Shown in pieces: positions 1-64,000 of a DNA stretch of 64,000 nucleotides. Every line of letters starts with the position of its first letter. Position 1 is the first letter of the stretch. Where the stretch lies: NCBI RefSeq assembly GCF_014696225.1, contig NZ_JACJPV010000016.1, positions 1 to 64,000 of the forward strand, written 5' to 3'. The translations under genes were made by a program, and so were the position numbers. Under the pieces are notes generated by a model. The model was given only the letters and a program-made list of their open reading frames with translations, was not told the DNA's origin and did no database searches. The stretch comes from Anabaena sp. FACHB-1237. Its GTDB lineage: Bacteria > Cyanobacteriota > Cyanobacteriia > Cyanobacteriales > Nostocaceae.

Positions 1-124
1 TGTAGATGTCTATGTTGCATTGTGCTGTCGAGAGTTTAGTAATTTCTCTCATTCTCCCATACCGATTACTAGACGACCCTTATTTATCAATGCACTATTT
101 TTTTATTCTGTCAATGCGTAAGTC

Positions 125-1387
125 CTAGTCTTGTAAGACTTTTTTAGTATTTTTCCAAGCCCATAAACCCACTAACATCACAATAAAACTCATGGATGTG
201 AGTACGGTTCTTAGACCTAACATATCAGTTAATGGACCTGCGATCGCCAAAGGTACAGAAAGAGCGATATTCACAGCATGGTTTTGAAAACCAAATACCT
301 TGCCATGCATATTCGCAGGTGTTTGTTGTTGAATTAAAGTTTGCATAGGTACACCAATTAAAGCTGCTCCTATACCTAATAATGTACATAATAATAAAGC
401 TAACAGGAGATTATGAGTTAAGGAAATTACACCTAACACCAACCCTATCAGTAAAAATCCTAACAGTGGTAAAGGTTTATGATGTAATTTATGTCCCCAA
501 TGTCCCAAAATAGCAGCACCTATTACCATACCAACACCTGCCGCAGCGAGGAAAAAACCAAATTGTTTTTCCTGCAAATTAAAATCTGCTGCTAGTCTAA
601 TAGCTAATACCGTTAAAGCTGCAAAAACACAATATAAAGTTATAAGTTGCAACATAGCATTTAAGACTAAACGGTTTTTCTTAATATAAGAAATGCTTTG
701 AGTAAATTCAGTCCAAGGATGACTAGGTTGTGTGTTACCTTCATCTACAATAATTGTTGTTTCTTGAAAGTTGATAGGCTGCATAATTGCGGCAGAAATG
801 ATATAGAGTAAAGCCACCACTAATTCCTGTCCAACATTATTACCTAAAGTATTTTTTGCCCATGTTAATATAGGTTCACCAATGGCAAAACCTACAATTA
901 AAGCTCCCATCATGGTACTACTAAATAAAGCATTAGCCGCCATGAGATTTTGCGGTTTAACTATTTGGGGAATAGCGGCTTGTTCAGCAGGAGCAAAAAA
1001 TTGTGTAATAGAAGAAATACTAAAAGTAATAATTAACAGGATGGTAAATTCTCTGGGTAATACAGGAATTAATAATGTTAAAATTCCCCGCACCACATCC
1101 GAGCCCACCATGATTAATTTTTTTGGTAGTCTATCTACTAAAATACCCCCCAGAGAACCAAATAAAATGGCTGGTATGGTAAATACAACCATCAAAGAGG
1201 AATACATCGTATTTTCTGCTAAACCGGGGGGAACAGGGTAATTATCTAATAAGGCCACCATTAATACAAAAAATACTTTATCAGCTAACTGGGAGATAAT
1301 TTGACCTATCCACAGCAGCATGAAATTGCGATTTTTTATTAATGTACCAAAACCATTATTAACAGCCGCAGGTTCAGTAGGGAACAT
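125..1387 (-). CDS. MFS transporter (drug/siderophore exporter-like)
   Basis: A 420-residue integral membrane protein, predicted to have about 12 transmembrane helices, of the major facilitator superfamily. The motif-A-like loop GILVDRLPKK lies at about residues 81-90 between helices 2 and 3, with an acidic and basic pair as in proton-driven antiporters of the EntS/MFS_3 type. The helices are rich in Gly, Leu and Ile, and a hydrophilic break (about residues 215-235) separates the two six-helix halves. It should move a small molecule across the plasma membrane; the substrate cannot be read from sequence. It is transcribed away from the hydrolase-like gene's 3' end, with no clear operon partner. 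Length is normal and I see no lesions. The family call is firm, the substrate unknown. Confidence 0.85.
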   Translation of the reverse strand: MFPTEPAAVNNGFGTLIKNRNFMLLWIGQIISQLADKVFFVLMVALLDNYPVPPGLAENTMYSSLMVVFTIPAILFGSLGGILVDRLPKKLIMVGSDVVRGILTLLIPVLPREFTILLIITFSISSITQFFAPAEQAAIPQIVKPQNLMAANALFSSTMMGALIVGFAIGEPILTWAKNTLGNNVGQELVVALLYIISAAIMQPINFQETTIIVDEGNTQPSHPWTEFTQSISYIKKNRLVLNAMLQLITLYCVFAALTVLAIRLAADFNLQEKQFGFFLAAAGVGMVIGAAILGHWGHKLHHKPLPLLGFLLIGLVLGVISLTHNLLLALLLCTLLGIGAALIGVPMQTLIQQQTPANMHGKVFGFQNHAVNIALSVPLAIAGPLTDMLGLRTVLTSMSFIVMLVGLWAWKNTKKVLQD

Positions 1388-1549
1388 TTTAATAAATAAT
1401 TACTAAAAGAATACAGAATAAGGAAATTTACCATGATAAATTAGTAGTTGGGAATGGGAAATTGGCGCAGAATTTTTTATGAGTTGGAATATATCTCATT
1501 TTCTGCACTGTTTACCATTCTTACTCCTAACTTTTGCCAGTTACCCTGA

Positions 1550-2110
1550 CTACTGAGATTCATAATGTTTTAATAACATATTAATAAATTCTACAGCAGT
1601 CAGGTAATTACAGGATAAAGTAGATTTTAATGATGAATTAACCCAATAACCTTTAACATTTTGTGGAAAATTCCACATCATCAAATGGTCTACTGGTGGT
1701 TCAGCATAAAAATTATTTTCTCCTATACCTAAAATAGCAGAAGTGTGATGCGTAAAAACATCATGGCTGAGACGATGTATGGGGAAATTACTCCATAATG
1801 GTACTCCCCAGCCATCTATGGCAATAAACGCTCGCACATTACCACCTAGCATTTGCCATGCTACCGCAGCCCCAATAGCTCCTACTACACCAGCACTAAA
1901 ACTAATGAAAATTAGAGGAAATTCTATTTTATTACTTAAGTGATCGCACAAAAAACTTAAAATGTGAACTTTTGATAAGGTAAAAATACCCTCACCAGGA
2001 AAAGTTAGTATATCTGTATTGTTTTTATGCTTATTCTCATTTAATAATGCTGCTACAAACCTATTAGTTAATTCTACATCATGAATGCCGGGACAAATAA
2101 TAATTTTCAT
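1550..2110 (-). CDS. alpha/beta-hydrolase-like conserved protein
   Basis: A 186-residue soluble protein. It opens with a beta-strand and loop (IIICPGIHD) typical of alpha/beta hydrolases and carries a nucleophile-elbow-like SFSAG at residues 70-74, so Ser72 is the candidate nucleophile. A His in VDHLMMW near the C-terminus could complete a triad. Compact proteins of this kind are found across cyanobacteria without an assigned substrate. The elbow is SxSxG rather than GxSxG, which is seen in some esterase families. The gene faces away from the O-methyltransferase with a short shared upstream region (2111-2205), so the two may be divergently expressed. Enzyme class is an inference; no function is assigned. 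Confidence 0.6.
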   Translation of the reverse strand: MKIIICPGIHDVELTNRFVAALLNENKHKNNTDILTFPGEGIFTLSKVHILSFLCDHLSNKIEFPLIFISFSAGVVGAIGAAVAWQMLGGNVRAFIAIDGWGVPLWSNFPIHRLSHDVFTHHTSAILGIGENNFYAEPPVDHLMMWNFPQNVKGYWVNSSLKSTLSCNYLTAVEFINMLLKHYESQ

Positions 2111-2205
2111 GATTTGGTAATTGGCAATTGGTGATACATATTCTCAAATATCATGAGATAATTTTCATATAATGTCACAATTAATCAAACAATAATGTAA
2201 AAACT

Positions 2206-3279
2206 ATGGAAACAGCACCTCAAAACCAGATTTTAAATAAAAGTAATGCATCTTTTCCTGTAGCATCACCTCCTCCTCAAATTGCCTTAATGCAAATGAT
2301 TACAGGTTATTGGTTATCTCAAACTATCTACGCTGCGGCTAAATTGGGAATTGCAGATCACTTAAAAACTGGTGAACATCATTATACTGAGTTAGCTAAA
2401 AATACTGAGGCTAATCCAGAAGCATTATATCGTTTATTGCGAGCTTTAGCCAGTGTAGGAATATTTGCGGAAACAGAACCAGGAAAATTTATCACCACAC
2501 CCTTAGCCGTATTATTACAAAGTGATAGTGATGGTTCATTGCGGGATTTTTCTATAATGATGGGCGATAAAGAACACTATGGTAGTTGGGGTAACATTAT
2601 GTATGCTGTAAAGACAGGAGATAGCAGTTTTAAAGATGTATTTGGCATGGATGTATTTCAATACTATACACAAAATCCCGAACCTGCGGAGATTTTTGAT
2701 CGCGCTATGACCAGTTTTTCCGAAATGGAAGTTATAGGAGTAATTGCTGATTATGATTTTTCAGGAATTCGTACTTTAGTAGACGTAGCTGGTGGTCATG
2801 GTAGTTTGTTAACATCCGTCCTTAAAGCTAATCCTAATATGACAGGGATTTTATTTGACCTAGCAAATGTTATTGAGCGAGCAAAATCACATATAGTTAA
2901 TAGTGAAGTGAGCGATCGCTGTCAATTGATTAGTGGTAGTTTTTTTGACTATGTTCCTACAGGAGCAGATGCATATATTCTTAAACACATTATTCATGAT
3001 TGGGATGATGAAAGAGCGATCGCAATTCTAAAGCAATGTCATCAAGCAATGACCCATCATAGCAAAATATTAGTAGTAGAACAAGTAATACCACCTGGAA
3101 ATGATTCATTTATGGGTAAAATGCTAGATGTAAATATGTTAGTGATGTGTCCAGGAGGAAAAGAACGCACAGCAGAAGAATTTGCCCAAATATTTACCAA
3201 AGCTGGATTTAAAATGACTAGAATTATACCAACTCATGCTATAGTTAGCATAGTTGAAGGTATACCAGTACCAGTATAA
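2206..3279 (+). CDS. SAM-dependent O-methyltransferase, class-II plant/bacterial OMT family
   Basis: A 357-residue protein with the two-part architecture of acetylserotonin/hydroxyneurosporene-type O-methyltransferases. The N-terminal helical, winged-helix dimerisation region covers about residues 25-115 and the Rossmann SAM-binding domain follows. SAM motif I is DVAGGHGS at residues 193-200. The catalytic base region reads HIIHDWDDE, making His264 the likely general base that deprotonates a hydroxyl on the acceptor. Length is normal. It stands alone: the divergent neighbour is a hydrolase-like protein, and no biosynthetic cluster is visible, so the acceptor (phenolic, carotenoid or polyketide) is unknown. 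Family is certain, specificity is not. Confidence 0.85.
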   Translation: METAPQNQILNKSNASFPVASPPPQIALMQMITGYWLSQTIYAAAKLGIADHLKTGEHHYTELAKNTEANPEALYRLLRALASVGIFAETEPGKFITTPLAVLLQSDSDGSLRDFSIMMGDKEHYGSWGNIMYAVKTGDSSFKDVFGMDVFQYYTQNPEPAEIFDRAMTSFSEMEVIGVIADYDFSGIRTLVDVAGGHGSLLTSVLKANPNMTGILFDLANVIERAKSHIVNSEVSDRCQLISGSFFDYVPTGADAYILKHIIHDWDDERAIAILKQCHQAMTHHSKILVVEQVIPPGNDSFMGKMLDVNMLVMCPGGKERTAEEFAQIFTKAGFKMTRIIPTHAIVSIVEGIPVPV

Positions 3280-3539
3280 ATATTGATAATTTAGATCAGT
3301 TATTGGTAAGAATAGGATCATAATATTTTACTTACTTACCTTAACTTGTATAGGACTTACCCAAGTGTCACACTAAAAAATCTGTTGTAGTGTGCGTGAG
3401 ATATCAAAAATTTGGTTATTTACATGATTTATACTGTCTGACGCACCCTACAATACTTACCTTAACTTGTAATAACTATTGATAACTTATGACTTAAAAT
3501 AGTCACTATCTTATTTATTAAGAAATAATAATTAATTGT
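3280..3539. repeat. truncated AGGACTTACGCA-family MITE and hairpin
   Basis: The gap after the methyltransferase holds, from about 3351, a sequence closely matching the left part of the repeat at 49247-49404: a left end AGGACTTACCCAAGTGTCAC, then a body with TTTGGTTATTTACATGAT and the hairpin arm GTCTGACGCACCCTAC (about 3435-3451). The right terminal repeat (TGCGTAAGTCCT) is missing. In this copy GTCTGACG runs directly into CACCCTAC, so it is an uninserted reference for the 23-nt insert at 49349-49371. No gene is visible. Confidence 0.6.
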
Positions 3540-3554
3540 TGATAATCATTAATA
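3540..3554 (+). promoter_or_regulatory. candidate Zur/Fur box
   Basis: A 7-1-7 imperfect inverted repeat TGATAATcATTAATA. It matches the cyanobacterial Zur/Fur-type consensus TGATAATnATTATCA at 12 of the 14 arm positions and lies about 170 nt upstream of the ATG at 3725. It precedes a protein with histidine-rich termini that belongs to a metal chelatase fold, so metal-dependent repression is plausible. The surrounding DNA is AT-rich and chance matches are possible. Confidence 0.4.
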
Positions 3555-3724
3555 TTTTTTGATATTTTTTGAGAATTTTAATACTGGAATTTTTCAAATG
3601 TATAGAGATGTATATTTTTATGTTTATTTTAGTATTTACTCGCATCCTACCCTGGGGGATAAGATATGATGCTAAAAAGTCAGATAAACGTAAGTATTCA
3701 TCTCATTATATTGAGGAATTTATC

Positions 3725-4852
3725 ATGGTTGCAATACCAGAAAAACTACAACATGATCACGAACATAGTCATCAACATTTATTAAGTGAAGATCATGTAG
3801 CTGTATTACTGATGGGTTATGGAGAAGTAGAAAGTTATGAAGATTTTGCGAATTATAACGAACAGGCATTAAACCTATTAACAGCAAAATTCGCGCCTGT
3901 TCCTACTTGGATATATCCCCCATTAGCAAAAATATTAGCCATATTTGATCGTCATGAATGGGGACATACACACCATGATTTTATCTCTCCCCATAATGCC
4001 ATATTTGAAAAACAAAGAGTGGGAATTGAACAGGAATTACAATATATATGGGGCGATAAAGTCAAAGTTTTTAAAGCCTTTAATTTTTGTGCTCCTTTTT
4101 TACCCAAACAAGTATTAGCCGAAATTAAACATCAAGGATTTAGTAAAATATTAATCTATCCTTTATTAGTGGTAGATTCAATTTTTACTAGTGGAATTGC
4201 TATTGAACAAGTCAACAAAGCCTTGGTAGAATTAGCAGATGATAGTGAACATTGGTTAAAAGCGCAAAGATATATTCCCTCATTTTATAATCGGTCAGAA
4301 TATATCAACTTAATGGCGCGTTTAGTAGAAGATAAAATAGAACATGATTTAGTAAAAGGTTATTTACCATCGCAAATTGGTATAGTTTTAATGAATCATG
4401 GTTGTCCCCATAAAGCTAAAGGTTTTACATCAGGAATTGATGAAAGTCAAGCACTTTATGAATTAGTCAGAGAGAAATTAATTCACAAATATCCCTTAAT
4501 TTCTGTAGGTTGGTTAAACCATGATACACCATTAATTGAATGGACTCAACCCAATGCTACCCAAGCAGCAGAAAATCTGATACAATTAGGGGCAAAAATG
4601 ATCATATTTATGCCCATTGGTTTCGCTACAGAAAATCATGAAACTTTATTAGATGTTCATCATATCATTCATGATTTAGAGAACAAAAATGATGATGTTC
4701 ATTATATTCAAATGGAATGCGTCAATGATCATCCGGAGTTTTTAAGAATGGTGGCCAGTTGGGCAAATGAATATATTGCAGAATTAATGACAGAGACGGG
4801 AATTACTGTTAATTCTCATCATGTTACCCATCATCATCACCATCATCATTAA
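3725..4852 (+). CDS. ferrochelatase-like protein with His-rich termini
   Basis: A 375-residue protein if started at the ATG at 3725; the upstream in-frame stretch encodes a low-quality hydrophobic tail and is unlikely to be translated. The fold is that of ferrochelatase/CbiK: a first half beginning VAVLLMGYGEVESYEDF and a second half with MNHGCPHKAKG and GFATENHETLLDVH, matching the active-site HG and the ENHETL acid of HemH. Unlike normal HemH it carries HDHEHSHQH near the N-terminus and ends in HHVTHHHHHHH, features of metal-binding or metal-storing chaperones. It may insert or deliver a divalent metal rather than make haem. A Zur/Fur-like box lies upstream. The family call is good; the metal role is inferred. 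Confidence 0.75.
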   Translation: MVAIPEKLQHDHEHSHQHLLSEDHVAVLLMGYGEVESYEDFANYNEQALNLLTAKFAPVPTWIYPPLAKILAIFDRHEWGHTHHDFISPHNAIFEKQRVGIEQELQYIWGDKVKVFKAFNFCAPFLPKQVLAEIKHQGFSKILIYPLLVVDSIFTSGIAIEQVNKALVELADDSEHWLKAQRYIPSFYNRSEYINLMARLVEDKIEHDLVKGYLPSQIGIVLMNHGCPHKAKGFTSGIDESQALYELVREKLIHKYPLISVGWLNHDTPLIEWTQPNATQAAENLIQLGAKMIIFMPIGFATENHETLLDVHHIIHDLENKNDDVHYIQMECVNDHPEFLRMVASWANEYIAELMTETGITVNSHHVTHHHHHHH

Positions 4853-5079
4853 ATTTGTAATTGTCTGAATTACGATGTACAATGTTTAAGGAATTACGTA
4901 AGTATTCAGTTAATCTCTAACCGGATCCTACGCGAACAGTAATCATTAATCAGCCAATATCAGCAATAACAAGGATTGAGAAATTTGGTTTTGGTGATTA
5001 AGAGTATGATTTTGTTTCACACACAGTTGCACAGAGCAACAGTTTGAAATCATTGATTTTTCAATTTTATGAATGCTTG

Positions 5080-5112
5080 AGATCCCCGACTTCTTTAAGA
5101 AGTTGGGGATCT
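5080..5112. repeat. 33-nt palindrome, family P copy 1
   Basis: Inverted repeat of the form AGATCCCCGACTTCTT-T-AAGAAGTTGGGGATCT. The arms pair almost completely, with a G:T pair possible in RNA. It lies in the gap between the ferrochelatase-like gene and the PD-(D/E)XK gene. It is one of six copies of identical length in this window, and could form a strong hairpin in transcripts read in either direction. Confidence 0.85.
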
Positions 5113-5168
5113 GAAGATTGGTATATAATAAAAAACTACCACATAAATTGATAATCTTTTATAACCTT

Positions 5169-5801
5169 ATGACTAAATCACATCGTCCCCAAATTCTCAA
5201 ATCTAATGAAACATACACATTCCGTAAATACTTTGATTTAAGATTTGCACCTGCGGACATTTTACAGGAATTAGGCGCAACTTTAATAAAAAGTACAATT
5301 AATTTACCAGTAACTAATAATAAAATTACACGATTAGATGATTTAAAATCGAGATTAGAAGATGCAATTCAAAGAGTGAGTTTGACTAGTGAAGCCGCCA
5401 GAAGAGAAGTTTTAATTGCACCCATTTTATTGGAAATTGCCCATATTACCCAAGCCACAATTAATATTGAATATCCCATTGAAATTAATCAATTTTTACG
5501 AGGAGATTTAGATTATTATTTACAATCTCAAAATAATGTTGTAGTTGTGGAAGCAAAACAAGCAGATTTAACACGGGGTTTTACTCAACTTGCAGTAGAA
5601 TTAATTGCTATAAATGAGTGGTTTCCAGGAGATGAACCAATATTATATGGTGCTGTCACAACTGGGGAAATTTGGCAATTTGGTAGTTTTCAACGTGATA
5701 ATAAATTAATAACTCAGGATTTAATGTTATATCGAGTTCCTACAGATTTAGAAATATTAATGAAAATTTTAGTAGCAATTTTAACCCACAATGAAACCTA
5801 A
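5169..5801 (+). CDS. PD-(D/E)XK nuclease-like conserved protein
   Basis: A 210-residue protein if started at the ATG at 5169 (a further upstream ATG at 5118 adds an AT-rich stretch without support). It shows a PD-(D/E)XK nuclease signature: an acidic strand GDLDYYL at about residues 112-118 followed by VVVVEAKQ, giving D113 or D115, E128 and K130 as metal-binding and catalytic candidates. Many cyanobacterial genomes carry this protein as a solitary hypothetical gene; some relatives are annotated as restriction-endonuclease-like. There is no methyltransferase beside it. Palindromes of family P flank it on both sides. Nuclease activity is an inference from the motif. Confidence 0.6.
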   Translation: MTKSHRPQILKSNETYTFRKYFDLRFAPADILQELGATLIKSTINLPVTNNKITRLDDLKSRLEDAIQRVSLTSEAARREVLIAPILLEIAHITQATINIEYPIEINQFLRGDLDYYLQSQNNVVVVEAKQADLTRGFTQLAVELIAINEWFPGDEPILYGAVTTGEIWQFGSFQRDNKLITQDLMLYRVPTDLEILMKILVAILTHNET

Positions 5802-5814
5802 AATTCAAAAATTC

Positions 5815-5847
5815 AGATCCCCGACTTCTTAAAAAAGTCGGGGATCT
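5815..5847. repeat. 33-nt palindrome, family P copy 2
   Basis: Palindrome AGATCCCCGACTTCTT-A-AAAAAGTCGGGGATCT in the 57-nt gap between the convergent PD-(D/E)XK gene and aspS, starting 14 nt after one stop codon. Its position fits a bidirectional transcription terminator. Confidence 0.85.
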
Positions 5848-5858
5848 AAAACTTACTG

Positions 5859-7646
5859 TTATACCTTAGGCTTAAAAGTGGAAGCTACATGAAGTTCTTT
5901 CAATTGTTTTCCATCCACATTTGCCGGAGCATCTGTTAATAAACAACGTGCTTGTTGAGTCTTAGGAAAAGCAATTACATCACGAATAGATTCCTCTCCA
6001 GCTAACAACATTACCAAACGATCTACACCGTAGGCAATACCACCATGAGGAGGAGTACCATATTCAAATGCTTCTAATAAAAAGCCAAATTTACTTTGTG
6101 CTTCTTCCGATGATAAACCAATAGTTTCAAACACTTGTGCTTGTACTTCTCGTTTATAAATTCGCAGACTTCCACCCCCAACTTCAAAGCCATTTAATAC
6201 TAAATCATAAGCTTGAGCGCGAGCAGTTTTTAAGTCATGTAAATCATCAGGATGAGGTGCGGTAAATGGATGATGTAAGGCTTCTAAACGTTTTTCATCT
6301 GCATTCCATTCAAACATAGGAAATTCTGTCACCCAGAGGAAATTAATTTTATCTTGGGGAATTAAATTAAATTCTCTAGCAATAAATTGGCGCAGTCTAT
6401 CTAAAGTTTTATTAACTGTACCAACATCCGCAGCCGCAAATAATAATAAATGGCCAGATTTTGCGCCTGTGCGAGTTAAAATTTCCTGCTTTTGTTCTGG
6501 TGTTAAATTATCTTTAATCGCGCCAATGGTGTCAATTTCTCCATTGTCTCTGACGCGAATATAAGCTAATCCTTTTGCACCAGCTTCTGCTGCTTCTTTG
6601 AAAATATCGCCACCGGGTTTAATTCTCACATTAGAAATGGCATCATTTCCATTAGGAATTGGTAATATTTTGACAATTCCACCGTTAGCGATCGCTTCTC
6701 GAAAAACTTTAAAACCAGAATCTTTTAAAACATCAGAAACATCAACTAATTCTAAACCATAACGGGTATCTGGTTTATCACTGCCATATTTTGCGATCGC
6801 TTCTTGATAAGGAAGACGAGGAAAGGGAACAGGTAAATCAATTCCTTTTACTGTTTTGAAAATATGTGCAACTAATTTTTCATTGAGTTCAATAATTTCA
6901 TTTTCAGACATGAAACTCATTTCCATGTCTAATTGTGTAAATTCTGGTTGTCTATCTGCACGCAAATCTTCATCACGGAAACATCGCGCAATTTGATAGT
7001 ATCTATCCATTCCTGATACCATCAATAATTGTTTGAAAAGTTGCGGTGATTGCGGTAAGGCAAACCATTCACCTGAATTAACGCGACTAGGAAGTATGTA
7101 ATCTCGCGCACCTTCGGGAGTAGAGCGTGTAAGTACGGGAGTTTCAATTTCAATAAAGCCCTCTGCATCTTCCAGATAACGACGCATGGCTTTAATGACT
7201 TCGTGACGCAATTGCATATTTCGCGCCATGCGTTCCCGTCGTAAGTCCAAATAACGGTATTTCAAGCGCAATTCTTCCCTGACTGTTTCTGTGTCAGAAG
7301 TGGAAACTTGAAATGGCAGTTGTTTTCCGACAGCGTTTAGTAATTGGATTTGATCCGCATAAATTTCGACTTCGCCGGTAGGGATACGAGGATTCAGTGA
7401 TTCTGCGGGGCGTTCTGTGACTCTACCTGTAATTTCTACAACGTATTCGTTACGGATAGTGTTAGCTTGTTCGTAGGAGGTTGGGGTGCGTTGGGGATCG
7501 CTGACGATCTGGACAGTACCAGAGCGATCGCGTAAATCTAAGAAGATCACACCTCCATGATCGCGGCGACGGTCTACCCATCCATATAAGGTAACAGTTG
7601 CTCCAATATGCTCTTTTCGGAGTTCGCCGCAATAGTGAGTTCGCAT
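5859..7646 (-). CDS. aspS: aspartyl-tRNA synthetase
   Basis: A 595-residue class II aminoacyl-tRNA synthetase charging tRNA-Asp (tRNA-Asn too if the enzyme is non-discriminating). The order is an N-terminal OB-fold anticodon-binding domain (about residues 1-110), then the catalytic core with motif 2 ([20 protein letters not shown]), the GAD insertion domain and motif 3 ([12 protein letters not shown]) near the C-terminus. Length matches bacterial-type AspS. It stands alone, convergent with the PD-(D/E)XK gene, with a palindrome at its 3' end. The reading frame is intact. Confidence 0.97.
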
Positions 7647-7918
7647 AATGATTATTACTTCTTTTCCGGGCTGTTAGTAAATGTTAAGGCTTTCCCATTA
7701 TCTAGCATTAACAGTCATTGTATTCATTTTTGGTGCAGAAAAATCGGCAAATTTGCAGAAGTGATGATTTTCCGTGTTTTGTCATGGATATTATGTAATA
7801 TTTGATACTTTTAATTTATGTAGATAGTAATCTCAATTAATATTCCGGTTATAGCTTATAATTTCCCATAAATCTAGTTATTTACTAGTTATTTAAAATA
7901 AAATTATAGGATCATCTC

Positions 7919-8680
7919 ATGAAACAACTTTTTTTAAAAGATATTCAAGAAATCAAAAGAAATCCTCAAGGTAAAGGTTATTTAATAATTTTTAATGATG
8001 GACGAACAATTCTCATTCACAAAAGACGAACAATTCCTGCTTTATTAACATTAATTAAATATGGTGAAGGATGTGAAAGTGACTTAACTACAGCTAGTAA
8101 TAACCTTCAGGAAATAAAAGAAGAATTAAAAGGAAAAATACCTGATCATTTGATTCAGGATTCTTATGCAGATGCCAATAAGCCTTTTAGTGAACTTTGG
8201 AATGAAGAAGGATTTTATTTTATTAAAAACCCACCTGGAGAAAAAAGAAATGGTAGTCAAAAATATATTTTAAATATTACAGATCATGATCAATTATTTA
8301 CAGTTAATAAAAAAGCTGAAAGAAAATTGCCTTCTCCAGTAATTCAAATAGAAATACTCAAACAACAACTCAATAAATGTAACTTTTGCGGTTCTATTAT
8401 TAAAAAAAACCAACAAATTCAACCTAATACCTATGCTAAAGATAGAGTTAAATTAGTTTGGGATCATAGGATTCCGGTAGAAAAGGGAGGAAATAGCGAA
8501 GATAATAATTTTCAAGCATTATGCTTTTATTGCAACAAATGTAAATGGCAAATTTGTAATATTTGTGAATATGGATCAGATAAATGTTTAGAATGTGTTT
8601 TAGCGTTTCCTGAACAGACAAACATTATTTTTCCTACTCAAGAAAATATCACAGATAGACTCAATAGAAAGCATGATTAA
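7919..8680 (+). CDS. HNH endonuclease, likely restriction subunit
   Basis: A 253-residue protein with a C-terminal HNH nuclease domain. A first zinc-knuckle pair C154-C157 is followed by VWDHRIPVEKGGNSEDNNFQALCFYC, giving D182-H183 as the HNH core, N196/N197 and the second pair C202-C205. A further run of cysteines (C208, C213, C216, C223, C226) suggests an additional zinc site, as in cyanobacterial type II HNH restriction enzymes. It is convergent with a C5 cytosine methyltransferase that ends 58 bp away, the usual arrangement of a type II restriction-modification pair. The N-terminal 150 residues resemble no domain I recognise and probably read DNA. Recognition site is unknown. Confidence 0.75.
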   Translation: MKQLFLKDIQEIKRNPQGKGYLIIFNDGRTILIHKRRTIPALLTLIKYGEGCESDLTTASNNLQEIKEELKGKIPDHLIQDSYADANKPFSELWNEEGFYFIKNPPGEKRNGSQKYILNITDHDQLFTVNKKAERKLPSPVIQIEILKQQLNKCNFCGSIIKKNQQIQPNTYAKDRVKLVWDHRIPVEKGGNSEDNNFQALCFYCNKCKWQICNICEYGSDKCLECVLAFPEQTNIIFPTQENITDRLNRKHD

Positions 8681-8737
8681 TTTTTTGTTGGTTTTTTAGT
8701 GATTTTTTAGTGATTTTTTATTGATTTATTGAAAAAT

Positions 8738-9760
8738 TCAACATAATAACTCAGAAATTTTCAAACCCAGGTGTTTAATTACCGATGGACATACAGAATT
8801 AGCTAGTTGTTTAATAGCAGATGTGCGAGCAACAGGAAAAGAAAAATGATCAGGAAAACCCATTAACCGTTTAATTTCTAATAAACTCAAATGTCTTCTT
8901 TCCTTAGTATACACTGGAATCATAGCACCACCACCACTAGCACTGACAGCTAAAGTAGGAAATGGTCTTTTAACAGAAATTGCGCGAATACCACTTGATC
9001 TAATTTGATAAATACAATTATCATAATCAATATTATGGTCTGATCTCTCTAAACTTATTCTAGTTTTGGGAAGGACAAAAGATAATTGTTTATCATTAAT
9101 TCTCCCAGCATAATAATCAATATATTCATGCCATTTCCTAGATATAGGAATAGAATAATCTCCTGTTTCAATAATATTCTCAATATGAATTTCTGGATAA
9201 CTAGGTTTAGTAAAAATAAAGGATGATATTCCTAGATCTTTTCTAAAAGCAATCATAAAAAAACGTGGTCTTGATTGGGGAACTTGAAAAAACTTACTAT
9301 CTATAATTCCATAGAATGGTATATAATCATTGTCTTGTAAACTAGAAATTATTTGCTTTAGTATTTGACCTTGATTTAAACTAATAATATATTTAACATT
9401 TTCTAGAAAAATCGCTTTAGGTTTCTTATAATTACAGATTTTGATAATATTATTAATTGCCAAACCTCGACTATCTTGAAAACCTTTTCTTTGACCAGCT
9501 ATAGAAAAAGGTTGACAGGGAAAACCTCCACAAAAAACATCAAAATCAGGTATTTTATTAAGTTGTAAATCTTCAATATTTTTAGCTATTGCAGAATCAT
9601 TAAAGTTCAAATTATAGGTTTTTATACAATCTGGATTATTTTCATTGGTAAAAGTGCAATTCCAACCAATCGCTTCTAATCCTAATCTAAATCCACCTAT
9701 TCCTGCATAGAAATCAGCAAAATTGAGATGATAATTTTGATTATAAGTTTGAGTATTCAT
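8738..9760 (-). CDS. DNA (cytosine-5-)-methyltransferase
   Basis: A 340-residue C5 methyltransferase, taking the start at 9760 because motif I follows 13 residues later; the upstream in-frame extension to 9853 is AT-rich and unconserved in character. Motif I is FADFYAGIGGFRLGLEAIG, motif IV is GGFPCQPFS with nucleophile Cys82, motif VI is LENV, motif VIII is QSRPRFF, and motif X is QLANSVCPSV. A target-recognition region lies between VIII and IX. It probably protects the site cut by the convergent HNH enzyme. All catalytic residues are present, so it should be active. Sequence specificity cannot be read. Confidence 0.9.
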   Translation of the reverse strand: MNTQTYNQNYHLNFADFYAGIGGFRLGLEAIGWNCTFTNENNPDCIKTYNLNFNDSAIAKNIEDLQLNKIPDFDVFCGGFPCQPFSIAGQRKGFQDSRGLAINNIIKICNYKKPKAIFLENVKYIISLNQGQILKQIISSLQDNDYIPFYGIIDSKFFQVPQSRPRFFMIAFRKDLGISSFIFTKPSYPEIHIENIIETGDYSIPISRKWHEYIDYYAGRINDKQLSFVLPKTRISLERSDHNIDYDNCIYQIRSSGIRAISVKRPFPTLAVSASGGGAMIPVYTKERRHLSLLEIKRLMGFPDHFSFPVARTSAIKQLANSVCPSVIKHLGLKISELLC

Positions 9761-9828
9761 AGCTGACAAGGATGACTGATAACAATATATAATATACCAC
9801 TTTTTTTTATTAACAACTAAATTTAGTG

Positions 9829-10047
9829 CTAAATTGAATTTAAAAAATCCCACTTATGAAACCACAATGATCTATCTACTTGTTCAATTAATTGAATAAA
9901 ATCAGTTTTTACCTCAAAACTAATTCCATGTGGTTGTAAACTAGAAGAAATCACATTTTCTACATCTTCTTTTGTCATTAACTTAAAAACGTTTCCATCT
10001 TCTAAACATTCCCTAACGTGCTGACGGGAAATGGAAACAAAATACAA
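9829..10047 (-). CDS. small hypothetical protein upstream of the methyltransferase
   Basis: A possible 72-codon gene opening at TTG, or at the ATG at 9978 (MTKEDVENVI...), and ending in a tryptophan-containing tail (DRSLWFHKWDFLNSI). It runs in the same direction as the cytosine methyltransferase, 68 bp upstream, and could be a component or regulator of the restriction-modification locus. I recognise no family and see no helix-turn-helix. It may also be the remnant of a longer gene. Low confidence. Confidence 0.35.
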   Translation of the reverse strand: MYFVSISRQHVRECLEDGNVFKLMTKEDVENVISSSLQPHGISFEVKTDFIQLIEQVDRSLWFHKWDFLNSI

Positions 10048-10198
10048 TATAAAATGTGAACTTTTGTGTCTATTAATAATTAACTTGTTTTCATATTATA
10101 CAATTGGATATATAATTTAGCAAATCCCATTAGCAAATCCGAAAAACATCTAACTTTCATACTTTCAATTATAGCACCTAATATCAGAGGTATGAATC

Positions 10199-10777
10199 AT
10201 GACTAATGTAAAATTACAAATTCCCAAAACCTTGACAATTACGGATGAGCAATTTTTACAAATCATCGCAGCTAATAAAGATTTACGTTTAGAATTCTCC
10301 TCAAAAGGAGAATTAATTGTTATGTCACCAACAGGAGGAGAAACAGGAGGTAGAAACCAAGAATTAGGAGGACAAATTTGGTTTTGGAATCGCAAAAATA
10401 ACTTAGGAAAAGCATTTGATTCTTCCACAGGTTTTAAACTACCTAATGGTGCTACTCGTTCTCCTGATGCGTCTTGGATAACCATTGAAAGATGGAATGC
10501 ACTAACACCAGAACAACGGAAAAAATTTCTACCTTTATGTCCTGATTTTGTCATTGAATTAGTTTCTGAAACTGATGATGTGGAAGATACCCAAGCAAAA
10601 ATGCAGGAATATATTAATAATGGTTTGCGCTTAGGTTGGTTAATTAATCCTAAAAATAAACAAGTAGAAATTTATCGGCAAAATCAAGAAGTGGAAGTTT
10701 TACAATCTCCTCCAAATTTATCAGGAGAAGATGTATTACCAGGTTTTATTTTAGATTTACAGCCGATTTTTGCATAA
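10199..10777 (+). CDS. Uma2 family (DUF820) PD-(D/E)XK protein
   Basis: A 192-residue member of the Uma2/DUF820 family, greatly expanded in cyanobacteria. The core reads SPDASW (D90) and PDFVIELVSETDD (E120), with the family ending that includes GLRLGWLINP and VEIYR. The fold is restriction-endonuclease-like, but no biological role has been settled; proposals include DNA repair or mobile-element association. It is complete and followed 5 nt later by a palindrome separating it from the convergent htpX. Confidence 0.85.
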   Translation: MTNVKLQIPKTLTITDEQFLQIIAANKDLRLEFSSKGELIVMSPTGGETGGRNQELGGQIWFWNRKNNLGKAFDSSTGFKLPNGATRSPDASWITIERWNALTPEQRKKFLPLCPDFVIELVSETDDVEDTQAKMQEYINNGLRLGWLINPKNKQVEIYRQNQEVEVLQSPPNLSGEDVLPGFILDLQPIFA

Positions 10778-10782
10778 TACCA

Positions 10783-10815
10783 ATATCCCGGACTTCTTTA
10801 AGAAGTCCGGGATAT
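10783..10815. repeat. 33-nt palindrome, family P copy 3 (perfect)
   Basis: ATATCCCGGACTTCTT-T-AAGAAGTCCGGGATAT: a fully symmetric 16-bp stem around one base. It differs from copies 1 and 2 at several positions in both arms, so the pairing is kept by compensating changes. It sits in the 44-bp gap between the convergent Uma2 and htpX genes. Confidence 0.9.
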
Positions 10816-10821
10816 TAAGAT

Positions 10822-11664
10822 TTATAGTTTGAGTAATGCTTGAATACGATCTTCTGTTGCTGGATGACTAGAGAATAAATTAGCTAAAAATTTACCAGAT
10901 TTAGCAATGGGATGGATAATTAATAATGGTTCAAATGCAGGATTACCATCTAAAGGAAGTTGTCTAGCCGCATTTTCTAATCTTTGTAAAGCATTAGCTA
11001 AAGCGCGGGGATTTCCTGTTAATTTTGCTGCACCAGCATCAGCAGAAAATTCACGAGTTCGAGAGATAGCTAATTGAATAATTGTAGCTGCTATAGGTGC
11101 AAACATTACTGTTACTAATACACCTAAAGGATTACGTTTTTCATCATCTCCTGAACCGCCAAACCATAAACTATAACTTAACATTTGTGCTAGGAAAGAA
11201 ATCGCTCCAGCTACAGTAGCAGCAACGGATTGAGTTAAGGTATCACGGTTAATAATGTGGGTTAATTCGTGGGCAATTACCCCTTCTAATTCATCTTCTG
11301 GTAATATGTTTAAAATGCCTTCTGTAACAGCAACAGCTGCGTGTTCTGGATCTCTTCCTGTAGCGAAAGCATTAGCTGTTTGACTAGGAACAATATAGAC
11401 TTTAGGTACAGGAATATTAGCACGATGAGCAAGTTTTTTCACAATATGATGAAGTCGGGGATATTGACTTTCATCTACTGGTTGAGCATGGTAAACAGCT
11501 AAGGCAATTTTATCAGATTGATACCAAGAAAATAGATTAGTAACTGCTGCTAAACCTATACCAATTATTAAACCTCCAGTACCACCAATTACCCAATAAC
11601 TAATTGCTATTAGTAAACCACTTAATGTAGCTAATAAGGCAGTGGTTTTTAATTGATTTCCCAT
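10822..11664 (-). CDS. htpX: zinc metalloprotease HtpX (M48)
   Basis: Membrane-bound M48B protease that degrades damaged membrane proteins. Two N-terminal transmembrane segments (about residues 10-50) precede the zinc motif HELTH (H140 and H144 counted from the longer start) and the downstream glutamate ligand in SRTREFSADAG. I prefer the start at 11664 (MGNQLKT, 280 residues) because a clear AGGAG lies 9 nt upstream of that ATG, inside the longer reading frame to 11688. Length matches the family. It is convergent with the Uma2 gene and a palindrome lies just past its stop. Confidence 0.93.
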   Translation of the reverse strand: MGNQLKTTALLATLSGLLIAISYWVIGGTGGLIIGIGLAAVTNLFSWYQSDKIALAVYHAQPVDESQYPRLHHIVKKLAHRANIPVPKVYIVPSQTANAFATGRDPEHAAVAVTEGILNILPEDELEGVIAHELTHIINRDTLTQSVAATVAGAISFLAQMLSYSLWFGGSGDDEKRNPLGVLVTVMFAPIAATIIQLAISRTREFSADAGAAKLTGNPRALANALQRLENAARQLPLDGNPAFEPLLIIHPIAKSGKFLANLFSSHPATEDRIQALLKL

Positions 11665-11688
11665 AGTTTGTACACTCCTTTTTATCAT

Positions 11689-12022
11689 TTTTAATTAGAT
11701 CCAAAACTTGGAACATCAATTCCTAATTGATAAAGTTACAGAATAAGTAGAGGATCTGAAGTTTTCGCTATGTTCTTATTGTATGCATTTTAATTTTAGG
11801 CTACAGTGATGAAAACCTATCTAGGATGTACGGATTTCTTCCTGGAAAATAAATTCACTTAGGGGAATAACTAAATTATCAACTAACCTCAAATATAATG
11901 AATGCAAGCAAGATGCTTGCGCTACTATAATTTGTTACTGTTACACATCAGCTTATAAATCTTAGTTAAATGATGTTTTAACAGTCTTGTATATGACAAA
12001 TTTTCCTGATTAATTCCCCTTT
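11689..12022. repeat. gap with GCAAGC hairpin repeat
   Basis: No gene is visible. The gap holds at about 11901-11917 the hairpin GCAAGCA-AGA-TGCTTGC followed by GCTACTATAATTT. A related sequence is at about 13557-13585, where one arm has a base change. It is a short dispersed repeat of the kind common between Nostocales genes. Confidence 0.5.
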
Positions 12023-13237
12023 CTAAGATTGTTTTTCTTGACTATTTTGTAAAGATTTAGCCACTATTCCTAGTTTTAACCCTGGTGGAAAACTACCTTC
12101 TTCTTTAATTTGTTTGATTTCCTCCTTGTTAATTGGTAAACCCAAATTTTTGGCTAATATGGCAATTATATCACCTCTATCAATAATTCCTGCCACTGCA
12201 TCTGCCGGAGAAAGTACAGTAACTTGTGGTAAATTTTTCTGTTCTATTTTATTAATCACTGCTGCTAAATTTGTAGATTCTTTAACAGTAGGAATTTCAT
12301 TTAAAGGATGAACAATAGTTGTTAAATTTTGATGTTCCCATTGACTACGTTCAATTATTTTCAAATCATTAATATTAACTAAACCTTGATAACGTCCATC
12401 TGCGGCCGCAAAGTAGACCTGGGAATGATGATTTTCTAATAGGTATAAATCAGCAAATTCGCGCAATGTTTGATTACCGTCAACTACTCGAAAATTACGA
12501 GTCATGGTATCAGCAGCAGTTAATTTTAACAAAGTTTCTTGTAATGTGGTCATGCGATCATAACTGTTAGCATTGCGAACCGCAAACCAACCTAACATCA
12601 CAATCCATAAACCAGTGATTAACTCTTGAGTTAAGAAGTCTATCACAAAACCAAAGGCGATCGCACCATAACCCAAAAATTGTCCCGCTTTTGCTGCCCA
12701 ATGTACAGCTTGAAAGCGATCGCCTGTAATTTTCCATAATGCAGCTTTTAAAACTTGTCCTCCGTCTAAAGGTAGTCCGGGAATTAAATTAAATAATGCT
12801 AAAACTAAATTAATTCTTGCTAAATCTCCTGTCATCATCTTTACAGCAGATAAATTAGGACTAATATTAGCAATTATATCTAACAATAAAAACAGAATAA
12901 TACTGACTCCAGGCCCTGCAATAGCTACTTGAAAAGCCTTCCCAGGAGTTTTTGATTCTTCTTCAATAGCAGCAATACCACCAAATAGAAATAAAGTAAT
13001 AGAATTAACTTTAATTCCTTGAGATATTGCTACCAAACTATGACCCAATTCATGTAATAATACAGAAACAAATAATAAAAGTGCCATGATTAAACCAGCA
13101 CTCCAACCAATCAAACTACCCCAAATTTGATAAGCAACTCCAAAATTTAAAGTTGCTAAACCTAAAATTACAAACCATAAGGGATCTAAGAATAAAGGTA
13201 TTCCAAATAAAGAGCCTATTTTCCAGTTATTTTGCAT
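12023..13237 (-). CDS. site-2 protease family zinc metalloprotease with CBS pair (M50)
   Basis: A 404-residue intramembrane protease. HELGH at residues 62-66 is the zinc motif in a transmembrane helix, and the second ligand segment NLIPGLPLDGG follows at about residue 150. About six helices cover residues 1-215. The C-terminal half (about 235-375) carries two CBS domains, which in this subgroup (S2P/SpoIVFB-like) sense nucleotides and gate the protease. Such enzymes release membrane-held transcription or sigma-factor regulators. It is not in an obvious operon. The substrate is unknown. Confidence 0.88.
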   Translation of the reverse strand: MQNNWKIGSLFGIPLFLDPLWFVILGLATLNFGVAYQIWGSLIGWSAGLIMALLLFVSVLLHELGHSLVAISQGIKVNSITLFLFGGIAAIEEESKTPGKAFQVAIAGPGVSIILFLLLDIIANISPNLSAVKMMTGDLARINLVLALFNLIPGLPLDGGQVLKAALWKITGDRFQAVHWAAKAGQFLGYGAIAFGFVIDFLTQELITGLWIVMLGWFAVRNANSYDRMTTLQETLLKLTAADTMTRNFRVVDGNQTLREFADLYLLENHHSQVYFAAADGRYQGLVNINDLKIIERSQWEHQNLTTIVHPLNEIPTVKESTNLAAVINKIEQKNLPQVTVLSPADAVAGIIDRGDIIAILAKNLGLPINKEEIKQIKEEGSFPPGLKLGIVAKSLQNSQEKQS

Positions 13238-13682
13238 AATAATATAGTAATTGGTAATTGGTGATCATGAAATTACTACTAGTTATTTACCAGTAGTTAT
13301 TTAATTGTAAATCATGAATCGAAATCTTTGACTATTTTCTATTCCCTAATATAGCGGTATGCACTTGAATGAGATACAGAATACAGAATTTACCTAATAC
13401 ACTAAGATTATGTTTTAAAATCGAATATAATTCGCTACTATAAAAACAATTCCACCTGCGTGGAATAACGAAAAACCAATAATTTTTAACCTGTATAGAC
13501 GCGATTTGTCATTGCCGATATTAGTAACATATTGTGCTTTTAATTTGGATAATAGATGCAAGCAAGATGCTTACGCTACAGTAATTTTAGGTTTTTTAGT
13601 TATACAGTTTAGCTGCATATCAGCTTATGGAGACTTTACAAACATCCTCTCAGGGACTTTCAACTTTGTTCCCTGCTATAAC
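13238..13682. repeat. gap with dispersed repeat modules
   Basis: No gene is visible. From about 13450 it holds a composite repeat: a CCACCTGCGTGG hairpin, an AAAACC...TTTTTAACCTG block and TAGACGCGATTTGTCATTGCCGAT. The same modules recur in order at about 32369-32463, where an extra hairpin AGGCAGGTTTTGCCT is inserted after the ACCTG. A GCAAGCAAGATGCTT repeat follows at about 13557. All are short intergenic cyanobacterial repeats. Confidence 0.5.
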
Positions 13683-13683
13683 A

Positions 13684-13716
13684 AGATCCCCAACTTCTTC
13701 AAGAAGTTGAGGATCT
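13684..13716. repeat. 33-nt palindrome, family P copy 4
   Basis: AGATCCCCAACTTCTT-C-AAGAAGTTGAGGATCT. It lies 22 nt beyond the stop of psaK. It is the one copy with an unpaired C:A position in the stem. Confidence 0.85.
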
Positions 13717-13738
13717 ATTTTAAATGGACTAAGCTAAA

Positions 13739-13987
13739 TTATAGCTTACCAATACTAGTTAGTCCTAAAACAATACCTACACCTAATATATGGCCAAACG
13801 CCATAGCACCAATGAAAGCACCTGCACCAATAGGTAGTCCAGGGATGGCAGGTCCGACTTTAGCAGATTTATTACCAAGAGTGAGTAATAGTGCTACAGC
13901 GCAACTAGCAGCGATAATAATAGCTACAGTAGGACTCCACACCGGTGTTGGGGGAACGGATGCTGCTAATAACATGGATGACATCAA
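13739..13987 (-). CDS. psaK: photosystem I subunit PsaK
   Basis: An 82-residue protein with two hydrophobic helices joined by a short basic loop (residues about 40-50). The N-terminal segment AASVPPTPVWSPTVA and the C-terminal AFGHILGVGIVLGLTSIG match cyanobacterial PsaK. It sits at the edge of the photosystem I monomer in the thylakoid and helps bind antenna chlorophylls. The precursor N-terminus is short and may be trimmed. It is monocistronic, with palindrome copy 4 at the 3' end. Cyanobacteria often hold several psaK copies; which paralogue this is cannot be decided here. Confidence 0.88.
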   Translation of the reverse strand: MMSSMLLAASVPPTPVWSPTVAIIIAASCAVALLLTLGNKSAKVGPAIPGLPIGAGAFIGAMAFGHILGVGIVLGLTSIGKL

Positions 13988-14147
13988 GGTGTGTTCTCCT
14001 GAATTTGAAAATGAATATAATCCTTAAAAATTATAAAATTACAAATGACAAAACAAAAGTTTTGGATCTCAATTGAGATATTTTTGTGATGATCTGTAAC
14101 TTTTCTTAAAATTTTCCCATCAATTCTCATAAATATTTATGATACTT

Positions 14148-14867
14148 ATGAAACTAAGAGTGAAAATTTGTGGTATTACTCAACCAGAACAGGCTGAGGC
14201 GATCGCTGCTTTAGGTGCAACTGCGCTAGGTTTTATTTGTGTACCTAGTTCTCCCCGCCATGTAACTATCACCCAAATTCAATCAGCGATCGCTCCTTTA
14301 CCCCAAAATATAGATAAAATCGGTGTTTTTGCCAACTCTACTATCAACAACATTAGAGAAATAGTAGAAAAATCTGGATTAACCGCAGTACAATTACACG
14401 GAGAGGAAACACCAGAATATTGTCATCAGTTACGTTTAGCTTTATCCCAGGTGGAAATTATCAAAGCTATCCGCGTTCGCAGTTTAGAACATTTACAAAC
14501 TCTCAGCAACTACACTGACTATATAGATACTTTATTACTGGATGCCTATCATCCCCAACAATTAGGTGGAACAGGGCAAATATTAGACTGGCAAATGTTA
14601 CAACACTTTAGTCCTCCTCGCCCTTGGTTTTTAGCCGGAGGACTGACACCAGATAATATTTTAACGGCTTTGAGTCAACTCCAACCCCATGGTATTGATT
14701 TATCCAGTGGAGTGGAATATTCACCAGGTAATAAGGATTTAAACAAGGTTAAGCAGTTATTAGAAAAAATAACAGTGCGGAATGAAGGGTGCGGGGAGAA
14801 AAACTTTGATTCTGACTCCTTCTCAGGGTTTAGCACTGCTAAACCCCTACTGAAGACTGAAAGCTAA
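14148..14867 (+). CDS. trpF: phosphoribosylanthranilate isomerase
   Basis: A TIM-barrel enzyme of tryptophan biosynthesis converting N-(5'-phosphoribosyl)anthranilate to CdRP. VKICGIT at the N-terminus holds the catalytic Cys; LLLDA(Y) near the middle holds the general acid Asp; [10 protein letters not shown] and GIDLSSGVE form the phosphate-binding loops. I prefer the ATG at 14148 (MKLRVKICG); an ATG 9 nt earlier is also in frame. The C-terminal 20 or so residues after the last helix are low-complexity and poorly conserved in type. The stop overlaps that of the convergent folE by 4 bp. Confidence 0.94.
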
Positions 14868-15568
14868 AAGAAAGAAGCTTGATGACGAATTAAGTTAAAA
14901 AATTCCTCACGGGTTTTCTGTTCTTCTTGAAATATTCCCACCATTGAACTAGTTACTGTCCAAGATCCTGGTTTTTGTACTCCACGCATTACCATACACA
15001 TATGAGTCGCTTCCATAACTACAGCTACTCCTCTAGGTTCAAGCACTGTTTGTAATGCTTCAGCAATTTGTCGAGTTAGTCTTTCTTGTACTTGTAAACG
15101 CCGAGAATACATCTCCACAATACGGGCTAATTTACTTAAACCTACTACTTTTTGGTTGGGAATATAAGCAACGTGCGCTCTACCCATAAATGGCAACATA
15201 TGATGTTCACAAAGGCTGAAAAAATTAATATCTCTAACTAAAACCATTTCATCATGGCCTTCATCAAAAATCGCACCATTAATTAAGTCATCTAAGGATT
15301 CATTATAGCCACTGGTGAGAAATTTCATAGCCTTAGCTACGCGTTTAGGAGTTTTCAGAAGTCCTTCTCTATCAGGATCTTCTCCCACTCCTACTAACAT
15401 TGTTCGCACGGCAGCCATCATTTCTTCCATTGCTTCCTCTGGTGGCTGATGTAATTCTGCCTGTTTGCCATCATGGGTGTTACGATCTGGTCTAACATTG
15501 ATGGCTTCTGATAAGCCGGTAATTAGAGGAGATTGGGAATTTGCTCCGTTGACACTAACAATAGTCAT
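14864..15568 (-). CDS. folE: GTP cyclohydrolase I
   Basis: A 234-residue type I GTP cyclohydrolase, first enzyme of tetrahydrofolate/pterin synthesis (GTP to dihydroneopterin triphosphate). Zinc and catalytic residues are in [11 protein letters not shown] and in the later [13 protein letters not shown] segment. The N-terminal 45 residues are a variable extension. It lies downstream of the SDR gene on the same strand with a 144-bp gap. Confidence 0.96.
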
Positions 15569-15712
15569 AATTTAGATTTTGCTTAGATGTTGGTAATGGA
15601 TAATTGAATACGTTTGTAACTTTTTCAAGTAACAAACAATAGCGTTGCATCATTAAGGTATTTCATTTAAAAGTCAGTACATTGTGCTGACTACTGACTC
15701 AATGACTCTTGT

Positions 15713-16438
15713 TTAAAGAACTCCAGCATTGGACATAATAGTTATTTCTTCAATCACTGCATGTTGTGGTAATAAAACAGTGTGAATAATTGTTTCTGCT
15801 ACCATTTCTGGTGTTAACATTTGGGAACGGTCAAAGTTAGCATGGACTGTGGGTGTATCCCAAATTTCTGTATTTACTGAACCTGGACATAAGGATGTTA
15901 CCCGAATGCCGTTAGCCCGTTCTTCTTGGGCTAGGGTTTGAGAAAGAGCCAGTAGACCAAATTTGCTGACACAGTACAATCCCCAGCCAGGAAAGGTCTG
16001 TTTTGCAGCTATGGAGGCTACATTGATAATTGTTCCTCTCTGTTTTTGCCGCATGAGTGGTAATATCCCTTGAATACACTGAAATGCACTGGTAAGGTTC
16101 ACATTAATTACTTGTTGCCAGTCAGCTAGGGATGTTTCGCTTAAGTTACTTGTATATCCCATTCCTGCATTATTAATGAGAATATCTATGTCATTAAGTT
16201 GATCCGCGATCGCTTGAATTTTTGCTTTTACTTGCTCAACTTCTTGCAAATCTATACAAAAGATTTGTGCATCTACTCCCATATCATTAGCTGCTAGGGC
16301 TACTTTCTCTAGCTTTTCTTGAGAACGACTAACTAAAGCTAAATTCATACCTGCTTGGGCAAATGCTAAAGCTGTCGCTTTACCAATGCCGCTACTAGCC
16401 CCTGTCACTAAGGCTCGTCTTTTTTTCTCTACACTCAT
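15713..16438 (-). CDS. short-chain dehydrogenase/reductase (FabG-like)
   Basis: A 241-residue classical SDR. The NAD(P)-binding TGASSGIG is at residues 12-19, NNAG at 89-92, and the triad is S142, Y155 and K159 (YCVSK). A basic residue in SRSQ after beta-2 favours NADPH. It resembles 3-ketoacyl-ACP reductases but could act on other carbonyls. In this gene row (ado, aar, accA, SDR, folE, all on the minus strand) it lies beside fatty-acid genes, which suggests but does not prove a lipid role. Confidence 0.85.
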   Translation of the reverse strand: MSVEKKRRALVTGASSGIGKATALAFAQAGMNLALVSRSQEKLEKVALAANDMGVDAQIFCIDLQEVEQVKAKIQAIADQLNDIDILINNAGMGYTSNLSETSLADWQQVINVNLTSAFQCIQGILPLMRQKQRGTIINVASIAAKQTFPGWGLYCVSKFGLLALSQTLAQEERANGIRVTSLCPGSVNTEIWDTPTVHANFDRSQMLTPEMVAETIIHTVLLPQHAVIEEITIMSNAGVL

Positions 16439-16899
16439 GATCTCTCTACTAACTTTTTGCTGTTGCTTTGATTCATCAAATAATCTTTAAATTCCTCACA
16501 AGTTTATGAGAATATTCACCAATCATAGACTCAATATTGTATCTATAGCAATTGCTATACAGCTTATGAAATTATCAGATGATACGAATTAGGATATAAG
16601 TATGATACTAAGAGATTTTAGCTCTGTCACCTGTCACCTGTCACCTGTTATACTTCATAGATTAAAATCTATAGATTCTAAATCAGCAATGACAAATTGC
16701 CTATAGCTGATCAGATTGTTACAAATCTTTAAGCAACTATAGGCAAGTATATCATTTTTGTAGTTTTATTGAATTATTTACGTTATTTTTTGGAAATGTT
16801 TCCGGAGACATTTCCAATAAATTAGACTACAGCAAATCAAGCTGGAAGCCTAATCTACTTTGAGATAATTCTCAGTATTGTAGATATCTAATGAGATTT
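16439..16899. repeat. gap with heptamer repeat and hairpin
   Basis: No gene is visible in this 461-bp gap downstream of accA. At about 16627-16650 is a short tandem array of the heptamer CACCTGT (just over three units), an STRR-type repeat. At about 16791-16815 is a hairpin GGAAATGT...ACATTTCC, without a following T-run; it may mark the 3' end of accA mRNA. Confidence 0.5.
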
Positions 16900-17877
16900 T
16901 TAGTGCGCTAATTCTGTCACCACACCCATTCTACGGAATTTCTCATAGCGAATTTGCCGAAGTTGGCTCGCTGTGAAGCGATTAAGTTCGTCTAAGTTTT
17001 CTAACAGTGCTTGTTTAAGATTGGTTGCTGCTGTTAAGGGATCCGAATGTGCTCCTCCTAGTGGTTCTGGTAATATTTGGTCAATAATGCCGAGATTTTT
17101 TAAGTCATGGGAAGTAATTTTTAATGCTATGGCTGCCTGGGGAGACTTGGCTGCATCTTTCCAGAGAATAGCAGCACAGGCTTCGGGGGTAGCAACAGTA
17201 TAAACTGAATGTTCAAACATGAGCAGGCGATCGCCCACTCCAATACCCAATGCTCCACCGGATCCACCTTCACCAATCACTGTACAAATAATCGGTACAT
17301 CAAAACAAAACATTTGTCGTAAATTATAGGCGATCGCTTCACCCTGTCCCTGATGTTCTGCTTCTATACCTGCCCATGCTCCGGGTGTATCAATAAATGT
17401 TAATATAGGCATATTAAATTTATTGGCGTGTTCCATAAGTCGTAAGGCTTTACGATAACCTCCGGGTGTGGCCATGCCGAAATTACGAGCAACATTATCT
17501 TTTGTATCCCGGCCTTTTTGGTGTCCTAACATAACTACTGGTTGTCCGCCAATACGTCCCACACCCCCAACCAATGCTGGATCATCTCCGCCACAGCGAT
17601 CGCCATGTAGTTCCATCCATTCATCGCTAATAGACTGAATATAATCTAATGTACTAGGGCGGCGGGGATGTCGAGCGACTTGTAGTCTTTGAGAGGGAGT
17701 GAGACTACTAAAAATTTCTTCTCTTAACTCAGTAGCTCTAGTTTCTAATTGGCGAATTTGTCCAGAAACATCTACGCCATTTTCATCTGCTAATTCACGA
17801 ATTTGGTCAATTCTAGTAGCTAATTCTGCTAGTGGTTTTTCAAAATCTAATAATAGTGGTTTACGTTCAGTGGCCAT
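16900..17877 (-). CDS. accA: acetyl-CoA carboxylase carboxyltransferase subunit alpha
   Basis: About 325 residues; the alpha subunit of the carboxyltransferase that makes malonyl-CoA with AccD and biotinylated AccB. The crotonase-like core contains [18 protein letters not shown] and the oxyanion-forming [15 protein letters not shown]. The start is either 17877 (MATERKP) or 2 codons upstream; I chose the former from the usual N-terminus. Its place next to aar and ado is the conserved cyanobacterial arrangement, linking malonyl-CoA supply with acyl-ACP use. Confidence 0.96.
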
Positions 17878-18245
17878 AATCAATAAATTGTAATTTGTAA
17901 TTTAGGAGTCAGGAGATCAAGGAGTTAGTAGGGCCTTAGTAATACTCATTAGTGTCAACTTAACCTACAGATGGCTTATTGGTTTGGCTGTCGCACCCGG
18001 ACAGAAATTATAGCGTAGCGTGGCGTAAGCCATATTTCCGGTCTAATCACTAAAGTTTACTAAAGTAAACTAAACTAAAGTATTTAAAAGAACCTTGTGG
18101 TTATTTAGTCATCTTGCTTATGACTTTTGCTATTATAGACATGATGAGCAATGCTAAACCCGTATAAGGAGTCAGGAGTCAGAATTTTAACCCTAAACCC
18201 TATTCTTCTAACTTTCCCCTACTTCCTGCTCCCTACTCTCCACGC
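17878..18245. repeat. aar-accA gap with palindromic repeats
   Basis: No gene is visible. It holds GCGTAGCGTGGCGTAAGCC (about 18013-18031), a widespread cyanobacterial intergenic sequence, and a GTTTACTAAAGTAAAC palindrome at about 18055-18070. The latter also occurs at about 49021-49036. The accA promoter presumably lies at the left end. Confidence 0.45.
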
Positions 18246-19265
18246 CTACCCTAATAATGGTCTAAAACCATGTTTAATAGACATTTTGCCAATCAGTTCC
18301 ATTTTATCTACAGTAATCTGATTGCGCCCCCAAGAAAAGTTTGTGTGCAACTTCTCAAACTCCAGTAACATAGATTCAGCAAAACAAGCAAATAACTGGC
18401 GTGCGGGTACATCCATATTCACTATTTTCATGATTTTCCAGTCAATATCTAACGAATGCTCTACTATTCCACCATTTAATACATACACACCTGGATGCTG
18501 AATTTTCGTGCCTAAGTTCTTAGGATATCCCCCATCTATTAATAAACATGGTTGTTTCAATTTAGTTGCATCAATTTCTACACCTTTGGGCATACTAGCA
18601 ACCCAGACTATAATATCTGCTTGGGGTAATGCTTCTTCTAAAGTCAGAATTTTACCCCTGCCTAATTCTGCTTGTAATTCTTTTAGTCTTTCTTGGTTAC
18701 GTGCTATTAATATTAGTTCTTTAACATCTGTTTTTTTATCTAACCATCTAGTTACAGCACTACCAATATCTCCAGTTGCACCACATATAGCTACTGTAGA
18801 TTGAGAAAGGTCTATTCCCAATTTTTTTGATACTTCTTCAACTTGTTTACAAATAATATATGCTGTATGTGTATTACCTGTTGTGAAGCGTTCAAACTCT
18901 AATGTTACATTACGGACTTGCTTAAAATTCTCTAAGTTAAAGTTCTCAAAAATAATTGAGGAAAATCCACCTAAAGCCGTAATATCAATACCATGCTTTT
19001 GGGCATGAGCCATAGCATTGAGTATTTTTCTTGTGGCAGCTTTAATACGTCTAGTAGCCAGCATTTCCGGTAAAAAGCATGATTCTACATACTTTCCTTC
19101 GATTTTTTGACCTGTAATACTAGTGACAGTAATGTGATCAACGATTTGTGGTGGTGCGCTACACCAAAAGTCTAGCCCCTGATCGGCATATTCGGGGTAT
19201 CCCAATTCTTGAGCTACGGATTGAGCGTGTTCTAAACTAGTCAGATGTCCAATTAGACCAAACAT
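18246..19265 (-). CDS. aar: long-chain acyl-[acyl-carrier-protein] reductase
   Basis: A 339-residue NADPH-dependent reductase that turns fatty acyl-ACP into fatty aldehyde, the first step of cyanobacterial alkane synthesis. The N-terminus [14 protein letters not shown] and the Rossmann loop [10 protein letters not shown] (residues 161-170) are diagnostic. Length is typical (about 340). It lies between accA and ado, all on one strand; the 280-bp gap to ado leaves room for its own promoter. The product aldehyde is the substrate of the adjacent ADO. Confidence 0.97.
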
Positions 19266-19545
19266 TAGTAATATTGTAGGCGTTTAGCGTCGAATAAGTG
19301 GGTTTTATTAAGATGTGATATAGCGTTCAGCTTTCAGCCGTCAGCTATTAGCTTTGAGCTTAATTAAGAGTGGAGTATTTCAAAATATCCGAATCTAATT
19401 ATTTAAAATACTACATTAAAGTGTGACAGATCATTAAAAATTAAACCTGAAAAATTAAAATAGTATGGAGTGCGGAGGGCGGAGTGTAGGGAGAGATTTT
19501 TATAATTCTGACTCCTCGATCTCCTGACTCCTCGATCTCCTGACT

Positions 19546-20244
19546 TTAAGCTGCTTTTAGTCCATAGGCTGAAAGACGCATAATATCACGGGTAGTAAAA
19601 CCAATGTTACTTAATGCTTCTCCGTATTGAATCATAAAGTCTTCTACTAATGCTTCTTTTTCCATTGCTAGGACTATAGCATCATCAGCTACTTCGTTCA
19701 GCATTTTCCAGACTATAGGTAGGTTTTGACGGTTAGCTTCTTCTAATTCTGTTTTTGCAGTTTCAAAGTTTTCTTTTAACCAGACTTCTCCAAAGTTAAG
19801 GTGAGAGTACTCTTCTTTTACTACGCCCTCAGTAACTTTACGGGCAAAATCATCTGCTACGGGAATATATATGTTATAGGCAGCGATCGCAAAACATTCT
19901 ATAATCAAAGACTGAATTAATAAACAGGTAACTACTTTGCCCTCTGCTGCTGCATTCTTAAAGTTTTCATGTAGCCCTAAAAAGAATTTCTTAGCAAAAT
20001 CTATATTTGGTGTTACCTTTAAATTTCGTCCACACGCTTCAAATCCTTTCCTGTGACGACTTTCCATTTTAGAAAGATTAATTAATTCATCTTTATGTTT
20101 TGGTAATAGTTCAGCAAGCGTTATGTAATTTTCATGAGCTTCTTGTTCCCCTTCAATGACAATGGCATTGATGCGGCTATAAGCGTCTTTATATTTTTCG
20201 CTGTGAAAATCAATATCTTGAGTTTTGTCTAAAAGCTGCGGCAT
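19546..20244 (-). CDS. ado: aldehyde-deformylating oxygenase
   Basis: A 232-residue ferritin-like di-iron enzyme that converts a Cn fatty aldehyde into a Cn-1 alkane plus formate. The six iron ligands are present: E33, E61 and H64 (ESRH), E116, E145 and H148 (EEYSH). Length is normal. It is the first gene of the ado-aar-accA row and immediately precedes aar, its aldehyde source. Alkane products are thought to sit in thylakoid and cytoplasmic membranes. Confidence 0.97.
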
Positions 20245-20425
20245 AATAGGTTTACTCCAATAACCGTGAATTAAAGAAGATAGAAAGAAATTTTTCCCTA
20301 GAGGTTAGGGTGATCATCACTGTGATTAAACTGTGATTTAATTTAACTTAACAAGAAACATATAGTTATGATATTAGTTTTTACTGATGATCTGACTACC
20401 AGGAAACTGATAGGAGTGATAACCG

Positions 20426-21268
20426 ATGTTAAAAGTAAAAGTCAACTTAAAAAGCAATTGGAACCGGAAAACTAACGATTTATGGAGTTTGGGGATTTTA
20501 CTCTTGGGAGTAATGATCATTTTACTACCTTTGATCGTTGTTTTGTTAACTTCCTTTGCACCACCTGGAGCAATTCCTGGTATTTTACCAGATCGCTGGA
20601 CTTTAGCAAATTATCAGGAGGCTTGGTATCGAGGCCAGTTTTTACTGGCATTTGTTAATTCTACCTTAGTAGCGATCGCCGTGACTGCTCTACAAATTTT
20701 TACTTCAGCTTTAGCTGGTTATGCTCTGGCTAGGTTAAAATTTCGTGGTAGACAAGCTGTATTGTTACTAATTCTAGCTACTTTAGTCATTCCTTTTCAG
20801 TTGTTGATCATACCTATTTTCTTAATTTTGAAGTGGGGACATCTGATTAACACTTACTGGGCTTTGATTTTACCAAGTGCGGCCAATGGCCTGGGAATTT
20901 TTTTGTTATGTCAATATTTCCAGACAATTCCCGTAGAATTAGAGGAAGCAGCCGCTATTGATGGTGCAAATCGGTTACAAATTATCTGGGAAGTGATGTT
21001 ACCTTTAGCTCGTCCTGCTTTAGTTACTTTATTTTTATTTACTTTTATTGGTGAGTGGAATGATTTATTTAAACCTTTGGTGTTCACAACCAGACCGGAA
21101 TTAAGAACTGTACAGTTAGCATTGGCAGAATTTCAAGAACAGTTTACTAATAATTGGCCATTAATGATGGCGGCGATCACTATATCAACCATACCTGTAC
21201 TAGTATTGTTTTTGATTGGACAAAAACAGTTTATTCAAGGTATTGCTACAACCGGTGTTAAGAATTAG
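20426..21268 (+). CDS. sugar ABC transporter permease (MalG family)
   Basis: A 280-residue inner-membrane permease with about six helices. The cytoplasmic EAA loop reads EEAAAIDGANRLQIIWEVMLPLARPAL, which docks the ATPase. The family is carbohydrate-uptake type 1 (MalG/UgpE-like). The partner permease, binding protein and ATPase are not in this window, so it is an orphan subunit, as often in cyanobacteria. It is divergent from ado with a 180-bp intergenic region. The substrate (sugar, glycerol-phosphate or osmolyte) is unknown. Confidence 0.9.
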   Translation: MLKVKVNLKSNWNRKTNDLWSLGILLLGVMIILLPLIVVLLTSFAPPGAIPGILPDRWTLANYQEAWYRGQFLLAFVNSTLVAIAVTALQIFTSALAGYALARLKFRGRQAVLLLILATLVIPFQLLIIPIFLILKWGHLINTYWALILPSAANGLGIFLLCQYFQTIPVELEEAAAIDGANRLQIIWEVMLPLARPALVTLFLFTFIGEWNDLFKPLVFTTRPELRTVQLALAEFQEQFTNNWPLMMAAITISTIPVLVLFLIGQKQFIQGIATTGVKN

Positions 21269-21361
21269 ATAATTAATTCCTCAAACGCATCAGATTGTAT
21301 AATCGAAAGTAAATACACAAATACTGAATCTCGGATGCAGCATGCATTTTATTACATCCGC

Positions 21362-22747
21362 TCAATCACCACCATTCCAATTTGTTACTTCTAAGTCTCC
21401 TTTGGGGCTAAAAACTACTTTAAAATGGGCTAAAGGTTCTTTATTATTCCCAGTTGGTGTGTTTGCAGGTGATAACATGTGTTTTAAAGGCACGTCAGCC
21501 AGATATTTAAACGCATCCTGATGTAAAGGTTCATAAAATGAAATTACGCCATCCTTATTCACTGCTACCCGATATTTTAAATCTTTATCAAAGGTCGGTC
21601 TTGCACTCCAATTTTGACGAATACTCTGAGAAAGTTTCTCTTGCAATTCTTTAACTAAAATAGCATCTTTGATTTTTTCCCTAATGGGTTTATTACTATT
21701 CTGATTGCTGTTTTGAGTATTATATTCACCCCAAGAACTAACATCTAATACTCCTTCTTTTTTAAAGACTACCTTAAATTGTGCTAAAGGTTCATTAGCT
21801 ACTCGATTAACAGGATTATATAACAAACTTGGCAAAGGAGTTTGATTCACTAAATCATTGGCTTTTTGATTAATTGCCTTATAACCGACTATACTGCCAT
21901 CTGCACTCACCCCTAAACGATAAACTATATCTTCTGTAACTTCTGAGCGGTTCTTCCAAACTGGATCAATTTGATTATATACTCGACGACGCAATTCTTC
22001 AATTTTATTCCTATCTGTGATTTGAGGAACAGTTTTAATTAATGCTTCTAAATCTTCAATTTTTGGGTTTTCAGAAGTTGTTGGTGTATTTGTAGGTGTA
22101 ACGGCTGTATTTTTAGTAGATGATTGATCTTCTTGAACATTCTGATGTTGTATTTTAGGAGGTGGAACTAACGTAAATGCAAAAGCAGCTACTGCTAAGG
22201 TGGACAATCCTACAGTAAATGGTACTGCTTGTTTCATCAATAATTCACTAGTACCACCATAATTTCTAATCACAGGATGTAATTCTAAAGAAAGTTCTGG
22301 TAAGGTTTGACTATCAGCAAAAAATTGATCTATTGCTTCTACTAAATCAAATAACTGTACTGTATTTAGGTCAATAGCAATTTCTGAAATTGCTTCAGCA
22401 TTTGATTGATTATTAGTAGGAGTAATTTCTCCATGAATAATTAGGCGATGTTTATTACTATCAAGTTGTTGTAATTGTACTATTCCTGAATCTTCGTTAT
22501 GCGCTTGGGGGTTGGGTACATTACTAAATACTTCTTGTGCATAACCACTTACTGCTCTGACTAAACTTTCAAAAAACTCTCTTCCTCCTGATATTGGTTG
22601 GGTATAGCTGGATAAGTAACATTCGGCATTTACTAAGATGGATAATTCGGGACGAAATTCTTGATAGTTGACGTTTTTTGTAACATCAGTAAATCCTTCT
22701 AGTAAGAGTGTGCAGTTTGGTAAACTATATTTCCGTTGAATATTCAT
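21362..22747 (-). CDS. DUF4335 domain-containing protein
   Basis: A 461-residue cyanobacterial protein with an N-terminal DUF4335 region (about residues 1-170: NIQRKYSLPNCTLLLEG). One hydrophobic segment (about 180-196) follows, then a low-complexity Thr/Pro/Asn linker and two repeated C-terminal blocks that both read VGYKAINQ/VISFYEPL...PLAHFKVVF-type sequence. The internal duplication (VFKKEGVLDVSSWGEY and VFSPKGDLEVTNWNG) is clear. It lies just downstream of a DUF3038 gene, its usual partner. No function is known. Confidence 0.85.
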   Translation of the reverse strand: MNIQRKYSLPNCTLLLEGFTDVTKNVNYQEFRPELSILVNAECYLSSYTQPISGGREFFESLVRAVSGYAQEVFSNVPNPQAHNEDSGIVQLQQLDSNKHRLIIHGEITPTNNQSNAEAISEIAIDLNTVQLFDLVEAIDQFFADSQTLPELSLELHPVIRNYGGTSELLMKQAVPFTVGLSTLAVAAFAFTLVPPPKIQHQNVQEDQSSTKNTAVTPTNTPTTSENPKIEDLEALIKTVPQITDRNKIEELRRRVYNQIDPVWKNRSEVTEDIVYRLGVSADGSIVGYKAINQKANDLVNQTPLPSLLYNPVNRVANEPLAQFKVVFKKEGVLDVSSWGEYNTQNSNQNSNKPIREKIKDAILVKELQEKLSQSIRQNWSARPTFDKDLKYRVAVNKDGVISFYEPLHQDAFKYLADVPLKHMLSPANTPTGNNKEPLAHFKVVFSPKGDLEVTNWNGGD

Positions 22748-22748
22748 A

Positions 22749-22822
22749 TTTTAGTTTGCTAATTGGTAATTGGTAATTGGTAATTTGGTAATTGGTAATT
22801 AGTAATTAGTAATTGGTAGTTA
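22749..22822. repeat. short tandem TAATTGG heptamer array
   Basis: About nine near-perfect units of a 7-8 nt repeat (GGTAATT) between the DUF3038 and DUF4335 genes. It is an STRR-type repeat typical of filamentous cyanobacteria. Unit drift to TAGTAATTAG appears in the second half. Confidence 0.85.
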
Positions 22823-22843
22823 TTGAAAGCTGACTACTGAAAG

Positions 22844-23470
22844 CTATTCCACTTCACCATCAAACAAAGAAATCCAGTATCGCTGCATTCCTGCTGTACC
22901 CGTACAAAATAATAGTTTTCCTAATAAGTCTATTGCTAGTTCATCTAATTTTTCATCAGAAGTTAATGATAACGCACCTGAGCGTCTAGGATTCATCCGA
23001 CTTTTAAAATGCGCTCTAAATCTTTCTAGGTATGTTGCTAATCTTAAATTTTGTTCGGGAGGAATCTGCTTTTCTGCTAATTGCTGGTATATAGTAAGTA
23101 ATTGCCGAATCAAAACTGTTAAACGTCTAGTAATGTAGCAAGTAATTACTACTAATGCTTTCGCCTCTAGCACTGTTAAAGGACGACGAATATAAGCTCG
23201 ACGCAAGGGATTAGAAGAGCGCATTTGCCATAAATTAACTCGGTTTTTAATAATACCTTTTAAGTCTAATTCTTCAGCAAAACTGAGAATTGCTTCCGAG
23301 CCAGTTAATTCTAAGGCTTCGATGGCTAGTAACATCAAGTCTATTTGTGTTCTAGTTCTTGATGGACACAGTTGTTCTGTAATTTCCGGATCTGGTAAAC
23401 TGTCCAAAATTGTGGGTATATTGTCAGAATTTGGACTATTTAATGGCGGGACACTGGCGGATACGTTCAT
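22844..23470 (-). CDS. DUF3038 domain-containing protein
   Basis: A 208-residue soluble, helix-rich protein of the cyanobacterial DUF3038 family. The middle region LRRAYIRRPLTVLEAKALV and RLTVLIRQLL is strongly basic. It is immediately upstream of the DUF4335 gene on the same strand, 96 bp apart with a tandem repeat between, and the two recur together in cyanobacteria. Function is unknown; the pairing suggests a shared complex. Confidence 0.85.
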   Translation of the reverse strand: MNVSASVPPLNSPNSDNIPTILDSLPDPEITEQLCPSRTRTQIDLMLLAIEALELTGSEAILSFAEELDLKGIIKNRVNLWQMRSSNPLRRAYIRRPLTVLEAKALVVITCYITRRLTVLIRQLLTIYQQLAEKQIPPEQNLRLATYLERFRAHFKSRMNPRRSGALSLTSDEKLDELAIDLLGKLLFCTGTAGMQRYWISLFDGEVE

Positions 23471-23835
23471 TAGTATAAAATACCTTATAGGCGGAAATTA
23501 GTGGGAAATTAGTTGATTGAGGTTTTTTTGTATGCTATGTTAAGGCTGCTATATAAAACCTAGACAAAACTAGGCTTTACTTTCTACTTCAACACCGAGC
23601 GTGGGCAGTCATGTTACTGAAAATGAAAAATAGATGTTTATACATCGAGAACATAGTGCTAACCACTGCTTTTGTTAATCCTGAATAAAAATATCATAAT
23701 TAACTTCTCGGTTATGACATTATAGTGTAGGATTTTCCAGGTATTAGGTTTAAATAACAAAAATCTAGTCAGATATTGATTACTAAACTCCTGATTACTA
23801 ATAATTTCTAGTTTGTCACCACTTGTATAAATACT
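23471..23835. other. divergent promoter region, DUF3038 and apt
   Basis: No gene is visible. It separates two divergent genes and must contain both promoters. A small inverted repeat CCTAG-acaaaa-CTAGG lies at about 23558-23573. I see no recognisable regulator site. Confidence 0.4.
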
Positions 23836-24354
23836 ATGGATCTCAAATCTCTTATCCGTGATATACCAGACTTTCCCAAACCCGGGATTATGTTTAGAGA
23901 TATTACTACTCTTTTAAGTGATCCCCAAGGTTTACGTTATACTATTGACTTTTTGGCGGAAAGATGCTTAGAGGTAGGACTGCAAGCGGATTACATTATT
24001 GGTATGGAATCTCGCGGATTTATTTTTGGTACACCTTTAGCTTATCGGTTGGGTGCTGGCTTTATCCCTGTGAGAAAAAAAGGTAAGTTGCCAGGAGCAG
24101 TTCATACCATAGAGTATGAATTAGAATATGGTACAGATAGATTAGAGATACATCAGGATGCTTTACGTCCTGGTAGTAGAGTTTTAATTATAGATGATTT
24201 AATTGCTACTGGTGGTACTGCGGCAGCTACCGCAAAGTTAGTACAAAAAATTGAGTGTGAGTTGGTGGGTTTTGGATTTATCATCGAACTCAAGGATTTA
24301 CAAGGACGTCAGTATTTACCTGATGTACCAATTATCTCATTAATTGAGTATTAA
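23836..24354 (+). CDS. apt: adenine phosphoribosyltransferase
   Basis: A 172-residue purine-salvage enzyme making AMP from adenine and PRPP. The PRPP loop [13 protein letters not shown] is at residues 116-128, and the N-terminal hood [16 protein letters not shown] at 9-24 is typical of APRT. Complete. Its stop lies 11 nt before the ATG at 24365 of the ABC permease, so the two may be cotranscribed. Confidence 0.96.
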
Positions 24355-24364
24355 TAACCAACAA

Positions 24365-25426
24365 ATGACTAAACAAAAAATTTTTCTGGAAAGAACTCGC
24401 GGGGAAATAGTCAGATTTATTACTAGTGATACCTTTATCTATGTGGTTAAACGCTTGTTTCAGGCGTTGCTGACGATTTTTCTCGCATCAGCTTTATCGT
24501 TTTTTGTGATGAAGTTTTCTCCTGGAGACTATATAACTGAACTGGGACAAAATCCTAAAATTTCGCGTGAACGAATTGAAGAAATTCGCATCCAGTTTGG
24601 ATTAGATAAGTCTTGGCCTGAACAGTTTGGATTTTGGCTAAAACAAATTTTGACTAAGGGTGATTTTGGCACTAGTTTTGTTTATCAGCGTTCTGTATCT
24701 TCGTTGCTGTGGGAAAGAATACCAGCAACTTTACTATTAGCGATCGCATCTCTAATTATAACTTGGGCGATCGCTATTCCATTAGGTATTCTTGCAGCTG
24801 TGAAACAAAATCGGATCACTGATAAAACCTTACAACTGTTAAGTTATGTTGGCCAAGGTTTTCCCAGTTTTATCACTGCTTTAGTATTACTATTTTTTGC
24901 TCAAATCACAAGTCCATTATTTCCTGTGGGTAATATGACAAGTATTAATCATGGTGAACTTACATCTCTTGGCAAATTCTTAGATATAGGTTGGCACGCC
25001 ATTTTACCATTAATAGCTTTAAGTATTACTAGTTTTGCAGGATTACAACGCATTATGCGGGGACAATTGCTGGACGTTTTACGACAAGATTATATTCAAA
25101 CTGCCCGCGCTAAAGGATTACCAGAAAATAGAGTTATTTATGTTCATGCCTTAAGAAACGCCATTAATCCTTTAATCACATTATTAGGTTTTGAATTAGC
25201 AAGTTTATTAAGTGGAGCATTTATTACGGAGAATTTTTTTAATTGGCCAGGGTTAGGAAAATTGACTTTACAAGCAGTACTAGCTAAAGATCAATATCTA
25301 GTAATGGCCAGTTTAGTTATGAGTGTGTTTTTATTAATAATTGGCAATTTAATTGCTGATTTAATCTTAAAAGCTGTTGATCCTCGCATTCAATTAGATG
25401 ATGATCACAAAGGAGTCAGGAGTTAG
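24365..25426 (+). CDS. peptide/nickel-type ABC transporter permease (DppB family)
   Basis: About 353 residues, using the ATG at 24365 (MTKQKIF); an in-frame ATG at 24344 overlaps apt. A transmembrane segment near residue 35 is followed by the DppB-type periplasmic region and five more helices. The conserved N-terminal block SFFVMKFSPGD and the EAA-like loop DYIQTARAKGLPENRVIYVHALRNAINPLI are present. It should import oligopeptides, nickel or similar solutes together with DppC, DppD/F and a binding protein that are absent here. It follows apt by 10 nt. Confidence 0.9.
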   Translation: MTKQKIFLERTRGEIVRFITSDTFIYVVKRLFQALLTIFLASALSFFVMKFSPGDYITELGQNPKISRERIEEIRIQFGLDKSWPEQFGFWLKQILTKGDFGTSFVYQRSVSSLLWERIPATLLLAIASLIITWAIAIPLGILAAVKQNRITDKTLQLLSYVGQGFPSFITALVLLFFAQITSPLFPVGNMTSINHGELTSLGKFLDIGWHAILPLIALSITSFAGLQRIMRGQLLDVLRQDYIQTARAKGLPENRVIYVHALRNAINPLITLLGFELASLLSGAFITENFFNWPGLGKLTLQAVLAKDQYLVMASLVMSVFLLIIGNLIADLILKAVDPRIQLDDDHKGVRS

Positions 25427-25486
25427 GAAGAGCTATTCCCTAGCTACACAACATACACAACATAAGTGGTTTCCCAGTTAAAAATC

Positions 25487-25765
25487 ATGTCTCAAGTTTA
25501 CTATCTAGTGCGATCGAAAAACGATGGACGTTATTTAACGGCACGTATTGATGATCATACATCAGGTTATTTGCTGCTATTTAATGAAAGTTTTGATGCT
25601 TTGAGTTATCTGAATGCCCATGCAAGTGATTTAGCAAATCGCTTAGGAGTAGAATCAATTCCTAGCACACAATTAGGAAGTTTATTAAAACGTTGGAGTT
25701 TTGTTGGTGTGGGTATTGTCACGGATCCTTTATTACCTAAGATTGACTTTTTACAACATAGTTAA
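25487..25765 (+). CDS. conserved cyanobacterial small hypothetical protein
   Basis: About 92 residues from the ATG at 25487 (MSQVYYLVRSKNDGRYL); an in-frame ATG lies 21 nt upstream. The sequence is soluble with a beta-rich start and a Leu-rich middle (NAHASDLANRL), and no domain I recognise. It follows the ABC permease by about 60 nt. Codon use matches the neighbours. Real-gene status is likely; function unknown. Confidence 0.6.
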   Translation: MSQVYYLVRSKNDGRYLTARIDDHTSGYLLLFNESFDALSYLNAHASDLANRLGVESIPSTQLGSLLKRWSFVGVGIVTDPLLPKIDFLQHS

Positions 25766-25848
25766 ATTTTGATGAATAAGTTTTTTAGGAGTCAGAAGAG
25801 TGCAGAGTGCGAGGAGAAAATTCTTTATTCTGACTCCTGACTCCCTAT

Positions 25849-26748
25849 TCACATAATCTTCTCCAAAACAGACTTAGTAGACACAATATGTCTATCTAAA
25901 CCCAACTTATCAGGACTAACACCTAAAGCTAAGGCCACTAATTGTGGTAAATGTAACACTGGTAAGCCCAATTTCTTGCCAATTACTTTTTCCACCTCTG
26001 GTTGACGAGAATCTAAATTCAAATGACATAATGGACATGGTGTAACAATACAATCAGCACCATTATCTAAAGCGTCTATAATATGATTACCAGCCATTCT
26101 AAAAGATTCATTAGTAGCATAACTAGATAAAGGCCAACCACAGCATTGAGTACGTCCACGATAATATACTGGAGTTGCACCTATTGCCCGAAAAACGTTT
26201 TCCATTGCTTCTGGTTGAATAGGATCATCATCTATAGATTTTTGAGCGCGAAGTAAATAACAACCATAAAAAGCAGCACATTTTAAACTAGTCAATGCTC
26301 TAGTTACGCGCTGAGAAATATTTTCTAAACCATAATCTTTAACTAAAGCATACAAAATGTGTTTAACTTCTGTACTACCACGATAGGGTGAACATCCTTC
26401 TTTTTGCAATAAAACATTTACTTGATTAGTATAAGCAGGATTATGAAGTTGACAATCTTTCAATTTTTCATCTACATGACCAATTACACCTTGACAGGTA
26501 CTACAATGAGTTAACAAGGGTAAATTTAAAGATTCTGCTAAAGCAATATTACGAGCGTTAACGATATCTTCTAATAGTTGAGAATCTTCTTTAAATGTAC
26601 CAGAACCACAACAAGATGCTTTTTTTAACTCTACTAGTTCAATTCCTAATGCTTCACTGAGAGATTGGGTAGATATATATAATTCTCTACAAGCACCCTG
26701 AGCAACACAACCAGGATAATAAGCATATTTAAGATTTGGAGATAGCAT
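25849..26748 (-). CDS. HdrB-like CCG-domain heterodisulfide reductase subunit B family protein
   Basis: A 299-residue protein with two cysteine-rich CCG domains. The first reads YYPGCVAQG and later KKASCCGSG with a Cys in HCSTCQG; the second reads AAFYGCYLL, then RTQCCGWPLS and CIVTPCPLCHLN. Such domains bind noncubane [4Fe-4S] clusters in HdrB, and in related quinone-linked succinate dehydrogenases. Cyanobacteria lack methanogenesis, so this is an electron-transfer partner, possibly for a succinate dehydrogenase-like or thiol/disulfide system. No other Hdr subunits are near. The family is secure and the role inferred. Confidence 0.85.
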   Translation of the reverse strand: MLSPNLKYAYYPGCVAQGACRELYISTQSLSEALGIELVELKKASCCGSGTFKEDSQLLEDIVNARNIALAESLNLPLLTHCSTCQGVIGHVDEKLKDCQLHNPAYTNQVNVLLQKEGCSPYRGSTEVKHILYALVKDYGLENISQRVTRALTSLKCAAFYGCYLLRAQKSIDDDPIQPEAMENVFRAIGATPVYYRGRTQCCGWPLSSYATNESFRMAGNHIIDALDNGADCIVTPCPLCHLNLDSRQPEVEKVIGKKLGLPVLHLPQLVALALGVSPDKLGLDRHIVSTKSVLEKIM

Positions 26749-26895
26749 AATTTATGTATGATTGATGAATTATTAATCAATGATGGATATTTACTGGGTG
26801 TTTCTCCCAGTTAGTTTTGCCAGTATTTAGACAGTATTTATTCTATAGGTTTAGGTGTTGACTCCAGTTCCTTGTGGACTTAATTGAAACTTAAT

Positions 26896-27519
26896 TTAAC
26901 AATGTGTTTTTAATTCTAGTTTTTGTAAGTCTTGTTGTATTTCCTGCCATAAAGCCTTATTGTAGGGATCAATTTTTAAGGCTTTTTTAAGATATATTTG
27001 GGCTTTGGGAAATTGTTTTTCCGTAATTAAAGCTCTTCCCCAAATTTGATAAGCGATCGCTAACCACTGACGCACTTCCACATCTGCTGGTAAACGTGCC
27101 ATTAAAGCTTCAGCTAAAGCGATCGCATGAGCAAAGCGTTTTTCCTGCAAAAACCTTTGTAACTGCTCATAGCTTTTCCACTTTAAACGTTGTTCAATAT
27201 CCTGTAAATTAGGTGGATGGAAATTCACAGCAGATTTAGGAATATTTGTACTAGTTTTCACCTCTGTTTTGACATTAGTAGAATTAGAAACCTTGCTATT
27301 AACATTATTTGTCTCAGATATGATCTCCTCTGGTATAACTACAGTTTGGAGATACTTATAAGCCTCCGTCACAGCAATAAATTTATCCTTCGCTCTAATA
27401 TCATTGGGGTTCATATCAGGATGATATTGCTGTACTAAACGCCGATAGGATGCTTTAATATCAGCAAAAGAAGCTCCCGATCTTAAACCTAATACACGGT
27501 AATAATCTTCAAGATCCAT
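26896..27519 (-). CDS. DnaJ (J) domain and TPR protein
   Basis: A 207-residue protein. The N-terminal J domain (residues about 1-62) contains the HPD that stimulates DnaK (YHPDMNPN). A Ser/Thr-rich linker then leads to a helical C-terminal half (about 115-205) with two TPR-like repeats (WLAIAYQIWGRALI and KAQIYLKKALKIDPYN). It is a co-chaperone that may carry a client to DnaK. No glycine-rich or zinc-finger region is present, so it is a type C J protein. Confidence 0.9.
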   Translation of the reverse strand: MDLEDYYRVLGLRSGASFADIKASYRRLVQQYHPDMNPNDIRAKDKFIAVTEAYKYLQTVVIPEEIISETNNVNSKVSNSTNVKTEVKTSTNIPKSAVNFHPPNLQDIEQRLKWKSYEQLQRFLQEKRFAHAIALAEALMARLPADVEVRQWLAIAYQIWGRALITEKQFPKAQIYLKKALKIDPYNKALWQEIQQDLQKLELKTHC

Positions 27520-27570
27520 ATTGCTTTAATGTTTGAGAAAATTTACAGCCAAAAATTCCCATAAGCTCTA

Positions 27571-27710
27571 ATTTTTTTGAGGCGTTGCTGAATTGGGGTA
27601 TGATGTTTATTTCGCGCATCAGCGAAGGGAAGCACTTGCGTTAGACGCAAAGTTTCAAATTTTGAATTTTTCAATTTCATACCGTGAGTTCAGCAACGCT
27701 ATTTTTTTGA
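27571..27710. mobile_element. 120-bp MITE with a perfect 10-bp target duplication
   Basis: The element runs 27581-27700 and begins GGCGTTGCTGAATTGGGGTA and ends CAGCAACGCT, so the ends form an imperfect inverted repeat of about 22 bp (GCGTTGCTGAA). It is flanked on both sides by the identical decamer ATTTTTTTGA (27571-27580 and 27701-27710). No coding capacity. The exact duplication supports transposition by a trans-acting transposase, which is not in this window. Confidence 0.8.
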
Positions 27711-27846
27711 TTTATCTAATTTACATCATATCTGGTATATTTTCAACAAGTATAGTCATTGGTAATGAAAACTTTAATCATCTTTCATGAGGACTAAAAT
27801 TTTCACTACCAACTTAATTATCCAGGGCAATTAACCAGAAATAAGA

Positions 27847-28440
27847 TTATACTCTTTCTTCAATGACACGATCAATTAAACCGTATTCTTTAGCTTCTTG
27901 AGCAGACATGAAAAAATCCCGATCCATGTCTTTTTCAATTTTAGACAAGGGTTGACCAGTATTATCAGCATAGATGTTATTTAGCTGATTGCGAATCCTG
28001 AGAATTTCCCTAGCTTCAATTTCGATATCAGACGCTTGTCCGCGAGTACCACCAGAAGGTTGATGAATCATGATCCGTGAATGAGGTAAAGCCATCCGTT
28101 TACCTTTAGCGCCAGCAGCCAAGAGGAAAGAACCCATGGAAGCAGCCAAACCGACGCAAATAGTCACCACATCAGATTTAATATGTTGCATGGTGTCATA
28201 AATTGCTAATCCAGATGTCACCATACCACCGGGAGAATTGATGTAGAGATAAATATCCTTACCGGGATCATCTGAATCCAGATATAACATTACAGCGATG
28301 ATTTGGTTAGCAATTTCATCATCTACATCTCTTCCCAAGAAAATGATTCTTTCCCGGTAAAGGCGGTCATAAATGCTAATCCAATCTGTATATTGTCCAC
28401 CGGGCATCCGATACGGAACTTTAGGCACGCCTATAGGCAT
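27847..28440 (-). CDS. clpP3: ATP-dependent Clp protease proteolytic subunit, ClpP3-type
   Basis: A 197-residue serine protease of the Clp core. The active site is complete: S101 in [12 protein letters not shown]126 in IMIHQPSGG and the acid in the DMDRDFFMS segment. The oxyanion loop SPGGMVTSG is at residues 69-77. It lies 93 bp downstream of clpR on the same strand, an order that in cyanobacteria forms a mixed ClpP3/ClpR ring served by ClpC. Confidence 0.93.
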
Positions 28441-28533
28441 TTTGTTACTCCATTGATAATTATTTTAGGGAACAGGTGACAGGAGACAGATGAAAAGTAA
28501 AAGATAAGATTCTCCCGTTTCTTCTAAACCTTG

Positions 28534-29199
28534 TTAAAGAATGCTTGCAGGCACAGGAGGATTAGCCAGTTCTTCTTTTTCAAAGACGCGATCAATCAAA
28601 CCATATTCCTTTGCTTCATAGGGAGTCATGTAGAATAGGCGATCCATATCTTTAGTAATTTTTTCTGGTGCTTGTCCTGTGGTATGGTGCAGAATACTGA
28701 CTAAAGACGCTTTATTAGCTAAAACTTCTTTAGCACGGATTTGAATATCCGTAGCTTGTCCTTGGGCATAACTCTTAGGTTGATGCAAGATAATGCTAGA
28801 GTTAGGTAAACTAGCACGACAGCCTTTTGTTCCTGCACTTAGGAGCATAGCAGCCATTCCCATAGCCGAACCGATACAAATGGTATGGATGGGAGGTTTA
28901 ATGTATTTCATGGTGTCATAGATAGCGAAGGCTTCGGTTTCAAAACCGATGGGTTCGCCACTGTAACCAGAAGTACCAGTAGAATTGATGTAAATTTTAA
29001 TGGGTTTTTCCGGGTCATCGGATTGTAAAAATAGCAATTCGGCGATAATTAATTCCGTAACCGCAGGAACTAATGGCATTCCCAGATAGACAATTCGCTC
29101 TTTGAGGAGTAAAGATGGTAAATCTGGGGGAGGAGTACGGTAGAAGTTATCGCCGTAATAGGGGGCTTGTGCAGCCGTAATAGGGGATTTTTCCATCAT
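28534..29199 (-). CDS. clpR: inactive Clp protease subunit ClpR
   Basis: A 221-residue ClpP homologue in which the catalytic serine is replaced by glycine. The segment aligned with ClpP3's [11 protein letters not shown] reads GSAMGMAAMLL, putting G114 where ClpP3 has S101; the His (IILHQPKS) remains. The insertion STGTSGYSGEPIGFETEA at about residues 73-90 is typical of ClpR. It forms a heteromeric core with ClpP3, encoded immediately downstream. Confidence 0.93.
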   Translation of the reverse strand: MMEKSPITAAQAPYYGDNFYRTPPPDLPSLLLKERIVYLGMPLVPAVTELIIAELLFLQSDDPEKPIKIYINSTGTSGYSGEPIGFETEAFAIYDTMKYIKPPIHTICIGSAMGMAAMLLSAGTKGCRASLPNSSIILHQPKSYAQGQATDIQIRAKEVLANKASLVSILHHTTGQAPEKITKDMDRLFYMTPYEAKEYGLIDRVFEKEELANPPVPASIL

Positions 29200-29418
29200 G
29201 GAATTTTGGGACTGAAAATATGCCGTTAACTGTATTACATCCTAGCGCGATGTTTGGGTAATTTAGGGTTTTTTATGGGTGTGGATTTCTGCCATGTTAA
29301 CAGATTTGCAGATTTGGCTAAGAGATATTTTGTGTAAGTCCTGTAAATATAAGATATAATTATCTATTTACCTAAAAGTATCAGATTTTTGTATCTGACT
29401 ATCTGGAATCAAGATCAG
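29200..29418. other. clpR-amt divergent gap, left part
   Basis: The left part of the 560-bp gap between divergent clpR and amt. AT-rich, no gene or repeat noticed except the phrase GTAAGTCCTGTAAA near 29335, which resembles part of the end of the AGGACTTACGCA MITE family. Confidence 0.3.
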
Positions 29419-29432
29419 GTAATTTAGATTAC
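29419..29432 (+). promoter_or_regulatory. NtcA box upstream of amt
   Basis: GTAATTTAGATTAC is a perfect GTA-N8-TAC NtcA site. A TATAAT hexamer starts at 29445, 12 nt beyond it. The classical NtcA-activated promoter spaces box and -10 by about 22 nt, so the geometry here is short. NtcA activates nitrogen-scarcity genes including ammonium transporters, so the association is apt. Leader length to the start is about 300 nt. Confidence 0.55.
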
Positions 29433-29759
29433 CGTAAATCTTTGTATAATCGAAGATATAGCCATTTTATGTACTTTTCCAGAGTCCATAGTTCACATTA
29501 GTACCATAAAAAAAGTTTCTTATTATACAGAATCATCTACTGTATTCTATAAAATATCAACCAACTTCATTAAAGTTACTTAGTCAAAGTTACTTAATCG
29601 CAGTTGAAAAATTTGCCAATAAACTGATCCTTTAGACATCTCCACAAATGAGCTATTTGACCTGACCGCACAAGGCTTTTATCTTCTTTTTCGGAGATGC
29701 GTATTATGTAGATCAAACCCCTGACTTAAATATAACTTCTTTTAGCAGAAAAAACAGTT

Positions 29760-31229
29760 GTGAAACATATTCGTCCCTTATATCGCCTTCTAGCATTAGC
29801 TATAGGTTCAATGATTTTGGCCATATTCGCACCTACAGTTGTCCAGGCTGCCGATCCTGTTACCCTGGAGTCCTTGGACGCAACCACTAAACAACTACAA
29901 ATCTCCATTGATACTACTTGGGTGCTACTCACAGGCTTTTTAGTATTCTTCATGCAGACAGGTTTTTCCATGCTGGAAGCAGGGTTACTGCGTCAAAGAG
30001 GAGTAGTCAATGCCCTGTTAGAAAACTTTATTGATGCTGCTCTCACCATTATAATTTGGTGGGTAGTCGGCTTTGGTATTGCTTTTGGCACAAGTGCGGG
30101 TGGCTTTATCGGTACAGATACATTTTTCCTAAGTCAACTACCTACTGACGGTGTTTTTGCTAATGGTGGTGTACCAGGAATCGCTTCTGGACTTAATGCT
30201 TATACCTTATTCTTCTTTCAGTTTGCTTTTGCGGCCACTGCCAGTACAATTACTACTGGGGCAATGGCTGGTAGAACTGACTTTGTTGGTGATTTGATGT
30301 ACAGTGCCATTATGGCCGCATTCAGCTATCCCATTGTTGTGCATTGGGTGTGGAATTCCGGTGGCTGGTTAGCAAAAATGTCTTTTCATGATTTTGCTGG
30401 TAGCGCGGTAGTTCACACTGTTGGAGGTTGGACAGCCTTAGTAGGTGCTTATTTACTTGGTCCTCGGCCTAAACGTACTCCTTGGGGACAAATTCCTCCC
30501 GCTCATAATTTAGGTTTAGCGGCTTTGGGAACTATGATTCTCTGGTTTGGCTGGTATGGCTTTAACCCAGGTTCAACTTTAGGTACTGCCAATCCTGGTT
30601 TAATTGGTTTAATTACACTAAACACTACCCTGGGTGCTGGTGCTGGTGCTTTAGCAGCCATGTTTTATCAATATCAACGTTCAGGCAAATGGGATTTAGT
30701 ATATTGTCTGAATGGTTCTTTAGCAGGGCTAGTAGGTATTACCGCAGGTTGCGCTTTTGTTGCACCTTGGGCGGCGGTAGTCATTGGTTCAACTGGGGGT
30801 ATTTTAGTAGTTTTGGGTATTGATATTATTGAAGCCTGCAAAATTGATGATCCTGTGGGAGCATTTGCAGTTCATGGTATTAATGGCATGATGGGTACAC
30901 TAGCGGTAGGCTTTTTAGGTCAGTCTGAATTGACTTTGAATAAGAAAGCTGGACTGTTATTAGGTGGTGGTTTTGATTTACTTGGTGTGCAGATTTTAGG
31001 GATAATAGCAATATCAGTGTTTACTATTGCTTTTGCCTTTTTAATGTTTGCCGGACTCAATGCTATTGGTAGACTGCGTGTTCATCCTGAAGCAGACAAA
31101 GTTGGTATTGACAATTATGAACATGGTGCAACTGTATGGCCAGATGTTTATGCAATTGAAGAGTTTGTAGAAGAGGAAAAAAACCACTCTCACACATCTA
31201 ATTTTACTAATAGTTCTGCTCACAAATAG
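29760..31229 (+). CDS. amt: ammonium transporter (Amt/MEP/Rh family)
   Basis: A 489-residue channel starting at GTG. A signal peptide (residues about 1-29, ending VQA) is followed by 11 membrane helices. FFMQTGFSMLEAG, the twin-histidine helices (VVHWVWNSGGW and VHTVGGW), and the pore-lining HGINGMMGTL near the end are diagnostic. The trimer imports NH4+/NH3 in the plasma membrane and is normally controlled by NtcA and PII (GlnK/GlnB). The C-terminal tail with VHPEADKVGIDNYEHG is the regulatory extension. The NtcA-like box upstream fits nitrogen control. Confidence 0.96.
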   Translation: MKHIRPLYRLLALAIGSMILAIFAPTVVQAADPVTLESLDATTKQLQISIDTTWVLLTGFLVFFMQTGFSMLEAGLLRQRGVVNALLENFIDAALTIIIWWVVGFGIAFGTSAGGFIGTDTFFLSQLPTDGVFANGGVPGIASGLNAYTLFFFQFAFAATASTITTGAMAGRTDFVGDLMYSAIMAAFSYPIVVHWVWNSGGWLAKMSFHDFAGSAVVHTVGGWTALVGAYLLGPRPKRTPWGQIPPAHNLGLAALGTMILWFGWYGFNPGSTLGTANPGLIGLITLNTTLGAGAGALAAMFYQYQRSGKWDLVYCLNGSLAGLVGITAGCAFVAPWAAVVIGSTGGILVVLGIDIIEACKIDDPVGAFAVHGINGMMGTLAVGFLGQSELTLNKKAGLLLGGGFDLLGVQILGIIAISVFTIAFAFLMFAGLNAIGRLRVHPEADKVGIDNYEHGATVWPDVYAIEEFVEEEKNHSHTSNFTNSSAHK

Positions 31230-31246
31230 GCTTTAAAATAATATTC

Positions 31247-31279
31247 AGATCCCTGATTTCTTAAAGAAGTCGGGGATCT
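31247..31279. repeat. 33-nt palindrome, family P copy 5
   Basis: AGATCCCTGATTTCTT-A-AAGAAGTCGGGGATCT (two weak pairs). It lies 17 nt past amt and 14 nt before the stop of the convergent fasciclin gene, the position expected of a shared terminator. Confidence 0.85.
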
Positions 31280-31292
31280 TGCTCTCAGCATT

Positions 31293-31697
31293 TTAACCCA
31301 TTAAAATCACTGTGTCAATGACATGAATAATACCATTATCCGCTTCAATATCTGCGGCTAAGACAGTGGCATTTTTCACCTCAAAAGCCTGATCATCGCA
31401 ATATATGGGTATAGTAGAACCTTCTACGGAGGTAACAGTACCTAATTTCGCTAATTCTGCTTTTGTTAGCCTGCCGGGTACAACATGATAGGTTAAAATT
31501 CGTGATAATTGGGGTATGTTTTGTACTAAAGTGGTAATAGTTCCTGGAGGTAACTTTGCAAAAGCGTCATCAGTGGGTGCAAATACGGTAAAAGGTCCAG
31601 GACTTTTTAAGGTATTCACCAAACTAGCGGCTTTTACAGCCGTTACTAAGGTTGTAAAAGCATCATTACTAACAGCAATATCAACAATATCAGCCAT
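31293..31697 (-). CDS. fasciclin (FAS1) domain protein
   Basis: A 134-residue single FAS1 domain. The conserved blocks [19 protein letters not shown] and [10 protein letters not shown] are present; no signal peptide is evident, so it may be cytoplasmic or exported by another route. FAS1 proteins mediate cell adhesion; bacterial examples are short like this one and of unclear role. The convergent amt gene ends 63 bp away with palindrome copy 5 between. Confidence 0.9.
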
Positions 31698-31934
31698 AGA
31701 TTTTACCTCATTCTAACTCAGGTTCTCCAGTTATAGTAAATCATGTTTAAGTTTTATTAATAAAAATTTTGCTACTTGCTGATTTTTGTGTTGAAATTTG
31801 TTAGAATATTCTTTAATTTTACAACAGGGTAAAGTTTTATAATCAAGAACAGGGTTATTCACAAATTGTAATATTTATAGTAATAATTATTCAGGAGTGA
31901 TTATCCAAAAAGAAGCAAATCCTGTGATCCGAGA

Positions 31935-32084
31935 ATGAATATTAATCTCAATAAATATCAAGCTGTGTGGGTAGTGAAAAACTGTAAAGGTACAGTGGAA
32001 AATTGCAATTTAATTCATAATCTTCATGGTACTTGGAATATTGATACTGGATGTAGAATTATTCGCATTGGTAATAAGGAATAA
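31935..32084 (+). CDS. possible 49-residue small protein
   Basis: An open frame starting ATG and ending TAA that encodes MNINLNKYQAVWVVKN... with two Cys before VHNLHG-like residues and one near the end (C17, C24, C40). No convincing Shine-Dalgarno sequence lies upstream. It lies in a long gap between convergent fasciclin and GHL10 gene ends, with no partner. It could be a genuine micro-protein or a remnant; nothing similar is known to me. Confidence 0.3.
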   Translation: MNINLNKYQAVWVVKNCKGTVENCNLIHNLHGTWNIDTGCRIIRIGNKE

Positions 32085-32462
32085 TGCTGTTGCTTGAAGT
32101 ATGCAATTGATTTCAAACTCTTACTCTGTGCAATTGGAGGTCTTCTGCGTGAAACTTTCATCATACTCTTAATCAGCAACACCGAATAATTTTACATATC
32201 ATTTTGCGATGATAGGTTTTAAAAATGGTGCGTTAATAACGCACACTACGGATATTAGAGGATGTTTTAAAAGTATCAGGCGAATATCATCAGGCTTACG
32301 CCACCCCACCCTATCGCTACTATCCAGCCAAAGTCCACACTTCGACAGGCTCAGTACAGACTAAGTGACCACCTACCTGTGTGGACTAGGGAAAAACCAA
32401 GGATTTTTAACCTGGGTAGGCAGGTTTTGCCTGTCTAGACGCGATTTCTAATCGCCGATTTT
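32085..32462. repeat. composite repeat region
   Basis: No gene is visible. It holds GGCTTACGCCACCCC (about 32293), an ACTTCGACAGGCTCAGTACA sequence (32339-32358) whose core matches the 23-nt inserts at 40120 and 49349, and from about 32369 the same modules as at 13450 (CCACCTACCTGTGTGG, ATTTTTAACCTG, TAGACGCGATTT), with an extra hairpin AGGCAGGTTTTGCCT. Confidence 0.55.
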
Positions 32463-32466
32463 TGTG

Positions 32467-32576
32467 TTACAGCACATTCCATCTACATGAGGTATACTAT
32501 GAACACAGCAAGATGCCTATGTTACAAGGGTTTTATCATTAAAATCTGTACCTCATAATAACGGAAACTGCTGTAA
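32467..32576 (+). mobile_element. MITE family A, copy 1 (uninserted)
   Basis: A 110-bp element starting TTACAGCACATTCC and ending GGAAACTGCTGTAA, so its ends are inverted, with a second internal inverted pair (ATGAGGTA and TACCTCAT) and a central hairpin AACACAGCAAGATGCCTATGTT. No coding capacity. Copies lie at 40074-40206, at 49135-49243 (opposite orientation) and, partial, at 45278-45307. It serves as the uninserted reference for the 23-nt insert in copy 2. Confidence 0.8.
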
Positions 32577-32598
32577 TTTAGACTTGACAAACATCCTC

Positions 32599-33789
32599 TT
32601 ATAAAGAAGATCGTATTGCAGGATAGGGAAATAAAGTTTGTAACCCCGCAAAACGTTTTTCTAATGGTTCAGGTGCAAAATTGCACAAACTTTCATAATA
32701 AAAAAATGCTACTCCTAAATCTTTTTGTTGTGCAGCGCGTACTTGCGTTTTAATTTGTTCAATTGTTACTGGTTTAGTTCTTAAACCTGCCATAATTCCT
32801 ACTGCTGTGGGTATTTTTTCTTTAGCTTCTTGCATTTCTGCACGCACAAGTTTACTGACAAAACTATCCAGATTTTCTCGATAAACCTGTACCACTAATT
32901 CATCTATTATATCTAAACGCAACCAATTTAACCAATCTTGTAGTTGAAATTTGTAAGCAAAATCATGATAATTTGGTGAAACAGAAAAGATAATATTGGG
33001 TTTAATTTGCTTAATGGTGTGATTTAATCTTACCATAAAATCTGTAATTTTATTTGCTCTCCAATTTACCCATTCTGGATCATCCGCTGCCGCAGGAGGA
33101 TCTTCTTGCATTTCTTGTTTATACAAATTCACGGTATATTTATCATAACCAAATTCACGAGGTAAACTGGTATGATCATCAAATTGAATCCCATCAATAT
33201 CATATTTATTTGTTAGTTCTACCAATAAATCAATAATAAATTGTTGTACTTGGGGATGAAAAGGATTTAACCATTTTACTTCACCAGCAGCACCCACAGA
33301 ACTATCTGTACCATCACGTTTTTGTGTAAACCATTCGGGTTTATTTACTGCTAATTCTGAAGTGGAAGGAGACATAAACCCAAACTCAAACCAGGGTATA
33401 ACTAATAAGTTTTGACTATGACCTTGATCAATTAAATCTGCTAAAATATCATGTCCCTCTAACCCTTTAAACACAAAAGGTTGAATTTCTAAATTTCTTG
33501 CTACATTACTAGGATACATCACATAACCCGAATTCCATACCACTGGATAAATAGTGTTAAAGTTAAGTTGTCTTAATTTCGTAACTGCTTCTTGGACTTT
33601 ATTCCGATCTCTCATAATATCCAAATCGTTATTTGTCATCCATACACCACGAATTTCTGAACGTGGTATTTGTGCTGTTGCTTGTAAGTTATTTTCCCCA
33701 ATCACTATTAATAAGGCAATTAAAAACAAGGGGATTAATAAACGTTTGATAAATTTTTGGGGTAGGAATTTAGACAATTTTATCGCCAT
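32599..33789 (-). CDS. family 10-like glycosyl hydrolase (GHL10/DUF187)
   Basis: A 396-residue secreted or lipid-anchored enzyme. A signal peptide (about residues 1-38: LLIPLFLIALLIVIG...ATAQ) leads into EIRGVWMTNNDLD and the GHL10 TIM barrel. Candidate catalytic acids lie in the GIQFDDHTSLPREFG and VVQVYREN segments. The family includes envelope carbohydrate-active enzymes of cyanobacteria, probably acting on polysaccharide or peptidoglycan-linked sugar. It is convergent with the repeat-rich gap, with no operon partner. Confidence 0.8.
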   Translation of the reverse strand: MAIKLSKFLPQKFIKRLLIPLFLIALLIVIGENNLQATAQIPRSEIRGVWMTNNDLDIMRDRNKVQEAVTKLRQLNFNTIYPVVWNSGYVMYPSNVARNLEIQPFVFKGLEGHDILADLIDQGHSQNLLVIPWFEFGFMSPSTSELAVNKPEWFTQKRDGTDSSVGAAGEVKWLNPFHPQVQQFIIDLLVELTNKYDIDGIQFDDHTSLPREFGYDKYTVNLYKQEMQEDPPAAADDPEWVNWRANKITDFMVRLNHTIKQIKPNIIFSVSPNYHDFAYKFQLQDWLNWLRLDIIDELVVQVYRENLDSFVSKLVRAEMQEAKEKIPTAVGIMAGLRTKPVTIEQIKTQVRAAQQKDLGVAFFYYESLCNFAPEPLEKRFAGLQTLFPYPAIRSSL

Positions 33790-34160
33790 TTCTTTATGCT
33801 AGTGAATTGATTTACAGAAAGTTGAGAAAATAATTGACGTATTTGATTAAATTTAGTGCCTATTTTATCATTGTTTGGTAATTTTTATTGAATAAGCTTG
33901 GTTAATTATATATTATATATATGAGTTGTGGTGATGATCCTAAGCATGAATTTTGTTCTTGGTATGCTACTTTTTTGACTATTTATTTAATTACTTAAAG
34001 TGGATCAACTAGATGATAGTCATTTTTAAACAGAGGAAATCATACAATGGGATTTTTGTGGAACTTGGCAAAAGGACGCAGAATATACTATACAATACTG
34101 TAAAAGTGTATAATATATAGTTTAAACAACAATTCAAGAAAAATTATTCAATTCTTTAAA
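33790..34160. other. AT-rich divergent gap
   Basis: No convincing gene. It separates divergent GHL10 and SGNH genes and holds TTATATATTATATATATG (about 33905-33922) and, at about 34110-34121, GTATAATATATAG, a plausible promoter for the SGNH gene. A 19-codon frame beginning at 34047 after GAGGAAA is too short to call. Confidence 0.4.
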
Positions 34161-34928
34161 ATGCCAAGTTTTCAACCTTATACCAAGCATCCTGCTTTAA
34201 TGGAACCGTCTATCAAAGAAAAATTCTGTCAACCGTTAAAAATAGTTGCTTTAGGAGATAGTCTTGTTTATGGCTATGGAGATCCAGATAAAGGTGGTTG
34301 GGTAGAACAATTACGCAGATGGTGGATGTTACCAGATAGTGTGGGTCATATATTGTATAATTTAGGTGTAAGGGGCGATCGCACAGAACAAGTTTACCAG
34401 CGTTTAGAAATGGAATTTCGTCATCGCGGGGAACTGCGTAACCGTGTACCTGATCTCATTATTTTATCTGTTGGTGTGAACGACACACCCCGCTTAGGAC
34501 GTAAAGAAGGTAAAAACTACACTCAGTTCCATGAGTTTACCACAGCAATAGACAAATTACTAGATCAAGCCCAACAACTTTGTCCAGTTTTATTTGTGGG
34601 AATGGTTCCAGTGATAGAAACAAAAATGCCTTTTTTAGATTGTTTATATTATAATCATGCTGATCAATATCGTTACAAAGAAGCTACTCGTTTAGCTTGT
34701 GAAAAAAGAGAAATTCCCTATTTAGATATTTTTGATCAATGGATGCAGCGTGATGAAAATTGGCGCAGTCAACGCATGACAAATGATGGACTACATCCAA
34801 ATACATTAGGTTATCAAGATTTATTAGAAATTGTCCTAAATTGGTCAGCATTATCAGCATATCATTGTCAATTTGACTATCAAAATGAATTGCAAAACAC
34901 TCAGATTATATCCTCCATTGATTTATAA
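34161..34928 (+). CDS. SGNH/GDSL-family hydrolase
   Basis: A 255-residue esterase/lipase-type enzyme of the SGNH fold. Block I is VALGDSLVYGYGD with nucleophile S34. Block III carries GVNDTPR (Asn for the oxyanion hole) and block V is DGLHPN, giving the Asp-His pair. No signal peptide, so probably cytoplasmic. Length is normal. Cyanobacteria carry several of these; substrate is unknown. A palindrome lies just after its stop. Confidence 0.9.
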   Translation: MPSFQPYTKHPALMEPSIKEKFCQPLKIVALGDSLVYGYGDPDKGGWVEQLRRWWMLPDSVGHILYNLGVRGDRTEQVYQRLEMEFRHRGELRNRVPDLIILSVGVNDTPRLGRKEGKNYTQFHEFTTAIDKLLDQAQQLCPVLFVGMVPVIETKMPFLDCLYYNHADQYRYKEATRLACEKREIPYLDIFDQWMQRDENWRSQRMTNDGLHPNTLGYQDLLEIVLNWSALSAYHCQFDYQNELQNTQIISSIDL

Positions 34929-34945
34929 TTTTGCCTATCAGATTC

Positions 34946-34978
34946 AGATCCCCGACTTCTCTAAGAAGTTGGGGATCT
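34946..34978. repeat. 33-nt palindrome, family P copy 6
   Basis: AGATCCCCGACTTCTC-T-AAGAAGTTGGGGATCT, located 18 nt after the SGNH stop and 10 nt before the stop of the convergent pseudogene. Confidence 0.85.
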
Positions 34979-34987
34979 TGTTCTATC

Positions 34988-35274
34988 TTATGAAAATAAT
35001 TGTCCCTGTTTTGCCATATCTTGATTTTCCCGTTGTGCTTTCTTAAATGTTAATTCTCCCTGTTTCATATCAAAAAATTCTGGTCGTTTCTGTTCTGTTA
35101 ATAATTCCTCAATAGTTAAAATTTGAATTTTCGCGTAACTTCTGCCATTTCCTGCTTTATAAAAACCCGAAGATGCAGTTTCTTTAATTATTGGTTGAGT
35201 AGGGGGGTAAGAGTGATAAATAGTCCAATTTCCGCCTTATTTGTTTCCAGAGTACCGCGTAAATCTCTAATCAT
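34988..35274 (-). pseudogene. C-terminal remnant of a site-specific DNA methylase
   Basis: Read on the minus strand, the start segment MIRDLRGTLETNKAEIGLFIT continues, after a frame change at a C run near 35200, as TQPIIKETASSGFYKAGNG, then KIQILTIEELLTEQKRPEFF and FKKAQREN. This closely resembles the C-terminal end of cyanobacterial DNA methylases that carry a restriction-endonuclease-like tail (the KIQILTIEELL stretch is diagnostic). Only about the last 95 residues are present and the frame is broken once. It is probably dead. Confidence 0.6.
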
Positions 35275-35280
35275 TTTTGC

Positions 35281-35432
35281 CTTTTATTAGTTCAACAACA
35301 CGACTTTTTATTATAGAAGAACCTGAAGCACATTTATTTCCCGCATCACAAAAACATATTGTTAGTTTAATGAGTCAAGTTTTCAATACAACAAACAGAA
35401 AACATAAATTTATTATTACTACTCACAATTAA
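35281..35432 (+). pseudogene. remnant of an AAA/OLD-type ATPase
   Basis: The plus-strand frame reads FISSTTRLFIIEEPEAHLFP and ends with FIITTHN before a TAA at 35430-35432. IIEEPEAHLFP is the Walker B and following D/E-loop of AAA_15/AAA_21 ATPases (OLD-like), and ITTHN resembles the ITTHS segment just after it. No Walker A lies upstream and there is no start codon in frame, so only about 50 residues survive. Confidence 0.6.
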
Positions 35433-35557
35433 AAAAACAGGCTGTAATGAAAATATTAATAGCTTAATTACTGAATCTATTTAACTAATTCTTATATTAT
35501 AGTTTCTATTTTTTCCATAAAAACATCTACTTTCATATCTCTTGTAATTACATAGTA

Positions 35558-36025
35558 TTAATCTCCATAAAAATCATCATCTAATAACTGTTCTAAAGTA
35601 AAAGGTAAATCAAGAGGATATTCACATTCATCTGGTTTTCTTACGCCCAACTTAGCATTTTTACTTTCTTTAATTGCCAGTTTTCTAGCATCAGCATAAG
35701 CTAAAGAAATTACCTCATGGAGATAATTTTTAAAAGAAGGATTTTCTTGTAAATCTTTTTTAATTCTAAACCGATGTTCAGTAATAGAACTGTACCAACT
35801 TCCTTTCATCATTTCTGGTGCATCAGATTGAACAGTTAACTTGAGTAAGTGAGCAATTAAAATGGTTAAATTACTCAAGAAAGACCGTTTTTCCGATTTA
35901 CCCATATCATCAAGCTCTAATAGTAAATGTTCCCAATCAATATCATTAAAATGTTGTTCTTTAATTTGTGTAATGAGAGTTTCTCGCCACAAATTAAAAT
36001 CTTGTTCATATAGTTGATGGTTCAT
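35558..36025 (-). CDS. DUF29 domain-containing protein
   Basis: A 155-residue helical protein of the DUF29 family, very common in cyanobacteria as solitary or gene-pair members. The typical start (YEQDFNLWRETLITQIKEQHF) is followed by the DIDWEHLLLELDDMGKSEKR block. Function is unproven. It sits beside decaying restriction-type remnants. It looks complete and uses codons like its neighbours. Confidence 0.85.
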   Translation of the reverse strand: MNHQLYEQDFNLWRETLITQIKEQHFNDIDWEHLLLELDDMGKSEKRSFLSNLTILIAHLLKLTVQSDAPEMMKGSWYSSITEHRFRIKKDLQENPSFKNYLHEVISLAYADARKLAIKESKNAKLGVRKPDECEYPLDLPFTLEQLLDDDFYGD

Positions 36026-36375
36026 ATATTATCCTACCAAATAAATTGAGCTACCTTGTTTTTAATTAATCTGATCAAGTTAGTCATGTTTGTTTTAAGT
36101 TTATCTCATCTTTTGCAGGATGCTAACCAGCAATGCTAATTCATGGATGCAAATGATGATCATTATAATACATGATAATAATAACTCCTAAAAAACGGCA
36201 AATTTCGGGCATGACATCACCTGATAATGTATTTTTGTAATTTGTAATGATTATATTATAGCATATTCTCTTCCTTTGCGTCTTTGCTCCTTTGCGTCTT
36301 TGCGCGAAACAAAAAAAAGACGAACTAAAAAGCCCGTCCAAAATGCCGAAGAAAACTTTTAAAAACCTATAAAAC
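36026..36375. repeat. gap with CTTTGCGTCTTTGC repeat
   Basis: No gene is supported. At about 36266-36310 lies CTTTGCGTCTTTGCTCCTTTG continuing with the same phrase, a simple-sequence repeat seen between many cyanobacterial genes. A short minus-strand frame across it has no start context and is an artefact of that repeat. Confidence 0.5.
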
Positions 36376-37863
<1,488 letters not shown>

Positions 37864-37899
37864 TCACCTGTCACCTCTCATCTAAGTTCAACAATTAAT

Positions 37900-38577
37900 T
37901 TAATTATTAGGGAAGAGACGATCCATTTCTGACTCATTAAAATCAGATGGTAATTCTTCGAGAGTTTCTGATGCTTCTTCCCCCCAAATATCAGAAACAA
38001 CATCAAAAGAGTCGTCATCCAAATTAGCACTTTCACCAAAGGCCACTTCTTCGGATCCACCCAAAGCATCAAAACCAGTTTCTTCCAGTCCAGAAATTTC
38101 TCCAAAATTAATTTCTTCTGTTGATGTTCCTGTAGATTTATTCTCTACAGCAAACTCTTGGGTATTTGTTTCTTCTTGAAATTTATGATATTTAGTAGAT
38201 TCGGTAAATTTTTCTTCAATCTCAGCAACCGTTTTTTCTTCTAAAATCGAAGTTGGTTGCTTATAAAACATTTCTTGCTCCACTAAAGAACTAACACGAT
38301 TACCAAGTAAGATATCAGGATCAAAATTCAAATCTAGGACATCAATTAATGTATCCGCATCAGGGTTGAGTTTCGCAAAAGGGAACATTAGCTGGGCTAA
38401 TTTTGGCTCTAGGGCATTAACTACTCCCAGAATAAGGTAAGAGGAAGGACGCTTACCACCATCAGGTGTATGAACTGATTCAACAGTCATGTGGAGTATA
38501 ATCCAATCACGGTTTGCTTGAAAGAATTGCAACCACTTCTGTTTGAGGGAGTCAGTAAAGCTATCAAAAAATGCCAT
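37900..38577 (-). CDS. DUF5331 domain-containing protein
   Basis: A 225-residue acidic protein with an N-terminal conserved domain (about residues 1-105: FDSFTDSLKQKWLQFFQANRDW) and a low-complexity Glu/Ser-rich tail ending in ESEMDRLFPNN. DUF5331 proteins recur between chlL and chlN in cyanobacteria, hinting at an accessory role for the reductase. The gap to chlL is 26 bp, suggesting cotranscription. Confidence 0.85.
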   Translation of the reverse strand: MAFFDSFTDSLKQKWLQFFQANRDWIILHMTVESVHTPDGGKRPSSYLILGVVNALEPKLAQLMFPFAKLNPDADTLIDVLDLNFDPDILLGNRVSSLVEQEMFYKQPTSILEEKTVAEIEEKFTESTKYHKFQEETNTQEFAVENKSTGTSTEEINFGEISGLEETGFDALGGSEEVAFGESANLDDDSFDVVSDIWGEEASETLEELPSDFNESEMDRLFPNN

Positions 38578-38603
38578 ATTTCGATCCTGAGAGGTAAAAT
38601 GTT

Positions 38604-39470
38604 TTATACAATCATCAAGTCTAATTCCTCTTCTGCAATTGTGCCCTGTACTTTCCCCGGATTGAGATAAAAATCTGATAATAGTGAAAAAAGTTCACGA
38701 TCGGGAGCATCATGGGGTACGACACCTTCAGGTCGTGATAGGATCTGATCAGCAATATTCAGGTAATAGTCACAAACGTACTTTAAGCTGGAATCATGCT
38801 CTGCCATCTCAAATAAGGTCTTCCCTTTTACACGAGAAACACGGATATCCTCAATTAAAGGTAATACTTCCAAAACTGGCATAGGTACGGCTTCTACATA
38901 TTTCTCAATTAGATCACGTTTAGAAGTACGATTGCCAATTAATCCTGCTAAACGCAAAGGATGGGTTCTAGCCTTTTCTCTCACTGAAGCCGCAATTCTA
39001 TTAGCAGCAAAAAGCGCGTCAAAACCATTATCGGTAACAATCATACAATAATCTGCATAGTTTAATGGAGCCGCAAATCCTCCACACACAACATCACCTA
39101 ATACATCAAATAAAATTACATCATATTCGTCAAAAGCGTTCAGTTCTTTCAGTAATTTTACGGTTTCACCAACTACATAACCACCACATCCAGCACCCGC
39201 AGGCGGTCCTCCAGCTTCTACACAGTCTACTCCACCATAGCCTTTGTAAATTACGTCTTCTGGCCATACGTCTTCATAATGATAGTCTTTCTCTTGCAAT
39301 GTATCAATAATTGTAGGAATCAAAAAACCGGTTAAAGTGAACGTACTGTCATGTTTAGGATCACAACCGATTTGTAGCACCTTCTTACCCCTTTTAGCTA
39401 GGGCTACGGAGATATTACAACTGGTTGTAGATTTACCAATTCCACCTTTACCATAAACTGCTAGTTTCAT
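38604..39470 (-). CDS. chlL: light-independent protochlorophyllide reductase iron protein
   Basis: A 288-residue NifH-like ATPase. The start at 39470 ([10 protein letters not shown]) is chosen over an in-frame extension because it matches the family's length and N-terminus. The P-loop GKGGIGKS is at residues 7-14. The two conserved Cys for the interface cluster lie in GAGCGGYVV and VVCGGFAAP. It passes electrons from ferredoxin to ChlN/ChlB. First gene of chlL-DUF5331-chlN. Confidence 0.97.
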
Positions 39471-40073
39471 TTGGGCTTTCCTCTTAAACAATTCAATATC
39501 TACTTATTTTTACTTATACCTCAAACATTTTAATTATGTAAATTAATTTGAACTGATTTTCATTAAATTCATTTACTGATGTGTGAGGTACGTTAATGTC
39601 ATTATTCTGCAAATTTTCTGAAAAGGAAAGGGGGTTTAATTTTATAAAACGTCGTTAATCTGTAAAAAATTAAGATTAAAGTAGCTATAAATAAAATTTG
39701 CCGCTATTTATATTTTAAAACAATTAAAAATCTTAAAAATAGGTTTTATTGATTATTTTTATAAAAATAGTTATAAAAAACAATAAAAAATTATCCCTAA
39801 ATAATAGGTTATTATCTATGAAATAAATCAATATTATCTATTATTTTGTGAATAATTATGCCAGTACAGCTAAAATAAATTTAGGGAAGTGACTCCTGGC
39901 GCAAATTCAGTAAATTATTGAGTAAATATTTATTAAATATAGCAATACTATTAAAATTTTGAAAAAATCTAAGTATTTGTAGGGTGCGTTAAGAATAAAG
40001 CTAACACACCCTATGTATCTTTCAAGAATGAAATATTATTCTTATATGTTGAATAACACGCGATTAATAACAA
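39471..40073. other. chlL upstream region
   Basis: The chlL promoter should lie at the left end, but I recognise no site. At about 39980-40013 is a small inverted repeat TAGGGTGCGTTA and CTAACACACCCTA. The remainder is AT-rich without a gene. Confidence 0.35.
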
Positions 40074-40206
40074 TTACAGCACATTCCATCCACATGAGGT
40101 ACACTATGAACACAGCAAGACTTGTACTGAGCTTGTCGAAGTATGCCTGTGTTACAAGGGTTTTATCATTAACATCTGTACCTCATAATAACGGAAACTG
40201 CTGTAA
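40074..40206 (+). mobile_element. MITE family A, copy 2, with a 23-nt insert
   Basis: A 133-bp copy with ends TTACAGCACATTCC and CTGCTGTAA. It is identical in plan to copy 1 except for 23 nt (40120-40142) placed inside the central hairpin between GCAAG and ATGCC: ACTTGTACTGAGCTTGTC, then GAAGT. Uninserted copies at 32467 and 49135 read straight through this point. Confidence 0.85.
40120..40142. mobile_element. 23-nt hairpin insert inside MITE A
   Basis: The insert has ACTT at one end and AAGT at the other, around a GAGCT core followed by TGTCG. The same length and core occur at 49349-49371 within another MITE family. No target duplication is apparent apart from a 1-nt ambiguity in the insertion point. 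Confidence 0.75.
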
Positions 40207-40296
40207 TTTTTTTATGAAGGCTTATTATCAGAACATATCACATAAAATACACATTTTATACTGCTATTTAACTGATGTATAGGAAAAATTCATGGT

Positions 40297-40507
40297 AAAT
40301 AGAACTTACGCAAGTGTCACAGCAAAAATATGTTGTAGGATATTTTAGAATACATATTTTTAAATAAACAGATTGAACATCTCCAAAAAATAATCTAGAG
40401 ACGTTTCATGGAACGTCTCTACAAGGGTTGTAGAAAACGCTTATGTAATTTCTGAGATGTTTATTATGTATAATCCCTAACAATGTATCATCTGCGTAAG
40501 TCCTGTT
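40297..40507 (+). mobile_element. MITE family B, copy 2
   Basis: A roughly 210-bp element bounded by inverted ends (left GAACTTACGCAAGTG, right CTGCGTAAGTCCTG). Within it is the palindrome AGAGACGTTTCATGGAACG that continues to CTCTA (about 40397-40421). No coding capacity. The right end sits directly against the -35 of tRNA-Ala. Confidence 0.65.
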
Positions 40508-49406: not shown

Positions 49407-51821
49407 CTACTTACTAATCTGACAATCTTCACTACTCTTCAAAGGTTGTAAAGTCACCAAACCAGTATGTTTCAATAAACATTGAACTTCCTTACTTTGT
49501 AACACCTCACCAAACTTTTTTCCCTTTGGTTCTTGACGATTATCTCGCAAATAAACTACAGATAAAGGATAGGCTAAAGGATAACTTTGATTAATAAATT
49601 GTCGACTATTCGGCACATAAGATGATTTATTACATAAATCTGTTTCCCGTGGATTAATCGGCTTACCATTAAGTTGTATTAACGGAGAAACCACATACTT
49701 ATTCTCATGCTGTAAAGCTAAAGGATAAATAGAACATTGTCCATAGGTCTTACTCAAAAAATCAAAACCAATACCACCAATTCTTACATTCTTACTATCA
49801 ACATTTTCAAAATCTTTGATAATACTCCTAAATGTCTCAAAAGTTTCTAACTGACTCACTTTAGGAATGTCATTTTTCTCTTTTGCCGTTAACAGTCTTC
49901 TAAACCTACTAATATTTTCCTCTGTTTTTAAAACACGCTGTTCAAAATTTCCTACCGCTTCCGCATTTCGTGAAATATATAATTTAATTTTTAAATTTGG
50001 TCCATTTATACCCGTAACATCACGCCAATTAGTAATTTCTCCCGTATATATTTTCTGTAACTGTTCTAGAGTAATTTTTCCTTCCAAAGCAGTGGGTAAA
50101 CTATCTTGTCTCCCCTCTTTACTAAAAGCAACAAACACCACTAAACCATCATAAGCAAATTCTTCATATCCCAACTCAGAATTTTTATTATTATTCACTA
50201 TTGTACTAATAGCAAAATCTATTTCTCCATTTTTTAGTCTCGTTATATTATCTAATTGTGTAGGTTTATCATAGTCCAATTCTACAGATGGTAAAAGTCT
50301 TCCTAAATTTTTCTCTAAACTTTCTCCACCAGGTAAAAGTTTTTCTGTAGTTAACACATAACGCCAAATTACATCAGCTTCTTTCAGACATGAATACACA
50401 AATTTACCTTGAGGAATAGCAACTATTTTGTCAAGAGATTTCAAAGTTTGGTTTTGATTATCTTGCCGACTTTTATTAATATTCAATAACCAAAATATAC
50501 CTATAAATAATAACAAAATTCCACAACTTCCTAATAAAATCAGTTGCCAAGTGTGGAAGTTGATGGTGTTGTTTGACGTTTTTTCATCTTCCTGATCATC
50601 TTTATCCGACTTACTTTCTCTGGCTATATTCTGTAAATTAGGTAAGCTTTGACGCGCTTTTTCTGCACTGCTAAACTCATTACTAATTAACTTGAATAAA
50701 AATTCTTTCAACTCATCATTAACTGTATTAGGTAATTTCAGATCAGTAATATTATTAGCTTCCTTACCTGCTAATAAAGCAAAACCAATTTTACCTAAAT
50801 CTTGTACATCTTTTTTACATTTAATTTTAACAGTATCTTCACTATCTTGATTTTTCCATACATCATTATATTGATGTTCCCATAAAGATAAATCCCGCAA
50901 ATAAATTAAAAATCCTTGTAAACTAGGAACAATTACTAAAGTATCTAAACTTAAATTACCATGGTATTTTTTTTTGTTTTCGCTTCCCGAAGGTAACAAG
51001 AATTTTTGCGTATGCAGAAATTGTAAACTTTGCAAAACTTGATTTAAAACTTGATATACTTCTACATTACTCATAGCCCCATTTTCTCTAATGTAACTAC
51101 CTAGAGAATGACCATGATAAAAAGTATTTTTAAAGACTAAATAATAACGTTTTTCCTCATGATCAAATATAGCTTCATCTGGTGTAATTAACCGAAAATC
51201 CTGTATTCTACCATCTGCTAATATTAATCCAGAAATTCGCTCGAAATTATATTGAATATACTTTATTTTTTCCTCAATTTCGGCTCTTTTTTGATTGTTT
51301 CTCTCGTTTTCAGCTTTAGGAAATAAAAACTCCTCAATAATAATAGGTTCGCTATCTGGTAGTTCAATAGCTTGATAAAAATATCTAGCTTGGCGATCTG
51401 CTAAAGAGTCTTGAGTAAATTGAGTAAATTTATCCAAAAATTCTTTGATTTGATATCTACCACGATTACCAGTAATTTCCTTTCCTGTTTTTAATGGTGG
51501 ATATTCCTTTTTTATCTCATCTGATATTTGTTGCAAAATGGCAGTTTCACGACTTTCTAAATCTTCTCGCGCTGCTTCTAGTTGTGATTCTGACTTCACG
51601 GTTAATTTATTAAATAAACCATCAGCAGTTGGGGCTTTAATATCTAACTCATGGGCAATAAAAGGCAAGAAACTTCTAATAGGTGCGGGCACAAATTTTA
51701 AGACATTGTTGCTAGTATTACTCAGGACATTATTTACTCGACCAAGAAACTCACTAATGCCTCTTTGTTTGATTTCTCCGGCAATATTTTTACCTGCTTG
51801 TTTATAATCTTTTTTAGCCAT
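49407..51821 (-). CDS. pseudokinase, membrane segment and PstS-like binding domain fusion
   Basis: An 804-residue protein with three parts. Residues about 115-400 resemble a Ser/Thr kinase fold but lack key residues: the HRD region is replaced by YHGNLSLDTL (287-289 HGN) and DFG by RDLSLW (310-312 DLS), so it is a pseudokinase. One transmembrane helix covers about 425-447. Residues about 475-804 resemble a periplasmic phosphate-binding (PstS-like) domain, with GGIGFDFLSKTYGQ. The N-terminal 100 residues are helical. It is divergent from the contractile injection cluster, which suggests a sensor or receptor role; this is inference. Confidence 0.7.
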   Translation of the reverse strand: MAKKDYKQAGKNIAGEIKQRGISEFLGRVNNVLSNTSNNVLKFVPAPIRSFLPFIAHELDIKAPTADGLFNKLTVKSESQLEAAREDLESRETAILQQISDEIKKEYPPLKTGKEITGNRGRYQIKEFLDKFTQFTQDSLADRQARYFYQAIELPDSEPIIIEEFLFPKAENERNNQKRAEIEEKIKYIQYNFERISGLILADGRIQDFRLITPDEAIFDHEEKRYYLVFKNTFYHGHSLGSYIRENGAMSNVEVYQVLNQVLQSLQFLHTQKFLLPSGSENKKKYHGNLSLDTLVIVPSLQGFLIYLRDLSLWEHQYNDVWKNQDSEDTVKIKCKKDVQDLGKIGFALLAGKEANNITDLKLPNTVNDELKEFLFKLISNEFSSAEKARQSLPNLQNIARESKSDKDDQEDEKTSNNTINFHTWQLILLGSCGILLLFIGIFWLLNINKSRQDNQNQTLKSLDKIVAIPQGKFVYSCLKEADVIWRYVLTTEKLLPGGESLEKNLGRLLPSVELDYDKPTQLDNITRLKNGEIDFAISTIVNNNKNSELGYEEFAYDGLVVFVAFSKEGRQDSLPTALEGKITLEQLQKIYTGEITNWRDVTGINGPNLKIKLYISRNAEAVGNFEQRVLKTEENISRFRRLLTAKEKNDIPKVSQLETFETFRSIIKDFENVDSKNVRIGGIGFDFLSKTYGQCSIYPLALQHENKYVVSPLIQLNGKPINPRETDLCNKSSYVPNSRQFINQSYPLAYPLSVVYLRDNRQEPKGKKFGEVLQSKEVQCLLKHTGLVTLQPLKSSEDCQISK

Positions 51822-52173
51822 AATTATTTCCTATGATTTTTTTAATAAACATTAATTTAATTAATCATACAGATTACTTGTTTGTCATATTACTCAGTAC
51901 TCAAATTGACTCATTGTAAATCATCCTAGTATCATAATATATACCAATCAAGAATTATGACCAGAAGAATTATTAAGAAAATATAACTATTGTCAAGCAC
52001 AATCATCAAGTTTTGGGATATATGTAAATCTTCGTAACAAATTCCTGAAGATATAAAGATATTTTTACATTTCTTTCCATTTAGGTAACTATTATAGTAA
52101 ACTGTATTGTGTAATTTGCAGCAATACTTCTTAGCTACTTGTTGGCAACCAAAATAATAGAGGAGAGCTACTG
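51822..52173. other. divergent promoter region, kinase-fusion and CIS sheath
   Basis: No gene. It contains the promoters of both divergent units. The ribosome site AGGAG lies at about 52161-52165, 8 nt before the sheath ATG. An AT-rich stretch (TATCATAATATATACC, about 51930-51945) may be a -10 for either direction. Confidence 0.4.
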
Positions 52174-53895
52174 ATGGCATTAGATTATTTTGCTCCTGGG
52201 GTGTATGTAGAAGAGATTGACCGTGGGAGTCGCCCCATTGAAGGCGTGAATATGAGTGTGGCAGGCTTCATTGGTTTTACCGAAGATGTAAAAGGTGATG
52301 CAGAACTATTCACACCCATTATGATCACTAATTGGGAGCAGTATTTAAAGTTTTTTGCTAAACCTGGTTCTGATGGATTTACTAATTTTAACGCTTATCT
52401 GCCTTTTGCCGTTAAGGGATGGTTTGATAATGGTGGTGGACGTTGTTGGATAACAAGTATTGGAACAGAATTACCAGGAACAGCTAAACCTTCAGAAGAT
52501 AAAATTGCTACTAAAGTATTAACCTCTGCCAGTAAACCTGCCTTAAAATTTAATATCAAATCAGATACATCAGCTATAGTAGCTGCTGGCGATAATCAAG
52601 AGACAAATGATCACAGTATTTCCCGACGCATTCAGGTAATTATCAGCGAAAGTACACCAACAATACCAGAAGGGTACACTGGCAAACCTCCTATGGATAG
52701 TGGTGAATACTTTAAGATTACTATTAAAGAAAACGGAGAAGAAAAAGGAACTTATGAACATCTTATTAACCAGGCCGCATCCACAGAATTTGGTACTTCA
52801 GTATTTGTAGCCTTGGCAGATAATGAATATGTAACAGTGGGTTTACCTGATAATGCGGTGACAGGTGGTTTATTAAGTTGCCGTCCTAAAAATGGTGAAT
52901 ACGTAGTTACATCAGCACCTTATATTACAGCCCAAGGGGATGAAGTCAGGGATTTACAGGGGCAAAAAGGCGATCGCAAAGGCGTACTAGGAAACTTTGA
53001 AGTAGACGAAATTGCCATGATTGCCTGTCCAGACTTAATGTTACTTTATCAAAAAGGTTATATAGACCTAGAACAAGTACATGGAGTGATGGAAGCGTTA
53101 ATTACTAACTGTGAAAATGCCTTTCCCGGTCCAGCTTTCCGTATGGTAGTATTAGATCCACCACCAGTAAAACCTGGTAAAAGTAATAAAGCAGTTACTC
53201 CCGACAAACAAACACCTCAAGATATTTTTGAGTGGTTAAAACAATTTAATCGTCGTTCTATGTTTGGTGCGCTTTACTATCCCTGGATTAAAGTGGCTAA
53301 TCCCAGAGACAAAGGTAATCCCATATCAGTACCTCCCTGTGGTCACATGATGGGTATTTGGTGTCGTACTGATGAAACTCGTGGTATTTTTAAAGCCCCA
53401 GCTAACGAAACTCCCAGAGGAGTATTAGGACTAGCTTACGAAACCAATATGCGGGAACAGCAACTACTAAATCCTGAAGGTATCAACTGTATCCGTAATT
53501 TCAGCACATACAGCAGGGGCTACAAAGTGTGGGGCGCACGTACCCTAGTAGAAAAAGACAACATTCAATGGCGTTATATTAGTGTGCGACGCTTAGTCAG
53601 CTACATTGAAAAATCCATTGAAATGGGAACACAATGGGTAGTATTTGAACCAAATGATCAGGATCTGTGGGAAAGAGTTAAACGAACCGTTAGTACATTC
53701 CTTACCAGAATGTGGAGAGAAGGTGCTTTATTTGGTGCGAGTGCAGAGGAAGCCTTTTACGTCAAATGTGATGGGGAATTAAACACTTATGATACCATGA
53801 TGATGGGACGTTTATATGTTGAAGTAGGAGTATCTCCAGTCAGACCTGCGGAATTTGTGATTTTCCGCGTAAGTCAATGGAATCCTAACGAATAA
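52174..53895 (+). CDS. contractile injection system tail sheath protein
   Basis: A 573-residue phage-type sheath subunit. The N-terminal start FAPGVYVEEIDRGSRPIEGV and the C-terminal region WRYISVRRLVSYIEKSIEMG continuing to LTRMWREGALFGAS are diagnostic. Sheath subunits assemble around the tube and contract to drive it through a membrane. Preceded by a clear AGGAG. It is the first gene of a row with tube proteins. The relatives I would expect are the cyanobacterial thylakoid-anchored CIS. Confidence 0.92.
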   Translation: MALDYFAPGVYVEEIDRGSRPIEGVNMSVAGFIGFTEDVKGDAELFTPIMITNWEQYLKFFAKPGSDGFTNFNAYLPFAVKGWFDNGGGRCWITSIGTELPGTAKPSEDKIATKVLTSASKPALKFNIKSDTSAIVAAGDNQETNDHSISRRIQVIISESTPTIPEGYTGKPPMDSGEYFKITIKENGEEKGTYEHLINQAASTEFGTSVFVALADNEYVTVGLPDNAVTGGLLSCRPKNGEYVVTSAPYITAQGDEVRDLQGQKGDRKGVLGNFEVDEIAMIACPDLMLLYQKGYIDLEQVHGVMEALITNCENAFPGPAFRMVVLDPPPVKPGKSNKAVTPDKQTPQDIFEWLKQFNRRSMFGALYYPWIKVANPRDKGNPISVPPCGHMMGIWCRTDETRGIFKAPANETPRGVLGLAYETNMREQQLLNPEGINCIRNFSTYSRGYKVWGARTLVEKDNIQWRYISVRRLVSYIEKSIEMGTQWVVFEPNDQDLWERVKRTVSTFLTRMWREGALFGASAEEAFYVKCDGELNTYDTMMMGRLYVEVGVSPVRPAEFVIFRVSQWNPNE

Positions 53896-53904
53896 AAACA
53901 GATA

Positions 53905-53954
53905 TTAATTGATAATTGATAATTGACAATGGAAGATCATCAATTATCAATTAA
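53905..53954. repeat. perfect 14-bp inverted repeat between sheath and tube
   Basis: TTAATTGATAATTG (53905-53918) and its exact complement CAATTATCAATTAA (53941-53954) enclose a 22-nt loop. In mRNA this would be a hairpin just past the sheath stop. A 30-codon frame (53929-54021) spans it and ends in the next gene's ribosome site. Confidence 0.8.
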
Positions 53955-54021
53955 AGAATTAGCAGAATACTTACAATTAAAATATCAACTTTTGGTTAAT
54001 GTTCTCATAGAAAAGAGGTGA
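53929..54021 (+). CDS. possible 30-residue leader peptide
   Basis: ATG to TGA encoding MEDHQLSIKELAEYLQL and on. Its end overlaps the AGAGGTG ribosome site of the tube gene, so translation of it could affect tube expression. The initiation region is inside the 53905-53954 hairpin. Uncertain. Confidence 0.25.
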   Translation: MEDHQLSIKELAEYLQLKYQLLVNVLIEKR

Positions 54022-54024
54022 AAA

Positions 54025-54498
54025 ATGCCTGAATTAAAACCCATACCAACTAGTAGATTTTACGTTGAATTTGATGGAATTACCCAAAAACTAATCAAAA
54101 GTGTGACAGAAGTAAAATTCACAGGACAAACGGCAGGCCATGAAAAGCCCTTAGCTTCCACAAAAAGTGGTAAAACCCTGTGGCAAAGCACATCTTCTGG
54201 TTTTGAAGAAAACCCTAATGTTACCTTTGAAGCCTTTGTAGTGGAAGGTGACATGGATTTTTATAATTGGATGAAAGGGACAATGCCAAAAAGTGAAGGT
54301 GGTGATGGAAAATGGTCATCAAATCGCAAAAATGGCTCTATAGTGGCTTATGATTCTGAAGATCAAGAAATTTTGCGTTGGAACTTGACAAATTGCTGGA
54401 TTAAAACTTACAAAGTGAGTGATTTTTCATCAGAAAGCAAAGATTTAGCAGTAGAAACCTATGAAATAGTTGCCGAAGAAATTCTTCGAGTAATTTAA
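54025..54498 (+). CDS. CIS tail tube protein 1
   Basis: A 157-residue tube protein of the T4 gp19/Hcp-like fold: MPELKPIPTSRFYVEFDGI opens the first strand, the middle has GFEENPNVTFEAFV, and the end reads EEILRVI. The ribosome site AGAGGTG lies 5-10 nt upstream. It is followed by a same-length homologue. Confidence 0.9.
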   Translation: MPELKPIPTSRFYVEFDGITQKLIKSVTEVKFTGQTAGHEKPLASTKSGKTLWQSTSSGFEENPNVTFEAFVVEGDMDFYNWMKGTMPKSEGGDGKWSSNRKNGSIVAYDSEDQEILRWNLTNCWIKTYKVSDFSSESKDLAVETYEIVAEEILRVI

Positions 54499-54532
54499 TA
54501 TATCATTACATAAATCATCACAGGAGTGAAAT

Positions 54533-55006
54533 ATGGCAAAGGGTGAAATTCTTGCTTGTTCCAAATATTATGTAGAAATAGACGGATTAACTGATTTAAT
54601 AGTTAAAAAAGTAAGTGGCGTTGCTACCACATTACAAACTACTGGTGATGCGAAATCCTATGGTGTAACCAAAGGTGGAAAAAGCGTCATTCAAGCAACA
54701 GTTACAGGTATAAGTAATGCCAAAATAACTGTAGATTTTGTAGCTACTGTTCAAGACAAACGCCTATATCAATGGTTTATAGACTCCCATTCTCAGGTTA
54801 GTGTAGGTGGAGGATCAAAAACTAAAGGAGAACGGAAAACAGGGTCAATAACTCTTTACAATCAAGGTGGAGAAGAAGCTGCAAGATGGAATTTAACAGG
54901 AATGATGCCCTCAAGTTATAAATCAACCAAATTAGAAGCAGGTGCAGAAGGTTTAACCACAGAAACAGTGGAATTTGTTTATGAAAGTTTGCATCGTGTC
55001 AAATAA
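54533..55006 (+). CDS. CIS tail tube protein 2
   Basis: A 157-residue homologue of the preceding tube protein (KYYVEIDGLTDLIVKKVSGV, then ARWNLTGMMPSSYKS near the end). The shared final motif ESLHRVK resembles EEILRVI. CIS clusters commonly have two or three tube paralogues, one forming the main tube and another the tip ring. Ribosome site AGGAGTG precedes. Confidence 0.9.
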   Translation: MAKGEILACSKYYVEIDGLTDLIVKKVSGVATTLQTTGDAKSYGVTKGGKSVIQATVTGISNAKITVDFVATVQDKRLYQWFIDSHSQVSVGGGSKTKGERKTGSITLYNQGGEEAARWNLTGMMPSSYKSTKLEAGAEGLTTETVEFVYESLHRVK

Positions 55007-55094
55007 CTAAAGAATAGCAATAGGGAATAGGGGAATAGGGAATAGGGGTAAATTATGTTGATATGTTCTTTTTGTGTAAACTCTAATAATTGGA
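55007..55094. repeat. tandem GGGAATA array
   Basis: GGGAATAGGGGAATAGGGA and on (about 55021-55046): short tandem units in the gap between tube genes. Confidence 0.6.
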
Positions 55095-55643
55095 TTGGCA
55101 AAAATTGAAAAACTACCAAAACTAAAATCTACCAAAATGGAAACAAAAAAACCCACATTTGAAGTTCTAACGGCCTGCCGTTTTTATTTAGAACTTAAAC
55201 TGCAAAATATTGCTGGTTCTAATGATGAAATAGATGGTTATTTCATGGAATGCCAAGGATTTCAACGTTCTCAAGAAGTGATAGAAATAGTGGAAGTTAC
55301 TCCTCAACAATGGGGTAAAAGTAAACAGGCAAAATTTGGCCGTGTAGTGCGGACAAAAATCCCTGGTAATTCCAAAAGTGATAACATTATCTTAAAACGG
55401 GGTTTAAGCATATCCCTATCAATCTGGAACTGGTTAAAAGAAGTGGAAGAGGGAAATTGGGCAAAACAAAAAAAAGATGGAGATTTAACTATTTATAATC
55501 AAGGTGCAGAAGAACAAGCTAGATTTAGATTTTTAGGAGGATGGCCAGTAAAATATAAACTTTCTGGAGTAAAAGCAGGAAGTAATGAATTTGAAATTGA
55601 AGAAATAGAATTGGCAGTTGATGAATTTATTAGAGTTAAATAG
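55095..55643 (+). CDS. CIS tube-family protein 3 (tube initiator-like)
   Basis: A 182-residue tube-fold protein with a longer N-terminus. It uses TTG at 55095 or the ATG at 55137 (METKKPTFEVL); neither has a clear ribosome site. FEVLTACRFYLELKLQNIAG starts the fold, and the end ELAVDEFIRVK matches its two neighbours. Placement after the two tubes suggests the tip or initiator ring, as for the third tube gene of related CIS. The role is inferred. Confidence 0.75.
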   Translation: MAKIEKLPKLKSTKMETKKPTFEVLTACRFYLELKLQNIAGSNDEIDGYFMECQGFQRSQEVIEIVEVTPQQWGKSKQAKFGRVVRTKIPGNSKSDNIILKRGLSISLSIWNWLKEVEEGNWAKQKKDGDLTIYNQGAEEQARFRFLGGWPVKYKLSGVKAGSNEFEIEEIELAVDEFIRVK

Positions 55644-55685
55644 TCAACACTCTCAACTTATTTAACCATTTAATTATGCAAAATT

Positions 55686-56000
55686 ATGATCCAAACAGAA
55701 TTTGAATTTAACCTAATTAAAGGATATGTAGATAGTGATGGTAATATTCATCGTACAGGGATTATGAGACTATCAAGGGCAATGGATGAAATAATGCCCA
55801 TGCGTGATCCTAGAGTCAAATCTAACCCAGCTTATGCCACAGTAATTATACTTTCTCGTGTGATTGTTAAACTGGGAGCATTAGATGAAATTAACCCAGC
55901 AGTAATTGAAAATCTTTTTGCCGTAGACTTGAGTTACTTACAAAATTTCTATAGGCAAATAAATGGTTTAGATGAAAACAATAATCCCATTATTTCCTAA
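55686..56000 (+). CDS. CIS small tail-assembly protein A
   Basis: A 104-residue protein. FEFNLIKGYVDSDGNIHRTG, MDEIMPMRDPRVKSNPAYA, and ending FAVDLSYLQNFYRQIN. The DEI...RV...Y...YLQ pattern repeats in the next gene. Small proteins of this type occur between tube and baseplate genes in CIS clusters and may be assembly chaperones; not proven. Confidence 0.65.
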   Translation: MIQTEFEFNLIKGYVDSDGNIHRTGIMRLSRAMDEIMPMRDPRVKSNPAYATVIILSRVIVKLGALDEINPAVIENLFAVDLSYLQNFYRQINGLDENNNPIIS

Positions 56001-56035
56001 TAATAAATAACCATAAATAACAGAGGAATAAAACC

Positions 56036-56386
56036 ATGATATGCACAGAAATTAATTTTACATTACCTCAAGGATTAATAAGTGAAAATAATCAAATTGA
56101 AAGACAGGGAAAAATTAGGGCAGCCACAGGAAAAGATGAGATAATAGTGCAAAAATATCATCAAGTGCAAGAATTTTCTGAATATGCCATATTTGTGATG
56201 TTATCCAGATTAATTAGTAATATAGGCAATATTTCGCCAATTACACCAATAATATTAGAACAACTGTTTTTACCAGACTTTAATTATTTGCAAAACCTCT
56301 ATTTACAAATGAATCAACCTAGTGGAAACTGGTTAAATGAGGGGGAGTATTTGGCTACCCCTTGTCACAATTATATCAAGAGGTAG
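56036..56386 (+). CDS. CIS small tail-assembly protein B (in-frame part)
   Basis: A 116-residue paralogue of the preceding protein (MICTEINFTLPQGLISENNQ; DEIIVQKYHQ; LSRLISNIGN; PDFNYLQNLYLQMNQ). The last residues after LNEG (EYLATPCHNYIKR) look random, and a coherent sequence continues in the -1 frame, so the frame may be shifted at the G run 56341-56345. If shifted, the product would be about 151 residues. Confidence 0.6.
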   Translation: MICTEINFTLPQGLISENNQIERQGKIRAATGKDEIIVQKYHQVQEFSEYAIFVMLSRLISNIGNISPITPIILEQLFLPDFNYLQNLYLQMNQPSGNWLNEGEYLATPCHNYIKR

Positions 56387-56490
56387 CCTTAATTGCCCTA
56401 TACTTTCATTGGTCCAGAGAAGATATTTTGAATTTAGAACATACAGAAAGACTACTCTGGGTAGAACAAATAAATAAACTACTTATTTAA
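56341..56490 (+). pseudogene. DUF6760-like segment in the -1 frame
   Basis: Read from 56341 the frame encodes GGVFGYPLSQLYQEVALIA, continuing LYFHWSREDILNLEHTERL and WVEQI to a stop at 56488-56490. The pattern G-V-F-G-Y-P-L, E-V-A, FHWSREDIL and L-E-H-T-E-R is that of DUF6760, a small protein in CIS clusters. It has no start of its own and begins right after a TGA at 56338. It could be reached by a -1 slip on GGGGG from the previous gene, or it may be the result of an indel. Confidence 0.6.
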
Positions 56491-56670
56491 TATTATTTAA
56501 TAACGTAAGTTGCCAGTTAGATAAAGTAGGGTGTGTCAGAATCTTAAAATTGGTAATTTTAGCCTAAATTATTCTGTCTGACGCACCCTACAGACCACAA
56601 AATATCCGAAAATTAATAACTAATTACTTGTCAATAATGTCAATAAACCCATCAACCACCCCATAATATT
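56491..56670. repeat. inverted repeat GTAGGGTGTGTCAGA/TCTGACGCACCCTAC
   Basis: The gap before the CHAT gene holds a hairpin with arms at about 56527-56541 and 56577-56592, related to the arms of MITE B. No gene. Any promoter for the giant gene must be here, but none is recognised. Confidence 0.55.
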
Positions 56671-59600
56671 ATGAATGTACCTCGAAAATCTTATCGTTAT
56701 TTATCTATTATTACCGCCATAATTGGCATAATTCCAGTTAGTATATTTGCCAATATATCACCAACAGTAGCACAAATTACCCCGGCGCAAGATCCTACAG
56801 GAACAATAGTTAATCCTCATGGTGACAGATTAGATATACAAGGGGGTACAAAATCAGGAGATGGGGTTAATTTATTTCATAGCTTTGAAAAGTTTAACCT
56901 TAATTCTGACCAAGTGGCTAACTTTCTTTCTAACCCACAAATTCGCAACATTTTAGGGAGAATAGTAGGAGGGGATCCTTCCTATATTAATGGTTTAATT
57001 CAAGTGACGGGGGGTAATAGTAACCTATTTCTAATGAACCCTTCTGGTTTTGTATTTGGCAGTAATGCTACATTAAATTTACCGGGTAGTTTCACAGCAA
57101 CCACAGCAAATAGTATAGGATTTGGTAATAGTTGGTTTAATGCTAGTGGCAATAACAATTATAATAACTTACTGGGAGATCCTAATGCTTTTGCCTTTAC
57201 AATGGCTAACCCAGGGGCAATAATTAATAGTGGAGATTTAGGAGTATTTTCTGGTAATAATATTAACTTATTAGGTGGTACAATTATTAATACTGGCACA
57301 ATTTCTACCCCAGGAGGAAATATTACATTAACTGCTGTTCCTGGACAAAATGTAGTGCGGATGAGTACCCCAGGAAATTTATTAAGCATAGATGTTAAAC
57401 CTATTGTACCTAATAGTAATTTACCAAATGAGTGGGTAATTCCTGTTCAAGACTTACCTTATTTATTAACTAATACCCATCCTAGTTTGAATGTAGGGGT
57501 AAAAAATACCAATGATGGTAATATTCAACTGACTAATTCTAATATTAATCTTCCCAAAGAAGCAGGAACGAATATAGTTTCTGGTAAGGTAGATGTATCT
57601 GGACAACAGGGCGGAAAAGTTGGTATTTTTGGGAATAAAGTAGTAGTAATTGGGGCAAATATTGACGCTTCTGGTAATAATGGAGGTGGTACAGTATTAA
57701 TAGGAGGGGACTTTCAAGGTAAAGGGACATTACCCAATTCTAAAATTACTGTGGTAGATGAAAATTCCACTATTAAAGTAGATTCTAAGAATATAGGTAA
57801 TGGGGGAAAAGCCATAGTTTGGGCAGATAATACTACTAGATTTAATGGTAAGATATCCGGACAAGGTGGAGTTAATGGTGGTAATGGTGCTTTTGCGGAA
57901 GTTTCAGGAAAAGAGAGTTTAATTTTTCAAGGTAATGTTAATTTATTAGCAGCACAGGGAACAAGGGGTACATTACTTTTAGATCCCAAAAATATTATTA
58001 TTGCTAATGGCGGACAAAATAATATAGGTAATAATGATAATCTTTTTTCTGATCAACAAAATATTGATGTTACATTTAAACCTAGTGCAGTTGTAAACGC
58101 TTTAGATAGTGCTAATTTAATCCTGCAAGCTAATACTGATATTACTGTTACTGATGCTATTGATAGTTCTGGAAATACTAATGCTGGTAACTTAACATTA
58201 CAAGCGGGACGTTCAATTCTGATTAATAATGATATTAAACTCAAGGGTAGTTTGTCAGCAACAGCAAATGATTCAGGTTCTAAAAATGGTCAAAGAGATT
58301 CTGGCAATGCTACGATTAACTTAGCAACTGGTAAAACAATTGATACTTCTGGCAATATTACCCTAGAATATGATACTAATACAAATATAGATCCCATGAA
58401 TTTATCAGGTGATCTTAAAGCTGGTAATGGTAAAATTAGTTTAAATAGTAAAACACAACCCATAACAGTTAGTAGCAATGTTATTAATGCAGGAGAAATA
58501 GAAGTTGTTAATAGTGGAGGTACAACTTTTAGTAATAGTATTAGTGTTGCTAAATTAACCCTGACAAACACTACAGGTACGGTTGCTTTCAATAATAATC
58601 TTAATGTTAACAATACTTTTACTACAACAAACCAACCTTACAATATTTCTTTTCTGGGTACAACTAATAATATTGCTGGTAATACCACATTTAATAACAC
58701 TGGAACATTAACTTTTACAGGTAATACTAACTTTTTAGGAGGAGTAAATACCAGTTCTGCATCAAATACAAACATCGCGGGTACAATTAATAGTAGCAAT
58801 GCTAATGTAACTTTAAAAAATGTGGAAGTTACTCAAGATGCTACAGTTAATAGTGCTAATGGAGATATTAATTTTAATGGAAATGTCAATAGTACCACTG
58901 GACAAAATCGTAATTTAACAGTTAATAGTGGTACAGGTAAAATCAGTTTTAATGCTAAAGTTGGTGATAGTACACCATTAGGAAATATATCGTTAACTGG
59001 GGATGAAATAGATGTTAGTGATACTGTGACAGCAATAGGAATTTTAACGGCTAATAGTACAGGAAATACTCTATTTAATAATGTTAATGCTGGTAGTTTA
59101 ATTACTGATGTTGGAGGTAAGATTCAATTAACTGGTAATATTACTACTACTGGAAGTCAAACCTATAATGATGTTGTTACTGTTGCTAATAATCCCAGTT
59201 TATCAGGTAATACTATTGCTTTTAATGAAACTGTAGATGGTAATAGCAATTTAACTGTAAATGCTGGTAGTGGAACACTCACTTTTACCAAAAATGTAGG
59301 AAGTTCTACACCTTTAACTAATTTAACTGCTAGTGGTAATAGTATAGATATCAAGGAAAATATTTCTACTTCTGCTGTTCAAACCTATAATAGTCCAGTA
59401 ACTATTTTCAAAAACCCCTCTACATTTACTGGAAATGGTATTATTTTTAACCATACTCTCACTGGTAATAATTTAGATTTTACTGCTAATACTGGTAGTA
59501 GCAATTTAACTTTTAGCAATATCGTTACCTTAGGAAGTTTAATCACTAATGGTACTGGAAATACAGAAATTAAAGCTAATATTAATACCGCAAATAGTCA

Positions 59601-62600
59601 AAACTATAATACGAATGTTACTGTTGTTAATAATCCCAGTTTATCAGGTAATGGTATTTTCCTAAATGGTACTGTAGATGGTAATAGCAATTTAACTGTA
59701 AATGCTGGTAGTGGAAATTTGACTTTTGTTGATGCAGTAGGAAATACTACAACTTTAGGCAATATTACTGCAAATGCTGGAGGTACAACCATTTTTAATA
59801 GTACCGTCAAAGCAGCAAGTTTATTTACTGATGCTAATGGTACAACTAAAATTAATGGAGATATTACAACTTCTGGGTTGCAAAATTATCAAGATATTAT
59901 TCTTATAGCTAATAATCCCACTTTAACAGCTAACAATAATAATATTAGTTTTGGCAATACTGTTAATGGTACTACCAACTTAACGCTTAATCCTGGTAAT
60001 GGTAATATTAATTTTATTAATACGGTTGGTGATAAATCTCCTTTAAATAATCTTACTATTAATGGTGCTGGTATAACTCAAATTAATGCCAATATTACCA
60101 CTAATGAAAGTCAAACTTATAATAATCAAGTTAATCTCAATGTTGATACCCAATTTACCACAGATGCCGATATTAATGGTACAGGAAGTGTATATTTCAA
60201 TAATACCTTAACAGGAAATAATCGTAATTTAACCATTAATGCGCCAGATGTCGAATTAAATGCTAGTTTAAATTTAGGCAGTGGTAATTTAGTTTTACAA
60301 CCTTCTACTACTGGTACACAGGTTACTATTGGTAATACTGATAATATTGGTGATTTTAATGTTAATAATAGTGAATTAGCTAATATTAATACTACTGGTA
60401 ATGTTACTATTGGTAAAGCTGATAATTTTATTAATATAGCTTCTAATAGTAGTCCAGTCAATTTAAGTTCTCAAGATTATAATATCAATGTTTTGGGTAA
60501 TATTGATATTTATGGTAATGTTTTTACTAAAAATAATCAAACCTATAATGGTGATATTTTACTCCGAGAAAATGCAACTTTAATGGGTAAAAATGTAAGG
60601 TTAAATGGTAATATTGACGCGGTAAATTCAGGTAAGTTTTTAACAGTTAATAGTCAAGGAATTACTACTTTAGGGAAAGATAATACTCAAAAAATAGGAA
60701 ATTCTACTGCTTTAGGTTCTCTCAATTTAACTGGTAATGGTACAACTATTATTAATAGTAGTGTTATCAATACTACTGATAAACAGGTTTATGATACTCC
60801 TGTAAAAATTGCTAGTGATACAGTTTTAAATAGTAGTAATAATGGTGATATTAGTTTTAATAATACTGTGGATAGTAATACTAGTCCTCAAAGTTTAACT
60901 GTGAATACTGGAGGAATAACCAGTTTTAATGGTTTGGTGGGTTCTGTAATGCCACTTTCTGCTTTAATTACTGATAATAATGGTACTACTGTGATGACTA
61001 CTACCAATATTGCTACCACAGGAAATCAAACCTATGGGGATAAGTTACTCTTAGGAAATAATATCATTTTAGAAAGTACAAATAGTGGTAATTTAACTTT
61101 TAATGGTACTGTTAACTCTCAAGGTATTGCCAGACACTTAACTTTAAATACTACAGGAATTAACCGTTTTAATAATGCAGTTGGTGGCAATAATGCTTTA
61201 GATTCTATTACTACTAATGCAGGAGGAATTACAGAAATTAATAATAATATTACTACCATTGGTGCTGATGGACAAACTTATAATGATATTGTGAAATTTA
61301 CTGGTAATTCTACTTTAAATACTAATGCTTTGAATTTTAATAATAATGTGACTGGTACAAATGTAACTTTAAATATTTTACCTTTAACCACAACTCAAAA
61401 TATTAGTTTAGGAGGTATAGGTAATGATAGTCCAGGAAATTTGGTGTTGAATAGTGCAGAAATGAATTTTATAGGTGATGGTTTTAAATCTATTACTTTT
61501 GCTACTGTTAATCATAGTGGTACTGTTAATTTAGCAGGTGATTTTAATTTAAAAAATCCTTTAATTTTGCGATCGCCTATTGGCACAGGAACAATCGCAG
61601 GTCATGGTAATATTAATGGTACAGGTGCGGCTAGTGTCTCTCTAAAAGCTAACCAAAATATCACCACAGGTAATATCACAACCCAAGGTCAACCTGTAGA
61701 AATTGTCACCCCTAATGGTAAAATAGAAACTGGCAATATTAAAACTAGTTCCACCAACGGAAATGGTGGTCAAGTTACTCTTCAAGCCTACAATAATATT
61801 GATACGAAGGACATTAATACTAGTGCAGTTAATGGTACAGGAGGAGAAGTTACCATTAGTGTCACACCGCGCAATATTCCAGAGGATCAATTAACGGAAG
61901 CAATATTGGCTACTGGTTCGGTTTCCACAGGCAATATTAACAGTTCTGGCAGTACAGGAGCAGATATTACTATAGAACCATTTTCTCTGTTAACCACTAA
62001 AAATATTAATACTGGTGGTACATTTGGTAAAGCTGGTAATGTAATTTTAGGACCAGGAAATCAAAACATTCAAATAGGATCAATTAACGCGGAAAGTTCA
62101 GGAAATAAAGGTGGTAATATTACTATTAGCTCACTAGTTTACTTCACAGCTAACGATACTTTTACATCTTTTAGTGGACAAATTGCTAGTATTTCTACTC
62201 TAGGATCTATAAGTAGTGGTACATTTAACCTTACTCATGGTGCTTCCGTTTTAGAAGTTGGTAATTTACCTCTAAACTTTTTAAGAAACCCCAAAGGAAG
62301 TGGTACAAAAGGGGCAATAATAGCTGGAGAAACCGTATTTGTTAATATGAATATTGCTGGTAATTTTACTGCTAAAAATGTGGATATTCTCAGTAAAGAA
62401 CCACCACCAAATGTTCCTAAAAATTCTGTAGATTCTATTAACATTCCCAGTAATTATGGAGAAAAATTAGAATATGCTGCTGATGCTGAGGCTAAGAGCA
62501 ATAGTGAATATGATACGTATTTTGGTAGAAAATCTGTACAATTATCTACTCAAGAAATCAAAAGACGTTTAGGAGAAGCTGGAGAAATTAGTGGATTAAA

Positions 62601-63765
62601 ACCAGGCATAATTTATGCACAGTTTCAAAGGAAAAATCAAAGTAAAGAATCGAAATTATCAGGTTTTAGACAAGATAGCGATGAATTAGAGTTGATTTTA
62701 ACTACTGCTGATGGCCAAGATATTACTTCAATTCCTACAGGGAAAACCAGAGCAGACATTAAAGAAATCAGAAAATTATATCGCAGAAAGGTGAATGATA
62801 ATGAAGCTGCTACCAGTAAAGAGGACTATAATACCAAATATAGCCAGGAGATGTATAACATCTTAATTAAACCAATTCTGGAACATTTACAAGCTAAAAA
62901 AATTGATACTTTAGTGTTTGTTATGGATACAGAATTACGCTCTTTACCCATAGCAGCAATTCATGATGGACAGGATTTTATTATTAATAAATATAAAATT
63001 GCCATTATTCCCAGTGCTTCTATTAGTTTACCAGAAAAACCACAATCTTTTGATAAAAATACGAAAATTATGGCCATGGGAGCATCAGAATTTAAAGATT
63101 CAGGTTTAGCTGAACTTCCCGCAGTACCAGGAGAATTAAAGGCAATTACTCATATCTGGAAATTGGGAGATACTAGCAAAAATTCTCCTAAAGATTCTCT
63201 CAGTTATCTCAATGAGAAGTTCACAGTGGAAAACTTTAAAAAACTGCGAGATTCCCAACAATTCCGCATCATTCATTTAGCAACTCATGGTAAATTTGCA
63301 GGTAGTTTAGATGAGTCTTACATTCAATTTTATGGTAATGAAAAGGTCAAATTACGTGAACTGGAAACCAAACTTGAGTTAAATAATTCACCCAAGGTAG
63401 ATTTAATGGTACTTAGTGCTTGTGAAACGGCTATAGCTAATGAACAAGCAGATATGGGTTTTGCCGGGGTTGCAGTAGCATCAGGTGTTAATTCTGTAGT
63501 GGCTACTTTGTGGTCTGTGAGCGATCCTAGCACCTTTGCTTTAATGGTTAGTTTTTACAAAAATTTACAATCTCAGCCAAAAGCGGAAGCTTTAAGACAA
63601 GCACAGTATGATATGAGTCAAGGAAATATCAGATTTGAAAATGGTTATTTAGTAATTAACAATTATAAAGAGGAGTTACCAGAAGAATTAAAAAAATTAG
63701 GAGATATGGATTTTAAACATCCTTATTACTGGAGTGCTTTTACTTTGATAGGTAATTTCTGGTAG
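56671..63765 (+). CDS. giant secreted haemagglutinin-type protein with C-terminal CHAT protease domain
   Basis: A 2364-residue protein. A signal peptide (about 1-36, ending TVAQ) is followed by the TPS/filamentous haemagglutinin N-terminal domain (about 40-290; GDPSYINGLIQVTGGNSNLF, NPSGFVFG), used for two-partner secretion. A long Asn/Thr/Gly-rich beta-helix (about 290-1900) contains near-repeat blocks. A linker and the CHAT domain follow, with catalytic H2206 (HLATHGK) and C2251 (LSACETA). CHAT proteases are caspase-like. The CHAT end HPYYWSAFTLIGNF is intact. The TpsB pore is not in view. Confidence 0.9.
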   Translation: MNVPRKSYRYLSIITAIIGIIPVSIFANISPTVAQITPAQDPTGTIVNPHGDRLDIQGGTKSGDGVNLFHSFEKFNLNSDQVANFLSNPQIRNILGRIVGGDPSYINGLIQVTGGNSNLFLMNPSGFVFGSNATLNLPGSFTATTANSIGFGNSWFNASGNNNYNNLLGDPNAFAFTMANPGAIINSGDLGVFSGNNINLLGGTIINTGTISTPGGNITLTAVPGQNVVRMSTPGNLLSIDVKPIVPNSNLPNEWVIPVQDLPYLLTNTHPSLNVGVKNTNDGNIQLTNSNINLPKEAGTNIVSGKVDVSGQQGGKVGIFGNKVVVIGANIDASGNNGGGTVLIGGDFQGKGTLPNSKITVVDENSTIKVDSKNIGNGGKAIVWADNTTRFNGKISGQGGVNGGNGAFAEVSGKESLIFQGNVNLLAAQGTRGTLLLDPKNIIIANGGQNNIGNNDNLFSDQQNIDVTFKPSAVVNALDSANLILQANTDITVTDAIDSSGNTNAGNLTLQAGRSILINNDIKLKGSLSATANDSGSKNGQRDSGNATINLATGKTIDTSGNITLEYDTNTNIDPMNLSGDLKAGNGKISLNSKTQPITVSSNVINAGEIEVVNSGGTTFSNSISVAKLTLTNTTGTVAFNNNLNVNNTFTTTNQPYNISFLGTTNNIAGNTTFNNTGTLTFTGNTNFLGGVNTSSASNTNIAGTINSSNANVTLKNVEVTQDATVNSANGDINFNGNVNSTTGQNRNLTVNSGTGKISFNAKVGDSTPLGNISLTGDEIDVSDTVTAIGILTANSTGNTLFNNVNAGSLITDVGGKIQLTGNITTTGSQTYNDVVTVANNPSLSGNTIAFNETVDGNSNLTVNAGSGTLTFTKNVGSSTPLTNLTASGNSIDIKENISTSAVQTYNSPVTIFKNPSTFTGNGIIFNHTLTGNNLDFTANTGSSNLTFSNIVTLGSLITNGTGNTEIKANINTANSQNYNTNVTVVNNPSLSGNGIFLNGTVDGNSNLTVNAGSGNLTFVDAVGNTTTLGNITANAGGTTIFNSTVKAASLFTDANGTTKINGDITTSGLQNYQDIILIANNPTLTANNNNISFGNTVNGTTNLTLNPGNGNINFINTVGDKSPLNNLTINGAGITQINANITTNESQTYNNQVNLNVDTQFTTDADINGTGSVYFNNTLTGNNRNLTINAPDVELNASLNLGSGNLVLQPSTTGTQVTIGNTDNIGDFNVNNSELANINTTGNVTIGKADNFINIASNSSPVNLSSQDYNINVLGNIDIYGNVFTKNNQTYNGDILLRENATLMGKNVRLNGNIDAVNSGKFLTVNSQGITTLGKDNTQKIGNSTALGSLNLTGNGTTIINSSVINTTDKQVYDTPVKIASDTVLNSSNNGDISFNNTVDSNTSPQSLTVNTGGITSFNGLVGSVMPLSALITDNNGTTVMTTTNIATTGNQTYGDKLLLGNNIILESTNSGNLTFNGTVNSQGIARHLTLNTTGINRFNNAVGGNNALDSITTNAGGITEINNNITTIGADGQTYNDIVKFTGNSTLNTNALNFNNNVTGTNVTLNILPLTTTQNISLGGIGNDSPGNLVLNSAEMNFIGDGFKSITFATVNHSGTVNLAGDFNLKNPLILRSPIGTGTIAGHGNINGTGAASVSLKANQNITTGNITTQGQPVEIVTPNGKIETGNIKTSSTNGNGGQVTLQAYNNIDTKDINTSAVNGTGGEVTISVTPRNIPEDQLTEAILATGSVSTGNINSSGSTGADITIEPFSLLTTKNINTGGTFGKAGNVILGPGNQNIQIGSINAESSGNKGGNITISSLVYFTANDTFTSFSGQIASISTLGSISSGTFNLTHGASVLEVGNLPLNFLRNPKGSGTKGAIIAGETVFVNMNIAGNFTAKNVDILSKEPPPNVPKNSVDSINIPSNYGEKLEYAADAEAKSNSEYDTYFGRKSVQLSTQEIKRRLGEAGEISGLKPGIIYAQFQRKNQSKESKLSGFRQDSDELELILTTADGQDITSIPTGKTRADIKEIRKLYRRKVNDNEAATSKEDYNTKYSQEMYNILIKPILEHLQAKKIDTLVFVMDTELRSLPIAAIHDGQDFIINKYKIAIIPSASISLPEKPQSFDKNTKIMAMGASEFKDSGLAELPAVPGELKAITHIWKLGDTSKNSPKDSLSYLNEKFTVENFKKLRDSQQFRIIHLATHGKFAGSLDESYIQFYGNEKVKLRELETKLELNNSPKVDLMVLSACETAIANEQADMGFAGVAVASGVNSVVATLWSVSDPSTFALMVSFYKNLQSQPKAEALRQAQYDMSQGNIRFENGYLVINNYKEELPEELKKLGDMDFKHPYYWSAFTLIGNFW
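59192..59282. repeat. internal DNA repeat, unit 1
   Basis: About 90 bp within the CHAT gene starting AATCCCAGTTTATCAGGTAA. It recurs at 59631-59721 with most positions identical, including GTAGATGGTAATAGCAATTT. It reflects duplication of a beta-helix segment. Confidence 0.75.
59631..59721. repeat. internal DNA repeat, unit 2
   Basis: Second copy of the block at 59192, 439 bp later, with the reading frame kept, as expected of beta-helix expansion by duplication. Confidence 0.75.
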
Positions 63766-63871
63766 TAGACATATTTACTGAAACATGATAAATTTATGGT
63801 GTTGATTGACACAAATTAATAAGTTCATTAAATAATAATTTTCTCAAACAATTTTCTCAGGGTAAAAAATC

Positions 63872-64000
63872 ATGAATATCATATCTCAAGTGAAATCAAA
63901 AATAGATAACTGGCTAAAAAATCCAGAAGTTCATCAATCTTTAAAAAAGACTAAATGGGGAACTAAGGTATTAATTGCTAGTGTGAGTATTACAGCAATA
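63872..64000 (+). CDS. partial gene at the window end
   Basis: Opens ATG at 63872 and stays open for 43 codons to the end: MNIISQVKSKIDNWLKNPEV and then HQSLKKTKWGTKVL with a hydrophobic stretch. It follows the CHAT gene by about 105 nt, in the same direction, and could be a partner (for example a secretion or membrane component). Not enough is visible to name it. Confidence 0.45.
   Translation, partial: MNIISQVKSKIDNWLKNPEVHQSLKKTKWGTKVLIASVSITAI

Follow-up and report, generated by a model that had tools for sequence, protein, structure and literature searches.

A probable programmed -1 ribosomal frameshift extends a tail-assembly-chaperone-like protein with DUF6760 in a contractile injection system of Anabaena

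The chaperone gene of a contractile injection system (CIS) in Anabaena sp. FACHB-1237 is very probably read by programmed -1 ribosomal frameshifting, judging from sequence comparison, which would yield a 116-residue chaperone and a 151-residue chaperone-DUF6760 fusion. In the mechanism we propose, most ribosomes would translate positions 56036-56386 of the window (the whole stretch of 64,000 nucleotides that was analysed) and release the 116-residue chaperone, while a fraction would be delayed at the heptamer G_GGG_GAG by a hairpin 5 nt downstream. An internal Shine-Dalgarno (SD)-like element would add to this delay in most relatives. Delayed ribosomes would then slip back by one base and translate to position 56490, thereby appending DUF6760 to give the 151-residue fusion. 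By analogy with E/E+E' of phage P2 and G/GT of phage lambda, the short form may coat the tape-measure protein and the long form may recruit tube subunits. The CIS genes and signal elements of the window are all on the + strand.

The window contains the sheath and tube part of a CIS. The cluster begins with a contractile sheath protein of 573 aa (52174-53895; Phage_sheath_1C E=7e-19, Phage_sheath_1 E=7e-11), followed by two inner tube proteins of 157 aa each (54025-54498, Phage_T4_gp19 E=2e-21; 54533-55006, Phage_T4_gp19 E=5e-19 and TIGR02241 at 61.5 of 62.4 bits) and a third gp19-type protein of 182 aa, a tube or tube-adaptor protein (55095-55643; Phage_T4_gp19 E=5e-26, TIGR02241 over cut-off, CIS5_fam E=4e-10 and below cut-off). 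Two chaperone-like genes come next, and directly 3' of the CIS genes lies a 2364-aa haemagglutinin-like repeat protein with an apparent C-terminal CHAT protease domain (56671-63765). No tape-measure gene was found in the window 3' of the chaperone/DUF6760 gene, which counts against the frameshift reading. Just 3' of the DUF6760 stop, an imperfect inverted repeat is visible by eye at 56526-56591 (GTAGGGTGTGTCAGAAT ... ATTCTGTCTGACGCACCCTAC), perhaps a terminator or small mobile repeat; a repeat search for arms of at least 12 nt between 56480 and 56680 returned none.

Baseplate_J and gp25 have their sole matches in the genome on a different contig, G000:C5, where a second CIS cluster (77049-95521; L248, L249) contains AAA ATPase-, tube-, LysM-, VgrG- and PAAR-like genes identified by eye; the CIS of this genome is thus split across contigs. 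Between the tube gene and the LysM gene of that second cluster, positions 90538-92538 encode a protein of 666 aa that is rich in short tandem repeats and is a candidate only for the tape measure. Complete CIS clusters with the chaperone/DUF6760 pair inside them occur in Nostoc sp. UHCC 0926 (L245) and Rhodococcus sp. WB1 (L241).

The gene at 56036-56386 encodes a tail-assembly-chaperone-like protein of 116 aa, whose C-terminal end, EYLATPCHNYIKR, is encoded through the hairpin; its TAG stop (56384-56386) lies inside the hairpin. The protein scores below the cut-off of PF10109, the family of P2 gpE and Mu gp41 (E=0.14, 12.7 bits against 25), with E=0.0082 as the best value among 10 of its relatives, and it has no match to PHROG 508 (tail assembly chaperone). 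Immediately upstream is a tandem paralogue of 104 aa (55686-56000) that does match PHROG 508 (E=2e-4), shares 36% identity with the 116-aa protein and lacks a frameshift extension. The pair, of which only the second gene has the extension, is kept in relatives, and the first paralogue could supply a constant short form. Neither this paralogue nor the downstream hairpin figured in the first-pass annotation.

In the -1 frame, a TGA at 56338-56340 closes the reading frame just 5' of the slip site, and from the G5 run to the TAA at 56488-56490 the frame encodes GGVFGYPLSQLYQEVALIALYFHWSREDILNLEHTERLLWVEQINKLLI. The extension (56344-56490, 48 residues after the slip) belongs to PF20546 (DUF6760), scoring 37 bits against a cut-off of 27 (E=3.7e-9). 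It also resembles PF06528 (Phage_P2_GpE), below that family's cut-off (E=6.7e-4, 19.5 bits against 23), and matches PHROG 1756 weakly (E=0.009). No ATG, GTG or TTG precedes the domain in this frame; the first TTG, at 56362, is inside it. The same is seen widely: 127 of 191 loci have no such codon in the DUF frame from the upstream stop to the Tyr of GYP, and a further 42 have one only upstream, within the overlap with the chaperone gene. The first codon after the G run is GTC, GTA, ATC, ATT or ATA in most loci. Public annotation gives DUF6760 a variety of starts, namely ATT (L238), TTG inside the domain (L241), GTG (L243) and ATA (L245). The domain is present in 122 of 193 genomes sampled from the window's family, in 102 of 293 from its order and in 27 of 291 from its phylum; for the phyla of other genomes the figures are 15/247 (that of Methanosarcina), 81/189 (that of a Myxococcales) and 22/251 (that of an Anaerolineales).

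The two frames meet at the slippery heptamer G_GGG_GAG (56341-56347), which contains the G5 run 56341-56345. GGGGGAA is among the motifs reported in annotated phage chaperone frameshifts, and G:U pairing would permit re-pairing of the second tRNA (PMC10885494). Counting against the frameshift reading, re-pairing of the A-site tRNA-Glu on GGA would be poor, with a central G-U. The first-pass annotation had placed the 116-residue gene, the G5 run and a start-less -1 DUF6760 frame here, and its coordinates proved exact to the base; its proposal that a P-site tRNA on GGG 56342-56344 re-pairs on 56341-56343 also agrees with our arithmetic (103 + 48 = 151 residues).

We compared 271 distinct DUF6760 loci, from which identical contexts had been removed; many come from related genomes, so the counts are not independent events. 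The slip site and the frame relation recur in 256 of them, spanning Cyanobacteriota, Myxococcota, Chloroflexota, Actinomycetota, Bacillota, Pseudomonadota, Nitrospirota and Archaea. A run of G5 (223 loci), G6 (11), G7 (15) or G8 (1) is present in 250, so that the comparison of the run in related genomes suggested by the first-pass annotation found it conserved. The other six, all archaeal (the five haloarchaea L262-L266, and L274), have GGGAAAT in its place with the same frame relation, which in the haloarchaea can be read as the canonical G_GGA_AAT. In 251 of the 256 loci the zero frame stays open for 80 codons or more, and in 234 it stops no more than 15 nt past the run. Alignment of the chaperone, DUF6760 and fused proteins leaves the Gly at the slip as the sole invariant column. 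In one Methanosarcina metagenome-assembled genome (L208) the run is G4 instead of the G5 of its relatives, probably through an assembly error or a mutation. As far as sequence can tell, then, a conserved slip site joins two conserved frames, the second of which has no start, an arrangement expected of a programmed -1 frameshift.

Downstream of the heptamer, the predicted hairpin has its 5' arm, GGCTACCCCTTG, at 56353-56364 and its 3' arm, CAAGAGGTAGCC, at 56377-56388, separated by a 12-nt loop (56365-56376). It begins 5 nt past the heptamer in the window and about 5-6 nt past it in relatives. Its folding energy is -16.8 kcal/mol (z=-4.0), and none of 200 shuffled sequences was as stable. Covariation was assessed from an ungapped alignment and pair counts for 65 diverse sequences, with 500 shuffles: 95.6% of cells were paired, 31 cells had double changes compared with 3.9 in shuffles, and no shuffle reached the observed score, which was lost when the arms were slid.

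The arms also encode protein (GYPL in the 5' arm, QEVA in the 3' arm), and codon choice within them follows the pairing. Tyr is TAC in 158 of 164 cases (39% in the background of chaperone genes), Glu is GAG in 162 of 164 (36%) and Val is GTA in 155 of 164 (19%), and six changes of TAC to TAT are accompanied by a change of Val to Ile (ATA) in the partner arm. To control for protein sequence, each of 115 representatives was given 100 synonymous recodings. Native hairpins had a mean z of -3.5 relative to their recodings (-2.8 for the window), and 92% of the representatives were beaten by five or fewer of the 100. A group of Chloroflexota with TYAT in place of GYPL has a different stem sequence of up to 12 bp in the same place. 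The hairpin is not universal, since neither L239 nor two of the three haloarchaeal representatives, which are from unrelated lineages, stood out in the synonymous test. Covariation and the synonymous control together argue that a downstream structure is present at the 5-9 nt spacing from the slip site expected of a frameshift signal.

A third element lies upstream. Pairing energies with the anti-Shine-Dalgarno sequence show a sharp optimum 8-18 nt 5' of the G run. A strong SD-like site is present there in 198 of 256 loci; for a control stretch displaced upstream by another 30 nt the count is 36 of 256. The corresponding stretch of the window (56320-56327) is weak, at -3.3 kcal/mol, whereas most relatives have a strong one, and this weakness counts against the frameshift reading for the window.

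Some genomes encode chaperone and DUF6760 as one continuous open reading frame of 151-153 residues. These are a Planktothricoides and a related Oscillatoriales genome (L121/L123/L150 and L122/L149), and L124 from another family. The G5 run is lost in every one of them; the hairpin pairing is lost in L124, and much of it is kept in the others. That such fusions occur in nature indicates that the fused protein is a viable product. The first-pass annotation had held that relatives with an unshifted frame would speak against it; such relatives do exist (L121/L123, L122, L124), yet because the G5 run is gone in them, and in one the hairpin pairing too, they favor the fusion. An AlphaFold model of the L121 protein (pLDDT 75.6) has a chaperone-like domain, a flexible linker and three helices, with lower confidence in the linker and the DUF6760 part. 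Its fold is matched by Mu FS-gp41 (probability 0.96), the tape measure chaperone of phage Mica (1.00) and T4-like baseplate hub assembly proteins in BFVD (E=1.5e-4); the top PDB match, the HK97 chaperone, is not significant (E=0.19). The same L121 protein matches PHROG 508 with E=1.3e-3. In viral contigs L229-L236, the DUF6760-like domains lack the G run and the hairpin, and several lie in long open frames. A tblastn search of the fused protein against 50,697 phage records gave no match.

Tail chaperones with frameshifted forms are familiar from phages, whose chaperones do not stay in the finished particle, and the analogy made in the first-pass annotation survives as regards a short and a long form, with a different phage as the closest counterpart. 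In phage P2 (AF063097) the E gene yields E and, by an annotated -1 frameshift, E+E'. As in P2, the window has a small chaperone gene close to the genes for sheath and tube, and a -1 frameshift would append to its product a domain of some 50 aa that lacks a start of its own. P2 E' and DUF6760 share a motif of the form FHW...L...E...W and both match PF06528 and PHROG 1756, and it is because DUF6760 resembles the E' domain that we prefer P2 gpE/gpE+E' over lambda gpG/gpGT as the analogue. The systems differ in several respects. P2 slips on T_TTT_TTG; the site here is G_GGG_GAR, accompanied by a conserved hairpin and in most cases by an SD-like element. P2 gpE clears the PF10109 cut-off well, and the window's chaperone is below it. 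Here the genes belong to a domesticated injection system with a second chaperone gene in tandem. The P2-type order has the frameshifted chaperone gene directly 5' of the tape-measure gene; the next gene in the window is the haemagglutinin/CHAT-like one, and the 666-aa repeat protein of the second CIS cluster is a tape-measure candidate only. Since the window's proteins score below the PF10109 and PF06528 cut-offs, our claim is that the pair works like P2 gpE/gpE+E', not that it is one.

A lambda-type gpT was the relative considered before P2 E' and was set aside in favor of it. We know of no resemblance between the lambda T domain and DUF6760. Short and frameshifted long chaperone forms would be shared with lambda and other tailed phages, although gpG/gpGT are phage genes for non-contractile tails; in lambda the two forms are made at about 30:1 (PMC5009743). 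The -1 signal of E. coli dnaX combines an internal SD, a slippery sequence and a downstream hairpin (PMC5600365), the same three-part layout as here, but its slip site is A_AAA_AAG and the shift gives a truncated product instead of a longer one. T4-like tail assembly chaperones, with whose hub assembly proteins the predicted L121 fold agrees, use a mechanism other than frameshifting, going by the title of Vladimirov et al. (2022) as cited in PMC13222765.

The first-pass annotation had left an indel as the alternative to a programmed frameshift; we take this to cover a sequencing or assembly error as well as a frameshift mutation recently acquired by a single genome. In its favor, the run is a homopolymer, and the G4 of L208 could be just such an error; nevertheless an indel is refuted on comparative grounds, the identical run and frame relation being found in 250 distinct loci that include finished plasmids and chromosomes. 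Substitutions that separate the window from its nearest relatives moreover fall mostly at third codon positions of the DUF frame (6, 1 and 21 at positions one to three for L039). We therefore regard an indel as highly improbable, and the conserved run together with the covarying hairpin favors the programmed frameshift. Stuttering of RNA polymerase on the G run, giving mRNAs with varying numbers of G, seems to us just as hard to credit. It would suit a homopolymer that reaches G8 in one relative, but the haloarchaeal GGGAAAT is no homopolymer, and such slippage has no need of a conserved hairpin or SD-like element. A run of five G is also short for polymerase slippage.

A separate DUF6760 protein, made by SD-like-coupled termination and reinitiation at a non-canonical start (ATT, ATA, GTC) just past the G run, is a less remote alternative, though we still think it unlikely. 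The SD-like element upstream in most relatives would fit, as would the ATT, ATA, TTG or GTG starts assigned by public annotation, the GTG in a GTGA overlap with the zero-frame stop in Streptomyces and some Chloroflexota, and the ATG overlapping that stop in the archaeal L267. Against it, 127 of the 191 loci have no canonical start, the position of the SD-like element 7-18 nt before the run puts it at a distance of at least about 15 nt from any start codon of this kind, and the zero-frame stop of the window is some 40 nt downstream of the run. Reinitiation would also leave the invariant G run, the hairpin and the in-frame fusions unexplained. A DUF6760 gene with its own start, named by the first-pass annotation as a finding that would overturn it, was accordingly rejected as a general explanation, most loci having no usable start: it holds for L267, is possible in Streptomyces and some Chloroflexota, where as in L267 reinitiation is a possible, minor rival, and fails in the window. 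For the window, programmed frameshifting is the reading that we prefer.

With moderate confidence we propose more broadly that a three-part frameshift signal of ancient origin, spread widely by transfer, determines the proportions of the two chaperone forms in bacterial and archaeal CIS and so controls the assembly or length of the tube. DUF6760 would be a tube-recruiting extension of the P2 E' kind, the archaeal loci would represent a programmed chromosomal -1 frameshift in Archaea, and haloarchaea would have retained the frames but switched to G_GGA_AAT as the slip site. Among open-licence papers, beyond which a subscription paper may exist, none was found that mentions DUF6760 or that joins extracellular contractile injection with ribosomal frameshifting. 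A broader open-licence search likewise found no paper on CIS frameshifting by title, abstract or passages. Term searches of a paper on the thylakoid-anchored CIS and one on Streptomyces CIS structures returned no chaperone, and an eCIS survey has "chaperone" in two places only, one being a tail-fibre chaperone, and "frameshift" in none. Where CIS papers were searched for them, neither a tail assembly chaperone nor a frameshift came up. Frameshifted chaperones are known from phages, and we found no report of them for CIS in the open-licence literature.

CIS have drawn attention as weapons, as mediators of programmed cell death and as tools for delivery, and how their tubes are started and measured to length is poorly known. 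If the frameshift is conserved, the annotated gene set of many CIS would be wrong, with DUF6760 listed separately or missed, and the junction peptide would be one that CIS proteomics has never looked for. The signal could be compared between bacterial and archaeal ribosomes, and it would provide a direct test of whether the G/GT or E/E+E' mechanism of phages still operates in CIS.
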